From a virus, in IMG/VR virus record IMGVR_UViG_3300028388_002818, positions 1-51,538 of that record: a stretch of DNA of 51,538 nucleotides, one strand, 5' to 3'. Below the pieces are notes generated by a model. That model saw only the letters and a program-made list of their open reading frames with translations. It had not been told where the DNA came from and did not search any database. This document shows, piece after piece, positions 1 to 51,538 of this stretch. The position numbers and the translations under genes are program-made. Numbering within the stretch: position 1 is the stretch's first letter; each line of letters begins with the position of its first letter.

Positions 1-28
1 CGCGAGGGTGAGGGGTTAGGGTTAAGGC

Positions 29-442
29 TTAGTAGCGACCTGCAATTGTGACGGTGGCTTGCTCAGCGTCGAGGCGGTTCACATTTACGAAAATGTCACG
101 GAAGCGGGTGGGCGTAATCTCTTGCTCAAGTCGCGCCGCCACCTCTTCAAGCACGTCGTGAAGCTCAGTCACGTTCCAATACTCAAGGTTGTAAGAGAAG
201 GTGTCGATGACAATCTGATTGATAGTCTCCCACAGCGCGGTGACCTCGTAGTTCTCAGCGTCGAGGTGCATGGCAACGAGCTTGAAAGAGAGTTGCGCCA
301 GGTTCGGGGTCCCCTCGTTGTTGAGCGTGATTGTGGCGGTGGTCACGATACCCATCTCAGGGTTGTTCTTAATGTCAAGCATCGTGGCGGGTACGCGGTT
401 AGCGGCGAGGAAGGTGTTCCATCGTGCGGTGTCGTTCTTCAT
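29..442 (-). CDS. Hypothetical protein (137 aa)
   Basis: I do not recognise this protein. It is the last gene of the leftmost minus-strand cluster. The start at 442 is preferred over upstream in-frame starts because an AAAGGAA ribosome site lies about 8 bases before it. The C-terminal half looks helical and acidic (a VLEEVAARLEQE stretch), then ends in a beta-like IFVNVNRLDAEQATVTI segment. No signal peptide, membrane segment or cysteine cluster is visible. A good promoter about 70 bases upstream suggests separate expression from the gene on its right. A structural or DNA-metabolism role cannot be assigned. Confidence 0.75.
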   Translation of the reverse strand: MKNDTARWNTFLAANRVPATMLDIKNNPEMGIVTTATITLNNEGTPNLAQLSFKLVAMHLDAENYEVTALWETINQIVIDTFSYNLEYWNVTELHDVLEEVAARLEQEITPTRFRDIFVNVNRLDAEQATVTIAGRY

Positions 443-513
443 GGCTTTGTTTCCTTTGCGAGTCTTCGGCTCGCTCTCAGTGTTTCGGTCGAGCGTCATG
501 CCCAACTACAAGA

Positions 514-542
514 AGTATAATCACCTCTGTAATATATTACAA
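514..542 (-). promoter_or_regulatory. Sigma70-like promoter for the 29-442 gene
   Basis: On the minus strand a TTGTAA -35 box (537-542) is followed by a 17 bp spacer and a TATACT -10 box (514-519). Transcription would start near 507 and give a leader of about 65 bases. A perfect palindrome, TGTAATATATTACA (528-541), covers the spacer and most of the -35 box, so the promoter may be under repressor control. Confidence 0.6.
528..541. promoter_or_regulatory. Palindromic operator candidate TGTAATATATTACA
   Basis: This is a 14 bp perfect palindrome inside the promoter at 514-542. The same half-sites (TGTAAT and ATTACA) recur with a one-base centre at 10225-10237, and nearly so at 35629-35641. That recurrence suggests a dimeric regulator, but which one is unknown. 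Confidence 0.4.
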
Positions 543-548
543 GTCCAA

Positions 549-905
549 TCACGATAAATTTTTAAACTTTATGACGAGCCACACCTCAAGGTCGCGCAAC
601 AGCGCGTCAGGGTTAACGTCGAAGTATACGATTTTATGGGGAGTATACGTCTGCGCGACGCGCCACAACCCTCGCACCACGCGCAACAACGCTCGCCCTG
701 ACAAGAGAAGCGCGGTGAGCTGACCGTCCCCTGCGTCATAGATACCGTTACAACTATCGTCTTCTTGGCTCAAGACCCACTGCGCCAAGTTCTCTTGCAT
801 TTCTAGTGAGCCGTTCAAGCTAGCTGTGAGAAATCGAACTGCGTCACGCGAGTCATAACGCCCCTCGCTGTCGGGTAGTAGTTGCATTTCGTGTTCGTGG
901 TGCAT
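549..905 (-). CDS. Hypothetical protein (118 aa)
   Basis: Unrecognised. The ATG at 905 sits one base after the stop codon of the upstream gene (stop at 907-909), which indicates translational coupling within one transcript; longer in-frame starts would run into that gene. The ribosome site is weak, a G-rich stretch only. The N-terminus is His-rich (MHHEHEM). The middle is helical, and the C-terminus (LLRDLEVWLVIKFKNLS) is amphipathic. No catalytic motif is visible. Confidence 0.7.
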   Translation of the reverse strand: MHHEHEMQLLPDSEGRYDSRDAVRFLTASLNGSLEMQENLAQWVLSQEDDSCNGIYDAGDGQLTALLLSGRALLRVVRGLWRVAQTYTPHKIVYFDVNPDALLRDLEVWLVIKFKNLS

Positions 906-906
906 T

Positions 907-1287
907 TCAACTACCCCCGATGTGCAAGAACGGGTGTTGCAATTCCATACCGTCTCTCGCTTCCCACTGCGCGGGGTCCGTGCCTGCAAGCTCATGTAGC
1001 GCGTCGAGCTGTTCTTCGGTCACTCGCGCCGTGCCTAAATACGCCAATAACGTGTTTCTGTGCATTTGCAGTTCGGGCAACCTCACGCTCTCAATATCGA
1101 GCCTCAGCGCCATAAGGTCGCGCATGGCGGCGCGAGGGGTTGCCCCGCGCATCTTGACGGCGAAGGTTGCGTTCCATTTCGCAAGGCGCGTTTGCTTCAC
1201 CGCCTCAGTCAGCATCTCCTTCACCTTGCTCTCGGCGCGAGGGTTGTTCGGGTTGCTCAGAATAAACAGCTCTGTCTTCTTCAACAT
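907..1287 (-). CDS. Hypothetical protein (126 aa)
   Basis: Unrecognised. It starts inside the 3' end of the 1205-2506 gene, an overlap of 83 bases in another frame, and a GGAG ribosome site lies just upstream of the ATG at 1287. The protein is basic and helical near the N-terminus (SKVKEMLTEAVKQTRLAKWNA). It contains a KMRGATPRAAMRDLMALRLDIE stretch split by short loops, and its acidic C-terminal part ends in HIGGS. Clear codon use in this frame and the tight junction with the next gene make it likely real. Function unknown. Confidence 0.7.
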   Translation of the reverse strand: MLKKTELFILSNPNNPRAESKVKEMLTEAVKQTRLAKWNATFAVKMRGATPRAAMRDLMALRLDIESVRLPELQMHRNTLLAYLGTARVTEEQLDALHELAGTDPAQWEARDGMELQHPFLHIGGS

Positions 1288-2506
1288 AACTACTCCGTTG
1301 TAGATAAGGGTCTGTGCCGTTCCACTTGAACGTGACGGGCTTATACTCGAAGTTATACCTGTAAATCACAGGCTCTTCACGCTTAGGTCTGCCGCCTTTA
1401 GGTGCGGGCGGTTTAACACTAGGCTTCTTCGTTAGCCCCGCGCCGCCCTTGCGGTGAGCTGTGGTGTATTTCTCAATCTTGGTTACGGGCATCAGCGCCA
1501 GGTCCAAAGCCACAACGTGGGCAGTCGGGTCGCGTATTTCTGTATTCTCAACGTAGGCTTCTCGCTCGTGCATTTCTCGCGCAAGTATCTGCTCCATCAG
1601 CTCGCGTAGCACGGGTCCTTTGGTTCGTGGGTTGTCGAAGATACGGTTGCGGCACTTCGGCAGGTTGAACGCGTCACTCAGGCGCGAATCGTCTACAAGC
1701 TCACCCGCCCACAAGGGGTATGTTTTAGGCTTCTCGTAATGATGCACATAGGCTTGGGTCAAGATAGACTGCTCTTCTTTGAGCCGCTTGTTGTACTCCT
1801 TGTTCACAAGCGCCTTACGCATCGAGGGTGGCATAGGCTCGTCTTGAAGCGCGAGCAACGCCTCTAGCTCTTCCTTGCACCGCTTCACATATTTCCTGAG
1901 AACATACTGCATACCTTGAAGCGACACCCACCCCTCAAGCGGTTCCGCCATGTAGTGAGGTAGGCATTGAAGCACCTCGTAGATTTCTGCTCGCGCCTCT
2001 TCTTTCGTGAGCTTCTTCAACGGGCTGTAAATCGAGGCGTAGCGCTTGAGGTTTCGTAAACGCACAAGCCCCTCAGCCGCTTTGTCGATTTCTGTTCTGA
2101 GCTTGTCTGTGGGCTTAGCTACGGGGTTAATCGGCGCGTGGTCAAACACGGGCGACGGAGCCGCGCCTTGAGGCAGGTCTTCTTGGTCTGAGTAGTAGTC
2201 GTTGAAGCTGACGAGCTTGATGTGATTCCATTTGCTTCTCTGTTGGTATCGGTCACGGATGTGGTTGCTAAATAACGCCTCAGTCTCACTACTTAGCATG
2301 AAGCTGTAGTCACCCAAGCCAAGCTCTGAAACTGAGGCGTGAATAAGCTCAGAAATGTACTCTTGCACCGTCACGCGTTTCTCGAAAAGGCAAGGTATCA
2401 GGGCGGTCATTAGCTCTCTAGGCATTTCGAAGACGACCTTTACGGTGTCCTTGTTCGCCTTGTAACGGTGTTTTCTTGAGATAGTTGGGAATACAGAGGA
2501 GTTCAT
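1205..2506 (-). CDS. Hypothetical protein (433 aa) with basic AT-hook-like tail
   Basis: Unrecognised. The ATG at 2506 is preceded by AAAGGATAG. The N-terminal part (residues about 20-70) resembles a short DNA-binding fold of the kind found in small regulators (VKVVFEMPRELMTALIPCL), but this is weak. The middle (residues about 135-290) is charged and helical. Residues about 355-375 form a Lys/Pro/Gly-rich linker with GGRPKR, like the core of an AT-hook, suggesting DNA contact. Its start is only 33 bp from the start of the divergent resolvase gene at 2540, so the two must share or overlap regulatory DNA. Confidence 0.75.
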   Translation of the reverse strand: MNSSVFPTISRKHRYKANKDTVKVVFEMPRELMTALIPCLFEKRVTVQEYISELIHASVSELGLGDYSFMLSSETEALFSNHIRDRYQQRSKWNHIKLVSFNDYYSDQEDLPQGAAPSPVFDHAPINPVAKPTDKLRTEIDKAAEGLVRLRNLKRYASIYSPLKKLTKEEARAEIYEVLQCLPHYMAEPLEGWVSLQGMQYVLRKYVKRCKEELEALLALQDEPMPPSMRKALVNKEYNKRLKEEQSILTQAYVHHYEKPKTYPLWAGELVDDSRLSDAFNLPKCRNRIFDNPRTKGPVLRELMEQILAREMHEREAYVENTEIRDPTAHVVALDLALMPVTKIEKYTTAHRKGGAGLTKKPSVKPPAPKGGRPKREEPVIYRYNFEYKPVTFKWNGTDPYLQRSSYVEEDRAVYSEQPEQPSRREQGEGDAD

Positions 2507-2539
2507 GTGCTATCCTTTGTTTATGCAGAAGGGCTATTT

Positions 2540-3067
2540 ATGAGAAAATACCAAAAACCTAAACGCAGTTTAAAGTCTTTACAAGGCTTAGCCGCTAAGC
2601 GAAATGGTGCTGACGCCGAATCTCAACTTGAGCAAATCGCACAGGTCTATGAGCGTGAGGGCGTGGCTGAGCTTTCGAAGCGTTATGAGCCTTACCGCCG
2701 TGTTTCAGGCACGGGGTCCACGGGCGTGTTCAAAGCGGCGTATCTCGGCTCGTCAGGCTGTGATTTCGAGCTGTGGCTTAAAGACGGTCGAGCGGGTCAC
2801 GTTGAGATGAAGTCACGCGAGGCTGATAGAATAAGCAAGACGGCGCTAGACCCCACGCAACAAGCTCAATTGCAACGCAGGGTCGATTGGGGTCAGCTCG
2901 CGCTTGTGGTCGTCAGGCTCAGGGGCGAGTGGGTTCTTATCCCTTATGAGCGGTGGCACGAAGGCGAGCGTAAGACGCATAGCGCGTCACAGTTGTTAGA
3001 GATTGGGGTGGCGGTCCCCATGCGCGAGGGCTTGCCTGATTTGTTGGCGGCTCTCGCTTTGCTTTAA
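2540..3067 (+). CDS. RecU-like Holliday junction resolvase (175 aa)
   Basis: Probable structure-specific endonuclease of the RecU/PD-(D/E)XK type, which resolves four-way junctions made during phage recombination and replication. Visible support: an N-terminal basic arm; a conserved NGADAESQLE helix; SGTGSTGVFKAAYLG followed by CDFELWL, giving the catalytic Asp; then HVEMKSRE, giving the E-x-K pair; then DPTQQAQLQR, as in the RecU helix before its last strands. The length fits the family. It is a lone plus-strand gene in a minus-strand region. Its stop overlaps the end of the convergent 3064-5313 gene by 4 bases. The ATG at 2540 has AGAAGGG upstream. Another PD-(D/E)XK nuclease is the main alternative. 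Confidence 0.65.
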   Translation: MRKYQKPKRSLKSLQGLAAKRNGADAESQLEQIAQVYEREGVAELSKRYEPYRRVSGTGSTGVFKAAYLGSSGCDFELWLKDGRAGHVEMKSREADRISKTALDPTQQAQLQRRVDWGQLALVVVRLRGEWVLIPYERWHEGERKTHSASQLLEIGVAVPMREGLPDLLAALALL

Positions 3068-5313
3068 GCGGTCAGGTTATCGAACAGCGCCTCGCGTAAC
3101 ACGTTGGGCTTAATGCTGAACTGATGTGCGGCTTCATCAACGAAGTAGTCAATATCAACCTTGCTGTCGAAGCAGACCTTCGTGCTGTCGCTCACAAGCG
3201 AGGCGCTGTCGAACACGGTGCCGTCATCGCTCTCAAGCTCACAGTAAGAGTGAAAGGCGAGGGTAGAAATCTGCTCAGCGGTTAAGAGGTCATTGATGTT
3301 GCCGAAGCGAACGTAGACCTCATGCGAGGCACTGAACTCAACCACCTGCTCTACCACACTCATTTCTTTATCAAGCTGAGCTTCTGAGAGGGCAAGGAAG
3401 TCACCGAAGGTCATCTTGTCGTCGTCAACCTGCGCGGCGCTGTCGTCAAGCTCAACCATCTGAGTCTCAAGCTCAAGGTCAGCCTTATCAAGCTCAGGCT
3501 CAGGTGCAGGCTCAGGCTCAGGTGCAGGCTCCTCAACCTCAAGCTCAAGGTCAGCCTTGATGATACGCGCCTGCTCCCACAGGGTCATAGCCACATACTC
3601 AAGCATAGAGATTTCTGATTTCTTAGTCTCAACGCGTTGTTGACGGTCCATCACTTGGGCGTAGACCTCGCAGACGCCTGCATTATCACGAATATCGTTA
3701 ATGGTCTTGCCTTGCTCCTTGAGCCAAGCCTTGAGCCACTTGGTCTGCTTAGCGTTGAGCTTATCTAGGGGTTGTTGCACGGTGCTTTCCTCTTCCTCTT
3801 CTTCTTGGGTAGTGGTGCTGAGGGGAGCGGGTACCTTAGCCACAACGCTAGGCTCAGGCAACATCTTCTCAACAGCCTCGTAAATCGAGAGCTTGATACC
3901 TGCTGACATAGCGCGAGCCTTGCCCAAAGCCTCACGGAACGCCTCTAGCTTCTCAGAGGTCACGGTGTCGAACATCTTGAGCTTGCGTGAGCCGAAAGCC
4001 ACGAACGCCTCAGTAGGTGCAAAGTGCTTCTCTACCAAGCGGTCCAACTCCATGAGGTCACTCGTCGCGCCACAAAGTGAAACGCCCTTGCCTGTAAGGA
4101 TTGAGCTTGACACTTGAGCAGACCAACCGCCTGCAAGGGGGCTGAGTTGAGCGTGTTTGCCCATAGCGGTCTTGAAATCAACCTCGAAACCGCGTTGTAA
4201 ATTGAAGTAGCCAGGTACCGCCTTCTTCATTTCCTCTGTGGGGTAGTCCTCGTCAACAGCGCGTGAGAAATCGGCGTAGTGCTTTTGCCAATCGAAGGTG
4301 CTGAGCTTATCGGCAACGCCCCAAGCGTCAGGGTATTGCACCGTGATTTCTTCCTCACCTGTGAGCGAAATATGCTCACCCAAGTGTGGCAAGACGTAGC
4401 GCAACAAGGGGTGAAAGCCCACGGTGAAGGTGGTGCAGGTGTTCTCACCGTGGCGGGTGAAGACGCGATCCCCTGCGACTTGGCGGGTGACAAGAGGCGC
4501 GGGTGGTGCCTCGACAACAGGCTCAGGCTTGAGTGAGCTGAACGCGGTGGCGAAGAAATCGGCTTCGGTGTCTTCAACCACAGGCTCAGGCTCAACAGTG
4601 GCGCTTACAGCAGGGGCGGCGAAGCCAAAAGTAGGTGGCTCGATTTGGATTTGCAGAGGCTCCGCCTCAATCGTAGCGGTGGCGTCGAACACAATTTGTT
4701 GCGCGTCTTCTGCGCTACGAACCACATTTTGTTGCGCGAGTAATGCGTCACGCAGGGCAGTGAGGGGCTTACGGCTCACCTTGTAGTCGATAAGAATATC
4801 AAGCGCCTCAGCCAAGACCTGAGCCTCTGCCTCAACATTGGCGGGGTCCACATTAAGGTATGCACACTTCTTACCGTCAAGCACCTTGAAGGTATCGTCA
4901 CCCTCGCCCCACAGCTTCTTGGTGGTGAGGTGTGAACATACGCGAGAGGCGAGGCGCAGGTGGCTCGCTTGCATAGGTGTGAGCTTCACCAAGTAGCCGT
5001 TCTTCACAGCGGCGAGGTCCTCACCCTCAGCAAGCTCCCACTGCTTCTTGAGCTTGTTCTTGACGCTTTTAGCCACGCGCAGGGGCTTGTCCTCAAGCAT
5101 CAGAATCTCAGCCTCGATATGCTCATAAAACTGCACGAAAACAGGCTTGCTGAGCGTTAAGTTGCGTGAGCTGAGGTACACATGAGGTTGATACTTCTCT
5201 GCGCGGTCTGAGAACCAACCGTGTAAGAAATCGTATTGGGGCTTTGTGACTGCGATTGAGATGCCCTCAACGCTGTTTGTGCCGAAAGGTGATTTGCGGT
5301 TTGTTGTTGCCAT
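3064..5313 (-). CDS. Large acidic hypothetical protein (749 aa) with Pro-Glu repeats
   Basis: Unrecognised. The ATG at 5313 is chosen because GGAG lies 9 bases before it; the open frame extends further upstream, but that part overlaps the next gene and reads like an antisense frame. The protein has a folded N-terminus (PQYDFLHGWFSDRAEKYQPHV) and Glu/Pro-rich linkers around residues 200-270. A middle domain follows at about 275-450, then a second acidic linker of EPEPAPEPEPAPEPE type near residues 590-615, encoded by a short imperfect DNA repeat at about 3480-3545. It lies directly after the polymerase and the 157-aa gene, so a role in replication or host takeover is possible but only inferred. 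Confidence 0.75.
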   Translation of the reverse strand: MATTNRKSPFGTNSVEGISIAVTKPQYDFLHGWFSDRAEKYQPHVYLSSRNLTLSKPVFVQFYEHIEAEILMLEDKPLRVAKSVKNKLKKQWELAEGEDLAAVKNGYLVKLTPMQASHLRLASRVCSHLTTKKLWGEGDDTFKVLDGKKCAYLNVDPANVEAEAQVLAEALDILIDYKVSRKPLTALRDALLAQQNVVRSAEDAQQIVFDATATIEAEPLQIQIEPPTFGFAAPAVSATVEPEPVVEDTEADFFATAFSSLKPEPVVEAPPAPLVTRQVAGDRVFTRHGENTCTTFTVGFHPLLRYVLPHLGEHISLTGEEEITVQYPDAWGVADKLSTFDWQKHYADFSRAVDEDYPTEEMKKAVPGYFNLQRGFEVDFKTAMGKHAQLSPLAGGWSAQVSSSILTGKGVSLCGATSDLMELDRLVEKHFAPTEAFVAFGSRKLKMFDTVTSEKLEAFREALGKARAMSAGIKLSIYEAVEKMLPEPSVVAKVPAPLSTTTQEEEEEESTVQQPLDKLNAKQTKWLKAWLKEQGKTINDIRDNAGVCEVYAQVMDRQQRVETKKSEISMLEYVAMTLWEQARIIKADLELEVEEPAPEPEPAPEPELDKADLELETQMVELDDSAAQVDDDKMTFGDFLALSEAQLDKEMSVVEQVVEFSASHEVYVRFGNINDLLTAEQISTLAFHSYCELESDDGTVFDSASLVSDSTKVCFDSKVDIDYFVDEAAHQFSIKPNVLREALFDNLTA

Positions 5314-5338
5314 GATGTTTTGACTCCGAAGGTCTAGG

Positions 5339-5812
5339 TTAGAATTGCCACTGAGCGTGGCGAACATTGTTGCGGTATTGCACAGCGCCTTGCTCGACAA
5401 GAGCGACGGTGCGAGGGGTGAAGCCTGCGTGAGCAGAAGCGGTGAAGAAATCGACAATCTCAGCCATAACACTCTCGCCAAAGAACTTCTCCCTTGAGAG
5501 CGTGGTGAGCGTGACCTCCTCACACATAGCGAGAGCGTGATACATGACCTTGCTGACGCGGTGCATAGCGATTGAGCGACCCTTGTCCCCAAGCTCTGCA
5601 TACGCCTTGCTCAAGCCCCAAAAGTGACCCGCCACGAGGTCCATTGAAGCGCGGGTCCAAGTGCCGAACACTGAGGTGTTGGCGAAGACGCCTTGTGAGG
5701 GGAGGTCCATGACCTTCATAGCGAGGCGTAAGCTCTCGCCCCAGGTCAAGCCCTGTGATTTCTTGATTTGCCATGCCGTCTTGTTCAAGTCTGCGGTGAA
5801 GTACTTACGCAT
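5339..5812 (-). CDS. Hypothetical protein (157 aa)
   Basis: Unrecognised. The start at 5812 (MRKYFTADLNKT) gives a compact helical protein with a basic N-terminal helix (WQIKKSQGLTWGESLRLAMKV) of the kind found in small DNA-associated proteins. The ribosome site is weak. The mRNA leader can form a hairpin between G-rich and C-rich runs (GGGGGC pairing with CCCCC, about 5826-5860), which might control translation. It has its own promoter at 5880-5908 just after the polymerase terminator, so it begins a separate transcript that continues into the 749-aa gene 25 bases downstream. Confidence 0.75.
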   Translation of the reverse strand: MRKYFTADLNKTAWQIKKSQGLTWGESLRLAMKVMDLPSQGVFANTSVFGTWTRASMDLVAGHFWGLSKAYAELGDKGRSIAMHRVSKVMYHALAMCEEVTLTTLSREKFFGESVMAEIVDFFTASAHAGFTPRTVALVEQGAVQYRNNVRHAQWQF

Positions 5813-5879
5813 GAGATTAACTCTGTGGGGGTCAACTTGGTTAGGTGAGTGACAGCCCCCGCTTGTCAACTACCCTTGA

Positions 5880-5908
5880 AAGATAATACGCGGTTGAAGA
5901 GGTTGCAA
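5880..5908 (-). promoter_or_regulatory. Sigma70-like promoter for the 5812 gene
   Basis: On the minus strand TTGCAA (5903-5908), a 17 bp spacer and TATCTT (5880-5885). It lies between the terminator of the polymerase gene and the start at 5812, as expected for a new transcription unit. Confidence 0.6.
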
Positions 5909-5910
5909 CT

Positions 5911-5944
5911 AAAAAAAGGGTCAAGACGTAAAAAATCTTGACCC
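5911..5944 (-). terminator. Rho-independent terminator after the DNA polymerase gene
   Basis: Read on the minus strand, a perfect 9 bp stem (GGGTCAAGA with TCTTGACCC, arms at 5936-5944 and 5918-5926) with a 9-base loop is followed by a run of seven T. It sits 35 bases after the polymerase stop codon at 5980. Confidence 0.9.
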
Positions 5945-5979
5945 CCTGTCAGAAACCCTAGTGTTTATCGCGTTTTAGC

Positions 5980-8358
5980 TTAGCTCAAAAGTCGCGTGAT
6001 ATTTTGCTTGGCGAGCTGTACGCCTTGAGGGAAGTTGACCGTGAGCTGTTCGATGGGGTTGGTAGCGTCTTCTTCATCTTCACTACCGACTGCACCTTCC
6101 TTCGGGGACCATACCAAAAGCTCACCGTTCTCGTCTCTCGCTGACTTGGCGTCTTTGGTCCATCGGGTGCTGATAGCCACCTCAGCCTCAGCGGGTACGT
6201 TAGGCGTGTATTTCTCCATGCCTGCAATCATAAGCTCTTCAAAGCGAGCGGCGGCGCGGCGTAGCTTAATCAAGCCTTCGGCAGTGCCGTCATAAGGCGC
6301 TTCAAGCACGATTTCGTCATGCACCATAAGAACAGGGAAGGCTCCGAACAGAGGTGACTTGCGCTTGAAGTAGCACTCCTCAAAGATGTTGATAAGCGCC
6401 TCTTTACAGCCCGAAGCGGCAACGCCCTGAAACGGTGTGTTGCACATCACGGTGAAGCGGTTGCAGTATCTAGCGCGTTTGTCACGGTCGAACACATAGA
6501 TGCGAGCGTCAGGGTTCTCGATTGTGAACTCGCCTGTCATGCGGTCAGCTTGCGTCAAGAACTTACGGCGGTCAAAGTAGCCGTTCATTTCGTGCCAAAC
6601 ATTGAGCCACATACGGCACAGCTTCTCTGATTGGTCAACGCTCAGCTCGATACCATAGCCTCGTGCGTAAGACACAAATGAGATATGTGATAAGCCACCC
6701 GCAAGACCGAAGTTGAGGATTTTGGCGAGGGTACGCAGGTGCTTCATCTGCTTGTACTTGGGGTTCTCGTCGTCAGCGTAAATCTCTTTAGCCTTATCGA
6801 AGGGCATTTCTTCTTTATGCTCAAGCTCCCACATACGAGCGGCGGCGAAAAGGTGAGGGTCGAAAGAGCGGTCTGCGCGGTACTGCCTTGCGATTTCTGA
6901 GCCGTTCTCAGGGTCCTCGTCTTCAATGCACTGCGCTAGGGTGCGGAACTCGGCGGCGCTGTAGTCAGAAATGAGAAACACATGACCCTCAGCAGGCTCA
7001 ATACAAGAGCGAGCCGCGCCTGCGCGTGGCAGGTTCTGCAAGTTAGGCTTCTTAGAAGAGGTGCGACCTGTAGCCACTAAGCCGTTCATCTGAAAGCGCA
7101 GGCGGTTGTCGGGGTTGAGCTTGCCACGCTCAATAGCCGTGAGAAATGTGGCGAACTCTTTCCACTTGCCCTCAGCGTGAGCGGTGGTGTCGATGATATT
7201 TCTCAGCACCTCAAGCTCTTCACGCTCAGCGTCTGTTAAGCGCTTGGCGGTTTGAATCGTTGAGCCTGTGCTGAGGCAACGGTTCACCGTGTAGAGCAAC
7301 TTCTTGCGGCGGTCCTCTGCCGTAGAAATCTTGCTAAGGTTCCCAACGTACTTGGCGTCGCTGTAATACTCAGGCACATCTGTAGCCTCAACAAGCTCAA
7401 GCACCCGAAAGAATACAGCCTGAAATGTGGCTTTGTTCATACCCACGCCTCTATCTTTGGTAGGTGCAGGTTGGTAAACACCGAAGTGCATGGGGACAGG
7501 CAACAGCTTCTTATGCTCCTGCATCACCGCGTCACGCGCCACGCTGATTGAAGACTCGTTGATAGTGATACCGTGTGTTGAACTCATGTGGTGCAACACG
7601 AACTCAGCGAAAGCCTGTCGAGGCGCATCGAACAGAATATCCATGTCATTTCTATTCTGCGACTCGTTGACCCTCGCGTTATACATACGCGCCTCAGCCT
7701 CTTGCGCTAGAAATACCATAGCGGCGTAGTGAGCGTCACTGATAGCGTAATCAACGGCGGCAACGTCCCACTCGTCAATAGGTACACCGTCAAGCTCACG
7801 GTAGCGGAGCCGCCAAGAGTCAGCCTGCTTACTGTTTGAAATATCAGCGTCGAAGTAAATCTTCACGCAGCCTGCAAGCGAGAGGAAGCTCATGTTGCCC
7901 CCTTCACACTGAATCGTACCGTTCATATCACCGTAGTTGGTGGTTTCAGCCACAATAGAAATGGCTTGGCGAATCTTGGTGCAGTGAATACGACCCTTCT
8001 TGTAGGCGCGGGTGATAAGCGCGAAAAGCTGTGTGTCTTGCACTGAGCAGACGGCGGCGTCGAAGGCGGCGTTGTGAATCACAATATGCACCTCGTCGTC
8101 GAGCAAGAGTTGCTTCAAGTGAGCGGCACCGTCTTGCGCGTTGTAGATGTAGCCTTTAGGGGTTTGGTAACCCGCGTTGCTCAGGTCAAAGAAGGTGTAA
8201 CACACAGGCTTGGGGACCACGTTGTTGGCAATCTTCCATGTCTCGGTGTCGAAGCCCACAATCGTTCTCGCGCCTGCGGGTAAGTAATCTTTGTAGTTCT
8301 CTTCAAGGTGCTTGATGCTGTGCGTTCCCACTGCGGGCATACTGCGTTGAAATGTCAT
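5980..8358 (-). CDS. DNA polymerase, family A, with 3'-5' exonuclease domain (792 aa)
   Basis: Replicative phage polymerase. The N-terminal DnaQ-like exonuclease shows GFDTET (D37, E39), a HNAAFDAAV block and the YAISDAHYA motif. The polymerase domain has motif A with DYSAAEFR (D465), motif B as RTLAKILNFGLAGG (K546, F550) and motif C as VHDEIVLE (H680, D681, E682), so all catalytic acids are present. Motif B has Gly where E. coli Pol I has Tyr766; other phage PolA proteins show a similar GG. The 5'-3' nuclease domain is absent, which is normal in phages. The ATG at 8358 has GGAGAG upstream. The C-terminal tail (residues about 750-770) carries a degenerate copy of the paired 11 bp motif described in the findings. 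Confidence 0.97.
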   Translation of the reverse strand: MTFQRSMPAVGTHSIKHLEENYKDYLPAGARTIVGFDTETWKIANNVVPKPVCYTFFDLSNAGYQTPKGYIYNAQDGAAHLKQLLLDDEVHIVIHNAAFDAAVCSVQDTQLFALITRAYKKGRIHCTKIRQAISIVAETTNYGDMNGTIQCEGGNMSFLSLAGCVKIYFDADISNSKQADSWRLRYRELDGVPIDEWDVAAVDYAISDAHYAAMVFLAQEAEARMYNARVNESQNRNDMDILFDAPRQAFAEFVLHHMSSTHGITINESSISVARDAVMQEHKKLLPVPMHFGVYQPAPTKDRGVGMNKATFQAVFFRVLELVEATDVPEYYSDAKYVGNLSKISTAEDRRKKLLYTVNRCLSTGSTIQTAKRLTDAEREELEVLRNIIDTTAHAEGKWKEFATFLTAIERGKLNPDNRLRFQMNGLVATGRTSSKKPNLQNLPRAGAARSCIEPAEGHVFLISDYSAAEFRTLAQCIEDEDPENGSEIARQYRADRSFDPHLFAAARMWELEHKEEMPFDKAKEIYADDENPKYKQMKHLRTLAKILNFGLAGGLSHISFVSYARGYGIELSVDQSEKLCRMWLNVWHEMNGYFDRRKFLTQADRMTGEFTIENPDARIYVFDRDKRARYCNRFTVMCNTPFQGVAASGCKEALINIFEECYFKRKSPLFGAFPVLMVHDEIVLEAPYDGTAEGLIKLRRAAARFEELMIAGMEKYTPNVPAEAEVAISTRWTKDAKSARDENGELLVWSPKEGAVGSEDEEDATNPIEQLTVNFPQGVQLAKQNITRLLS
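6055..6093 (-). repeat. Degenerate paired 11 bp motif in the polymerase tail
   Basis: On the minus strand GCAGTCGGTAG (6083-6093), then 17 bp, then an arm at 6055-6065 matching the inverted motif at 7 of 11 positions. Total length 39 bp in frame, the same geometry as the better copies at 34968 and 50840. It encodes AVGSEDEEDATNP. Confidence 0.4.
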
Positions 8359-8432
8359 GTTGCTCTCCAAACCTCAGTAAAATCGAGGTGACTGCAAGCG
8401 GTAGCTCGACCGTGAGCTTACCTTCACCAAGA

Positions 8433-8461
8433 ACTATAATACGCCTCTATGGTGATTGCAA
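8433..8461 (-). promoter_or_regulatory. Sigma70-like promoter for the DNA polymerase
   Basis: Minus strand TTGCAA (8456-8461), a 17 bp spacer and TATAGT (8433-8438). This gives a transcript starting near 8426 with a leader of about 68 bases before the polymerase ATG. A perfect 13 bp inverted repeat lies just upstream of the -35 box. Confidence 0.65.
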
Positions 8462-8464
8462 CTC

Positions 8465-8503
8465 TTTTTCGCCTCAAGCCCATTTTTTCTTTGAGGCGAA
8501 AAA
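8465..8503. repeat. 13 bp perfect inverted repeat upstream of the polymerase promoter
   Basis: Arms TTTTTCGCCTCAA (8465-8477) and TTGAGGCGAAAAA (8491-8503) flank a 13-base centre. The T runs are on the outer 5' side of the arms, so it is not a terminator on either strand. Its place, 4 bp from the -35 box of the polymerase promoter and just before a possible plus-strand -35 box at 8506, suggests an operator between divergent promoters. Confidence 0.5.
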
Positions 8504-8505
8504 CC

Positions 8506-8534
8506 TTGCAGGGCGTAGGTCTTGCGCTTACGCT
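8506..8534 (+). promoter_or_regulatory. Possible plus-strand promoter for the leader at 8540-8632
   Basis: TTGCAG (8506-8511), a 17 bp spacer and TACGCT (8529-8534). The -10 box is weak. It would start a transcript near 8541 that reaches the terminator at 8608-8632 after about 90 bases. Confidence 0.35.
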
Positions 8535-8535
8535 T

Positions 8536-8589
8536 ATGAGAGAACTCCTGCGACCCCTACTAAATGAAAGTTTAATAGGTGAAGGCTAA
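8536..8589 (+). other. Candidate leader ORF (17 codons, Leu-rich) before a terminator
   Basis: A short frame reads MRELLRPLLNESLIGEG and stops 18 bases before the terminator stem. It has no visible ribosome site, and its ATG lies upstream of the start expected from the weak promoter at 8506, so translation is doubtful. It is listed because a Leu-rich ORF, a terminator and an alternative pairing occur together (8545-8554 with 8614-8623). Confidence 0.25.
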
Positions 8590-8607
8590 AGCTCCTCGAA
8601 CATTTTT

Positions 8608-8632
8608 AACCCCGTCGCAGGGGTTTCTTTTT
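8608..8632 (+). terminator. Rho-independent terminator upstream of the KTSC gene
   Basis: Plus-strand stem AACCCC (8608-8613), a 6-base loop GTCGCA, then GGGGTT (8620-8625) and TCTTTTT. No full-length plus-strand gene ends here, so it ends a short leader transcript. Loop and right arm (8614-8623) can instead pair with CTCCTGCGAC at 8545-8554, 10 bp with one G-T pair. Confidence 0.75.
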
Positions 8633-8679
8633 GCCCTCTGTGCTGTGCTACAATAGACACATCACAGAAAGGTAAAGAT

Positions 8680-8775
8680 ATGAGATTTCTACTAAACTTA
8701 TTCCGTCGCCAACCTAAACCCGTAGTTATGCCTTGTGATTGTGCAGGGTGCAGGGAGCTGTATCATGCCGATTAA
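8680..8775 (+). CDS. Small cysteine-containing protein (31 aa), hypothetical
   Basis: A short ORF with an AGAAAGG ribosome site 7 bases before its ATG. A TACAAT -10-like box (8649-8654) lies upstream but has no good -35 box. It reads MRFLLNLFRRQPKP followed by a Cys-rich end (CDCAGC). Its stop overlaps the ATG of the KTSC gene (8765), which is typical of coupled phage genes. The PCDCAGC motif could bind a metal. No family is recognised, and the size makes it uncertain. Confidence 0.5.
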   Translation: MRFLLNLFRRQPKPVVMPCDCAGCRELYHAD

Positions 8776-9190
8776 GAATTCGCCCTCGATGACCGTAAGC
8801 GGGTTGCCTACTGCGCCAGGTTTCAACTCAAAGCCTAAGCCATTTCCTCGTGGCGTCTCTGCGTCTGATACGTTCGCCACAAGCGTGAACCCTGCCCTCA
8901 ATAAAGGTCCTATGAAGCGCGTTCTCTCACGCTTCTACATGAAGGATAAGGAAGGCAGGCGCGGTGCCGTAGAGGTGGCTTACTTTAGCTCTAGCAACGT
9001 GGCTATTGGCTCTTATGACCACGCCAAGAAGATATTGAGCATCACGTTCAAGGGCAGAGGTCGCCCCTCTGTTTATGAGTATTACCAAGTGCCTAAAAAT
9101 TATTGGGAGGCTATGAAGCGAGCTTCAAGTGTGGGTCGCTTTCATTATGCCGCCATAAGAAAGCGCTTCCACTATCGGCGCGTCAGGTAG
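8765..9190 (+). CDS. KTSC-domain protein (141 aa)
   Basis: The C-terminal 75 residues match the KTSC domain pattern: a SSNVAIGSYDHAKKILSITF strand pair, then VYEYYQVPKNYWEAM and a final SSVGRFHYAAIRKRF with the K-T-S-C-like loop region. KTSC domains occur in phage and bacterial proteins next to RNA- or DNA-related enzymes; their exact role is unknown. The N-terminal 60 residues are Pro/Ser-rich and low in structure. The ATG at 8765 is supported by AGGGAG 8 bases upstream. The gene converges on the 9183-9464 gene, overlapping it by 8 bases. Confidence 0.8.
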   Translation: MPIKNSPSMTVSGLPTAPGFNSKPKPFPRGVSASDTFATSVNPALNKGPMKRVLSRFYMKDKEGRRGAVEVAYFSSSNVAIGSYDHAKKILSITFKGRGRPSVYEYYQVPKNYWEAMKRASSVGRFHYAAIRKRFHYRRVR

Positions 9191-9464
9191 CCTCGTCTCT
9201 ACTGTAAAGCAGGGCGGTCCCCTTCAAAGGTAGTTGAAGGCAACGCGGGTTCACGGCGAACTCCCTATCGAGCTTGTCGGCAATAAACTCGTCAGCCTCT
9301 TCCTCGGTGAGCGTGAAGCCCATAGAAATCTTTTGCCAAATCGCGCCAGGTTTAGCCGCCTTCTCAGGTAGCTCAGAGGGGTACATCTCGCGCTTGATAT
9401 AGAAATAGACGGCGGTGCGTGTATCGACCACCTTGAATATAAAGAATACCTTGTCTTCGTCCAT
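9183..9464 (-). CDS. Hypothetical protein (93 aa)
   Basis: Unrecognised small protein with a GAGG ribosome site before the ATG at 9464. The N-terminal half looks like beta strands (KVFFIFKVVDTRTAVYFYIK). The C-terminal half contains a helical EEEADEFIADKLDREF segment. It lies 139 bases downstream of the DUF669-like gene, with a stable UUCG-capped hairpin between them, so its expression may be lower than that of its neighbour or uncoupled from it. Confidence 0.7.
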   Translation of the reverse strand: MDEDKVFFIFKVVDTRTAVYFYIKREMYPSELPEKAAKPGAIWQKISMGFTLTEEEADEFIADKLDREFAVNPRCLQLPLKGTALLYSRDEAT

Positions 9465-9499
9465 GTTAGCCTCGCAGTTAAGGGTGCTAGATAGACTAA

Positions 9500-9530
9500 G
9501 ACCCCGCAGTCTCCGAAGAGGTGCGAGGTC
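9500..9530 (-). other. UUCG-capped RNA hairpin between two minus-strand genes
   Basis: On the minus strand GACCTCGCA pairs with TGCGGGGTC (9 bp, one G-T pair). Inside it CTC-TTCG-GAG forms a classic very stable tetraloop. No strong T run follows, so it may be a processing or mRNA-stability structure, or a weak terminator, in the 139-base gap. Confidence 0.5.
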
Positions 9531-9603
9531 CTAGCCTACCTAACCTTGCAACACCTGACTCAAACCTCTCACAGTAAAAAGTCAGGGGAGTTTTGTTATG
9601 CTC

Positions 9604-10059
9604 TTAGTCGAGCTGCTCCGCATCTTCGGGTGCTGAACGGAAATCACAGAGAGTGAAGTCATTTCCCTTGCGGGTCTGAATAATGCGAGCGTTGCAGTAA
9701 ACCTTGATGCCTGAGAGGTGGCTACGACCTGTGCTGTCGTCCTTCTCAAAGGCGCGGTCAACCATCTCGTCGGTCAAGGCTGAGTCGGGAATATCAAGCA
9801 CGTTGCAGATGAAGCCACGGATATTCTTTGCCGCTGTGTCTGTGTCGGTCATTTGAAGCCATGTACGCTCAGAGCCGCGAGGTGAATCACATGAGTCCTC
9901 AGCGTCGAGAACAATGAACTCAGCGGCGACGAACTCACGACCCTTGCGGTTCTCACCCTCAACGAAGTCCTTAATCTCAAGAAGGTAACGACCTGGCGCA
10001 GTGATGTACTCAGACTGACGGCGGGCTTGTGTTGCTTTAACTTGGTCACGGAAACCCAT
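9604..10059 (-). CDS. DUF669-like candidate single-stranded DNA-binding protein (151 aa)
   Basis: The pattern PGRYLLEIKDFVEG, then EFVAAEFIVLDAE, then a late IKVYCNARIIQTRKGNDFTLCDF strand set and an acidic C-terminal tail (SAPEDAEQLD) fits the DUF669/phage SSB type, an OB-fold with an acidic tail that recruits partners. It lies among the polymerase and primase-helicase genes, as expected for an SSB. The start at 10059 has AGAGGAA close upstream, and a good promoter precedes it. DUF669 has no proven biochemistry in many phages, so the SSB role is an inference. Confidence 0.55.
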   Translation of the reverse strand: MGFRDQVKATQARRQSEYITAPGRYLLEIKDFVEGENRKGREFVAAEFIVLDAEDSCDSPRGSERTWLQMTDTDTAAKNIRGFICNVLDIPDSALTDEMVDRAFEKDDSTGRSHLSGIKVYCNARIIQTRKGNDFTLCDFRSAPEDAEQLD

Positions 10060-10144
10060 AGGTTCCTCTCTTTCTGTCTCTGTTGGGCGTCTTGCGCCTC
10101 TATGTGTTTATCAGCCGCTCTACTTAATGGCGACCTTACACACA

Positions 10145-10173
10145 AAGATAGCGACCTAGCGGTCGCCCTGCAA
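10145..10173 (-). promoter_or_regulatory. Sigma70-like promoter for the DUF669-like gene
   Basis: Minus strand TTGCAG (10168-10173), a 17 bp spacer and TATCTT (10145-10150). A 6 bp inverted repeat (GCGACC and GGTCGC, 10151-10166) fills the spacer and could be an operator. Confidence 0.6.
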
Positions 10174-10210
10174 CTTTATTTTGCGTCTAACAGAGAAATA
10201 ATAGAGAGGT

Positions 10211-10237
10211 AGGGGCTAACCCCTTGTAATCATTACA
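10211..10237. promoter_or_regulatory. Hairpin plus palindrome TGTAATCATTACA at a gene end
   Basis: A short stem AGGGG-CTAA-CCCCT (10211-10224) is followed by the 13 bp palindrome TGTAATCATTACA (10225-10237), which overlaps the stop codon of the 10233-11171 gene. The hairpin may weakly end that transcript. The palindrome shares half-sites with 528-541. Confidence 0.4.
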
Positions 10238-11171
10238 GACCTAAGCGTCGATGCGCCTTAGAAATCTTATCCTCAATCACTTTAGTGTCGGTTCCTAGCT
10301 CTACCACCGTGTCCGTGAAGCCCTGTTTGATGTTCTCAAACATCTCGTCTAAATCATCACCCGCTACCGTGCAGGTCTTAGCGGCGGCGAGTAAATCGAA
10401 CTGCGCTTGGTCATAAGAGGCGAGCGTGGGGAAGTTCTTTGAGATTTCTTTAACGCGCTTGGCGGTGAAGTCTTCGTTGGCTTTGAGCTGTTCAACGATT
10501 GCGCGAACCTTAGCGGTCTGCGCCGACTTCTTGGTTGCCCACCCTGCGAACCCTCGTCTGTTCATAATCTCAACGATTTGGGGGCGGGTAAGGCTCATAG
10601 GCTTGCCGTTGCGGTCCTCTCGGCACAAGAGGCAAGCGCGAACCAAAGTCTCAGCGGTGCAAGTCATAGGGTCTTCGTTAAGAACCCACTTGAAAATGTC
10701 GTGAATATCACCGTTGAGGTCATCGCCCTTGTAGAAAGAAATGCCTGTGAACAAAGAGCAAGTGCCACCCTGCACCTGGCGCATAGAGGCTGTGTTTGTA
10801 GGCGCGGGTGCAGGGGCTGTAAACGAAGGCAAGCTGTAGTCAGGCGCGTCTACCTCGACCGTCACAGACTCTTGAGGCTCAGGTGCAGGCTCTTGAGGCT
10901 CAGGTGCAGGCTCTTGAGGTGCAGGCTCTTGAGGCTCTTGAGGCTCTTGAGGCTCTTGAGGCTCTTGAGGCTCTTGAGGCTCTTGAGGTGCAGGGCTTGT
11001 GTTGAACAGCTTGTAGCCTGTGCTAATCACCTTGCGGGTATCTTTGAGCCACAAATCAAAGTCGGCGCAGTCACCTTCGGGGACCGTGAAGCGAAGCGCC
11101 TCTGACAATTGCTCTAACGCGGTCATAAGAGGCTCAGCGAGAGCCGTGTTCTTTTCGTTTAGCTTGAACAT
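10233..11171 (-). CDS. Hypothetical protein (312 aa) with Pro-Gln-Glu repeat linker
   Basis: Unrecognised. Two folded parts are separated by a low-complexity linker (residues about 60-105) made of PQE tripeptides and APEPQE blocks. The N-terminal part has a helical LMTALEQLSEALRF segment. The C-terminal part (about 130-312) contains CTAETLVRACLLCRED, with two cysteines, and a helical end. Its ATG at 11171 has AAGGAAAC upstream and it lies 13 bases after the primase-helicase, so it belongs to the replication operon. The linker DNA is a run of identical nonamers and may vary in length between isolates. Confidence 0.75.
   Translation of the reverse strand: MFKLNEKNTALAEPLMTALEQLSEALRFTVPEGDCADFDLWLKDTRKVISTGYKLFNTSPAPQEPQEPQEPQEPQEPQEPQEPAPQEPAPEPQEPAPEPQESVTVEVDAPDYSLPSFTAPAPAPTNTASMRQVQGGTCSLFTGISFYKGDDLNGDIHDIFKWVLNEDPMTCTAETLVRACLLCREDRNGKPMSLTRPQIVEIMNRRGFAGWATKKSAQTAKVRAIVEQLKANEDFTAKRVKEISKNFPTLASYDQAQFDLLAAAKTCTVAGDDLDEMFENIKQGFTDTVVELGTDTKVIEDKISKAHRRLGL
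10924..10986. repeat. Tandem repeat, seven copies of a 9 bp unit
   Basis: The unit GGCTCTTGA is repeated seven times without change and encodes Pro-Gln-Glu triplets on the minus strand. Related but imperfect units extend to about 10867. Slippage here would change linker length in frame. Confidence 0.9.
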
Positions 11172-11184
11172 ATTTCTTGTTTCC

Positions 11185-14130
11185 TTAGCGGTTGACGTTC
11201 ACGAGGGTCTTGATTGTCTCAGCGAGAGAAATCTTAACGATAGCGTTGCCCTCATTGAAGCGTTGAAGCAAACCATCGAAGCGAGCCTTGTCATCATCAG
11301 GGAGGGTCACAGCGCCACTCTGCACCATCTCGATAGCCTCTTCTGCGGTCTGTGCGGCGGTCACAACTGCCTTCTTCTTCTGAGGCTCACGGCGAGGCTC
11401 TTTCTTGGGCTTTGAAGCCTTAGTGGTCTTAGGCTTGGCGACCGCGCCTTGATATTCCCACACCATGCGACCGTTCGTTTTACGGCGTGACCAACCGTTC
11501 TGAGAAAGAAGATTCGAGAGCGTAAGGCTACCAATCTTTAGTGTGGGGTCAGCCTGCTTCAACTCAGACATAACCGACGTGCTTTGCAGGGTGAGTTGAC
11601 CGTTCTTGATGTAACGCTCAAGAATCTCAGAAATAGCCTCGTTAACAACATCAGCGGGGCTAAACTTGAGGTTAAGCTCGTCTTGCAAGGCTCGCTCTTC
11701 TTGGGTGAGGTTCCAATCTTCGACAACCGCGCCTTGATAGTATGAGAGGTGAGTCTTGCGGGTTTGAGGGATATGTTGACCCAAGACAACACGCTGATAA
11801 GCCTCTGCGTAAAGCTGAGGGATAGCCGCCTCCATAGCAGGCTTGTCCCAACGCTCACCGTTAGGTCCACGGTGGTAGTCTTTGTAGAAGTTGACCACCA
11901 TAAAGCGGCGGTTGCCTGTGGGGTCTTTCAAACAGATTTCTTGGTTGGTAGTACCCACGAAGTAGGTGGCGCGGTCAAACAAGGTACGGTTCTTCGCGTA
12001 AGCCTCGCGCTGTGACTCAGACCCCTTCGTCAAGAAGCTCTTAATGGTGTTCATATCATGCTTCGTCATGGAAGCCATTTCGGGAATCTCAGCGACCATC
12101 TTGCCTCGAAGCTGAGCCATAAGGTCAGCAGGTTTGTCGAACGCAAGCTCCGATTCTGAGAAATACTCACGCCCAACGTACTGCGCGGCACCGAGAAGCG
12201 CGGCTAGGGTTGACTTGCCGTCTTCTTGCTTGCCTGCAAAGACGAGCATTGTCTGAAACATCACAGGGTCTGAGGGCATAGTGTAGGTGGCGCGAACGAT
12301 AGAGAGCATGGCGGTGCGACCGTAGGCGGCGTAAATCTTATAGTTCTCATGGGTCTTAGGCATATTCAGAAGCTCAGGCAACCAAGTGTCGAGCCTATTC
12401 TTACCGTCCCAAGCCACGCTCTCGATCCAAGTGTGAACAGGGTCAACACCACGCATATTGGCGTAGAGGTTAATCTGAGCGTGAAGCCATGTGGTAGACA
12501 CTACGCGGTTAAAGTAGCTCTCTTGAAGCGCGTTGCCGATGTAAGTCTCGTGCATATCGTTAATGGGAACCCACATATCTGAGGCAATATGGCGAGCCAC
12601 GAAGCTGTTAGGGTTGTTGATTTCGATATGCAACTTGGCTGAAACCTCAACTCGGTTCAAGCGGGTGTTTGTGCGAATCTGCCCCATGAAGCGAGGGTCA
12701 CGGTCAAGAATAACAAAGAGGTTAGTGCCTGAAACGACAACACGCCCCTTCTCGTCAAGCACAAGCTGAGAGAAGAGAGAGCCACGATAAACCCAATGAC
12801 CCACAAGGTGACCGCTACCGTCTTTATCGTGCCACGCTTCGGGGGTGATGTGGCTGTATTTCTGAACGTCACAAATGAAGCGCAAAGCGCCACGGTCGTC
12901 GTTGGGGTCTTTACGAACCCACGCGTTAAGTGAGCTGTTAGAAATCCAATCAAGACGGCAAGGGGTGAGCTTCTCCATGCCCTTCCACTCGCCTGTAGTC
13001 TCGGTTGTGACCAAGCCCATCTGCTTGAATTGGTCCCACGCCTCAGCGACCTCTTCAACGGTGAAGGTCTTCTCAGCGCCACTCGCGTCTTTGATTGTGA
13101 TTGTCTCGTCACCCGAAATCACATAAGGCTTGAACTCTTTAGCCTTCTTAGGGCGACCACCCTTGTTCTTCTTGGCGGCGTCGCGTGGCTTGCTCTTCGC
13201 TTCTTCCTCTTTAGCCGCAGGGATAACGAAATCAGCGCAGGTGAGGCGCGTGTTCTCGTCGGTCAAGGGGTTGCCATTGGCGTCTTTCAAGTCGAGCTTG
13301 GCGACCGTCTTAGGTGAGCGAGCGTTCTTGCCGTTGATAGTGCCGATGTTGCGCGTGGCGGCGGTCCCAATCTGAGAGAGCTTATTATCGAGCGTGTAGC
13401 CGAACTTCTTACCGAAAGCCGCGTTGAGCTTCTTGTAAGCCACCTTCATCTCGTCGATGTTAGCCTTAGCGTCTTGACCCTCAGCGGCGAAAGAAAGACC
13501 GCTCTCGCCCCAACCGTCATTATCATCAAGGAAGTAGTGAAGGTGATACCCTGTGCCTGAGTAGGTGGCGATTGTGGGGAGCTTGCCGTTTAACTGCTCA
13601 GAAATGAAGGCGATGTGTGTAGGCAGAAGCTCTGTGACAAGCTGAGTGAGGTGAGGCGCGGGTTGGTAGGTGAGGTACGCCTTAATCACTGCGGTGGTGG
13701 CGGGGAGCTTAGCCTTGAACTCTTCGGGGTCAAGTGAGTCTGAGGCGTCATTGACGTTGATGACCTCACCCTTGCTTGTGGTGTAGACCTGCGTGATTGA
13801 GTGTTGAGCGAAGAACTCTTTGGCGCGAGCCACGAAGAGGGGAAGGAAGCGGTTGCCGTCAGCGCCTGTGCCGTCAAGCACAACGTCAACAAGGTCACAG
13901 TCGAAGACCACCGAGGTAGCCTTGACGAGATTTGAACGCTTCAAAGAGCTGTTATCAAGGAACACGCCTGTGACCTCAAAGTAGTCATTGAGCGAGGTGC
14001 CTGAGTCAACGCGGAAGGTAGAGAAGCTCTTGCCTGTGTAGGTGAAGCGAGGTGAGCCGTCAGCGTCTTTCATCTCAGCAAGGTGGGTGGGCATGGGACC
14101 GACAACGGCGGGACGATTATGTGAAGCCAT
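11185..14130 (-). CDS. Primase-helicase, AEP-like primase fused to VirE/D5-type ATPase (981 aa)
   Basis: Likely makes primers and unwinds the fork. The N-terminal third has features of archaeo-eukaryotic primase folds: VVFDCDLVDVVLD, TGYHLHYFLDD and TRNIGTINGKN. After a Lys-rich linker (about 310-330) comes a VirE-like P-loop ATPase: the Walker A GKQEDGKST near residue 635, acidic EIPEMAS, then FVGTTNQ and TGNRRFMVV, which are sensor and arginine-finger-like blocks of superfamily 3-related helicases. A C-terminal winged-helix-like region (LSNLLSQNGWSRRK) precedes a basic tail. The ATG at 14130 has AGGAG upstream and a strong promoter at 14193-14220. Confidence 0.88.
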   Translation of the reverse strand: MASHNRPAVVGPMPTHLAEMKDADGSPRFTYTGKSFSTFRVDSGTSLNDYFEVTGVFLDNSSLKRSNLVKATSVVFDCDLVDVVLDGTGADGNRFLPLFVARAKEFFAQHSITQVYTTSKGEVINVNDASDSLDPEEFKAKLPATTAVIKAYLTYQPAPHLTQLVTELLPTHIAFISEQLNGKLPTIATYSGTGYHLHYFLDDNDGWGESGLSFAAEGQDAKANIDEMKVAYKKLNAAFGKKFGYTLDNKLSQIGTAATRNIGTINGKNARSPKTVAKLDLKDANGNPLTDENTRLTCADFVIPAAKEEEAKSKPRDAAKKNKGGRPKKAKEFKPYVISGDETITIKDASGAEKTFTVEEVAEAWDQFKQMGLVTTETTGEWKGMEKLTPCRLDWISNSSLNAWVRKDPNDDRGALRFICDVQKYSHITPEAWHDKDGSGHLVGHWVYRGSLFSQLVLDEKGRVVVSGTNLFVILDRDPRFMGQIRTNTRLNRVEVSAKLHIEINNPNSFVARHIASDMWVPINDMHETYIGNALQESYFNRVVSTTWLHAQINLYANMRGVDPVHTWIESVAWDGKNRLDTWLPELLNMPKTHENYKIYAAYGRTAMLSIVRATYTMPSDPVMFQTMLVFAGKQEDGKSTLAALLGAAQYVGREYFSESELAFDKPADLMAQLRGKMVAEIPEMASMTKHDMNTIKSFLTKGSESQREAYAKNRTLFDRATYFVGTTNQEICLKDPTGNRRFMVVNFYKDYHRGPNGERWDKPAMEAAIPQLYAEAYQRVVLGQHIPQTRKTHLSYYQGAVVEDWNLTQEERALQDELNLKFSPADVVNEAISEILERYIKNGQLTLQSTSVMSELKQADPTLKIGSLTLSNLLSQNGWSRRKTNGRMVWEYQGAVAKPKTTKASKPKKEPRREPQKKKAVVTAAQTAEEAIEMVQSGAVTLPDDDKARFDGLLQRFNEGNAIVKISLAETIKTLVNVNR

Positions 14131-14192
14131 GATTTAACTCCTGGCGGTATGAGAGGTTTGGTGAGGGTCAACCGAAGACCCTACACACACCA

Positions 14193-14220
14193 AATATAAT
14201 ACTCTCATACCATATTGCAA
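14193..14220 (-). promoter_or_regulatory. Sigma70-like promoter for the primase-helicase operon
   Basis: Minus strand TTGCAA (14215-14220), a 16 bp spacer and TATATT (14193-14198). The leader would be about 55 bases. A bulged hairpin (CTTA-CACC with GGTG-TAAG, 14243-14267) lies between this promoter and the stop of the upstream gene at 14277. Confidence 0.6.
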
Positions 14221-14276
14221 GTAGGTTTTGTGGAAAGTTACGCTTATCACCGAAAGTATGGTGTAAGTGATTGGAA

Positions 14277-14876
14277 TCATTGAGGAAGATTTCTGAGGTT
14301 AATTACAGCTCGCGTTGCCCTAGCGAGTGTGGGCGTGGCATAAACACTGCCCGTGAACTCAGCGAACGCCTCTTTAGCCTCAGCGGTAAGGTAGGCGGTC
14401 ACCATATCAAGGTGCTGTAGAGGGTCACGCGGCTTTGAGCGGTCTGCGTGTTGCACCGCCTTGAACATCAACTCACCTGACACACTATTTATGAGCCACG
14501 ATAGATAGTCAGCGCTGTAAATGGCGCAACCCCTATTACGAGGGAGTTCTTGCGCCACGTCAAGCTCCCGCACCCAAGAGAGTGCGAATTCGGTTGTCGC
14601 GTGGGTGATACTGTCAATCAAGCTCACGCCGAACAGAACGGCGCTGTCAATATCTAGCCCGAACACAACGTGGGCGAACTGCGGGATTTCTAGGTTGAGC
14701 AAGCTGATAAGCTGAGTCATATACGCGGCGCGTGGGAGTGGCGTGAACATTTCTTCGTCATGGAGCTTGTGAGCCACATCATACTTCACTGCAAGAAGCT
14801 CATGTTGGTCATGCTCTATCAGCTCTTCAACGTCTATTCGGTTGTAGTCAGGTGCGAACGCTTTGAGTGGGTTCAT
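14277..14876 (-). CDS. Hypothetical protein (199 aa) behind structured leader element 1
   Basis: Unrecognised. The ATG at 14876 has GGAGG 7 bases upstream. The protein is mostly helical and acidic at the start (VEELIEHDQHELLAVKYDVAHKL), with a hydrophobic middle (HVVFGLDIDSAVLFGVSLIDSI) that could be a buried core or membrane-associated. It is the first gene of the leftward replication region. It lies 21 bases downstream of the 138 bp element that is homologous to the one before the 35800 gene, so both genes may share a control mechanism. Confidence 0.75.
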   Translation of the reverse strand: MNPLKAFAPDYNRIDVEELIEHDQHELLAVKYDVAHKLHDEEMFTPLPRAAYMTQLISLLNLEIPQFAHVVFGLDIDSAVLFGVSLIDSITHATTEFALSWVRELDVAQELPRNRGCAIYSADYLSWLINSVSGELMFKAVQHADRSKPRDPLQHLDMVTAYLTAEAKEAFAEFTGSVYATPTLARATRAVINLRNLPQ

Positions 14877-14897
14877 GTTGGTCCTCCGAGGTGGTTT

Positions 14898-15035
14898 AGG
14901 GAGGGTAGGGAACCCTGTTCTCAGAGTCAAGGGGACTATAGAAAAACCCCCTTATCACTACTACTGCACCGATAGCGTTTTAGGGTTTTTTCGCTTTGCA
15001 CAGACTTTGCCTAGAGTGGGGTCCCTACCCTCCCT
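14898..15035 (-). ncRNA. Structured leader element 1 (138 bp, closing stem of 14 bp)
   Basis: Perfect 14 bp arms AGGGAGGGTAGGGA (14898-14911) and TCCCTACCCTCCCT (15022-15035) enclose 110 bases. A second nested pairing, AAAAACCC (14942-14949) with GGGTTTTT (14983-14990), lies inside. Read on the minus strand it aligns with element 2 (35645-35783): both have C-T-N-T-A-G-G, then AAAGTCTG, then a GCG and an A-run followed by CCC at the same offset. It ends 21 bases before the ATG at 14876. RNA function is inferred; a DNA site such as an origin is the alternative. Confidence 0.6.
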
Positions 15036-15118
15036 GAGAAATGCAAAACCCAAGCATTATTCACGACTTACGAGACACAGACACAGACCCAAGCCGTCAC
15101 ACACAACCTGGCGCTATT

Positions 15119-15177
15119 GCTTCATTTATAGCGCTAAAAAGTGGCTACCGCACCGCCGCTTGTGGTATAAATGAAGC
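15119..15177. promoter_or_regulatory. 12 bp inverted repeat overlapping an extended -10 promoter
   Basis: Arms GCTTCATTTATA (15119-15130) and TATAAATGAAGC (15166-15177) are perfect complements, 35 bp apart. The right arm contains the TATAAA -10 box, preceded by TGG (extended -10, 15163-15171), that would drive the nuclease-helicase-terminase operon. This looks like a two-site operator or looping repressor site. Confidence 0.5.
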
Positions 15178-15205
15178 ATCACATAATCACAGAGAGGCAA
15201 GAATC

Positions 15206-16333
15206 ATGGCAGGAATAACACACGTCAGCGCGAGCAGTATTGAGCTGTTCAAGAACTGCGAACGCAAGTGGTATCACCGCTACATCAATGGGCATAAGGG
15301 CGAAACCTCAGACGCTATGTTGCGCGGTACTAGGGTGCATGAGGCGCTTGAGAAATACCTTGAGAAAGGGACCGCCCCTGACTTGACCACCCCCGAAGGT
15401 CAAATTGCGTCAACAGGTTTACATCACCTACCCGCACCTTCAACCGAGAACACTGTTGAGGTGAGCCTTGAACGCTTACCTTTGCGCGAGCCGCTTGAAG
15501 TCCCCTTCAAAGGATTTATTGACCTGTTGCACGAAGATGAAGACGGTACACCGCTTATCATCGACCACAAGACGACTTCGGGAACTAGATACATGAAGAC
15601 CCCCGAAGAGCTGAGCGTGAACACGCAGATGATTGTCTACGCGAAGCACGTCTTAGATAACTCCCCTGAGCATGACGCTGTTATCTTGAGGCACATTTAT
15701 TACGTCACGCGTAAGCCCTACAAGAGTCAGGTGCGTGAGGTCCGAGTGACCCGTGACCATGTAGAAGAGCAGTTTGCCCTAATCGCTGAGATTGTCTCTA
15801 AGATGGTCAAAGCGAGCCAACAACCACAGCACGTTACCGTGCTTAACCCTTCATTTTGCAAGGCGTATAACCGCCAATGCGACCACTACAACGATTGTTT
15901 TTTCACCCTTGAGAGAAGAGAGAATAGACCTATGTCAGAGAAGCAAAAGAAGACCCTTGCGTTCCTTCGTGGCGAGACTGATAACACTGCGAAATCAGAA
16001 GAGAAAGAGGCTACTGCTATCGGTAGCGAAAAATCAACTGCTGTCGGTAGTGGTGTTCACATTTACGTTGGCGTTGTGCGTTATGGCGGCGAGGGCGAAA
16101 TGCGTATGCTGAGCGAGGCGCTTGATGACCACATTTCTACAATCTGCATCAAGCACTCTACGAAGAGCATTTACACGATTAAGTACAAGGCAGGCTTTGA
16201 CGAACTCGCTGAGGCTATCTTGCAGTGGGGTATTCCCGAAGGTCATTGGTACATTGACCCAAGCAGTGAGTATTGGACCCGCCTCAGTGACGTAATCTTC
16301 ACCAAAGCCGACACAGTTTACACACGAGGTTAA
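15206..16333 (+). CDS. Cas4-like PD-(D/E)XK nuclease with extra C-terminal domain (375 aa)
   Basis: Probable Fe-S exonuclease of the Cas4/AddB type, acting on DNA ends. The N-terminal SSIELFKNCERKWYHRYI gives the first cluster cysteine and a typical start helix. PLIIDHKTTSG gives the D-x-K catalytic pair, and the C-terminal CKAYNRQCDHYNDC gives three more cysteines. Phages use such nucleases in recombination and DNA processing. Beyond the core (residues about 250-375) there is an extra domain after a Lys/Glu linker containing two direct copies of the 11 bp motif (16016-16050); it starts VHIYVGVVRYGGEGEM and is not recognised. The ATG at 15206 has GAGAGG upstream; the frame is open further upstream without a ribosome site. 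First gene of the terminase operon. Confidence 0.8.
   Translation: MAGITHVSASSIELFKNCERKWYHRYINGHKGETSDAMLRGTRVHEALEKYLEKGTAPDLTTPEGQIASTGLHHLPAPSTENTVEVSLERLPLREPLEVPFKGFIDLLHEDEDGTPLIIDHKTTSGTRYMKTPEELSVNTQMIVYAKHVLDNSPEHDAVILRHIYYVTRKPYKSQVREVRVTRDHVEEQFALIAEIVSKMVKASQQPQHVTVLNPSFCKAYNRQCDHYNDCFFTLERRENRPMSEKQKKTLAFLRGETDNTAKSEEKEATAIGSEKSTAVGSGVHIYVGVVRYGGEGEMRMLSEALDDHISTICIKHSTKSIYTIKYKAGFDELAEAILQWGIPEGHWYIDPSSEYWTRLSDVIFTKADTVYTRG
16016..16050 (+). repeat. Paired 11 bp motif, direct orientation, in the nuclease gene
   Basis: GCTATCGGTAG (16016-16026) and GCTGTCGGTAG (16040-16050), starts 24 bp apart. In frame it encodes AIGSEKSTAVGS between the nuclease core and the C-terminal extension. 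The same two variants occur as inverted pairs at 34968-35006 and 50840-50878. Confidence 0.6.
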
Positions 16334-16338
16334 GTGAT

Positions 16339-18063
16339 ATGAGCTACGCCCTTAAAAAACTCATGGGGACCGCCACCACCGACAAGCAAGCCGAGGCTGT
16401 AAAGATAGAGGTGCATGAGAATAAGCGTATTGCAGACCTAGCAACGTATACGCATTTACCTTGTGACCTCACCGACTTGTTCAAGAAACAGGGCGGGACA
16501 ATGAGTCTATTCCCTATTCAGAGCCAAGCGCTACGCGTCTGTAAAGAGGCAGGCGGCGGTGTGCTTATGATGGGGTGTGGTAAGGGCAAAACGCTCGTGT
16601 CATTACTGTTAGCGAAATACATGGGTAAGAAGCGACCTCTGTTGCTTATCCCTGCGAAATTACGAGAGAAGACCCGCGACGAATTTAGAAATACCTACGC
16701 GTCAAATTTTGAATTTGTAGAGCCTATGATTCTCTCGTATGAGATGCTGAGCCGCGCTTCGGGTCGAGATAAGATGAAGGAATATAAGCCTGATATTATT
16801 ATCTGTGACGAGGCGCAGGCTATTAAAGATATATGCAGTGCAAGGACCTCGCGCTTGGGTAAATACCTAATGGAGAACGAGGACTGCGCTTTCGTAGTTA
16901 TGAGCGGTACACTGTTTAATAAGAGCGTGACCGACTTTGCCCACCTTGCTGATTGGGCTTTAGGTGACGACTCCCCTGTACCTAGAAATATGCGCGACGC
17001 GCAGGCGTGGGACGATTTATTACGAGGCGAAGCCGACAAGTTTCAACACGCTACCTTCATGCCTATGTATGACAAGTGGGGAAGGCTCCACGCACAAGAG
17101 GCTATCTACAACAGGCTCAATCAAGCGAAGGGTATACTTCTCACAAAAGATGATGACGTGCCTTGTTCGCTCACAATCACGAAGCGCCGCTTAACCCTGC
17201 CGAAAGAATTAGAAACTGCAATTGCAGACGCTATGCAGGGTAACGGGCTTATGGCTGAGATACTTGAGAAGGCGGGTATCGAGGACCTTACTGACGAACT
17301 TTTAGCCTCACAACATTTGTGGGACAACACGGACTCGGTGGCGCTTCACGCGCTGAGCCAAATGATGATGGGTATGCTCTACTATTGGGAGTGGGCTGAG
17401 GGTTCACCCGACGAAGAGTGGTTAGAGGCGCGTAGAGCGTGGAACGCGGCGGTCAAGGCTATCATCGAGTGCGACCTTGAAGGCTACGACACGCCAGGTC
17501 TTATTTACGAAGGCTTCTACGAAATAGGCGACGCCACCATTGAAGCGATGTTCGGTGAGGCTTACGAGGCTTGGAGCCTTCAACGACGCAAGCCTGAGCC
17601 ACCGCGTAAAGAGGTTTGGGTTTCTGACTACCTGATTAATGACGTTGCCGAATACGCCAAGAAGCATAAAGAGCCTCTTCTGATTTGGGTGAACAACAAC
17701 GTGGCGTTTGCCGAAAAGCTATCAGCGGTCACGGGCTTGCCTTATTACGGCGGTGGCGTTGAGTTCGATATGCAGAACGCGCATAGCTGTATTCTTTCGG
17801 TAAGCTCACACGCAACAGGTAAGAACCTGCAAGCGTGGAGCCATAATCTTGTGGTAGGCGCTATTGCCTCGCCTGAGATTTGGGAACAGATGATAGCGCG
17901 AACGCACCGCACAGGTCAGCAAGCCGACAGCGTTGAGGTTGTGATTTATGACCACACTGTATTCGGAGCCGCGTTTAAGAACGCCTTGCGTCAAGCTAAG
18001 GTCATAGGCAAGACTATAGGTGCAACCCAACGCATTGTATATGCCGACAAAATAAAGGGATAA
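16339..18063 (+). CDS. SNF2-type superfamily 2 helicase/translocase (574 aa)
   Basis: ATP-driven DNA translocase. Visible motifs: FPIQSQALRVC (Q-like motif), Walker A GCGKGKT (residues about 79-85), LLLIPAKL (Ia), IIICDEAQ (D157-Q160, Walker B/DEAQ), FVVMSGTLFN (III), and in the C-terminal half HATGKNLQAW (V) and ARTHRTGQ near residue 520 (VI). The latter is typical of the SNF2 family with its R-x-H-R-x-G-Q signature. Roughly 100 residues between the two lobes (about 340-440) are an acidic, Trp-rich insert. It follows the Cas4-like nuclease by 5 bases and may work with it in recombination or replication restart. SD is weak, so translation probably couples to the upstream gene. Confidence 0.9.
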   Translation: MSYALKKLMGTATTDKQAEAVKIEVHENKRIADLATYTHLPCDLTDLFKKQGGTMSLFPIQSQALRVCKEAGGGVLMMGCGKGKTLVSLLLAKYMGKKRPLLLIPAKLREKTRDEFRNTYASNFEFVEPMILSYEMLSRASGRDKMKEYKPDIIICDEAQAIKDICSARTSRLGKYLMENEDCAFVVMSGTLFNKSVTDFAHLADWALGDDSPVPRNMRDAQAWDDLLRGEADKFQHATFMPMYDKWGRLHAQEAIYNRLNQAKGILLTKDDDVPCSLTITKRRLTLPKELETAIADAMQGNGLMAEILEKAGIEDLTDELLASQHLWDNTDSVALHALSQMMMGMLYYWEWAEGSPDEEWLEARRAWNAAVKAIIECDLEGYDTPGLIYEGFYEIGDATIEAMFGEAYEAWSLQRRKPEPPRKEVWVSDYLINDVAEYAKKHKEPLLIWVNNNVAFAEKLSAVTGLPYYGGGVEFDMQNAHSCILSVSSHATGKNLQAWSHNLVVGAIASPEIWEQMIARTHRTGQQADSVEVVIYDHTVFGAAFKNALRQAKVIGKTIGATQRIVYADKIKG

Positions 18064-18065
18064 TT

Positions 18066-18752
18066 ATGAAAGTTAAAGAAGACATTTTAGGACCTATTCT
18101 TGAGGTACCCGAAGACTTTGACCAAGACAACATCTTGGAAATGTCAGTGCCTGACGACGATAAAGAAGTGCAAATGTCACCCGCAGACGAAGCTCTAGCG
18201 AAATCAGACCGTTTACTTAACGACCTCGATATTCCCACGCACCGTGAATTAAAGAGCATGACAAATGTAGATAAAGAGCGGTGGCTTGTCGTGATTGAAA
18301 CCCTGCTTCAACGAGGCGTGAAATCGAAGAATAAGATGACACGTCTGCTCAACCTACCAACCTACACGGTGAATAAGTTTGTTCAAGAGGTGATGGGTAA
18401 TTGGCAACAGTCACTTTCGGTGGGGACCATTAACTGTAGGCGTGAGCAAATCTACTTAGAGGCTGAGCGTGTGAAAGAATACGCGTGGCGAGCCTTAACG
18501 ATGGTCGATAACGACTCAGCTAAGCTCAAGTACCTTCAACTTATTCTTCATGCAGGGCAACGCCAATCTTCGCTCATTGGCGCTGAGAAGCAACAGGTAG
18601 AAGCGGCGGTCACGGTGCAAGCTCAACATAAGAGTACCGCCGATTTCGAAAACGAGTTTATTGATATAAAAGGTATAAGCGGCGAACAGCTTAAAGACTT
18701 GGGAGATGTTATTTCGAGGCAGTTAAGCCTCAATAAAACCGAGGAGGACTAA
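18066..18752 (+). CDS. terS: Terminase small subunit, probable (228 aa)
   Basis: Identified by position, immediately before the large terminase, and by composition. An acidic, disordered N-terminus (about 60 residues) precedes a helical region with a helix-turn-helix-like KSKNKMTRLLNLPTYTVNKF (about 95-115). A long helix follows with CRREQIYLEAERVKEYAWRAL, which would form an oligomerisation coiled coil. Small terminases bind phage DNA and start packaging. Gaps to neighbours are 2 bases on each side, so translation is coupled. Sequence families of this subunit are very diverse, hence not certain. Confidence 0.7.
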   Translation: MKVKEDILGPILEVPEDFDQDNILEMSVPDDDKEVQMSPADEALAKSDRLLNDLDIPTHRELKSMTNVDKERWLVVIETLLQRGVKSKNKMTRLLNLPTYTVNKFVQEVMGNWQQSLSVGTINCRREQIYLEAERVKEYAWRALTMVDNDSAKLKYLQLILHAGQRQSSLIGAEKQQVEAAVTVQAQHKSTADFENEFIDIKGISGEQLKDLGDVISRQLSLNKTEED

Positions 18753-18754
18753 TC

Positions 18755-20440
18755 ATGGACCAAGCCACGATTAATAAGTTAATCGGCACGAAACAGGGGC
18801 GGCGTCTTTTATCGGTTCACTCACCTATGTTTTTTGCCCAATACTATTTAGGTTACGATTATACTACACACCAAAAAGAGTGGCTTGAAGACTGCGAGCG
18901 GTTAATCAAACAGGCTAAAGCACAAAATACAAAAGAGAAGCTGTTATTGCTCGCCCCTCGTGACCACGGTAAATCATATTTATCAATAGCCATGACCGTA
19001 AGAGCGGTGTGCCTAGACAGAAATGTAAAAATACTTTGGATAAGTGCATCGAGCGGTCAGGCTGAGAAGCGCGTTCGCATGGTAAAGCAGTTCTTTCAAT
19101 CAGAAAAGATAATTGCAGATTGGGGTAGTGACGATATGCCCCCGTTCAAAGAACCTGACAGCAAGTGGATAAATACTCAGATTTATGTACCTCGCCCTTC
19201 TGAGAGCGTGGACCCCACAGTTGAGGCAACAGGCTCAGGCGGCTCTATCACGGGTGGTCACGTTGATATGATTCTGATGGACGACCTTGAAGACGACAAG
19301 ACCACGTTTAGCTCTAGCGTTAGAACCAAAACCCGTGAGTGGCTTCGAGGCACGGTGCAACCTATGCTCTCACGAGGTGGGTTTATGCTTGTTGTCGGTA
19401 CGCGTAAACATCACGATGATATTTACGGTCACATGATGAACGACCCCACGTTCAACGTAAGAAATGACCCCGCCATTTCTCAATTCCCTGAGAGTTACAG
19501 TTTCGAAATGGGGTTAGACGCTGAGGGTCGAGATATTATTAAAAACGTGGTGGTCAAAGGACCAAGCAAGGTGCTTTGGAAAGAGCAACGCCCCATAGAG
19601 TATTTGCTAAAAGAGAAGCAGACCGTAGGCTCTCTTTTATTTGCGCGTGAGTTTCAAAATCAGGTGCAAAGTGATGATAGCGCCGTATTTAAAATGGAGT
19701 GGCTAGATATTTCAAAGAAGCGAGGTACGCATTACACGTTTGGGCAAATACCCGAAGTCGAGCAATTGCAGGTAGTGCAGGCGTGGGACCTTTCGCTTAT
19801 CACTGACGCTAAACGCGCTGACGACCAAGACGGTGACTACACGGTAGGTACAACGTGGGCTAAAGACGAACACGGTAACCGCTATTTATTGTCACAGGTG
19901 CGTGTGCGAGGCTTAACCCCTAATGAGCTAAAGGCGTTAATCGTTTCTGAATACGAGCGGTTCAAAGGGCTTGTATCGGTTGTGATGATTGAGAAAAACG
20001 CCTTCGGGCAATTGCACCTCTTGAACCTGCAACAAACTACAGACTTACCCTTGCGCCAACACCTCACCACCGCAGGCGGTAAATCATCACCGTGGACAGG
20101 GGTTCCGTCGCTCGCCGCCTTGTTTGAGAACGGCAAGGTTGTCTTACCTTATAGGGGCGACGAAACAAGACAAGCGGTCGATACGTTGTGCCAAGAGCTT
20201 TACGGGCTAGGTAAAGAGAAACACGACGACACGGTAATGAGTTTATGGATAGCCGAGTGTGCTATGAAAGCCGCCTCATTTCAATATGCGGTTTCTTTCG
20301 GTGAAGATGTGCAGTATGACTCGTTCGGCAGGCTCGTGGGTGGCGAGCAAAGTTTGGCGGCGTATTCACGCCAAGCAGAACAGGAAGGTTTATCTGCGCT
20401 GTGGGCTTCGCTAGATATAGATGTTGACCCCACGGCTTGA
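18755..20440 (+). CDS. terL: Terminase large subunit (561 aa)
   Basis: Packaging motor ATPase and nuclease. Walker A is APRDHGKS (67-74), and the Walker B with catalytic acids is ILMDDLED (173-180). The C-terminal RNase H-like nuclease is suggested by VVQAWDLSL (first Asp), VVMIEKNAFGQ (middle Glu) and KHDDTVMSL (last acidic pair). Length fits T4-gp17-like terminases. GAGGAGG lies 7 bases before the ATG at 18755. The gene ends at a promoter/hairpin region that starts the fibre genes. Confidence 0.96.
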   Translation: MDQATINKLIGTKQGRRLLSVHSPMFFAQYYLGYDYTTHQKEWLEDCERLIKQAKAQNTKEKLLLLAPRDHGKSYLSIAMTVRAVCLDRNVKILWISASSGQAEKRVRMVKQFFQSEKIIADWGSDDMPPFKEPDSKWINTQIYVPRPSESVDPTVEATGSGGSITGGHVDMILMDDLEDDKTTFSSSVRTKTREWLRGTVQPMLSRGGFMLVVGTRKHHDDIYGHMMNDPTFNVRNDPAISQFPESYSFEMGLDAEGRDIIKNVVVKGPSKVLWKEQRPIEYLLKEKQTVGSLLFAREFQNQVQSDDSAVFKMEWLDISKKRGTHYTFGQIPEVEQLQVVQAWDLSLITDAKRADDQDGDYTVGTTWAKDEHGNRYLLSQVRVRGLTPNELKALIVSEYERFKGLVSVVMIEKNAFGQLHLLNLQQTTDLPLRQHLTTAGGKSSPWTGVPSLAALFENGKVVLPYRGDETRQAVDTLCQELYGLGKEKHDDTVMSLWIAECAMKAASFQYAVSFGEDVQYDSFGRLVGGEQSLAAYSRQAEQEGLSALWASLDIDVDPTA

Positions 20441-20467
20441 CCTATAACACTAGCATGAGGGTATATT
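20437..20467 (+). promoter_or_regulatory. Possible promoter before the fibre genes
   Basis: TTGACC (20437-20442) overlaps the terminase stop codon and is followed, after a long 19 bp spacer, by TATATT (20462-20467). The -10 region lies in a hairpin (see 20457-20486). The spacer is longer than optimal. Confidence 0.4.
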
Positions 20468-20486
20468 TTAAAGGTAAAATGCCCTC
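20457..20486. repeat. Imperfect hairpin in the terminase-fibre gap
   Basis: GAGGG (20457-20461) pairs with CCCTC (20482-20486), and inside it ATTTTA (20465-20470) pairs with TAAAAT (20475-20480). No T run follows, so it is more likely an operator or RNA stem than a terminator. It overlaps the candidate -10 box. Confidence 0.45.
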
Positions 20487-20510
20487 AACTCACAGACTTG
20501 GAGATTACCC

Positions 20511-20831
20511 ATGCAGAGAACAACTAAAACTATTCAGTCGGGAGGGCAGACGGTACGCCTAGCTAAGCCTCAGCTTGGCTTCAACCCTGCTGACACACAC
20601 CGTCAATTTCAGGTGTCTTGCTCAGGGCTTGGCGGCGGTACGTTCACCGTGAGCTTTGTACCTACAGGGAGCCGCCACGTTATTGATTTCTCTTCGAATC
20701 TTAACGAGAGCGAGCTTGTGCTTAGCGCAGGTGACAGCTTCTTGTACGACCAAATGATTATTTCGTTTGATAACTTAGGCGCGGGTGCAGACCCCGAAGT
20801 GGTCGCAACCTTTTGGATTAAGGGGCTTTAA
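20511..20831 (+). CDS. Small structural-type protein (106 aa)
   Basis: Unrecognised, but beta-rich with no charged helices: VSCSGLGGGTFTVSFVPTG, then HVIDFSSNLNESELVLSAGDSFLYDQMIISFDN. It resembles the small head- or tail-decoration proteins found beside fibre genes. The ATG at 20511 has GGAGA about 8 bases upstream. It is followed by the first fibre gene after 2 bases, so it is probably co-expressed and virion-associated. Confidence 0.7.
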   Translation: MQRTTKTIQSGGQTVRLAKPQLGFNPADTHRQFQVSCSGLGGGTFTVSFVPTGSRHVIDFSSNLNESELVLSAGDSFLYDQMIISFDNLGAGADPEVVATFWIKGL

Positions 20832-20833
20832 AC

Positions 20834-23800
20834 ATGACTGTTATCACAGGTTCTAAAGCAACTACTGAGGCGGCGGGTTCCGTTCGCCTAGCCACCGTTG
20901 CGGAAGCTATCGCGGGTATAGCGACCGATATTGCCGTCACACCCGCAGGTGTCGCCGCCGTCGCTCTTGAGGGTGTGGGTGGTGTTTCACAGGCTGAGCT
21001 TAACGCGGTTCAGGTTGAACTAGATACTACTCAAGCGGGTGCAGGTCTTAGCGCCAACGGTTCGTATTCTGCGCCAGGTGGGTCAATCTACCTCGCCGCA
21101 AGCACCTCTATCGTTGACGCCTTGTCCTTGCTTGATGCCGCTCTTGACCTCACCTCCTCAGATGTGACCACCAATGCAAATGCAATTGCCACAAACACCG
21201 CTGATATTGCCACGAACGCGGGTGCTATTTCGGCTGAGGCAACAGCGCGAGCTAATGCAGACGCGGCTTTACAGACCGAACTCGATGCCACCCAACAGGG
21301 TGCAGGTCTTGAGGCAGACGGCTCTTATGCTCAGCTTGTTGGGTCTAACTACCTTGACGCGGCTACGAGCCTCAAGGGGGCTATTTCTACGCTCGACACT
21401 CAGCTCAAGACTGTGGCTGACGCGGCGGGTAATGCAGGGCAACTTGAGCTTGACGCTACCCAACAAGGCGCAGGGCTTGAGGCTGACGGTTCTTACGTTG
21501 CGCCTATCGGGACCAACTATCTCGGCGCATCAACAAGTTTGAAGCAAGCTCTCACGGTGCTAGACGGTGAAATCGACACCAACGCACAGCTTATTTCTAC
21601 TGAGGCAACCGCTCGCGCAAATGCAGATACGACACTCTCGAATAGCATCGCCGCTGTATCTTCTGATGTTTCTGATTTGCAAACTGAGGTTGATGATACT
21701 CAGGCTTCGGTTGGGCTTGCGGCTGACGGTAGTTACACCGCACCTGCAAGCAACTACTTAGGGGCTACTACCACAATCAAGGGTGGCTTATCCGCTCTCG
21801 ATACACAGGTGAAGGCTGTTGCTGACGCGCTTGCCTCAGATGTGACTTCACTAGAGAACGCAGATGCGGCGCTTCAAACTGAGCTTGACGATACTCAAGC
21901 GGGTGCAGGTCTTGAGGCAGACGGCTCTTACGTTGCTCCTGTTGGCTCAAACTATCTTGGCGCAAGCACCTCATTAAAGAGTGGATTAACTGCGCTTGAT
22001 ACCCAAGCGAAGATTAACGCTGACGCTATTTCTGCTGAGGCTTCTGCTCGCCTCTTGGCTGACCAAGAAATCGACCAAGAAATTTCTGATTTGCAGACTG
22101 AGCTTAGCACAACCCAAACGGGTGCAGGGCTTGAGGCTGACGGCGGCTACGTCGCACCCGCAGGTTCTAACTACTTGGCAGGGAGCCTTAGCATCAAGGA
22201 CGGTCTTGCTGACCTCGATGTGCAGGTTAAGGTTAACGCCGACGCTATTTCTAGTGAGGCAACAACCCGCGCTAGTTCTATTTCAGATTTGCAGACGGAG
22301 CTTGACGCCACTCAAACAGGCGCAGGTCTTGATGCAGACGGTGGCTACACCGCGCCTCTCGCTTCAAACTATCTCGGTGCCTCGACCTCACTCAAAGATG
22401 GGCTTAGCACACTCGATACCCGCTTGAAGCAGGTGGCTGACGCGGCAGGCGGCGACTTTACAGAGGTCATTGACGAGGTTGACGCTATCGAGCTTTCTGT
22501 GGGTCTTGAGGCTGACGGAACTCTTGTCGCGCCTATCGGTACGAATCATCTTGGGACCATCACCTCAATCAAGGGTGGGCTTGTCACGCTTGACGCAGAA
22601 ATCAAGGTTAACGCTGACGCTATTTCTGCTGAGGCTACCTCACGCACAGATGCAGACGCGGCGCTTCAAACTGAGCTTGATTCAACCCAAAGCTCAGCAG
22701 GGCTTGAGGCTGACGGTAGTCTTGTTGCGCCTATCGGAACAAATCACTTAGGTGCAATCACTACCCTCAAGGGTGGTCTTGTGGCGCTTGATACCGAGAT
22801 TCAGGTTAATGCGGTCGCCATTTCTACTGAGGCTTCGGCGCGAGTTGACGGTGACAACGCACTCAACGCCCTTATCACGGGGCTTGAGGGTGACATTGAC
22901 GCGCTTCAACTTGAGATTGATGATGTTCAGATTGGTGCAGGGCTTGAGGCTGACGGCTCTTATGTGGCTCCCGCAGGGTCAAACTACCTCGCCGCCTCTA
23001 CAAGCCTTAAAGACGCACTTGCGAAGCTCGATGCGGCGTTGAAAGCCAACGCTGATGCCGATGCCGCTGAGCTTGACCTCACGGCTCTTCAAGACGCTGT
23101 TAACGCGCTTCAAACTGAGCTTGACGCAAGCCAAAGCTCAGCGGGTCTTGAGGCTGACGGCTCTTTTACCGCGCCTCTTGGGACCAATCATCTTGGGACT
23201 ATTTCTACCCTCAAGGGTGGGCTTGTTACTCTCGACGGTGAGATTAAGGTTAACGCTGATGCTATTTCTGCTGAGACTACTGCGAGATTAAGTGGGGATT
23301 CTGATTTGCAGGCTGAGCTTGACGCCACACAGGTAGGCGCAGGGCTTGATGCAGACGGTGGCTTCACCGCGCCTGCAAGCAATTACATTTCTGCAAGCAC
23401 TTCGTTGAAGGGTGGTCTTGTTGACCTTGATACTCAGGTAAAGAGCAACGCCGATGCCATTTCTAGTGAGGCGGCTACCCGCCTTGCGAACGACAACGCG
23501 CTTGCAGATGATATTGCTGACGCCTTCGCCGCTGTGGGTGAGGTCAACCTTGCAGTGGGTCTTGAGCTTGATAATTCGTACCCCACACCTAGTGGGTCTA
23601 ATTACCTCGATGCGACCTCTACGGTTATGGAGGCTGTGCTTGCCCTTGACACCCAAGCGAAGAGCAACGCGGATTCTATTTCTTCTGAGGCTACTGCCCG
23701 TGCAAGCGCCGACTCTGCGCTTCAACTTGAGCTTGATACGACTCAAACAGGTGCAGGACTTGAGGCGAACGGGGGCTATAACGCACCTCTCGCTTCAAAC

Positions 23801-25339
23801 TACCTTGCGGCTTCAACGAGCTTAAAGGACGGCTTGAGCAAGCTCGACACGCAGGTAAAGAGCAACGCAGATTCTATTTCTAGCGAGGCTACCGCCAGGT
23901 CGAACGCCGACTCCGCTTTGCAGACTGAGATTGACGCTACTCAAACAGGTGCAGGTCTTGGCGCTGACGGTAGTTACACCGCGCCTGCAAGCAATTACCT
24001 TACGGCTTCAACATCACTGCAAGACGCTGATGTTAAGCTCGACACGCAGGTGAAGGTTAACGCCGACGCTATTTCTAGTGAGGCGACCGCTCGCACTAGT
24101 GCCGATGCAGATTTGCAGACTGAGATTGACGCTACCCAAACAGGTGCGGGGCTTGATGCAGATGGGGGTTACACCGCACCTGCAAGCAACTACCTTGCGG
24201 CTTCAACGAGCTTAAAGGACGGTTTGAGCAAGCTCGATACTCAGGCTAAGACCAACGCTGATGCCATTTCTGCTGAGACAAGCGCTAGGTCTACCGCTGT
24301 GGCTAACGTGCAGAGCGAGCTTGACGCTACCCAAACAGGCGCAGGGCTTAACGCGAACGGCGCTTACACAGCTCCCGCAGGCTCAAACTACTTAGGAGCC
24401 ACGGTGAGCCTCAAGGGTGGTCTTTCTGCTCTCGATGCTCAGGCTAAGACCAATGCAGACGCCATTTCTAGTGAGGCTACAGTAAGGGCAAGCGCCGACT
24501 CAGATTTGCAAACTGAGCTTGATGCAAGCCAAGCGGCTGTGGGTCTTGCGGCTGACGGGTCTTACACAGCGCCTCTCGGTTCAAACTACTTAGGTGCTAC
24601 CTCTACGGTTAAGGGTGGCTTAGCCGCGCTTGACGCTCGTGCAAAGACCAACGCTGACGCCATTTCTAGCGAGGCTACAGCGAGAGCAAGTGCAGACTCA
24701 GCTTTACAGACTGAGCTTGACGCTACTCAAACAGGCGCAGGGCTTAACGCGAACGGGAGCTTCACCGCTCCCGCAAGTAACTACATTTCTACAAGCACTT
24801 CGTTGAAGGGTGCGTTGTCTGACCTAGACACTCAAGTGAAGGTTAATGCCGACGCTATTTCGAGTGAGGCTACAGCAAGGGCAACCGCCGACTCAGCTTT
24901 ACAGACTGAGCTTGATGCAACTCAAACGGGTGTGGGGCTAAACGCGAACGGTACGTTCACGGCACCTGCAAGCAATTATATCAGCGGCTCGACCTCTGTG
25001 ATTGACGCACTTGTTGACCTTGACACCCAAGTCTTTACGAACGAGGGTGATATTTCAGGGCTTGATACACGCCTCACGGCAATTGAGAATAACCCCGCTG
25101 TTAACCAAGACGCATTTAATATCCTTGCCGCTAGGGAAGGTGGCGCTTGGAGCCAAAGCGGTGATGTTGTATTATATGCACCTAGCTCGCTTGTTATTCG
25201 ACAAAGTTATGGAGCTTGGGCTTATGATACGGTAAGCACTGACTTTATCTTTACAGCGCCTACAGGCGGTTGCGGTGACCGACATTGGCAATACGACTCT
25301 TCCGACTTAGGCTCAATCATTTTCACAGGAGTTGCATAA
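20834..25339 (+). CDS. Giant repetitive tail fibre protein 1 (1501 aa)
   Basis: About 20 tandem copies of a roughly 68-residue unit make up most of the protein. Each unit has a coiled-coil part (LQTELDATQ), a turn module with GAGLEADGSY and AP-x-SNYL-x-ASTSLK, and a second coil ending in TQVKSNADAISSEATARA. This is a classic trimeric fibre pattern of short coiled coils interrupted by small loops. The C-terminal 75 residues (FNILAAREGGAWSQSGDV onward) are unique and contain CGDRHWQYD; this end probably forms the tip or a joint. The N-terminal 50 residues (ATTEAAGSVRLATVAEA) are like attachment ends of many phage fibres. It sits between terminase and portal, an unusual place for fibres. Confidence 0.88.
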   Translation: MTVITGSKATTEAAGSVRLATVAEAIAGIATDIAVTPAGVAAVALEGVGGVSQAELNAVQVELDTTQAGAGLSANGSYSAPGGSIYLAASTSIVDALSLLDAALDLTSSDVTTNANAIATNTADIATNAGAISAEATARANADAALQTELDATQQGAGLEADGSYAQLVGSNYLDAATSLKGAISTLDTQLKTVADAAGNAGQLELDATQQGAGLEADGSYVAPIGTNYLGASTSLKQALTVLDGEIDTNAQLISTEATARANADTTLSNSIAAVSSDVSDLQTEVDDTQASVGLAADGSYTAPASNYLGATTTIKGGLSALDTQVKAVADALASDVTSLENADAALQTELDDTQAGAGLEADGSYVAPVGSNYLGASTSLKSGLTALDTQAKINADAISAEASARLLADQEIDQEISDLQTELSTTQTGAGLEADGGYVAPAGSNYLAGSLSIKDGLADLDVQVKVNADAISSEATTRASSISDLQTELDATQTGAGLDADGGYTAPLASNYLGASTSLKDGLSTLDTRLKQVADAAGGDFTEVIDEVDAIELSVGLEADGTLVAPIGTNHLGTITSIKGGLVTLDAEIKVNADAISAEATSRTDADAALQTELDSTQSSAGLEADGSLVAPIGTNHLGAITTLKGGLVALDTEIQVNAVAISTEASARVDGDNALNALITGLEGDIDALQLEIDDVQIGAGLEADGSYVAPAGSNYLAASTSLKDALAKLDAALKANADADAAELDLTALQDAVNALQTELDASQSSAGLEADGSFTAPLGTNHLGTISTLKGGLVTLDGEIKVNADAISAETTARLSGDSDLQAELDATQVGAGLDADGGFTAPASNYISASTSLKGGLVDLDTQVKSNADAISSEAATRLANDNALADDIADAFAAVGEVNLAVGLELDNSYPTPSGSNYLDATSTVMEAVLALDTQAKSNADSISSEATARASADSALQLELDTTQTGAGLEANGGYNAPLASNYLAASTSLKDGLSKLDTQVKSNADSISSEATARSNADSALQTEIDATQTGAGLGADGSYTAPASNYLTASTSLQDADVKLDTQVKVNADAISSEATARTSADADLQTEIDATQTGAGLDADGGYTAPASNYLAASTSLKDGLSKLDTQAKTNADAISAETSARSTAVANVQSELDATQTGAGLNANGAYTAPAGSNYLGATVSLKGGLSALDAQAKTNADAISSEATVRASADSDLQTELDASQAAVGLAADGSYTAPLGSNYLGATSTVKGGLAALDARAKTNADAISSEATARASADSALQTELDATQTGAGLNANGSFTAPASNYISTSTSLKGALSDLDTQVKVNADAISSEATARATADSALQTELDATQTGVGLNANGTFTAPASNYISGSTSVIDALVDLDTQVFTNEGDISGLDTRLTAIENNPAVNQDAFNILAAREGGAWSQSGDVVLYAPSSLVIRQSYGAWAYDTVSTDFIFTAPTGGCGDRHWQYDSSDLGSIIFTGVA
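21000..24980 (+). repeat. Coding tandem repeat region of fibre 1 (about 20 units of about 205 bp)
   Basis: Twenty occurrences of the GAGL-like core (GAGL, SAGL, AVGL, SVGL) were counted by reading, spaced about 205 bp. DNA identity between neighbours is variable, so the array is old, but blocks such as GGCTTCAACGAGCTTAAAGG are shared exactly by some units and could recombine. Confidence 0.85.
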
Positions 25340-25340
25340 T

Positions 25341-28300
25341 ATGGCTTCAGTAAGACCTGAAACAAACAATACCCACTCGCTTGGCACAGCCTCGTTTAAG
25401 TGGTCTGCGTTGCACGTCGTTGACGTGAACACAGCTACGGTAACGACTACAGGCGATGTGGAAATCGGCGGCAACCTTACGGTGTTGGGGACCGCCACCA
25501 CAATTGACGTTAACAACCTCGCTGTTGAAGACCCTATCATTTCACTCGCTCGCAACAATGACGCAGACAGCCTTGATATTGGCTTCTACGGCAAGATTGT
25601 TGACGGGGGTGTTGACAAGTATGTGGGGCTTTACCGTGACGCGACTGACGGCAAGTTCAAGTTCTTTGAGGGCTTGACCACTGAGCCTAGCACCACTGTG
25701 GGCGAGGGCGGTTCGACCGCTACCATCGTGGCTAACATCGAGGGTGCAATCACGGGTAACTCAGAAACCGCTGACGCGCTGAGTACCGCTCGCACGATTT
25801 CGCTTTCAGGCGATGTTGCGGGTTCCGTGAGCTTCGACGGCTCAGCCGACGTTGATATTACGGCTACGGTTCAGCCTAGCTCTATTGAGAATTCTATGCT
25901 CGCTAATGACTCAATCACCGTGGGTGATGGGGTTACCACGGAGGCTATTGCTCTCGGTCAAGCGCTGAGCTTTGAGGGGACTCTTGAGGAGGTTGAGGTT
26001 GCGTATGACGCGGCGAGCAACACCTTCACCTTCGGCTTACCCGACTCAATCACAGCCTCTCTCAACGGAAATGCAAGCACAGCTTCAACCCTTGAAACCG
26101 CTCGCACGATTTCTATTTCGGGTGATGCAACAGGTTCGGTGAGCTTCAACGGTTCACAGAACGTGGATATTGCACTGACTATCGAGGCAGGTGCAGTTGA
26201 GAACTCGATGCTTGCTAACGACTCAATCACCTTTAGTGACGGCACAGCGAGCGACGTGACTGCACTCGGTGAGAGCCTTAACATTGTCGGCACCGCCAAT
26301 GAGGTTGAGGTTGCTCTTGATGCAGGCTCTAGCACCTTCACCGTGGGTCTTCCCGATACCATTGTGGCTGACCTCACGGGTACGGCGAGCGACGCCTCAC
26401 AAGCCACAAAGCTCACCAACGCTCGCACCCTTGCCCTTTCGGGTGATGTTGCAGGCTCAGCGAGCTTCAACGGTACGGCTAACGCCACCATCGACGCGGT
26501 GATTCAACCTGGCGCAGTCGAGAACTCGATGCTCGCAAACGCCTCAATCACTGTGGGTGACGGCACTACCTCTGAGGCTATTTCTCTCGGTGAGGCGTTT
26601 AGCATTGTCGGGACCGCAAATGAGACTGAGGTGGCGTACAGCGCGGCGAGCAATAGCTTCACCGTGGGCTTGCCCAACACGATTACGGCTGATGTGAGCG
26701 GTAACGCTTCTACAGCAGACGCTTGGTCTACCGCTCGCACGATTTCTATTTCGGGTGCGGCTTCGGGTTCGGCTTCTGTTGACGGCTCTGCGAACGCTGA
26801 TATTTCAATCACAATTGCAGGTGGCTCTATTGCTAACGATAAGTTAACGAACAGCTCAATCACCTTCTCAGACGGTACAGCTAGTGATGTAACCGCTCTC
26901 GGTGAGAGCCTTAACATTGTGGGTACAGCCAACGAGGTTGATGTTGCCCTTGATGCAGGTTCAAGCACCTTCACCGTGAGCCTCCCCGCCACGATTTCTG
27001 CTGACCTTAACGGCAACGCGGCAACAGCGAGCGAGGCTGAGATTCTTAGCACTGCGCGTACCCTCTCTATTTCGGGTGACGCCGCAGGTTCGGTGAGCTT
27101 CAACGGTTCAGCCGATGCAGATATTGCTCTCACAATTCAGCCTAGCGCTGTTGAGAACTCAATGCTCGCTAACAGCTCAATCACCTTTGGAGACGGCACT
27201 GAGACTGAGGCTATTTCTCTTGGGCAGGCGCTTAGCTTGGTGGGGACCGCCGCTGAGGTTGATGTGGCTTACAACGCCCTGACTAACACCTTTAGCTTTG
27301 GTCTTCCCAACACCATCACGGCAAGCCTTGACGGTAACGCGTCTAGCGCTGACGCTTGGTCTACCGCTCGCACACTTTCTCTTGGGGGTGACCTCTCAGG
27401 CAGTGTGAGCATTGACGGCTCTCAGAACGTGACCTTGAACGCCACAATTCAGAGCGGCACAGCCCTGACCTTTAGCGATGGCACTGCAAGCGAGGACATT
27501 GGTCTTGGCGATACGATTTCTTTCGTGGGGACCGCTTCTGAGGTTGACGTGGCTTATGACGCGGCGAGCAACACCTTCACGTTTAGCCTCCCCGCTACGA
27601 TTAACGCTGACCTTAACGGCAACGCCACCACCGCTAGTGAGGCTGAGATTCTGTCAACCGCTCGCACGATTTCTATTTCGGGTGACGCTACAGGCTCAGC
27701 TAGCTTCAACGGGTCTGCTGACGCTGATATTGCCCTGACAATCGAGGCGGGTGCTGTCGAGAACTCAATGCTCGTTAATGACTCTATTGGCATTTCTCTC
27801 GACGGTGTGGCTCAAGAGTCTGTGGCGCTTGGTGAGAGCCTTGACTTTGTGGCAGGGCAAGATATTGACCTGGCGTATAACGCGACCTCAAATGCACTTA
27901 CGGTTTCTCTTGAGGCAGTGATTGATAGCGACACCACAGGTAATGCGGCTACAGCGACTCAACTCGCCACCGCTCGCACACTTTCTATTTCGGGTGACGC
28001 TACGGGTTCAGCGAGCTTTGACGGCTCTGCGAACGCTGATATTGCTCTTACGATTAGCGCAGGCGCGGTCGATAACGCCATGCTCGCCAACAGTTCTATT
28101 TCTTTCTCAGACGGAACCGCCACCGATGTGACTGCGCTTGGTGAGAGCCTTAACATTGTGGGTACGGCTTCTGAGGTTGAGGTGGCGCTTGATGCAGGGT
28201 CTAGCACCTTCACAATTGGCTTGCCTGACACAATTGCCGCTGAGCTTAACGGCAACGCGGCGACCGCCACGAAGCTCGCCACTGCTCGCACCTTGAGCGT

Positions 28301-30278
28301 GAGCGGTGACGCTACGGGTTCAGTGAGCTTTGACGGTTCGGCTAATGCTGATATTGCTCTCACCATCGAGGCGGGTGCAGTGGATAACGCTATGCTCGCC
28401 AATGATGGTATCAGCCTGCTTGTTGACGGTGTGGCGCAAGAGGACATTAACCTCGGTGACAGCCTCAACATCATCTCAGGGCAAGACATTGACGTGACCT
28501 ACAACGCCGCAAGCAACGCCCTTACGGTGGCGCTTGAGGCTACGATTGACAGTGACACCACGGGCAACGCGGCTACGGCTTCACAGCTTGCTACCGCTCG
28601 CACCTTGAGCGTGAGTGGTGACGCCGCAGGCTCCGTGAGCTTTGACGGTTCTGCAAACGCAGATATTGCCCTTACGATTCAGCCTAGTGCGGTCGAGAAC
28701 TCAATGCTCGCCAATAGTTCAATCACCTTTAGTGATGGGACCGCTAGCGATGTAACCGCTCTCGGTGAGTCAATCACAATTGCAGGTACGGCTTCTGAGA
28801 TTGATGTTAGCCTCGACGCGGGGACAAGCACTTTCACCTTGAGCTTGCCCTCTACAATCAACGCTGACCTCAACGGTAACGCGGCGACTGCAAGCGAGGC
28901 GCTTATCTTGAGCAACGCTCGCACCCTCTCACTCTCAGGTGATGTGGCGGGTAGTGTGAGCTTCGACGGCTCTGCAAACGTGGATATTGCGGCTACGATT
29001 CAGCCTAGTTCTGTTGAGAACTCAATGCTCGCCAACAGCTCTATTTCTTTCAGCGATGGGACTGCGACCGACATTACCGCTCTTGGCGATAGCCTCAACT
29101 TAGAGGGGACCGCTAATGAGGTGACCGTAAGCCTCGACGCAGGCACAAGCACCTTCACCTTCGGGCTTCCTGCTACGATTTCTGCTGATGTTAACGGCAA
29201 CGCGGCTACGGCAAGCGAGGCTACTATCCTCAGCACCTCTCGCACGATTTCTCTCACGGGTGACGTTGCAGGCTCAGCGAGCTTCAACGGCTCTGCTGAC
29301 GCTTCAATCACCGCCACGATTCAGCCTAGCTCTGTTGAGAATTCTATGCTCGCCAACAGCGGTATCACGGTGAGCGACGGGACTAACGGTGAGGCTATCA
29401 ACTTGGGCGAGGCGTTCTCGATTCAAGGCACTGCGGCTGAGGTTGAGGTGGCTTACAGCACCTTGAATAACCGCTTCACCGTGGGCTTGCCTGACAGCGT
29501 GGCGATTGTGGGTGACCTTGAGGTTGGTGACGACCTCAACGTCTTGTCTACGCTCACCGTTTCAGGCAACGCCACGTTCAACGGTAACCTTGTGGCTAAC
29601 ACCGCTAACGTGCGTTTCGCGGATACGATTCTTGAGCTTGGCGTTAACAACGAGCTTTCGGCTGACCACGGCTTCTTCTCAGCGAGGGCGGCGAACTCTT
29701 ACACGGGTATCTTCTTCGACGAGACTGACGACAAGTGGAAGCTCTTCACCGACACCGCTAAGCCAGGTACTACGGTTGACACCGCCGCAGGTTCCTTCGC
29801 TCTTGCCGATATGCAGGTTAAGGACTTTAGCGCCACCACGCTTGCAGTGAGCGGTGAGTACACCTTGCCTTCTGCTGACGGTTCAAACGGGCAGGTCTTG
29901 ACCACTGACGGTGCAGGCAACGTGAGCTTCCAAACGCCTTCAAGCGGGGCTGTTGCTTCTGCACTGACCGTTGTCACTGCTGACCACACCATCACCACGG
30001 GGTCTGAGACTGAGCAGATTGTGCTTGTGAGGGTTAACAGCTCTACTGTGACGGTGGACCTTCCCGACGCGGCTACAGCAGGGTCAGGGTACAGCCTCAC
30101 TATTCGCAACAGCTCTAACCCTAGCACCCCTACGAGTGTGACGGTTGCGCGTCAAGGCACCGATGTTATTAACGTCGATGCTACGAACGGTGGGCTTACC
30201 ACTCGTTCACTCGGTGCGAGTACATGGCAACGCTACATGAGCGACGGCTCAGGCACTTGGTACGTCATCGAGAACTAA
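25341..30278 (+). CDS. Giant repetitive tail fibre protein 2 (1645 aa)
   Basis: A beta-rich repeat fibre. About 12 units of roughly 100-110 residues carry SGDVAGSVSFDGSANVDI, then ENSMLANSSITFSDGT, then a GESLNIVGTANEVEVAL strand pair and TFTVGLPDTI with a turn GNAATAS. The N-terminal module (GDVEIGGNLTVLG, then DIGFYGKIVDGGVDKYVGLYRD) is of a kind seen in structural proteins of other large phages. A related module returns near the C-terminus (GDLEVGDDLNVLSTLTVSGN, then TGIFFDETDDKWKLF). The last 100 residues form a new beta domain (VRVNSSTVTVDLPDAA), possibly the receptor-binding end. The ATG at 25341 has AGGAG upstream. A terminator follows the gene. Confidence 0.88.
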   Translation: MASVRPETNNTHSLGTASFKWSALHVVDVNTATVTTTGDVEIGGNLTVLGTATTIDVNNLAVEDPIISLARNNDADSLDIGFYGKIVDGGVDKYVGLYRDATDGKFKFFEGLTTEPSTTVGEGGSTATIVANIEGAITGNSETADALSTARTISLSGDVAGSVSFDGSADVDITATVQPSSIENSMLANDSITVGDGVTTEAIALGQALSFEGTLEEVEVAYDAASNTFTFGLPDSITASLNGNASTASTLETARTISISGDATGSVSFNGSQNVDIALTIEAGAVENSMLANDSITFSDGTASDVTALGESLNIVGTANEVEVALDAGSSTFTVGLPDTIVADLTGTASDASQATKLTNARTLALSGDVAGSASFNGTANATIDAVIQPGAVENSMLANASITVGDGTTSEAISLGEAFSIVGTANETEVAYSAASNSFTVGLPNTITADVSGNASTADAWSTARTISISGAASGSASVDGSANADISITIAGGSIANDKLTNSSITFSDGTASDVTALGESLNIVGTANEVDVALDAGSSTFTVSLPATISADLNGNAATASEAEILSTARTLSISGDAAGSVSFNGSADADIALTIQPSAVENSMLANSSITFGDGTETEAISLGQALSLVGTAAEVDVAYNALTNTFSFGLPNTITASLDGNASSADAWSTARTLSLGGDLSGSVSIDGSQNVTLNATIQSGTALTFSDGTASEDIGLGDTISFVGTASEVDVAYDAASNTFTFSLPATINADLNGNATTASEAEILSTARTISISGDATGSASFNGSADADIALTIEAGAVENSMLVNDSIGISLDGVAQESVALGESLDFVAGQDIDLAYNATSNALTVSLEAVIDSDTTGNAATATQLATARTLSISGDATGSASFDGSANADIALTISAGAVDNAMLANSSISFSDGTATDVTALGESLNIVGTASEVEVALDAGSSTFTIGLPDTIAAELNGNAATATKLATARTLSVSGDATGSVSFDGSANADIALTIEAGAVDNAMLANDGISLLVDGVAQEDINLGDSLNIISGQDIDVTYNAASNALTVALEATIDSDTTGNAATASQLATARTLSVSGDAAGSVSFDGSANADIALTIQPSAVENSMLANSSITFSDGTASDVTALGESITIAGTASEIDVSLDAGTSTFTLSLPSTINADLNGNAATASEALILSNARTLSLSGDVAGSVSFDGSANVDIAATIQPSSVENSMLANSSISFSDGTATDITALGDSLNLEGTANEVTVSLDAGTSTFTFGLPATISADVNGNAATASEATILSTSRTISLTGDVAGSASFNGSADASITATIQPSSVENSMLANSGITVSDGTNGEAINLGEAFSIQGTAAEVEVAYSTLNNRFTVGLPDSVAIVGDLEVGDDLNVLSTLTVSGNATFNGNLVANTANVRFADTILELGVNNELSADHGFFSARAANSYTGIFFDETDDKWKLFTDTAKPGTTVDTAAGSFALADMQVKDFSATTLAVSGEYTLPSADGSNGQVLTTDGAGNVSFQTPSSGAVASALTVVTADHTITTGSETEQIVLVRVNSSTVTVDLPDAATAGSGYSLTIRNSSNPSTPTSVTVARQGTDVINVDATNGGLTTRSLGASTWQRYMSDGSGTWYVIEN
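25780..29480 (+). repeat. Coding tandem repeat region of fibre 2 (about 12 units of about 300 bp)
   Basis: The ENSMLAN/DNAMLAN-type core recurs about 12 times by my count, at spacings near 300 bp; one unit is shortened (around 27450). The units share long exact DNA blocks, so recombination between them could change fibre length. Confidence 0.85.
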
Positions 30279-30335
30279 AACAGGGTCGTAGTTTAGGTCA
30301 CCGACCTCCTGTGAAGCCTCTTGTATGAGGGGCGG

Positions 30336-30375
30336 CAAACAGCTCACTCGCTTCGTGCAGGTGGGCTGTTTGTTT
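30336..30375 (+). terminator. Terminator after the fibre genes
   Basis: CAAACAGCTCAC (30336-30347) and GTGGGCTGTTTG (30361-30372) form a 12 bp stem with one G-T pair and a 13-base loop, followed by TTT. It lies 60 bases after the fibre 2 stop codon and before a new promoter, which marks a transcription-unit border. Confidence 0.75.
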
Positions 30376-30390
30376 ATGAGGTTATCCTGT

Positions 30391-30420
30391 TTGCATTTAT
30401 GCGGTTACGGCATATATACT
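30391..30420 (+). promoter_or_regulatory. Sigma70-like promoter for the 30461 operon
   Basis: TTGCAT (30391-30396), an 18 bp spacer and TATACT (30415-30420). The leader of about 35 bases includes an AGGGGGA ribosome site. It drives the small membrane genes, thyX and perhaps the whole head operon. Confidence 0.65.
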
Positions 30421-30460
30421 AGGCGGTAAACCTTAATAATCTCGCAGGGGGACCGCCGAT

Positions 30461-30757
30461 ATGATTTCGCTTATTTTAAAGCACCGCAAGAAACTCTTAT
30501 GGCTTAGCGCAGGGGTTATTCTTGTGTTGATGTTCTTCAAGCTCTATGAGGCTGTTGCAGGCTTCGGTGGCTTCCTTATGCTTGTATTTGGTGCTAAAGA
30601 AACCACTCAAGACAAACTAGATAAGCATGAGAGTCAAGTGAAGGCTACCGACGACCTTATCGAGCAACGCGAAGCGGTAACGAAAGACGCGGCGCGTGAG
30701 GCAGGTGAGCGGCGCGAGGCTGAGATTGACGATTGGCTTAATGGAGATTGGAAATGA
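30461..30757 (+). CDS. Small membrane protein with coiled coil (98 aa), holin/spanin-like candidate
   Basis: Basic N-terminus (KHRKK), then two hydrophobic stretches at about residues 12-27 and 29-43 (LLWLSAGVILVLMFF; AGFGGFLMLVFG), then a charged coiled coil to the end (DKLDKHESQVKATDDLIEQREA). This layout suits a holin or inner-membrane spanin, but no family signature is seen. It overlaps the next gene by ATGA. Three membrane/coiled-coil genes in a row, followed by unrelated thyX, suggest a lysis or superinfection cassette. The amidase is 15 kb away. Confidence 0.75.
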   Translation: MISLILKHRKKLLWLSAGVILVLMFFKLYEAVAGFGGFLMLVFGAKETTQDKLDKHESQVKATDDLIEQREAVTKDAAREAGERREAEIDDWLNGDWK

Positions 30758-31155
30758 AGATTATATTTCTTGCCGCCGCGTTGACGGGGCTTTGGGTTTC
30801 GCCTGCGGGTGAAGTTATCGAGGTTCCTTGCCCTGAGCCTATTGAGTTTCACGCTGAGCGGGTTCGTATGCCTCGTGGGTGTATGGCAGACCAAATGGGC
30901 GTGTGGCTCAGTGTTGAGCGTTACAAGGAGCTTGAAATCGCTGAGGCTGTTGCTCAGGTAGAGGTAGAGGAACAACGCGCCACAATCAAAGAGCTTGAGC
31001 AGAAGGTCAAGGACCTGCAAAGGCAGAATCTCAGGCAGAGCCTTTCTGAGACGCAGAAGGACTGCTATGAACCACAAACCCCTTTCTTTGTAGGCGCTTT
31101 GACCGCCACAGTGATTGCCACAGGAGGCTGTGCTTTATGGAATCTATCGAATTAA
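30754..31155 (+). CDS. Secreted or membrane coiled-coil protein (133 aa)
   Basis: The ATG at 30754 overlaps the upstream stop (ATGA). The first 18 residues (MKIIFLAAALTGLWVSPAG) look like a signal peptide. A short Cys/Pro region follows (VPCPEP; PRGCMADQ), then a long coiled coil (about 60-100: AQVEVEEQRATIKELEQKV). Near the C-terminus is a hydrophobic segment (FFVGALTATVIATGGCALW) that could anchor it in a second membrane. A periplasm-spanning role is possible. The last 19 bases overlap the next gene. Confidence 0.7.
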   Translation: MKIIFLAAALTGLWVSPAGEVIEVPCPEPIEFHAERVRMPRGCMADQMGVWLSVERYKELEIAEAVAQVEVEEQRATIKELEQKVKDLQRQNLRQSLSETQKDCYEPQTPFFVGALTATVIATGGCALWNLSN

Positions 31156-31388
31156 CAACTCTAGTTAGTATCGGCGCTATTGTCGGTGGGCTTTACTCTT
31201 ACATCAAAGACCGTGTTGAAACGGGTAAGGCTTTAGGTAAACTAGAGCAAAGGGTAGAAACCCTAGAGCAAGGGCAACGTGTGTTAGAAGACCTTGTGAC
31301 AACCCTGACTGATACGCGAATTGCAGTTTCGCGTCTTGAGCAAAAAGTAGACTCCATTAATAAATATATCGAGAAGAACGGAAACTAA
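31137..31388 (+). CDS. Small membrane-anchored coiled-coil protein (83 aa)
   Basis: A short N-terminal hydrophobic helix (TTLVSIGAIVGGLYSYI, residues 7-23) is followed by an almost continuous coiled coil (KALGKLEQRVETLEQGQRV and DTRIAVSRLEQKVDSINKY). This is the arrangement of XhlA-like hemolysin/lysis accessory proteins and other phage membrane proteins, but similarity is only in layout. AGGAGG is upstream. The stop (31386-31388) is directly next to the thyX ATG, so translation is coupled. Confidence 0.7.
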   Translation: MESIELTTLVSIGAIVGGLYSYIKDRVETGKALGKLEQRVETLEQGQRVLEDLVTTLTDTRIAVSRLEQKVDSINKYIEKNGN

Positions 31389-32099
31389 ATGCAATCTGAA
31401 ACACCGCAATATGTTTATGGCGACGGTATCGGATCAGTCACGCTTATTGATTATATGGGCGATGACCAACGCGCCGCACACGCGGCTCGCGTGAGCTTCA
31501 ACAACGATAACGTCTTTGATGATGAAGGAAATATCACCGAGAGAGACGAGAGGCTTCTCAAGTTCTTACTGCGTGAGAACCACACCTCGCCGTTTGAACA
31601 CAGCTTCATTTCTTTCAGGCTGACGGTTCCTATGTTTGTGCGTTCACAAATACACAGACACAGAACATTTAGCTATAACGAGGTGTCGCGTAGATATACC
31701 TCAGAAGAAATCTCATTTTATGTTCCCTCTGAGTTTAGGCTTCAAAGCACTAAGAACTTGCAGTGCAGTTTAAATGAATCACTAGAAGGCTTCGCGCATC
31801 TCGATACCTTACGCGTTTACAACGATACCTTAGCCGACTGCTTTAAAGCCTATTGCCTTATGCTCGATATGGGTGTGAGCCGTGAACAGGCGCGAGGGCT
31901 TTTGCCTAATTCTACTTACACCTCATTTTGGATGAGCGGTAATCTCAGAAATTATATTCATTTCTTGCGCCTGCGCCTTGACGCTCATGCACAACCCGAA
32001 GTTCGCCTCGTGGCTGAGGCTATGCGCGAACAGCTCGCTCTAATCTTCCCCGCCACCTTCAAGGTTCTATACGAATTGGGGGTGTTAAATGAAGGGTAA
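31389..32099 (+). CDS. thyX: Flavin-dependent thymidylate synthase ThyX (236 aa)
   Basis: Makes dTMP from dUMP with methylene-tetrahydrofolate, FAD and NADPH. The exact ThyX signature R-H-R-x7-S is seen at R90-H91-R92 to S100 (RHRTFSYNEVS), followed by RRY. The N-terminal VTLIDYMGDDQRAAHAAR and ENHTSPFEH blocks and the C-terminal REQARGLLPNSTYTSF block (dUMP and FAD binding) are also typical. Length is normal. With the deaminase that overlaps it by 11 bases it supplies thymidine nucleotides for phage DNA synthesis. Confidence 0.97.
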   Translation: MQSETPQYVYGDGIGSVTLIDYMGDDQRAAHAARVSFNNDNVFDDEGNITERDERLLKFLLRENHTSPFEHSFISFRLTVPMFVRSQIHRHRTFSYNEVSRRYTSEEISFYVPSEFRLQSTKNLQCSLNESLEGFAHLDTLRVYNDTLADCFKAYCLMLDMGVSREQARGLLPNSTYTSFWMSGNLRNYIHFLRLRLDAHAQPEVRLVAEAMREQLALIFPATFKVLYELGVLNEG

Positions 32100-32643
32100 G
32101 CACCTGAAACAACGTGTAGAGGCTTGCTTGAGCCTCAGCGCTTTAAGCCCTTGTCCCCGCCGTAGTTTCGGCTGTATGTTGCTCGACCCTTCGCGCAACG
32201 TGGTGATAAGCGAGGGGTATAACGGCACACTGCGCGGTAGCAAGGCGGCGCTGTGCGGTGGGGCTGTTTGCTCACGCGAAGGTATTGAATCGGGGACCAA
32301 TCTTGAGGTGGGTTGTGTTCACGCTGAGCAGAACGCCATTTACAATGCGGCGCGGAGAGGCGTTAGTGTTGAAGGCTCTTGGGCTTTTATCAATGGCGAG
32401 CCTTGTGAGATGTGTGCGAAAGCTATGGTTCAGGTGGGCGTGTCCCGCGTCTTTTGCATCAACGGTGGGTATACCACCAAGAACGGGGTTGAGGTCTTAC
32501 GTCAGGCTAAGGTTCCTGTGCATAAGGTAGGTGAAGACACCGACTATGACGAGCTTATGAACACGGTTCTTGATAGTATGGTGGCTTGGCATTTACCAAC
32601 TAAGGTGCATAACCCCGCACTCACACCTTTCTCTAGGAGTTAA
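32089..32643 (+). CDS. dCMP/deoxycytidylate deaminase family protein (184 aa)
   Basis: Zinc-dependent deaminase that would convert dCMP to dUMP, the substrate of ThyX. The active site is clear: H78-A-E80 (CVHAEQNAI) and P105-C106-x2-C109 (PCEMC). Extra cysteines near residues 22, 29, 56 and 61 could bind a second zinc, as in T4 deoxycytidylate deaminase. The ATG at 32089 overlaps the end of thyX. dCMP is the most likely substrate because of this pairing; other cytidine or tRNA deaminases are less likely. Confidence 0.88.
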   Translation: MKGKHLKQRVEACLSLSALSPCPRRSFGCMLLDPSRNVVISEGYNGTLRGSKAALCGGAVCSREGIESGTNLEVGCVHAEQNAIYNAARRGVSVEGSWAFINGEPCEMCAKAMVQVGVSRVFCINGGYTTKNGVEVLRQAKVPVHKVGEDTDYDELMNTVLDSMVAWHLPTKVHNPALTPFSRS

Positions 32644-32647
32644 CCCC

Positions 32648-34084
32648 ATGTCTATCTTTGACATTTTCAAGAGAGCCGAGTCACCCGACTCGCTTGAGCA
32701 ACAGCTTAGTGATAGCCAAGAGGCTATGCTAAAAGCCCTTCCACCCTTTTCTAAAGATGTGGCTGAGGGCGAGGGTCGATTATTGAACCCTACCGATATA
32801 GCTAACGCCTATTTGATGGACGGAGCCGCCACTAACTCAGAGTCAAAGCAAGGGGTCGATTACGATACCCTCAAGGCTATGAGCCGTGTGCCTCTTATCG
32901 CCGCTATTCTAAACACCCGCGTTAACCAAGTTGCCGAATTCGCAACGCCTTGTCATGACGGTGAGGGTATTGGCTTTCAGATTAGGCTCAAGGATAGAAC
33001 TAGAAGCGCCACCGACGAAGAGTTGCAGACCGCTCAAGATATTTATGAGTTTATGCGAACCTGCGGTGACCCTCGTATTGACTTCGAGGCTAACTTCGAG
33101 GGCTTCTTACGCATGATTGTGCGTGACAGCCTAAGCTACGACACCTGTACCTTTGAGATTATCAGGGACCGTGCAGGGCGTGTTGCAGGCTTTGCGGCTT
33201 TAGACGCATCTACTATTCGTCGTGCTAAAATGAGCGAGGAAGAGAAGAAGGCGGGGAAGCGCGACCCCAACGGTGTGCATTATGTGCAGGTCTTAAATAA
33301 CAAAATCACCTCTGAGTTCGGCATTAAAGACTTGTGCTTTGGTATTCGCCGCCCTCGCACCGATGTGCGTTTCAGAGGGTATGGCTTCCCTGAGCTTGAA
33401 GAAAGCGTGGGGCTTATCACTTGCCTACTCAACGCCGAAACATACAACGCCGCCAACTTCACGAACGGTATTTCTGTTTCGGGTATTGTGGCGGTTAAGA
33501 CTAAGATGAACCCTCAATTGTTTAGGGCATTTAGGCGTGAGTTTTATCAGATGCTCTCAGGCTCACATAACGCCAAGCGAACGCCTTTGATTCAGTTAGA
33601 CCCCGACGGTAATGAAGACCTAAAGTCACTAAACCTCTCAAGCTCTAATAAAGAAATGGAGTTTCAAGAGTGGGTCTATTATTTGATTAAGCAGATTTGT
33701 GCTTTGTGGCAGATTGACCCTACGGAGGTTGGCTTCTCTTTTGGGCAAACGGGTGTGAGCAGTACCTTGAGTGAGCGGGGACCCGCTGAGCAGGTTCTTT
33801 TATCGAGGGAGCGTGGGCTTCGCCCTCTGCTTCGCGCTATTCAGTATTGGCTCAACAAATATATCGTCAGTGAGCTTGACCCTAACTTCGAGCTTGTATT
33901 TACAGGGCTTGACGGTGAGGACCCTGAGAGCAAGCTCAAGATGGATATTATGAAGGTTAAGAACTTCGCCACCATCAATGAGATTAGAGCCATGCACGAC
34001 TTGCCGCCTATCGAGGGTGGTGACGTAATTCTCGACAACGCATTTATTCAGATGGGAGGTGGCGGAAATGGCGAGCAAGAGTGA
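32648..34084 (+). CDS. Portal protein (478 aa)
   Basis: Forms the dodecameric ring for DNA entry into the head. Recognised by order (after terminase, before prohead protease and capsid) and by features of the HK97-type portal family: VPLIAAILNTRVNQVA, FLRMIVRDSLSYDTCTFEII, the FGIRRPRTD region, a tunnel helix near YYLIKQICALWQIDPTEVGF, and a C-terminal crown. The ATG at 32648 has AGGAG 9 bases upstream; the longer in-frame start at 32570 lies inside the deaminase gene and lacks a site. Overlaps the next gene by 17 bases. Confidence 0.88.
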   Translation: MSIFDIFKRAESPDSLEQQLSDSQEAMLKALPPFSKDVAEGEGRLLNPTDIANAYLMDGAATNSESKQGVDYDTLKAMSRVPLIAAILNTRVNQVAEFATPCHDGEGIGFQIRLKDRTRSATDEELQTAQDIYEFMRTCGDPRIDFEANFEGFLRMIVRDSLSYDTCTFEIIRDRAGRVAGFAALDASTIRRAKMSEEEKKAGKRDPNGVHYVQVLNNKITSEFGIKDLCFGIRRPRTDVRFRGYGFPELEESVGLITCLLNAETYNAANFTNGISVSGIVAVKTKMNPQLFRAFRREFYQMLSGSHNAKRTPLIQLDPDGNEDLKSLNLSSSNKEMEFQEWVYYLIKQICALWQIDPTEVGFSFGQTGVSSTLSERGPAEQVLLSRERGLRPLLRAIQYWLNKYIVSELDPNFELVFTGLDGEDPESKLKMDIMKVKNFATINEIRAMHDLPPIEGGDVILDNAFIQMGGGGNGEQE

Positions 34085-35582
34085 TTCATTTACAGTACCC
34101 CAAGCGGTTCGCAACAACGCTAAGCGAGGGCTTGAACTACGCCGTGAACATGGGCGTGGTGGGTTAGACACCCGCCAAGCCAAGAAAGAGGGTGTAGGCT
34201 CAGGCGTGGCTCGCGCTAGAGATTTGATGGGCGGCTCTGTGTCTTATGAAACGGTGAAGCGTATGCTCGCCTTCTTTAACAGGCACAAGGCTTTCAAGGA
34301 ACACCACAGTGACAAGACAAGCGCCGCCTATATTTCGTGGATGATATGGGGCGGTGACGCGGGTTTTGCTTGGGCAAAGCGTATTGTCGCGCAGGTCGAG
34401 AAGGTTGAGAAGGGTAGCTTCCGCGCCTTAGCTCTCTTTGGCGAAGACTACCCCGAACCCGAAATCGAAGATGTTGAAGAAACCGAAGAGCCTCTTGGTT
34501 CTTTCTCAGCGTTACTCAAGGCGGCTAAAGAGCCGAAGGTGCCTGCGAAATACCTCGAAGGCTTAACGGGTGAGGAGCGTGAGAAGCGCAAGCGCGAGAT
34601 TCAAAGGCGTATGAAGGGTAAGGACCGTGGCGAGAAATACGGTGATATACCTGGCGACAAAGACGCTAAGACCAAGCCTAGTAAGTACAGCAAGACTGAC
34701 TTCGCTGAGAAGGTTCGTGCAGAAATCAAGAAGACGGGTAAGGACGAGTTCTTACGCGCCGCCGCTAAGGTTAGTGGCATTTCTCGCTCAATCTTAGAGC
34801 AGGTGTATAACCGTGGCGCTGAGGCTTGGGCTACTTCGGGGCGTAGACCTGGCGCTAGTCAAGAGGCGTGGGCTAAAGCTCGCGTATATTCCTTCGCCAC
34901 GGGTGGCAAGACGCAGAAGACCGCCGACAAAGACCTATGGGAGAAGCATACCAAGAAGAGCCTCACTGCTATCGGTAGTGAGGGTGTTGTTGAGGCTACC
35001 GACAGCACCTTCACCGAGATGATAGAGAAGGCACGAGGTATACCACCTAACCTTGAGCCTATCCCTGACGGCGAAGAGTTCGAGTACAACGGACCCGTGA
35101 TACCCGCTGAGACGCCTGCTGACGCTATTAAGCCAACAGAGCCTCTTCTTACGCCTGAGCAGATTATGGCGGTTGCAAATGCAGAAACTGACGAAGAGGC
35201 TGAGGCGGCGGTAAAGAAGGCTGTTGTAGAAATAGACCTTAACGAAGACTACGTTTCGCCTAATCGGTTCGAGGACTCAACCCAACCCGCGCCTCAAGCA
35301 CCACCTGAGCCTGAGCCTCAGCCTGAGCTTCAAGTTGTGGTTAATGCGAAGGACCACAGCGCCTTGAAGAAATGTGTAAAGGGCTTGAGGGGAAGCGCCA
35401 AGATTGACCCCACCGCTCAAGATATATTGAAGAACATTATGAAGGGGCGGTGGTCTAAGATTGATATGAAGGCGGTCGCTCGATTCTTGACTGAGGACCC
35501 TTATTCGCTCAACGCTAAGGCTGTGGGTGGTGCAGTGATGATGCGGTTGATTCGAAACGCCAAAGTAAAAACGCCTGTTTGA
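34068..35582 (+). CDS. DUF5824-like head-module protein (504 aa)
   Basis: Two recognisable blocks. Residues about 5-110 (VRNNAKRGLELRREHGRGG, then SYETVKRMLAFFNRH and YISWMIWGGDAGFAWAKRIV) form a fold often seen at the start of phage portal-associated proteins. Residues about 205-300 (TDFAEKVRAEIKKTGKDEF to RRPGASQEAWAKARVYSF) resemble DUF5824. The paired 11 bp motif (34968-35006) follows immediately, then an acidic Pro-rich linker and a C-terminal helical domain. GGGAGG lies 8 bases before the ATG at 34068. It may be an assembly or internal head protein; function unknown. Confidence 0.7.
   Translation: MASKSDSFTVPQAVRNNAKRGLELRREHGRGGLDTRQAKKEGVGSGVARARDLMGGSVSYETVKRMLAFFNRHKAFKEHHSDKTSAAYISWMIWGGDAGFAWAKRIVAQVEKVEKGSFRALALFGEDYPEPEIEDVEETEEPLGSFSALLKAAKEPKVPAKYLEGLTGEEREKRKREIQRRMKGKDRGEKYGDIPGDKDAKTKPSKYSKTDFAEKVRAEIKKTGKDEFLRAAAKVSGISRSILEQVYNRGAEAWATSGRRPGASQEAWAKARVYSFATGGKTQKTADKDLWEKHTKKSLTAIGSEGVVEATDSTFTEMIEKARGIPPNLEPIPDGEEFEYNGPVIPAETPADAIKPTEPLLTPEQIMAVANAETDEEAEAAVKKAVVEIDLNEDYVSPNRFEDSTQPAPQAPPEPEPQPELQVVVNAKDHSALKKCVKGLRGSAKIDPTAQDILKNIMKGRWSKIDMKAVARFLTEDPYSLNAKAVGGAVMMRLIRNAKVKTPV
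34968..35006 (+). repeat. Paired 11 bp motif, inverted, in the DUF5824-like gene
   Basis: GCTATCGGTAG (34968-34978), 17 bp, then CTACCGACAGC (34996-35006), 39 bp in total and in frame (AIGSEGVVEATDS). The arms are complementary except for one A-C mismatch, and the same mismatch is kept in the copy at 50840-50878. Confidence 0.6.
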
Positions 35583-35606
35583 AGCATGGTGAGACTTTCG
35601 CAAGTA

Positions 35607-35641
35607 ACTTGCAAGTAGCGTAAATGCTTGTAATCATTATA
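35607..35641. promoter_or_regulatory. Operator-like palindromes upstream of element 2
   Basis: The palindrome ACTTGCAAGT (35607-35616), preceded by GCAAGTAACTTGC, is followed by TGTAATCATTATA (35629-35641). The latter matches the palindrome at 10225-10237 at 12 of 13 positions. These lie in the 217-base gap before the 35800 gene. Confidence 0.35.
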
Positions 35642-35644
35642 TGT

Positions 35645-35783
35645 AGGGAGGGCAGGGAACCCGTCTATAGGAAAGTCTGAGAAGGCGTGAAAAACCCCAA
35701 ATAAGCGTGGTATACTCTAAGAGCAAAATGTAGTTTTTTACAGATACTGCAAGGGTCTAGGAACCGCACTCCCTGCCCTCCCT
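35645..35783 (+). ncRNA. Structured leader element 2 (139 bp, closing stem of 14 bp)
   Basis: Perfect 14 bp arms AGGGAGGGCAGGGA (35645-35658) and TCCCTGCCCTCCCT (35770-35783). Compared with element 1, one pair has changed from T-A to C-G, a compensatory change that argues for selected base pairing. An inner pairing AAAAAC (35690-35695) with GTTTTT (35733-35738) is also shared. An extended -10-like TGGTATACT (35708-35716) lies inside. The element ends 16 bases before the ATG at 35800, with the ribosome site AAAGGAA in between. Confidence 0.6.
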
Positions 35784-35799
35784 GAGCAAAGGAACATTG

Positions 35800-36537
35800 A
35801 TGATAAAAGACTTTCTAGGAATACCCTTTACCCGTATAGGTGAGTCGGCTCGCCTGTGGTTTCGCCATGACGATATTGCAAACCACTTGCATATAGGCAA
35901 GACGGCGTTGTGGGAAAATATGCTTGAGAGTCGCGCCGCGCCTTATCGTTCACTCTTCGCAGATATGAGAGATTTACGAATAAGGCTATCGAAAACCCCA
36001 AGCCCTGTTAAGCAAAACTCACAGGCGCTTTTCGATGTAGATTATCTCTTGGCGGCGGTCTTTCTCATGTCGAGCAAAGACGCTCGTAAGATTCGTGATT
36101 GGGTCGCCTATCAGATTAACAGCCTCTGTTATGACGGCTTCACGGCACTAAAGCCATATTCGATGCCACCCGTATTACGCTTAGCTGTAACGGCAAAAGT
36201 ATGTGAGGTTGACCACTACCTTGATATAGTGCGTAGTCGATATGACGCTACGGATAACGCAAGAGGCACCAATAAAGGGGTCAACGACCTTGAGTTCAAA
36301 GACCTCTTGAACCCCGACAATTACCTCAAGCGCGAGGAAATCAGAATTGTGAAAGCGATTGACCTAGCGTACACGCTGTTGACAACCCATTTACTAAAAA
36401 CCGAAGCTCAACAAGAGGCTTTGTTAAACCTTCTTGAAATCGACGTTTTATGTGGCACAATCACCGAAGATAATTTACAAGACCTCTCTGAGTGGCTTAG
36501 ACTCGCTGAGGAACAACATTTCCCTTTGGAGCCGTAA
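35800..36537 (+). CDS. Hypothetical protein (245 aa), possibly RhuM/Bro-like
   Basis: Not clearly recognised. Residues about 18-60 (ARLWFRHDDIANHLHIGKTALWENML) look like a helix-turn-helix or Bro-N-type start. FDVDYLLAAVFLMSSKDARKIRDWVAYQI resembles the Y-R-V-x-S...F-R-W block of RhuM proteins, with key residues altered. The C-terminal part is helical. The gene interrupts the head operon between the DUF5824-like gene and the protease, and it has its own structured leader and promoter-like box, so it may be a moron with regulatory function. The ATG at 35800 has AAAGGAA upstream. Confidence 0.55.
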   Translation: MIKDFLGIPFTRIGESARLWFRHDDIANHLHIGKTALWENMLESRAAPYRSLFADMRDLRIRLSKTPSPVKQNSQALFDVDYLLAAVFLMSSKDARKIRDWVAYQINSLCYDGFTALKPYSMPPVLRLAVTAKVCEVDHYLDIVRSRYDATDNARGTNKGVNDLEFKDLLNPDNYLKREEIRIVKAIDLAYTLLTTHLLKTEAQQEALLNLLEIDVLCGTITEDNLQDLSEWLRLAEEQHFPLEP

Positions 36538-36538
36538 T

Positions 36539-37708
36539 ATGCCTTACCCTAACGAACACGCGGCGCGTATGACTGACCCGTCTAAATACAAAGAGTTTAG
36601 GCGTTACCACCCGAAGGGCTTCCCTAAAGGTGTTGATGTTATTCTTGGTATCACAGAAGACGGTAAATCAGAAATACAAGCGGTTCGTGCTAAGCGTTCG
36701 GCTATGACGTTCTCTGAATTTAAAACCTTCCTCAAGGAGCGTGATATGAACCCAATCAAAACCGAAGAAGCCACAATGCAGAAATCGGTAGAGCTATTCT
36801 CAACGTGGACTGAAATTGATATTTCGAAATCGAGGGACGACCAAGAAGAGCAACCCAAAGCCTACGTTGCAGGTATCATTTCTAGTGACGCCCAAGACTT
36901 GCAGGGTGACAGAATTCTGCAAGAGGGTATGCAGTGGGACTATTTCTTACGGCGCGGGTGGCTCAACTATGAGCATCAACAGGGACCCGAAAACATCTTA
37001 GGTGTGCCTACCGCAGTTAAAGCTGTGACGCTTGAGGGCGGTAAGAAGGCTACCCGTGTTGAGGGTTACCTGTTAATGGACCGCCCAAAAGCTCGTGAGA
37101 TTGCCGAAACAGCAAAGGCACTAAAGTCGATGCAGTCGGACCGTACAATTGGCTATAGTGTCGAGGGGCAAGTGTTGCAACGCGACCCCAAGAACCCTAA
37201 GATTATTACGAAATCTCGAATTCTTAATGTGTCGATTACGGCACACCCCGTAAACCCCGACACTACCCTTGAGCTTTTAGCTAGGTCATTACTTGACGTA
37301 GGCGCAGGTGCTGTGGAAAATCAAATAGATACGAACTTGACCGAAGGGCAAGATATGGAAATCACTGAAAAGGGTCAGGTAGGTTATATGCAACCTGCAC
37401 AACCAAGTGAAGACGACAGCCTCTCTGAGCTTGCCGAATCTTCTATGTCCGAAGATGTTGCTTCGGAAGATATGGCGTCAATGTTCCAAGACGCGTTGAA
37501 ACGTGTTATGCAAGACGCTATGGCTGAGCTTATGCGTGAGCAAATGGGTAAGATGATGGACCCGCAGGTTAAAGAGCCTGTGATGGTATCTCTTGCACAA
37601 ATGAATACGCTTATGGCTAAAGTATTTCCCTCTCTCCCCCAAAGCGAACAGAAATCTATTGCACGAAAGTTGCTCTCTGCCGCTAAGGGTAGCTACAATA
37701 AGCACTAA
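36539..37708 (+). CDS. Prohead protease (389 aa), probable
   Basis: Likely serine protease that matures the head. The core (about residues 70-260) shows AYVAGIISSDAQDLQGDRI, then LNYEHQQGPENILG (His as candidate catalytic residue), then SDRTIGYSVEGQ (Ser) and ILNVSITAHPVNPDT, the order expected for HK97/U35-type proteases. Its C-terminal 120 residues are acidic and Met/Gln-rich (DMASMFQDALKRVM, LMREQMGKMM) and may act as scaffold. The start (36539) overlaps nothing and lies directly after the previous stop. A scaffold gene and capsid gene follow, as is typical. Confidence 0.78.
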   Translation: MPYPNEHAARMTDPSKYKEFRRYHPKGFPKGVDVILGITEDGKSEIQAVRAKRSAMTFSEFKTFLKERDMNPIKTEEATMQKSVELFSTWTEIDISKSRDDQEEQPKAYVAGIISSDAQDLQGDRILQEGMQWDYFLRRGWLNYEHQQGPENILGVPTAVKAVTLEGGKKATRVEGYLLMDRPKAREIAETAKALKSMQSDRTIGYSVEGQVLQRDPKNPKIITKSRILNVSITAHPVNPDTTLELLARSLLDVGAGAVENQIDTNLTEGQDMEITEKGQVGYMQPAQPSEDDSLSELAESSMSEDVASEDMASMFQDALKRVMQDAMAELMREQMGKMMDPQVKEPVMVSLAQMNTLMAKVFPSLPQSEQKSIARKLLSAAKGSYNKH

Positions 37709-37734
37709 TCAAACCTTTTTTCATGGAGGACATT

Positions 37735-38259
37735 ATGTCTGACACTACCGTTGAGAATACCCCTGCTGTTGACATGGAGCGTCTTGAGGCGCTTCTTGTT
37801 GATATTTCTAAGGCTGTGACGACCGTCGCTGAGCAACCTGAAGTCGAGGACAATAGTGCCGAGATTATCGCTAAGGGTGCAGATGCAATTGTTGAGCAAA
37901 GCAAGCTCGCCAACGAGCAACTTGTGAAGGGTCTTGAGGCTCTTGTTGCTAAGATTGAGGGCATGGAGCAACGCTTCGCTGAGTTCACTGAGGCTGTTAC
38001 CGCCAAGATTGAGAAGAGCCTCACCGAGATTGCGGCTGAGCCTGTTCTCTCAAAGTCTGTTAAGGTTGAGGCTGAGGTTGCCCCCGCAGACCCTGCGCCT
38101 GTGGCTCCCGCCCTGACCAAGCAAGACGTTCTCTCAAAGGCTCTCGCTGAGCTTCCTTCTGCTCAGGGTGACCGCAAAGTCGCGTTGCTCAAGGGCATCG
38201 CCATGCTCGACACCAACTATGCTCCTGCCGAGGTTGCGGCAGAGCTTAACCTCGTCTAA
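37735..38259 (+). CDS. Scaffold-like protein (174 aa)
   Basis: Acidic, helical, Ala/Glu-rich protein between protease and major capsid protein. A long coiled coil (about 10-105: LEALLVDISKAVTTVAEQ to FAEFTEAVTAKIEKSLTEI) is followed by a Pro/Ala linker (PADPAPVAPA) and a small helical C-terminus (LAELPSAQGDRKVALLKGIAML) that could bind capsid. Such layout and place fit a scaffolding protein; this is inference from context. GGAGGA is 4 bases before the ATG at 37735; the alternative ATG at 37723 has none. Confidence 0.65.
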   Translation: MSDTTVENTPAVDMERLEALLVDISKAVTTVAEQPEVEDNSAEIIAKGADAIVEQSKLANEQLVKGLEALVAKIEGMEQRFAEFTEAVTAKIEKSLTEIAAEPVLSKSVKVEAEVAPADPAPVAPALTKQDVLSKALAELPSAQGDRKVALLKGIAMLDTNYAPAEVAAELNLV

Positions 38260-38277
38260 TAAATCAGGAGTTTCAAT

Positions 38278-39723
38278 ATGTTGCCTACTCACAATCAAAT
38301 GGTCGATGTTTCTGACCTCGTTAAGTTGAACGACACCCTTCGCAAGAGCGGCACCGTGGGCTATCAAGACCCCGCCGTCCCTTCTGCGGGTGACAGCCTT
38401 TCCCCTCTCGTTCCTCAGAGCATCGAGGGTACGCTTGCTTCTGCTACCTACGGCATGAGCGAGCTGAGCCTTTGGGGTATGATTCCCAAGACTTCCGTGA
38501 GCAACACTCTCCACGAGTATGTTGTTGTCAATGACCACGGTGCAGACCTCGACCCCTTCATCGGTGAGGGCGGCGGTGGCGAGTCTGATTTCGCTACAAA
38601 TCAGTCTAGCTACGAGCGTAAGTCTGTTCGCATCAAGTACATGGCTGAGCGTCGTCAGATTTCTGATGTTGCTTCTATGGTTGGTCTTATCGGTGACAAC
38701 CGTCAGGCTATTGCTGAGGAGACTATGCGTGGGACCATGAACCTCATGCGTAAGGTAGAGCGTCAGCTTTGGTACGGTCGTGAGGACCTCAACAGCAAGG
38801 GCTTTGACGGTATCATCAAGCAGGTGAGCGACAACGCACCTAACAACGTGCTTGACCTCGACGGCAAGACCCCTACCCCTCTTCTTCTTCAAGAGGCTCT
38901 TGGTGAGGTCTACGCCGCGCCTAACTACGGTCGCCCCGACTGCATCTACGTTGAGCCTCGTATTCACAGCGAGCTTATTAAGCAGAGCGTTGAGGGTGGT
39001 CGTCACGACCAATTCGCAGTGCGTGAGTCACGCGGTCTTACCTTCGGCGCTAAGGACCTCTTCATCATGGCTCCTTACGGCGAGGTTGCAGTGAAGGCGG
39101 CTCCCTTCCTTCACTTCGCAAGCCGTATGCCCTCAGCAGGCTTCGGTGCTGTTGGCGGTCGCCCCGCCGCACCCGTGTTCGGCACTCAGCCTACCGCCGC
39201 AAATAACGCAAGCTCTAAGTTTGTTGCCGCAGATCAGGGTGACTACATCTACAGCGTTGTGGCTGTGAACGACCTCGGCTACGCTGACCCCGTTTCAGGC
39301 GCGTCTGTGACCGTTTCTACAGGTGATAGCGTCACTATGGAGCTTAACGCCGCCGCTGACGTTCTCTACTACCGCGTGTACCGTAGCTCTGCGAACGGCG
39401 GCGCGGCTTCTATGCGTCTTATCAAGGAGATTCCTGCGGCTCGCAACCTGGCGGGTGCGGCTGTTGCTACCACGATTGTTGACCACAACGACGGCGCTGA
39501 CGGTCAGAAGTATGACTGCTCACCCATCGTGTTCGCTCAGCATGACCCCAACGTGATGCAGTTCGTGCGTTTGCTCGACTTTATCCGTCGCCCTCTCGCT
39601 GAGACTGCTTCTATCCGCCCCTTCTTGCTTATGATGTTTGGCTCGCCTGTTGTTAAGGTGCCTAGCAAGATGTTCATTATGAACAATGCAGGCGTTAGCA
39701 ACGTGGGCAACTTCGTACAGTAA
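38278..39723 (+). CDS. Major capsid protein with Ig/FN3-like insertion (481 aa)
   Basis: Forms the shell of the head. The N-terminal arm and E-loop-like area (residues 1-130, EYVVVNDHGADLDPFIGEGG), the long helix AIAEETMRGTMNLMRKVERQLWYG and the peptide VEPRIHSELIKQSV fit an HK97-fold capsid. Residues about 315-405 (GDYIYSVVAVNDLGYADPVSG, then LYYRVYRSSANGG) look like a fibronectin/Ig-like domain inserted before the last strands. It would project from the capsid surface, as in several other phages. The gene has the strongly biased codon use expected for the most abundant virion protein. Confidence 0.9.
   Translation: MLPTHNQMVDVSDLVKLNDTLRKSGTVGYQDPAVPSAGDSLSPLVPQSIEGTLASATYGMSELSLWGMIPKTSVSNTLHEYVVVNDHGADLDPFIGEGGGGESDFATNQSSYERKSVRIKYMAERRQISDVASMVGLIGDNRQAIAEETMRGTMNLMRKVERQLWYGREDLNSKGFDGIIKQVSDNAPNNVLDLDGKTPTPLLLQEALGEVYAAPNYGRPDCIYVEPRIHSELIKQSVEGGRHDQFAVRESRGLTFGAKDLFIMAPYGEVAVKAAPFLHFASRMPSAGFGAVGGRPAAPVFGTQPTAANNASSKFVAADQGDYIYSVVAVNDLGYADPVSGASVTVSTGDSVTMELNAAADVLYYRVYRSSANGGAASMRLIKEIPAARNLAGAAVATTIVDHNDGADGQKYDCSPIVFAQHDPNVMQFVRLLDFIRRPLAETASIRPFLLMMFGSPVVKVPSKMFIMNNAGVSNVGNFVQ
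39220..39492 (+). other. Ig/FN3-like inserted domain of the capsid protein
   Basis: Region encoding residues about 315-405. The pattern Y-x-Y-x-V-x-A-x-N followed by Y-Y-R-V-Y-R-S is typical of fibronectin type III-like phage capsid domains. Boundaries are approximate. Confidence 0.65.
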
Positions 39724-39738
39724 GTAAAGAGGTGAATC

Positions 39739-40038
39739 ATGTGGCAATACACTAGACGAACAAGCCTTATCCCTCGCCCCTCGTGGGTTCGTGTTGGTCG
39801 AGTTCGCTTGCATATTGCCGCTGATGGTATGCTCATTTCTCAACTACCCGAAGGCTTAGAGGCTATTTTAGAGAAGCACCCCGCGTGGCGCTTCATTAAA
39901 GCCGAAGAGCCAAAGGTAGTTGAGCCTGCGGTAGAGGAAATGCTAGACTCTGAGGATAGCGCTAAACCCTCGACCCCTAAGAAGAAGCCTGCTAAGAGGC
40001 GTGGTCGCCCACCAAAGGCTGAGAACGCCGACAAGTGA
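39739..40038 (+). CDS. Small head-module protein (99 aa) with AT-hook-like tail
   Basis: The first 55 residues form a short beta/alpha unit (RPSWVRVGRVRLHIAADGML, then LEAILEKHPAWRFI). The tail is acidic and then very basic, with KKKPAKRRGRPPK, which includes the R-G-R-P core of an AT-hook. Placed directly after the capsid gene, it could be a head protein that contacts packaged DNA, or a decoration or stopper protein. GAGGTG precedes the ATG. No family recognised; the DNA-contact idea rests on the motif only. Confidence 0.65.
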   Translation: MWQYTRRTSLIPRPSWVRVGRVRLHIAADGMLISQLPEGLEAILEKHPAWRFIKAEEPKVVEPAVEEMLDSEDSAKPSTPKKKPAKRRGRPPKAENADK

Positions 40039-40082
40039 GGTGACTAAGGTAAGGTCGAAACCCGTTTTTGGAGGCAACTACA

Positions 40083-41048
40083 ATGGCGATTAAAGACCTT
40101 ATCACACCGCAGTTTATTAAGGACACATACGCTTTAGGTGTGAACCTTACGTTAGACGACGGGTCCGAATTCCCTGACGTTCTTTTTGAGCAAGCCATTG
40201 ACGCGGCAATAGCTACCGTTGAGGCTGAGCTTGGTATCGTGATTGACCCGTTCTTCGTCAAGGGCGAGCGTCACGACGCTATTGTCGAGCATAAAGATGC
40301 GTTTTACCCATTTGTGCTTGACCATAAACCTGTGCAGAGCGTGAGTGCAATCAACATCACGCTTGGCAATTACCCTAGCGTTACTATGCCTGCGGAGTGG
40401 GCTTGTATAAGCTCGCCGCAAGTAGGACAGGTTAATCTTGTACCTACTTCGGAAACGCTAGGGTCTTTCTTCTTTCGTAGTGGCTTACCGATGCTATTCG
40501 GTGACGTGTTTAGCCCTTACCGTTATGTGCCTGCGTATTTCTCTTTAGATTACAAGGCGGGGTTCTTCTTTGAAGACGGGGTAGCTACCCTCCCGCAAGG
40601 CGAGAAAGAAATAGAAATCGAATTCACAGCGCCAACAGGCGGGAACCGAGTCTATTTCGAAATCACTGTAGATGACGCTCAAGGCGCGGGTGATGTGAAG
40701 GTGCGTCAATCGGGTACAGATACATTTCTCATTTCGGCTAAGACTGCACCAAGCACGGGTGACGCCACAATCTCTTGGGTTGCCCACACGGTTGACCCGC
40801 TTTTGATTAAAGCCATTGGCTTAATTGCAGGCGTCGCGCCGCTTGATATTGCGGGTGACCTTATTGCAGGCGCGGGTATTGCCAACTTCTCAGTGGGCGT
40901 TGACGGCTTATCTCAGAGTATTGGGACTACCGCATCAGCCACCTCAGCGGGTTACGGCGCGAGGATTATCTCATTTCAAACCCAACTCAAGCAGGTCATG
41001 TCAGCGCTTCGTGCTAAGTACAAATACATGAACACGTTTAGCGTTTAA
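40083..41048 (+). CDS. Head-tail connector-type protein (321 aa), probable
   Basis: The N-terminal part (FEQAIDAAIATVEAELGIVIDP) resembles the helical start of HK97 gp6-like head-tail connectors, and its position directly after the capsid genes agrees. Between the helical ends lies a beta-rich insert (about residues 170-240: EIEIEFTAPTGGNRVYFEITVDDAQ) that looks like a carbohydrate- or protein-binding jelly-roll. The C-terminal helix is LKQVMSALRAKYKYM. GGAGG is 8 bases upstream of the ATG at 40083, which decides the start. Confidence 0.6.
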   Translation: MAIKDLITPQFIKDTYALGVNLTLDDGSEFPDVLFEQAIDAAIATVEAELGIVIDPFFVKGERHDAIVEHKDAFYPFVLDHKPVQSVSAINITLGNYPSVTMPAEWACISSPQVGQVNLVPTSETLGSFFFRSGLPMLFGDVFSPYRYVPAYFSLDYKAGFFFEDGVATLPQGEKEIEIEFTAPTGGNRVYFEITVDDAQGAGDVKVRQSGTDTFLISAKTAPSTGDATISWVAHTVDPLLIKAIGLIAGVAPLDIAGDLIAGAGIANFSVGVDGLSQSIGTTASATSAGYGARIISFQTQLKQVMSALRAKYKYMNTFSV

Positions 41049-41059
41049 GGGACACCGCC

Positions 41060-41860
41060 ATGACTCAGTTTACTTCACCGCTCGTTTCAGAGACACTAAC
41101 CCGCGCCGACTTTGATGAAGCCACATTTCGCAGGGTCCTTCAACAGAAGGGCTTAGATTTACAGTGGACCCAAGCCGCCGAGTGTCCTTGTCAGCCAAGA
41201 ACAGACGAAATAGGTTTAGACCTAAGCGCCATCACAGACGTTGCCGACTCAGGCGTGGGACCGTCTATTTCTTGCCCCGTCTGCAAGGGCAGTGGCATGA
41301 TTTACCACTCGCCTCAGACGGTGAAAGCCATTGTGACAGGCGCGGAAGACGAATACATTTTTGCTAGGTTCGGTGGGTATAAAGACGGCGTGGTTAACAT
41401 CACCGTCAACCCTGAGCATCTACCTTGTTTCGGGGACCGTTTCGTATTTACGCAGAGTGTTATGCTCTACCGTGAGAGCCTAGACGTGGGTCAAGGTGCA
41501 GAGCTTGCACTGCGCTTTCCTATTGCCACACGCACACTTACCTTACAAGGTGGGACAGATAACTTCGAGGTTATCTATGCACACGCAACGGACCCCGCAA
41601 CAGGGCTTGCGCTTGAGGGTGGTGAGTTGACACAGGGTGTAGACTTCAATGTTGTTGACGGTAAGATTTCGTGGGTCAACAAGCCTGATGCGGCGGCGCG
41701 TGTGAGCTTCACTTATTTTATTCACCCTAGCTACGTTGTTATTTCTTATCCGAATTCAATTCGAGATACGAAGGTAATTACACGCAGACCCGCCGATACA
41801 TTTGTGCCTCTACCAATTAAGGTGCAAGCTAAACTAGAATTCCTAGAGGCGGGAGAATAA
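41060..41860 (+). CDS. Neck/head-closure-type protein with CxxC pairs (266 aa)
   Basis: Probably a neck or head-completion protein by position between connector and tail genes. The N-terminal third contains CPCQP and SCPVCKGSGM (about residues 42-80), two cysteine pairs that could bind zinc. The rest is beta-rich (FARFGGYKDGVVNITVNPEH, then LYRESLDVG and VSFTYFIHPSYVVI), as expected for a virion component. Found 11 bases after the connector gene and 3 bases before the next. I cannot name the exact family. Confidence 0.6.
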   Translation: MTQFTSPLVSETLTRADFDEATFRRVLQQKGLDLQWTQAAECPCQPRTDEIGLDLSAITDVADSGVGPSISCPVCKGSGMIYHSPQTVKAIVTGAEDEYIFARFGGYKDGVVNITVNPEHLPCFGDRFVFTQSVMLYRESLDVGQGAELALRFPIATRTLTLQGGTDNFEVIYAHATDPATGLALEGGELTQGVDFNVVDGKISWVNKPDAAARVSFTYFIHPSYVVISYPNSIRDTKVITRRPADTFVPLPIKVQAKLEFLEAGE

Positions 41861-41863
41861 CCC

Positions 41864-42538
41864 ATGTTCGATTTACACATCACGCACATTATCAATAACG
41901 GCATACGCTATTATTCAAGGGACCGCTCTCTCTTTGACCCGCTTTTCCCTCACACGGGCGAGTCGTTCAAAGCGCGTATGTTTGCGTGGCTTCAAGAGAA
42001 CAAGGTGAATTACGATGTGGCTTTCAGTGGTAGAACCGCCAAGAAACTACCTCTAATCACGGTTGAGCTTACTGAGGCGCTGTATGACGCTCAAGGGCTT
42101 GGCAACGCCTCTTTTGATAGGGTTAGCGAAGACGGGTCATACCGTACTCGATACGCACACGAGTTTACCTCACAAGAGTGCCGCGTTAACATTTACGCTG
42201 ACGAGCTTGAGGTCATGCGTATGTTGCACGTTATTGTCAAAGCCTCGATGCTTTTGTTTCAGCCATCGCTCATTAACGCGGGGTATCAAAACATTATGTA
42301 TTTAGGCACTTCCGCGCTAACGCCTGAGCTTGACCTTCAAGGTGAAGGTGACGTAGGTGTTTACGGCAGACAATGCACTTATGCCGCCTTGAAGTTAATG
42401 GAGATTCCTGTTTTTGTGGAAGACCTTAACAACATCGGCGTAGCGCCTGAGCTGTTCACAATTCAACTCCAACAGGCTATTTATGCCGCCGACGATTTGC
42501 CTAGTGGCGTTGCAGGCGGTGTTAATGTAGAGTCTTAA
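41864..42538 (+). CDS. Tail-completion/neck-type protein (224 aa)
   Basis: Unrecognised by sequence. It precedes the sheath gene by 31 bases, where T4-like and other myoviruses encode tail terminator or neck proteins. The protein begins with a helix and a Tyr-rich turn (INNGIRYYSRDRSLFDPLF). It contains KLPLITVELTEALYDAQG and CRVNIYADELEVMRMLHVIVK, strand-helix patterns of tail-terminator folds, and ends with VEDLNNIGVAPELFTIQ. The function is inferred from position. Confidence 0.6.
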   Translation: MFDLHITHIINNGIRYYSRDRSLFDPLFPHTGESFKARMFAWLQENKVNYDVAFSGRTAKKLPLITVELTEALYDAQGLGNASFDRVSEDGSYRTRYAHEFTSQECRVNIYADELEVMRMLHVIVKASMLLFQPSLINAGYQNIMYLGTSALTPELDLQGEGDVGVYGRQCTYAALKLMEIPVFVEDLNNIGVAPELFTIQLQQAIYAADDLPSGVAGGVNVES

Positions 42539-42569
42539 CATATCATCGTTTTCCCTCTAGGAGATTTCT

Positions 42570-44639
42570 ATGGCTTCTAACATCTTCTTCAACGGGCAGA
42601 GAACCTATCGACCTGGTGTATACCTTCGCGTCATTGACGCTATCACCGCGCCGACTTCGCTCTCCGCAGGCAATATCGCCGTTGTGGGTCATTTCCCTGT
42701 TTTAGAGCAGGGTAAGATTCACACCTTCTCTCAACCTCAGTCTATGCGTGACTATTTCTTCCCCGAAGGTATCGGCGGTGAGTCACTGCGTGATGACACC
42801 TTACGCCAATTGCAGTATGTTTCGGCTATTGCTTGGGACAACCTCATTGTCAATCTTGGGGACCAAGTTATCGACAGCATTAACGTGATTAACGTCACAG
42901 ATGTTGCCGCCGCAAGCATGACCCAAGACGGGCTTAAAATTGAGTCTAAGTTCTACGGACCCATTGGTAATCAGCTCAAGGTGGCTCTCGACCTCGACTC
43001 AGGCGCAGGTCTTAGCAAGCTCACCGTTAAGCGCGGCGAGACTGTGCTTGAGGAGTTTGAGGACATTGGTGATGATGACCCAACTCAGATTCGCTTCGAC
43101 AACAACGGCACGGGTGATTTCTCAGCTTGCACCGTTGAGGTGACCGCTTCTGCTCTTACCGACGAAGACGGTGACGGTGTTGTCGGCTCTGACGGTGACT
43201 ACCGCACAGGCGGCGAGCTTCGTGTTCGTGGCAAGGTGCTTGTAGACAACGCTGACGTTCTTGCGGGTGGTGACCTCTTTATCGCGCCTAGCGTGAGCTT
43301 CGGTGGTGGCGTTATTACCGCTAAGAACTTGTCGGCTCTCACAACGAGCCACACCCTCACCGTGACGGGTACAGCGTCAAACGGCACTGCACTCACTGAG
43401 GACCTTGACTTCACTTCGGGTGACGCGGCAAACACTACCCTCACGACTACCAACAGCTTCTACACGATTTCTAAGATTGAGATTGATAGTGGCTCAGGCT
43501 TCACGGGTGACCTTGAGCTTGGGTTCCCCATCTTCGCTCGCAGTCTTAACGAGATTACGAGCATGGGTGAGATTGTTTCTGAGCTTGCCGCGCTTGACTC
43601 ACGTTTCAGCGCGAGCGACGCACCTGCAATTCCTGTTTCGGGTATGGAGCTTGACCGTTTAGCTGAGGCTTCTTGCTTGGGCGTGGCGCTTGAGCTTGAC
43701 ACCCGCGCTTACCGTATTTGGGAGCGAGCGTTGAACGCCTCTCAGTTCTTGAAGACGACTTTGGTAAGCAACGTGCCACCCTCAGGCGATTTCGACGAGT
43801 ATCTTCGTGGTGGCGCTGTTGTTGATGACGCGGATAGCACCGATTGGGAGAACGCCCTTGCCGATATTCTCTACGAGAACATCAACATTGTGGTCCCCTT
43901 CTCTAGCGATATTGCTATTCACCGTCTTGTGAAGCAACACTGCACCGATGCGGCTACCAAGTCGGGCTTAGAGCGTAACGCGTGGGTGGGTACACCCGCA
44001 GGCACGAGCTTGCAGAACGCCCACCTACAGTTCGTGAAAGAGCTTAACGATAAGAATATGGCGGTTGTGGCTCAGGGCTTGCGCCTCAAGGCACCTAGTG
44101 GTGGCACAATTGTGTTTGAGGACCCCTATTGGCTCGCTCTCGCTATGGCGGTGCTTCAAGGCGCTACGCCTATTTCTGAGCCTCTTACGAGGAAGCGCCT
44201 CAGCAATAACGTGAATCAACTCTTAGGTGGTATTGCAGACCCTGACGCTTCTGCAAACGACGCTATTCGCAAGGGTATTGTGATTGTCAACGGTCGCAAC
44301 CGCCCCTTCCGTGTTGAGCGTAGTATCACCACTTACTTGAAGGACCCAAGCCACCCCGTCTTCACTGAGGTGTCTGCAAATGAGGGCATCAACGTGTCTT
44401 CTCGTGACGTTCGCGCTTACCTTGAGTCTGTGATTGGCTCAAAGGCTACCGCTGACCGTCTTGCTGAGGTTCAGAGCCTTGTTGTTGACCGCTTAGGTGT
44501 GCAACGCGACCGCTCTATCATTTCGGGCTTCCGTGACGTTTCCGTTGAGTTGGTAGGCGATACTATCAGCGTGAGTTATTACGTCGCCGCACAAGAGCCT
44601 CTTAACTTTATTCTCGTTAACGCCTACCTCTCACGCTAA
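42570..44639 (+). CDS. Tail sheath protein (689 aa)
   Basis: Contractile sheath, which makes this phage a myovirus. The start (GQRTYRPGVYLRVID) and the C-terminal domain (VNQLLGGIADPDASANDAIRK, then GIVIVNGRNRPFRVERSITT and VSYYVAAQEPLNFILV) fit phage sheath proteins. Between them, residues about 100-310 form an inserted beta-rich region, with a DEDGDGVVGSDGD acidic loop that could bind calcium and a T-rich Ig-like stretch (HTLTVTGTASNGTALTED). TAGGAGA lies upstream. The tail tube gene follows after 12 bases. Confidence 0.92.
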   Translation: MASNIFFNGQRTYRPGVYLRVIDAITAPTSLSAGNIAVVGHFPVLEQGKIHTFSQPQSMRDYFFPEGIGGESLRDDTLRQLQYVSAIAWDNLIVNLGDQVIDSINVINVTDVAAASMTQDGLKIESKFYGPIGNQLKVALDLDSGAGLSKLTVKRGETVLEEFEDIGDDDPTQIRFDNNGTGDFSACTVEVTASALTDEDGDGVVGSDGDYRTGGELRVRGKVLVDNADVLAGGDLFIAPSVSFGGGVITAKNLSALTTSHTLTVTGTASNGTALTEDLDFTSGDAANTTLTTTNSFYTISKIEIDSGSGFTGDLELGFPIFARSLNEITSMGEIVSELAALDSRFSASDAPAIPVSGMELDRLAEASCLGVALELDTRAYRIWERALNASQFLKTTLVSNVPPSGDFDEYLRGGAVVDDADSTDWENALADILYENINIVVPFSSDIAIHRLVKQHCTDAATKSGLERNAWVGTPAGTSLQNAHLQFVKELNDKNMAVVAQGLRLKAPSGGTIVFEDPYWLALAMAVLQGATPISEPLTRKRLSNNVNQLLGGIADPDASANDAIRKGIVIVNGRNRPFRVERSITTYLKDPSHPVFTEVSANEGINVSSRDVRAYLESVIGSKATADRLAEVQSLVVDRLGVQRDRSIISGFRDVSVELVGDTISVSYYVAAQEPLNFILVNAYLSR

Positions 44640-44651
44640 GGATAGATAATC

Positions 44652-45176
44652 ATGGCTGACCAAATCAGAAGCATTAACGGCGCAAATGCGCTTATCGTTG
44701 TTCGCACTGCGGCGGGTGAGAAGGTTGTGGGCTACGCTACAGGCGTGTCTGTGACTGAGAACATCTTGGTGAACCGCATTGACGTTCTTGGGCAAATCGA
44801 CTCGAAGGATATTGAGCCTATCGGTCGCACCGTTCAAGGCACAATCGGGCTTATGCGTATGACCCCTATGACTACGGCTGAGGGCGGTGGCGCGGGGTAT
44901 CAGGGTGTCTTGCCTCAGCACCAAGATAGTGACGGAGCTATCACTCGCACTCAGGGTGTGATGAACTTCTTTAATGACGGGTTCGACCTTATCATCAAAG
45001 ACAGCGCCGCTTTCTCACCTGACGACCAAGCGCGTGTTCGTTACACTATTAAGGGTTGCCGCCCCACGACCCACAGCTTCGCGCTTTCTCGTGGCTCTCT
45101 TATGGGTGTGAACATCACCTTTGAGGCGTTGCAACTTGCCGAGAGTGACCTTAACACTCTCACAACTGCTCAGTAA
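44652..45176 (+). CDS. Tail tube protein (174 aa)
   Basis: Inner tube that the sheath surrounds. Right size and position (directly after the sheath), and a beta-rich sequence with VVGYATGVSVTENILVNRID, then GTIGLMRMTPM and ARVRYTIKGCRPTTHSFAL, which fit tube folds. The gene ends a transcription unit: a gap of 90 bases with a new promoter follows. Confidence 0.85.
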   Translation: MADQIRSINGANALIVVRTAAGEKVVGYATGVSVTENILVNRIDVLGQIDSKDIEPIGRTVQGTIGLMRMTPMTTAEGGGAGYQGVLPQHQDSDGAITRTQGVMNFFNDGFDLIIKDSAAFSPDDQARVRYTIKGCRPTTHSFALSRGSLMGVNITFEALQLAESDLNTLTTAQ

Positions 45177-45198
45177 GGCAATTTAGTCTTTACGACAC

Positions 45199-45227
45199 TT
45201 GACTTAGAGGGAATATAGTTCTACGAT
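45199..45227 (+). promoter_or_regulatory. Sigma70-like promoter for the 45267-49663 genes
   Basis: TTGACT (45199-45204), a 17 bp spacer and TACGAT (45222-45227), with a transcript start near 45234. A good AAAGGAG ribosome site precedes the next ATG. No clear terminator precedes it. Confidence 0.65.
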
Positions 45228-45266
45228 GTAAGGCATAACTCTCACCGCTCATAAAGGAGCCACGTT

Positions 45267-45725
45267 ATGTCTTACATTGATAAACTTATCACCGCTCGCT
45301 CAGAGATGAACTCCCTACTGCTCGCTGAGCAAAACTCTGAGGCACTGTTGCTCAAGGGTGGCGAGCAAGCGTTCATTGGCGCGTGTATGATGGGCGACAA
45401 GGTTGTTGCCACTTACGACAGCCAAGTCATTAACGTCATGGGTATCGACCCTGAGAAACAGCGCGAGCTTGATGGTGTTGCCTTCTTGTTACAGGCTTAC
45501 CTCAGCCTCGACAACGCCGCCCTCGCCGTGATGAATCAGCTTGAGAAATCGGGCGAGGCTAAGGTCAACGACGATAATGAGCCTGTGGCTCTTACGAAAG
45601 AGCGTATGGAGTTAACCTCAGCGCTAGGCACCCGTTTCGCAGAGCTTTTGAAGGACTGCATGGAAGCCGACTTAGACCTCTCTGCTTGCATTTCAATGTG
45701 GCTACAGGAGAAGGCTGAGAAATGA
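45267..45725 (+). CDS. Hypothetical helical protein (152 aa), tail-chaperone position
   Basis: Unrecognised. Mostly helical (ARSEMNSLLLAEQNSEALLLKGG; VAFLLQAYLSLDNAALAVMNQLEK; RMELTSALGTRFAELLKDCM). In phages a tail-assembly chaperone often sits after the tube gene, but here no slippery site or frameshifted extension follows: the amidase gene begins at the stop (AAATGAG). It has its own promoter and overlaps the amidase by 4 bases, so a regulatory or lysis role is also possible. Confidence 0.65.
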   Translation: MSYIDKLITARSEMNSLLLAEQNSEALLLKGGEQAFIGACMMGDKVVATYDSQVINVMGIDPEKQRELDGVAFLLQAYLSLDNAALAVMNQLEKSGEAKVNDDNEPVALTKERMELTSALGTRFAELLKDCMEADLDLSACISMWLQEKAEK

Positions 45726-46642
45726 GCATTAACTTCAAGCGCAAGCCATCTATCGAGCAAGCGGCTGAATACAATTCTAAAAGCACCTACGTCTTGCCCT
45801 CGTATGTGACCAACCGCTTCCCTAAGCTGTTGTTAGACCGTGGGTCGCTTGAGTTCGCTTGGGGTGTGCATGACCTGCAATTCTATAATCTTCAATTTCG
45901 AGGTCCCGACGCTGACGGTATGCTTGGCTACAAGACCTATACCGCTTTGTTACAGCTTTGTAAGCGCGTTAACAGCGAGTACGTCATTTCGCAGGGGCAA
46001 CGTATTCAGTTGCCTAAGCGCAGTGAATATCACCTATTCTCGTTTGACGAGCCTCAAGGTAAAGACCTGCACCGCTTCGGTAACTTCTCGACCCGTAGAG
46101 AGGTTCCTACAGCGCTTTGTCTGCATTGGGGTGGCTTGAACGCCGAACACTGTTTCAACGTATTTGCGAGCGAGCAACGCAAGGTCAGTTCACATTTCTT
46201 AATCGGCAAGCTCTCAGCGAATAAGGTTGTAGTCTATCAGACAATCGACCTTAGCCACGCGGCTTGGCACGGTGGTCACGTTAATCAATGGACTATCGGT
46301 ATTGATATTTGCCAATCGCCAAGCCCTAAGTGGAAAGACCACTATATGGTCGAGAAGCGGGGTATGTACGACGTTGCCAAGATTGATAACCCCACAGACC
46401 GAGGACCCAAGAAGGTTCTTAACTTAGACCCTGTGCTTGCCGAAGGCGCGAGGCTCTTCGTTGAAGACCTTATGGAAGCTCTTGATATGCCTGTGATTAT
46501 CCCGCAGGAACATAGGGTCTACGAAGAAGAAGAGCTGAGGCAATTCACCGCCTTTGGGCATCACCACTGCAATCACCGCAAATACGATATAGCGTGTTGG
46601 TGGGACAACATCTTCCCCGCTCACACCTTTGGCGAGGTCTAA
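45722..46642 (+). CDS. Endolysin: N-acetylmuramoyl-L-alanine amidase with binding domain (306 aa)
   Basis: Cleaves the bond between muramic acid and the peptide in the cell wall. The N-terminal 100 residues contain a peptidoglycan-binding repeat (DLQFYNLQFRGPDADGMLGY-like). The catalytic Amidase_2 domain shows LCLHWGG (zinc His near residue 135), SSHFLIGKLS, LSHAAWHGG (His near 183), WTIGIDICQS and the final zinc block GHHHCNHRKYDIACWW near residue 287. Overlaps the previous gene by ATGA. Acts in the periplasm after release by a holin; it has no signal peptide. Confidence 0.9.
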   Translation: MSINFKRKPSIEQAAEYNSKSTYVLPSYVTNRFPKLLLDRGSLEFAWGVHDLQFYNLQFRGPDADGMLGYKTYTALLQLCKRVNSEYVISQGQRIQLPKRSEYHLFSFDEPQGKDLHRFGNFSTRREVPTALCLHWGGLNAEHCFNVFASEQRKVSSHFLIGKLSANKVVVYQTIDLSHAAWHGGHVNQWTIGIDICQSPSPKWKDHYMVEKRGMYDVAKIDNPTDRGPKKVLNLDPVLAEGARLFVEDLMEALDMPVIIPQEHRVYEEEELRQFTAFGHHHCNHRKYDIACWWDNIFPAHTFGEV

Positions 46643-46644
46643 AT

Positions 46645-47013
46645 ATGAAGCCTAACGGAATCACTTGTTCGCACTACAATATGCCAGGTTATAGAAATCT
46701 CACCGCCTCAGTTCAGATTGACGGTTGTGGGTGTGCAATCATCGACATTACAGACGAGGGTAACATCGTCTATGATATTGATATGATTGAAGAACACTTC
46801 GCTGAGCATTTCGACGAAGAGGACCACACCGAACGCCTTATGCCAGGTGATACTGCGGAAGAGCGTTGGGAGGCGGCGCGTGATTGGGTGAGCTACAACG
46901 TACTTGGTGGCTTACCCTACGCTAACGCTCACCACAAAGACTCGGCACCCTGCATCATCACAAGATTGGAGGATTATGACCGAAAAGACCCGTTCAAAAA
47001 CTCCTTCAACTAA
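46645..47013 (+). CDS. Hypothetical acidic Cys/His protein (122 aa)
   Basis: Unrecognised. ITCSHYNMPGYR, then IDGCGCAIIDI, suggests a metal-bound N-terminus. The middle is very acidic with histidines (EEHFAEHFDEEDHTE), and the end is aromatic and basic. It starts 2 bases after the amidase stop without a strong ribosome site and overlaps the next gene by 38 bases in another frame. Likely a small cytosolic accessory protein. Confidence 0.7.
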   Translation: MKPNGITCSHYNMPGYRNLTASVQIDGCGCAIIDITDEGNIVYDIDMIEEHFAEHFDEEDHTERLMPGDTAEERWEAARDWVSYNVLGGLPYANAHHKDSAPCIITRLEDYDRKDPFKNSFN

Positions 47014-47233
47014 GCTCTCGCGTAAAGACCGTGAGCAACGAAGATATAAGCACTGCACAGGCTGTGGGGAAGAGTTACCTCGCAATCGCCCTAATTGGGG
47101 TTTAGTGTGGAACGATAAGGACCACGGTATGTGTAAACGCTGTTTATACGAAATCAGAAAAGCAATAGGGCTGTATAAGAAACACCCCCATTTAGAGAAG
47201 CAAGATAAACCGAGAAATTACAAAGAGTCTTGA
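46976..47233 (+). CDS. Zinc-ribbon protein (85 aa)
   Basis: The start at 46976 is decided by GGAGG 3-5 bases upstream. A basic N-terminus (KTRSKTPSTKLSRKDREQRR) is followed by a C-x2-C/C-x2-C zinc ribbon (CTGCG ... CKRC, about residues 27-58) and a basic C-terminus. This fits a small nucleic-acid-binding or recombination-endonuclease-like protein, but the His/Asn catalytic residues of endonuclease VII-type enzymes are not clearly present. Confidence 0.7.
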   Translation: MTEKTRSKTPSTKLSRKDREQRRYKHCTGCGEELPRNRPNWGLVWNDKDHGMCKRCLYEIRKAIGLYKKHPHLEKQDKPRNYKES

Positions 47234-47259
47234 TTAACCGCTATTTACAAAGTTATGAT
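47230..47259 (+). promoter_or_regulatory. Possible promoter before the tRNA-like/methyltransferase region
   Basis: TTGATT (47230-47235), an 18 bp spacer and TATGAT (47254-47259). It overlaps the stop of the zinc-ribbon gene and the ATG of the 51-codon ORF; if used, transcription begins inside that ORF. Confidence 0.35.
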
Positions 47260-47410
47260 TTGCACAGGTTGCGGTGAGAGGTTTTCGTTTCCTTTCCCTC
47301 TCGTAAAAACCGTTGCACTCCCCCGTGGTAGAAGGGGACCCAAACCTGAACTACCACACTTGGTGCCAAGCTCATTTTTGCGGTGTGGGCTTGTCACCGC
47401 CTATGCTTAG
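47255..47410 (+). CDS. Candidate small Cys-rich protein (51 aa)
   Basis: A short open frame in the 268-base gap before the methyltransferase. It starts MICTGCGERF, like the CTGCGEEL of the preceding zinc-ribbon gene, and has LRCGLV near the end. It includes a basic PRGRRGPKP stretch, and the Gly-Pro pair is coded GGA CCC as elsewhere in the genome. No clear ribosome site is present, and the last codons overlap the tRNA-like fold. The region also contains several short inverted repeats (for example GTGGTAG and CTACCAC at 47325 and 47351), so a non-coding explanation remains possible. Confidence 0.4.
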   Translation: MICTGCGERFSFPFPLVKTVALPRGRRGPKPELPHLVPSSFLRCGLVTAYA

Positions 47411-47472
47411 AGTGGTCTAACAGGTAAGACACCCCGCAAGGGCAGATGTGAGTTCAAATCTCACCTCTAGGC
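47406..47472 (+). tRNA. tRNA-like fold lacking a normal anticodon arm
   Basis: Acceptor arms CTTAG-AG (47406-47412) and CTCTAGG (47465-47471) pair over 7 bp with one G-T. The D arm is GTCT-AACAGGTA-AGAC (47415-47430), with the G-G of the loop. The T arm is GTGAG-TTCAAAT-CTCAC (47448-47464) with a normal T loop. Between D and T arms only 17 bases remain (47431-47447) instead of about 22-23, and they form CCC-GCAA-GGG-like pairing with no 7-base anticodon loop. No CCA is encoded. Either a decayed tRNA missing about 6 bases or a purpose-made tRNA mimic. Confidence 0.5.
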
Positions 47473-47501
47473 TTTCTTTTCCCTCTGCTAAGGATTCACA
47501 A

Positions 47502-49466
47502 ATGAGCGAAATAAGAACCGCAGACACTCAACTAGAAGATAAGACCCGCCGCAGAAGTGGCTCGTTCTACACGAAAGAGATATGGGCGGCGGAAGCCCAT
47601 AAGAGCCTCGACGCTGAGCTTGGCGTTGGGTGGCGTGACTCTTGTATCGTGTGGGACTGTTGCTCAGGCACAGGCAATCTCACCCGTGACTTCAAGTTTA
47701 AGGACCTTATTCTATCGACCCTCACTCAAGCTGAGGTAGATATGATGGTTGAAGATGACGTTAACCCCGAAGCTAAGAAATACGTTCTCGATTTCTTAAA
47801 CATGAGTGCGGTCCCCTCTGAGATTGACGCTCAGCTCAAGTTCGCCCGTGTTAGGAAGAAGCGCCTCGTATTTCTTATGAACCCGCCTTACGCCACTCAA
47901 GGCGTTATGGGGTCAAAGGGCAAGTCTAAAGCGGGTGTGGCAAAGACTAAAGTTCGTGACGAGATGCAAGCCAAGAAGCTAGGTAAAGCCAACAGTCAGC
48001 TCTACACTCAGTTCATGTTCAAATGTAACGAAATAGCTAAGGCTTATGGCTTCAAAGAGGTCACCGTCGCGGTCTTCTCAAAGCCTATGTTTATGTGTTC
48101 GGGGTCCTTCATTAAGTTCAGAAGCTATTGGTATAACGCCTACGAATACAAATCGGGTTTTATGTTTCGTGCTAATGAATTCGATGGGGTCAAAGGGTCT
48201 TGGGGTGTGAGCTTCACAATTTGGAACGAGGGGTCCACCGTCTTAAATCAAGACCTGCCTATCATGTTGAAGGAGCGTGAAGACGACACGATTAAAGACC
48301 TGCGAATCAAGATGTTATACACCTCAGAGGGGCGTGAAGCCTCTAAGTGGGTGCGTGAGCCTGTTAAGGCGGCGATTAAGAAAGCTAAAGATACCGTTAA
48401 GCTCAGCTCAGGCTTGAAGGTTAAAGACGGCGGTGATTATACGAAGGGTATGCCTGACGGAAGCGCAGGGGTGTTTTGTAATCACAGCAATAACGTGATG
48501 AAGTCAACCACCGACGTTTTCTATATAAGCGCTATGCCCTCAGACAAGGCGCGGTTAGTCATACCTCTTGACACTAATGAAGGGTGGCGACGTGCGGTTG
48601 CTTTGTGTGCGGCGCGGAGCCTCGAAGGTTGTTCGTGGCACAACGCCTGTGACGAATACTTGAAGCCTGTAGACTCACCCAAGTTCAGTTCGGGTCTGCG
48701 GGTGCGTGAGGTTGAGGCTAACGAAGGTGGCGTTATCGCAGGTAGTCTTGGCGTTATGTTTAATAAGGGCAACAACTTGAGTGACAACAGTTCGGGTGTG
48801 TCATTACTCAGCGGAAAGCCTACAGATAAGGGTAGAGGCAACTTTGAGTTAGTCCGTGGTGAGGGTTGGCGTAGAGCTATTTCTCTTTGCGCGGCTCGTG
48901 GGCTTACTGAGAGCGAGTGGCATAATGATAAAGACGAATACTTGAAGCCTGTCTGTACTAAATCGGCTTACGATAAGTGGGTTGATGATTGCCATATCTA
49001 CCTCTTGCTTGAGAACAAGAACAACATGACCTCAATGCGTCAGGTCGATTACAAAGGTAAGAAGTGGGATATTTTCAACCACTATTTCTTCTTAACCCGT
49101 GACGAGGCTCATACCCTTTACGCTCAACACTCACCCACGTTGCTTGCCGATTTGCAAAATACGACACACGAGCCTTATTTCGCAGAGGTCTTACCCTCGC
49201 TCACGCTCTCGCCGCTAGCACAAGAGGTCTTAGATGACCTCAAGGCGTTGCACGTTGACTCGATTAAGCACCGCGCCACAATCACACATGAGGGTGAGCT
49301 TGACCTTCATTTAGGCGCGTGGGATGCAGGGGTCTATCAGCACAAGAAGTTGTGGTATCAAGTGCCTGAGCTTCTTGCGAAGTGGAACGCCCTCAAGGTA
49401 AAACACAAAAAACTCAAGGCGCAACTCGCGCATGGCGTCTACACCTTTGGCTTCTTAAAGAAATAA
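47502..49466 (+). CDS. Large adenine-type DNA methyltransferase with duplicated domain (654 aa)
   Basis: The N-terminal domain has the AdoMet motif WDCCSGTGNL (residues 51-60) and the catalytic NPPY (127-130), so it should methylate adenine N6 (or cytosine N4) in DNA; the order of motifs fits the gamma/type I-like class. After a beta-region (VAVFSKPMFMCSGSFIKFRS) comes a roughly 90-residue unit present twice: at about 300-389 and 393-483. Both begin with SSGL-x-V and end GWRRA-x-x-LCAAR, then E-Y-L-K-P-V. These may be target-recognition domains. The C-terminal 120 residues are helical (KWNALKVKHKKLKAQLAHG). No restriction partner is nearby. AAGGA precedes the ATG at 47502. Confidence 0.88.
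   Translation: MSEIRTADTQLEDKTRRRSGSFYTKEIWAAEAHKSLDAELGVGWRDSCIVWDCCSGTGNLTRDFKFKDLILSTLTQAEVDMMVEDDVNPEAKKYVLDFLNMSAVPSEIDAQLKFARVRKKRLVFLMNPPYATQGVMGSKGKSKAGVAKTKVRDEMQAKKLGKANSQLYTQFMFKCNEIAKAYGFKEVTVAVFSKPMFMCSGSFIKFRSYWYNAYEYKSGFMFRANEFDGVKGSWGVSFTIWNEGSTVLNQDLPIMLKEREDDTIKDLRIKMLYTSEGREASKWVREPVKAAIKKAKDTVKLSSGLKVKDGGDYTKGMPDGSAGVFCNHSNNVMKSTTDVFYISAMPSDKARLVIPLDTNEGWRRAVALCAARSLEGCSWHNACDEYLKPVDSPKFSSGLRVREVEANEGGVIAGSLGVMFNKGNNLSDNSSGVSLLSGKPTDKGRGNFELVRGEGWRRAISLCAARGLTESEWHNDKDEYLKPVCTKSAYDKWVDDCHIYLLLENKNNMTSMRQVDYKGKKWDIFNHYFFLTRDEAHTLYAQHSPTLLADLQNTTHEPYFAEVLPSLTLSPLAQEVLDDLKALHVDSIKHRATITHEGELDLHLGAWDAGVYQHKKLWYQVPELLAKWNALKVKHKKLKAQLAHGVYTFGFLKK
48400..48951 (+). repeat. Internal duplication in the methyltransferase (two units of about 270 bp)
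   Basis: Units at about 48400-48670 and 48683-48951 encode related sequences with conserved SSGL, GWRRA, LCAAR and DEYLKPV positions, but diverged middles. This suggests a duplication of a DNA-recognition or scaffold module. Confidence 0.7.
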
Positions 49467-49483
49467 TCGGAGTGAAATCAGAA

Positions 49484-49663
49484 ATGCAAGACGAGCAGAG
49501 GCGTAAAGACCTTATCATGTTAGGTGACTTCATCGAGTATCTTGAAGAGAACAAGATTAGAGGCGAGTTTAGAGTATACGGTGAGCGTGAGAACTACACT
49601 ATATACTCCTTATATGATGGGTACGCCGTTGAAGACGAAGAGGGCGTTGAGATAGACGTTTAG
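49484..49663 (+). CDS. Small hypothetical protein (59 aa)
   Basis: Unrecognised. The ATG at 49484 has GGAG at a long distance upstream; an in-frame GTG at 49472 is possible. The protein is acidic and compact (RKDLIMLGDFIEYLEENKI, then EFRVYGERENYTIYSLYDGYAV). It ends 4 bases inside the convergent phoH gene, so both stop codons overlap. It is the last plus-strand gene of the block. Confidence 0.65.
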   Translation: MQDEQRRKDLIMLGDFIEYLEENKIRGEFRVYGERENYTIYSLYDGYAVEDEEGVEIDV

Positions 49664-50538
49664 TCTTCATCATCTCCGTTAAGCTCTTCAAGAACGTGAG
49701 CCGCTAGGTCTGCAAGCGGTCCCCTATACTGTGCCTCTAGCTTGATGCCTTTAGCTATGAGGCTATCGTAGAACGTGTCAGATTTCAGAAGCTGACAAAG
49801 ACCCGTTTCGCGCCACGCGAGGTCCGTATCGACCTGCGCGGGGTCGCCAAGCACAATGCACGAAGATGTTTCGCTCACGCGAGAAATGAAAGAAAGCAGT
49901 TCGTGTGTTGTCGTATTCTGAGCTTCATCAAGAATTACAACCGCGTTGTCGAAGTTCATGCCTCGCACAAGCTCTAGCGGCTGAATAATGAGCTTACCCT
50001 TCTCTAAGAATTCAGCCACAAAATGCTCAGCGTCGTCGCCTAAGAGCTTACGCATGATAAGCATATAGGACTCAACGTAAGGTCTTAACTTGTCGTGTAT
50101 ATCGCCAGGTACAGCGGCGACCGCGTTGCTTGACCCGCCTACAAACATAGTGGGCTTCGTAAGCACAATAGTTTTCTCATTTCTGAATAGCTGTTGAAGC
50201 GCGTAGGCAATCGCAATCGTAGTCTTGCCCGTACCTGCGGCACCAAGACCCACGGTCAGCGCCTTGTTAGAAATGGACCATAACAAGCATTTCTGCCTCA
50301 CATCACGAGGGCGAATACCTTGCAAAGTACTCTCGCCTACTTGAATACGCTGAACCTTCTCGCCCTGCGCGACGCACAGCACCGAGTGCTTCGGGTTGTC
50401 GCTCGCCTGTAGCAAATAGAATTGCCCTTCATCGTAATTTTCGCCGTTCGCAAACAATGCCTCTCGGTCACAAGAACCCGATTTGTGAAGGCGGTCAACG
50501 AGCTTTGAAGGGACTGAAATATGCTGTAGTTCTAGCAT
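49660..50538 (-). CDS. phoH: PhoH-like ATPase (292 aa)
   Basis: P-loop NTPase of the PhoH/SF1-like family, widespread in phages; biochemical role in phages is unknown, with ATPase, helicase or RNA-related functions proposed. Walker A is GAAGTGKT (99-106), Walker B VVILDEAQ (200-207), and the family blocks KPTMFVGGSS, LRPYVESYM, LELVRGMNFD and LGDPAQVD are all present. The start at 50538 is set by AGGAGGT, a strong ribosome site 6 bases upstream. The N-terminal 80 residues are variable, as in other PhoH proteins. Confidence 0.93.
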   Translation of the reverse strand: MLELQHISVPSKLVDRLHKSGSCDREALFANGENYDEGQFYLLQASDNPKHSVLCVAQGEKVQRIQVGESTLQGIRPRDVRQKCLLWSISNKALTVGLGAAGTGKTTIAIAYALQQLFRNEKTIVLTKPTMFVGGSSNAVAAVPGDIHDKLRPYVESYMLIMRKLLGDDAEHFVAEFLEKGKLIIQPLELVRGMNFDNAVVILDEAQNTTTHELLSFISRVSETSSCIVLGDPAQVDTDLAWRETGLCQLLKSDTFYDSLIAKGIKLEAQYRGPLADLAAHVLEELNGDDED

Positions 50539-50590
50539 GGGTTTACCTCCTCGGTATACCACCCATGCTAAGCCCTACGGCGCGGTGAGG

Positions 50591-51061
50591 TCAATCTTGC
50601 TTCTCAGGCTCCTCACACATCTCACCCTCCGCCTCTTGCTCTTCGGGTGCAGGGGTCCACACTTCGGGGAACATTGGGTAAAGCTCAGGACAGTGTTGCT
50701 TAATCTCAAGGTCAGCGAGCATGAGTCTGAGACGGGTGACACCCTCGCCAACACGCGCCACCGACTCGTGAATCTCGTCAAGGTCACGCTCCATATTGCC
50801 TGCGAAATTGTCTAGCTTTTCCGAAGGTTTAGGCTCACTGCTGTCGGTAGTAACCTCTGCATGAACGCTACCGATAGCACCATTACCCACGCGGTGATGA
50901 CCGTTACCACCTCTGTGCGTATCTGAGTCAGAGCGGGGAGGGTAAATAAAGAGAAGCGTGAGTGTTGCGACCGTTGCAACACCTGCAAAGATAAGTGTTT
51001 CGCCGCCGAGAAGTAACGCCCAACAGATGAAGACTGTGATTGCACCAATGAAGTATTCCAT
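50591..51061 (-). CDS. Membrane protein with coiled coil (156 aa)
   Basis: Two hydrophobic segments at the N-terminus (about residues 3-20 FIGAITVFICWALLLGG and 23-40 LIFAGVATVATLTLLFIY) form a membrane hairpin. A Gly/His-rich linker follows, encoding the inverted 11 bp motif pair (50840-50878), then a coiled coil (about 85-125: NFAGNMERDLDEIHESVARV) and an acidic Pro/Glu tail. A role in host membrane takeover or lysis timing is possible. AAGGAA is 6 bases before the ATG at 51061. Confidence 0.75.
   Translation of the reverse strand: MEYFIGAITVFICWALLLGGETLIFAGVATVATLTLLFIYPPRSDSDTHRGGNGHHRVGNGAIGSVHAEVTTDSSEPKPSEKLDNFAGNMERDLDEIHESVARVGEGVTRLRLMLADLEIKQHCPELYPMFPEVWTPAPEEQEAEGEMCEEPEKQD
50840..50878 (-). 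repeat. Paired 11 bp motif, inverted, in the membrane protein gene
   Basis: Minus strand GCTATCGGTAG (50868-50878), 17 bp, then CTACCGACAGC (50840-50850); 39 bp, in frame (AIGSVHAEVTTDS). The same arms, the same 17 bp spacer length and the same internal mismatch as at 34968-35006. Confidence 0.6.
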
Positions 51062-51096
51062 AACGTATTCCTTTTTAGGGAGAGGGTGATAGTTAT

Positions 51097-51125
51097 ATTT
51101 TAGGTCTACCACGCATCTAATACAA
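51097..51125 (-). promoter_or_regulatory. Sigma70-like promoter for the membrane protein and phoH
   Basis: Minus strand TTGTAT (51120-51125), a 17 bp spacer and TAAAAT (51097-51102). It lies directly beside the divergent promoter at 51129-51157. Confidence 0.6.
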
Positions 51126-51128
51126 GTC

Positions 51129-51157
51129 TTGCGGTTAGTTATGTTAAAAGATAAACT
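51129..51157 (+). promoter_or_regulatory. Sigma70-like promoter for the DUF3310 gene
   Basis: TTGCGG (51129-51134), a 17 bp spacer and TAAACT (51152-51157). The leader is about 30 bases and contains GGAGG. The gap between the two divergent -35 boxes is 3 bp, so the two promoters may compete for polymerase. Confidence 0.5.
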
Positions 51158-51196
51158 CACCGCTCACCCACTAACTTTACCTCATTGGAGGCTCAG

Positions 51197-51538
51197 GTGC
51201 ATAACAAAACGAAACCTAAACACTACAACAGTAAATCAGGGCGTGACGCCCTCGATGTTATTGACGACTTCGATATGGGCTTTGCCGCAGGAAACGTCTT
51301 TAAATACTTGGTCCGTGCGGGTCGCAAACCTGGCGAGTCAGCGCTTGACGATTTATACAAGGCGCAAATGTATCTCTCGCGTATGATTGACTCCGCGCTT
51401 GTTCAAGACCTGCACGACGCTCTTGAGAAAGAGCAGGTGCGGAGTGACCTCAAAGGCTTGGCGGCTTACCATGACGGTCATGCGTATAGCGGCGGGTCCA
51501 TTTTGAGAAGCATTAAAGAGCGAAATCAAAGCAGTGAC
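51197..51538 (+). CDS. DUF3310-family protein, cut by the window end (114 codons present)
   Basis: Open to the end of the window and therefore incomplete. It begins with GTG at 51197 after GGAGG (5 bases). The family pattern is clear: PKHYNSKSGRDALDVIDDF, then GFAAGNVFKYLVRAGRKPG, then DDLYKAQMYLSRMI. DUF3310 proteins are small, common in phages, and often found next to nucleotide metabolism genes; some are called nucleotide kinase-like, but the activity is not established. The C-terminal extra stretch (LKGLAAYHDGHAYSGGS) continues past the domain. Confidence 0.85.
   Translation, partial: MHNKTKPKHYNSKSGRDALDVIDDFDMGFAAGNVFKYLVRAGRKPGESALDDLYKAQMYLSRMIDSALVQDLHDALEKEQVRSDLKGLAAYHDGHAYSGGSILRSIKERNQSSD

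Follow-up and report, generated by a model that had tools for sequence, protein, structure and literature searches.

The locus described here raises the question of what a phage could gain from a tRNA-like sequence that retains its acceptor, D- and T-arms but has no anticodon arm with which to read a codon. The window, i.e. the whole stretch of DNA that was analysed, is a 51.5-kb virus record of 51,538 nucleotides carrying contractile-tailed phage genes (tail sheath, portal, terminase, DNA polymerase A, thymidylate synthase and PhoH). The element was read directly from the sequence at positions 47406-47472 of the plus strand, and these coordinates, first given in a first-pass annotation made from the letters alone, proved correct; the Rfam tRNA model RF00005 matches the element end to end (40.8 bits against a cut-off of 29, model positions 1-71; E-value 2.2e-7, and 6.5e-9 in another search).

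The MFE fold of the element consists of the acceptor, D- and T-arms listed in Table 1, and every one of its 16 arm pairs is formed (acceptor 7/7, one of them U:G; D 4/4; T 5/5). The tRNA elbow contacts are likewise complete, comprising U8:A14, the Levitt pair A15:U48, G18/G19 with U55/C56, and U54:A58. The element therefore possesses the 7-bp acceptor, the 4-bp D-arm with GG, the 5-bp T-arm and the TTCRANT loop of a canonical tRNA, together with its tertiary core (8:14, 15:48, 18:55, 19:56 and 54:58), but not the 5-bp anticodon stem and 7-nt loop. The place of the 17-nt anticodon arm is taken by CCC-GCAA-GGG, a mini-hairpin of 3 bp closed by a GNRA tetraloop; the D-to-T interior measures 17 nt, and in the anticodon region of the RF00005 alignment just 5 residues of the element stand against 11 of the model. 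As the decoding arm was looked for and is absent, the element is by definition not a tRNA. The first-pass annotation had described three intact arms around CCC-GCAA-GGG, which the fold refines to a GNRA hairpin, and had argued that random decay should not spare everything except the decoding part, an argument that holds. In addition, G47405 (position -1) is able to pair with C47472 (position 73) to give an 8-bp acceptor, and such a G-1:C73 arrangement is that of bacterial tRNA-His. No CCA is encoded at the 3' end of the element.

Neither ARAGORN, which reported no tRNA in the window, nor the fast Rfam scan run over the entire sequence detected the element. A permissive search of the window yielded no second tRNA-like place of similar quality, and no perfect-arm match was obtained in 60 Markov-resampled windows. 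The folding energy of the element is unremarkable (z of -1.08), so that its support comes from the tRNA pattern and not from stability.

Table 1. Coordinates of the element, its parts and the neighbouring features in the window.
Feature	Coordinates	Strand	Basis
Upstream ORF of 84 aa, CxxC...CxxC, zinc-ribbon-like	46979..47233	+	Sequence, ORF list
Strong hairpin of 14 pairs in the leader; its end lies 6 nt 5' of the element	47361..47399	+	Fold of 47360-47485
tRNA-like element without anticodon arm, 8-bp acceptor counting G-1:C73	47405..47472	+	RF00005, 40.8 bits over 47406-47472; fold
Acceptor 5' strand CTTAGAG	47406..47412	+	7/7 pairs with 47465-47471
D-arm GTCT-AACAGGTA-AGAC, with G18G19, A14, A15 and A21	47415..47430	+	Sequence, fold
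Mini-hairpin CCC-GCAA-GGG (GNRA cap) replacing the anticodon arm	47433..47442	+	Fold
Variable region CAGAT; U48 pairs with A15 (Levitt pair)	47443..47447	+	Position analysis
T-arm GTGAG-TTCAAAT-CTCAC	47448..47464	+	Sequence, fold
Acceptor 3' strand CTCTAGG; discriminator C73 at 47472; CCA not encoded	47465..47471	+	Sequence, fold
U-rich trailer TTTCTTTT	47473..47480	+	Sequence
Downstream ORF of 654 aa with NPPY motif	47502..49466	+	Start 30 nt after the element; AAGGA 8 nt upstream

Two small CxxC ORFs precede the element, one of which, a candidate ORF of 51 aa at 47255-47410, overlaps its first 5 nt. The 654-aa ORF that follows is, from its NPPY motif, probably a putative adenine DNA methyltransferase; it gave no family or structure match in Pfam, PHROG, NCBIfam or PDB, and its two relatives, which are 46% identical, are both found without the window element. 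A recognisable promoter for the element was not found in the window. This arrangement is consistent with a cis-acting processing signal ('tRNA punctuation'), whereby RNase P and 3' tRNA nucleases would cut the leader fold and so give the methyltransferase mRNA a defined 5' end, separated from the late-gene transcript, the dispensable arm having been lost. The ATG follows the end of the element by 30 nt, the strong hairpin lies 5' of the element, and the leader position fits such a cis role equally well. A precedent is provided by the mammalian tRNA-like RNAs mascRNA and menRNA, which are processed by RNase P and RNase Z without a normal anticodon loop (PMC11693755).

The element might instead be the product of one-off decay, whereby an ordinary phage tRNA recently lost its anticodon arm in the window lineage, did not drift elsewhere and has no function. 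It sits in a compact intergenic gap, and the examined relatives of the window phage lack it: five phages with 71-75% identical terminase, represented by partial records, were taken as relatives and none of the five gave a tRNA match, the sheath region being covered in only two of them, with a different gene order there. The first-pass annotation had named, as an outcome that would count against its proposal, that every close relative carries a complete tRNA; this was not seen in these partial records. No viral relative was found with the sheath as query, and an exact-sequence search for the element gave no match. A looser CCCGCAAGGG pattern retrieved the locus L012, with the arm of the window element, and this locus was excluded from the cap statistics given below because the arm itself was in the pattern. 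In BLAST against cultured phages the element matched only phage 949 (E-value of 0.3), and this sole, weak match argues against decay in that it is also without a normal anticodon loop, as does the absence of any other tRNA, and hence of a source cluster, from the window. The sequence in question in Lactococcus phage 949 (about 1995-2065 of locus L300; 47484-47543 of the record) is tRNA-like and unannotated; a 4-nt AATT loop closes its 5-bp anticodon stem, and so it has no anticodon.

The recurrence of this architecture was assessed by scanning IMG/VR with patterns in which parts of the D- and T-arms were fixed and the D-to-T distance was too short for an anticodon arm. The class was defined by intact acceptor, D- and T-arms and a D-to-T interior of at most 18 nt, and it includes the window element. 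The IMG/VR scans, cultured phages and the window together gave 45 non-redundant elements with interiors of 6-18 nt, in which the arm is either cleanly removed (6-11 nt) or replaced by a capped mini-hairpin of 3-4 bp (12-18 nt); arm pairing within this set is not evidence, as at least 6/7 acceptor and at least 4/5 T pairs are present by construction. Pairing scores in the first scan were bimodal, with a separate chance-like hump near 10, and 30 of the 119 short-spaced matches listed paired at 15/16 or better, while random sequence reaches at least 14 in about 0.5% of cases. A second, stricter viral scan, run to completion, returned 32 matches, of which 22 scored at least 15; the acceptor was absent from its pattern, and nevertheless all 7/7 acceptor pairs were formed in 14 of 28 non-redundant matches as compared to 0.5 expected when the 3' halves were shuffled. 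For a cellular control, 84,980 bacterial and archaeal genomes were searched with a comparable pattern, limited to interiors of 6-11 nt, and the chance matches served as an internal measure of the amount of sequence scanned in the viral and cellular scans. At interiors of at most 11 nt, a score of at least 15/16 was attained by 9/46 viral matches versus 0/118 among the cellular matches listed (Fisher, 6e-6), a result which argues against decay, as armless and otherwise intact elements are missing from these 118 even though cellular genomes hold far more tRNAs. A D-arm-deleted counterpart was not found in 1.6 Mb of fetched viral loci, which is a weak control as the loci had been chosen for the anticodon type.

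Cultured carriers of the class include Polaribacter phage Danklef, Lactococcus phages P162, P092 and P078, Gordonia phage OhMyWard and Lactobacillus phage JNU_P5, and a pattern made for the interior shared by Danklef and locus L108 matched only L108 and L124. Judged by their sequences, dozens of unrelated phages carry similar predicted non-decoding tRNA mimics, and the suggestion of a tRNA mimic made for the window element in the first-pass annotation has accordingly gained a broader footing. Some members lie within tRNA clusters, where the remnants expected from decay would be found.

Evidence on the function of the class came from positions 15 and 48, which were absent from every search pattern. 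A Levitt pair is present in 39/45 elements (G15:C48 in 21, A15:U48 in 18; p of 2e-9), the mixed exceptions between the two forms numbering one each; this covariation alone could come from the parent tRNA by inheritance. In each of the loci L281, L287 and L298, from three different metagenomes, an armless element lies 7 nt after the stop of homologous Cys-rich ORFs that are 36-47% identical. Six pairs are changed on both sides among the three, all 48 cells are paired (100%), and pairing falls to 33-48% in slid controls; G3:U70 is invariant, acceptor pairs 4-7 all vary, and A73 is present in all. This trio, at three sequences only, shows maintenance of the element after arm loss, and such compensatory changes in other phages speak against decay. 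The caps are further evidence of function for the class. GNRA or UNCG loops close 5 of the 23 interiors of 12-18 nt versus 0.37 expected, with 0 of 2000 shuffles reaching five; they are GCAA in the window, GAAA in L072, GTAA in L081, GGAA in L296 and UUCG in L099, and the independent count is four because the window is itself one of the five. The perfect 3-bp GNRA hairpin of the window element, a type of cap far commoner in the class than in shuffles, counts against decay. Maintenance has been demonstrated for other class members and not for the window's own phage, whose examined relatives are without the element. Taking both sides into account, we regard one-off decay in the window lineage as distinctly unlikely.

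The acceptor ends of the class are of mixed identity. An alanine-type acceptor (G3:U70 with A73) is present in 7/45 elements as compared to 9/331 normal tRNAs from the same loci (p of 0.001, or 0.015 with the trio counted once), while pair 3:70 of the window element is U:A and not G3:U70. The element of Danklef combines G3:U70 with A73, and alanine would be its predicted amino acid. G-1:C73 was observed in 3/45 elements, about the 1/16 chance level, and the histidine identity of the window element is for this reason only a lead. Of the identities that work on anticodon-free minihelices, none are better known than G3:U70 and G-1:C73 (PMC9976931). Charging of class members is not assured, since only 4/45 of them encode a CCA, as compared to 167/342 normal tRNAs from these loci (p of 1e-7).

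Across the class loci no recurring neighbour function was found beyond RNA ligases (L044 and L298) and an RtcB-type ligase (L081), and since there is no recurring neighbour gene and acceptor identity is mixed, one shared target is not indicated. The armless elements of L298 and L044 lie about 0.4-1.2 kb from mutually homologous genes, the L044 gene matching RNA ligase families, and the element of L081 precedes a gene for an RtcB-type tRNA splicing ligase by about 0.5 kb.

The elements of Lactococcus phages P162, P092 (two copies) and P078 and of Gordonia phage OhMyWard are located directly behind one copy of a promoter-like motif, ACATRCCCTATAATGA, that recurs through the respective genome, end in a U-tract and have a paired leader and trailer. 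As far as can be read from these signals, the elements of Lactococcus Nevevirus and Gordonia Kenoshavirus (OhMyWard) are stand-alone transcription units. These bear directly on the processing signal introduced above, as elements with their own promoter and U-tract need no mRNA, and the paired leader and trailer should hinder RNase P. The invariant G3:U70 of the L281, L287 and L298 trio and the G3:U70 enrichment are also left unexplained by a processing signal. On the other hand, an SD-preceded ORF is found within 60 nt of 12/42 class members but of only 43/342 normal tRNAs (p of 0.009), a comparison weakened by the clustering of many normal tRNAs, and the element of L024 is positioned between the genes for an ssDNA-binding protein and a DNA polymerase, 14-22 nt from a neighbour. 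The proposal in the first-pass annotation of an RNase P-processed end before the methyltransferase mRNA may hold for the window, with its ATG 30 nt downstream, but the own-promoter elements of other phages argue against it as a general role. We consider the processing signal an unlikely explanation of the element, if a credible one.

A number of further observations were made on the cultured carriers. Small genes of L303 (OhMyWard) and L304 (P162) are preceded by about 8-10 copies of the motif ACATRCCCTATAATGA, which is thus shared by phages of Actinobacteria and Firmicutes. The Danklef_1 copy (43546-43603; 58 nt) has the interior TTTAGGTC and is annotated as tRNA-OTHER, Undet (NNN), while the copies of P162, P092, P078, OhMyWard and JNU_P5 are unannotated. 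Polaribacter phage Freya_1 (about 1990-2010 of L269), a sister of Danklef, has a 99% identical downstream gene but not the element, the break lying just past the 3' end of the latter; as Freya phages are without the element that Danklef has, its gain or loss can occur inside a single genus. In JNU_P5 (about 3125-3200 of L149) the armless element is followed by another tRNA-like piece, GACGGTA...GGCCGTC, and in Lactobacillus phage LFP01 (about 3027-3075 of L150) a copy of the JNU_P5 element diverges abruptly inside the T-stem, like a recombination joint.

In P335-group lactococcal phages (L270, L271 and L275, near position 1994) the attachment region contains an armless tRNA-like sequence, with the integrase gene about 300 nt away in L275, and in one Lactobacillus phage the copy is interrupted inside the T-stem. 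Both speak for an attachment-site remnant, whereby the window element would be a host tRNA gene copied into the attP on which a phage integrase acts. However, what an attP shares with a tRNA gene is normally the 3' part alone, while the window element has both halves complete without an anticodon arm, and no integrase was present among the window ORFs tested, all of which makes an attachment-site origin very improbable.

We therefore return to the reading that the element is a non-decoding tRNA mimic of a recurrent phage class which acts in trans via its acceptor/elbow half, for which we judge the case to be evenly balanced. A trans-acting mimic is favoured because the class keeps the half that is read by maturation, CCA-adding and charging enzymes and drops the decoding half that is cut by anticodon nucleases, and because of the G3:U70 and G-1:C73 identities. 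Expression, processing, charging and target of the class we infer in all cases. For the window, the element would share a transcript with the putative methyltransferase gene, as part of its leader, and the analogy with pre-tRNAs suggests that host tRNA maturation enzymes would excise it. The freed RNA of 67-68 nt would then act in trans through the retained acceptor/T/D elbow as a substrate of, or competitor for, maturation, CCA-adding and charging enzymes, EF-Tu-type carriers or defence enzymes that act on the acceptor or elbow, and being armless it could neither decode nor be cut in the anticodon loop. The more specific idea of a decoy for a tRNA-cutting defence nuclease, voiced in the first-pass annotation, found no direct support, and most known nucleases of this kind act on the anticodon region that is missing here, PrrC, PARIS and RloC all acting on that part of the tRNA. 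A wider proposition, which we put forward tentatively and think on the whole rather doubtful, is that phages of many hosts encode small RNAs of a hitherto undescribed class, tRNAs whose anticodon arm is either gone or capped, selected as decoys or as charged non-decoding acceptors (some with alanine via G3:U70, the window element perhaps with histidine via G-1:C73), which anticodon nucleases could not cut and which would capture tRNA-dependent enzymes or defences of the host. If functional, such elements would mean that phage tRNA-derived RNAs serve not only in codon use or in replacing cut tRNAs, and a phage RNA of acceptor and elbow only would separate decoding from all other interactions of a tRNA. 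As tractable laboratory phages carry elements (Lactococcus P162, P092 and P078, Polaribacter Danklef and Gordonia OhMyWard), function is directly testable.

No description of anticodon-arm-less tRNA-like RNAs as a phage class was found in the open-licence literature, and to tRNA finders that seek an anticodon such RNAs are either invisible, as is the window element to ARAGORN, or labelled undetermined. The tRNA-OTHER or Undet (NNN) calls of phage genomes, e.g. that of Danklef_1, have the same armless architecture but are an annotation label only, and in this context PMC8776804 gives tRNA numbers without describing a class. The window element equals a canonical phage tRNA (RF00005) in its acceptor, D- and T-arms, its elbow and, apart from the arm, its length, and differs in that no anticodon arm or loop is present, so that no codon can be read and ARAGORN does not detect it. 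Phage tRNAs that counter the PARIS, PrrC, Septu and retron effectors are full tRNAs which replace cleaved tRNAs or evade cleavage (PMC10264068, PMC11555353, PMC13096335); a possible use in conflict with the host is common to both, whereas the region usually cut is absent from the window element. The tRNA-like domain of tmRNA (ssrA) likewise combines an elbow and acceptor without an anticodon arm, and shares G3:U70 with a subset of the class (seven with A73), but the window element has a proper 4-bp D-stem and neither an mRNA-like domain nor G3:U70. Its identification as such a domain was rejected on the lack of G3:U70, of a tag domain and of any Rfam or ARAGORN tmRNA match. The mascRNA and menRNA of the MALAT1 and MENbeta 3' ends are small non-decoding tRNA-like RNAs with an intact elbow, excised by RNase P and RNase Z (PMC11693755), and differ in being mammalian, in their enlarged anticodon-equivalent stem and smaller D-arm, and in having no homology to the window element. 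By analogy, the window element would work most like these minimal tRNA mimics, namely mascRNA and the tRNA-like domain of tmRNA.
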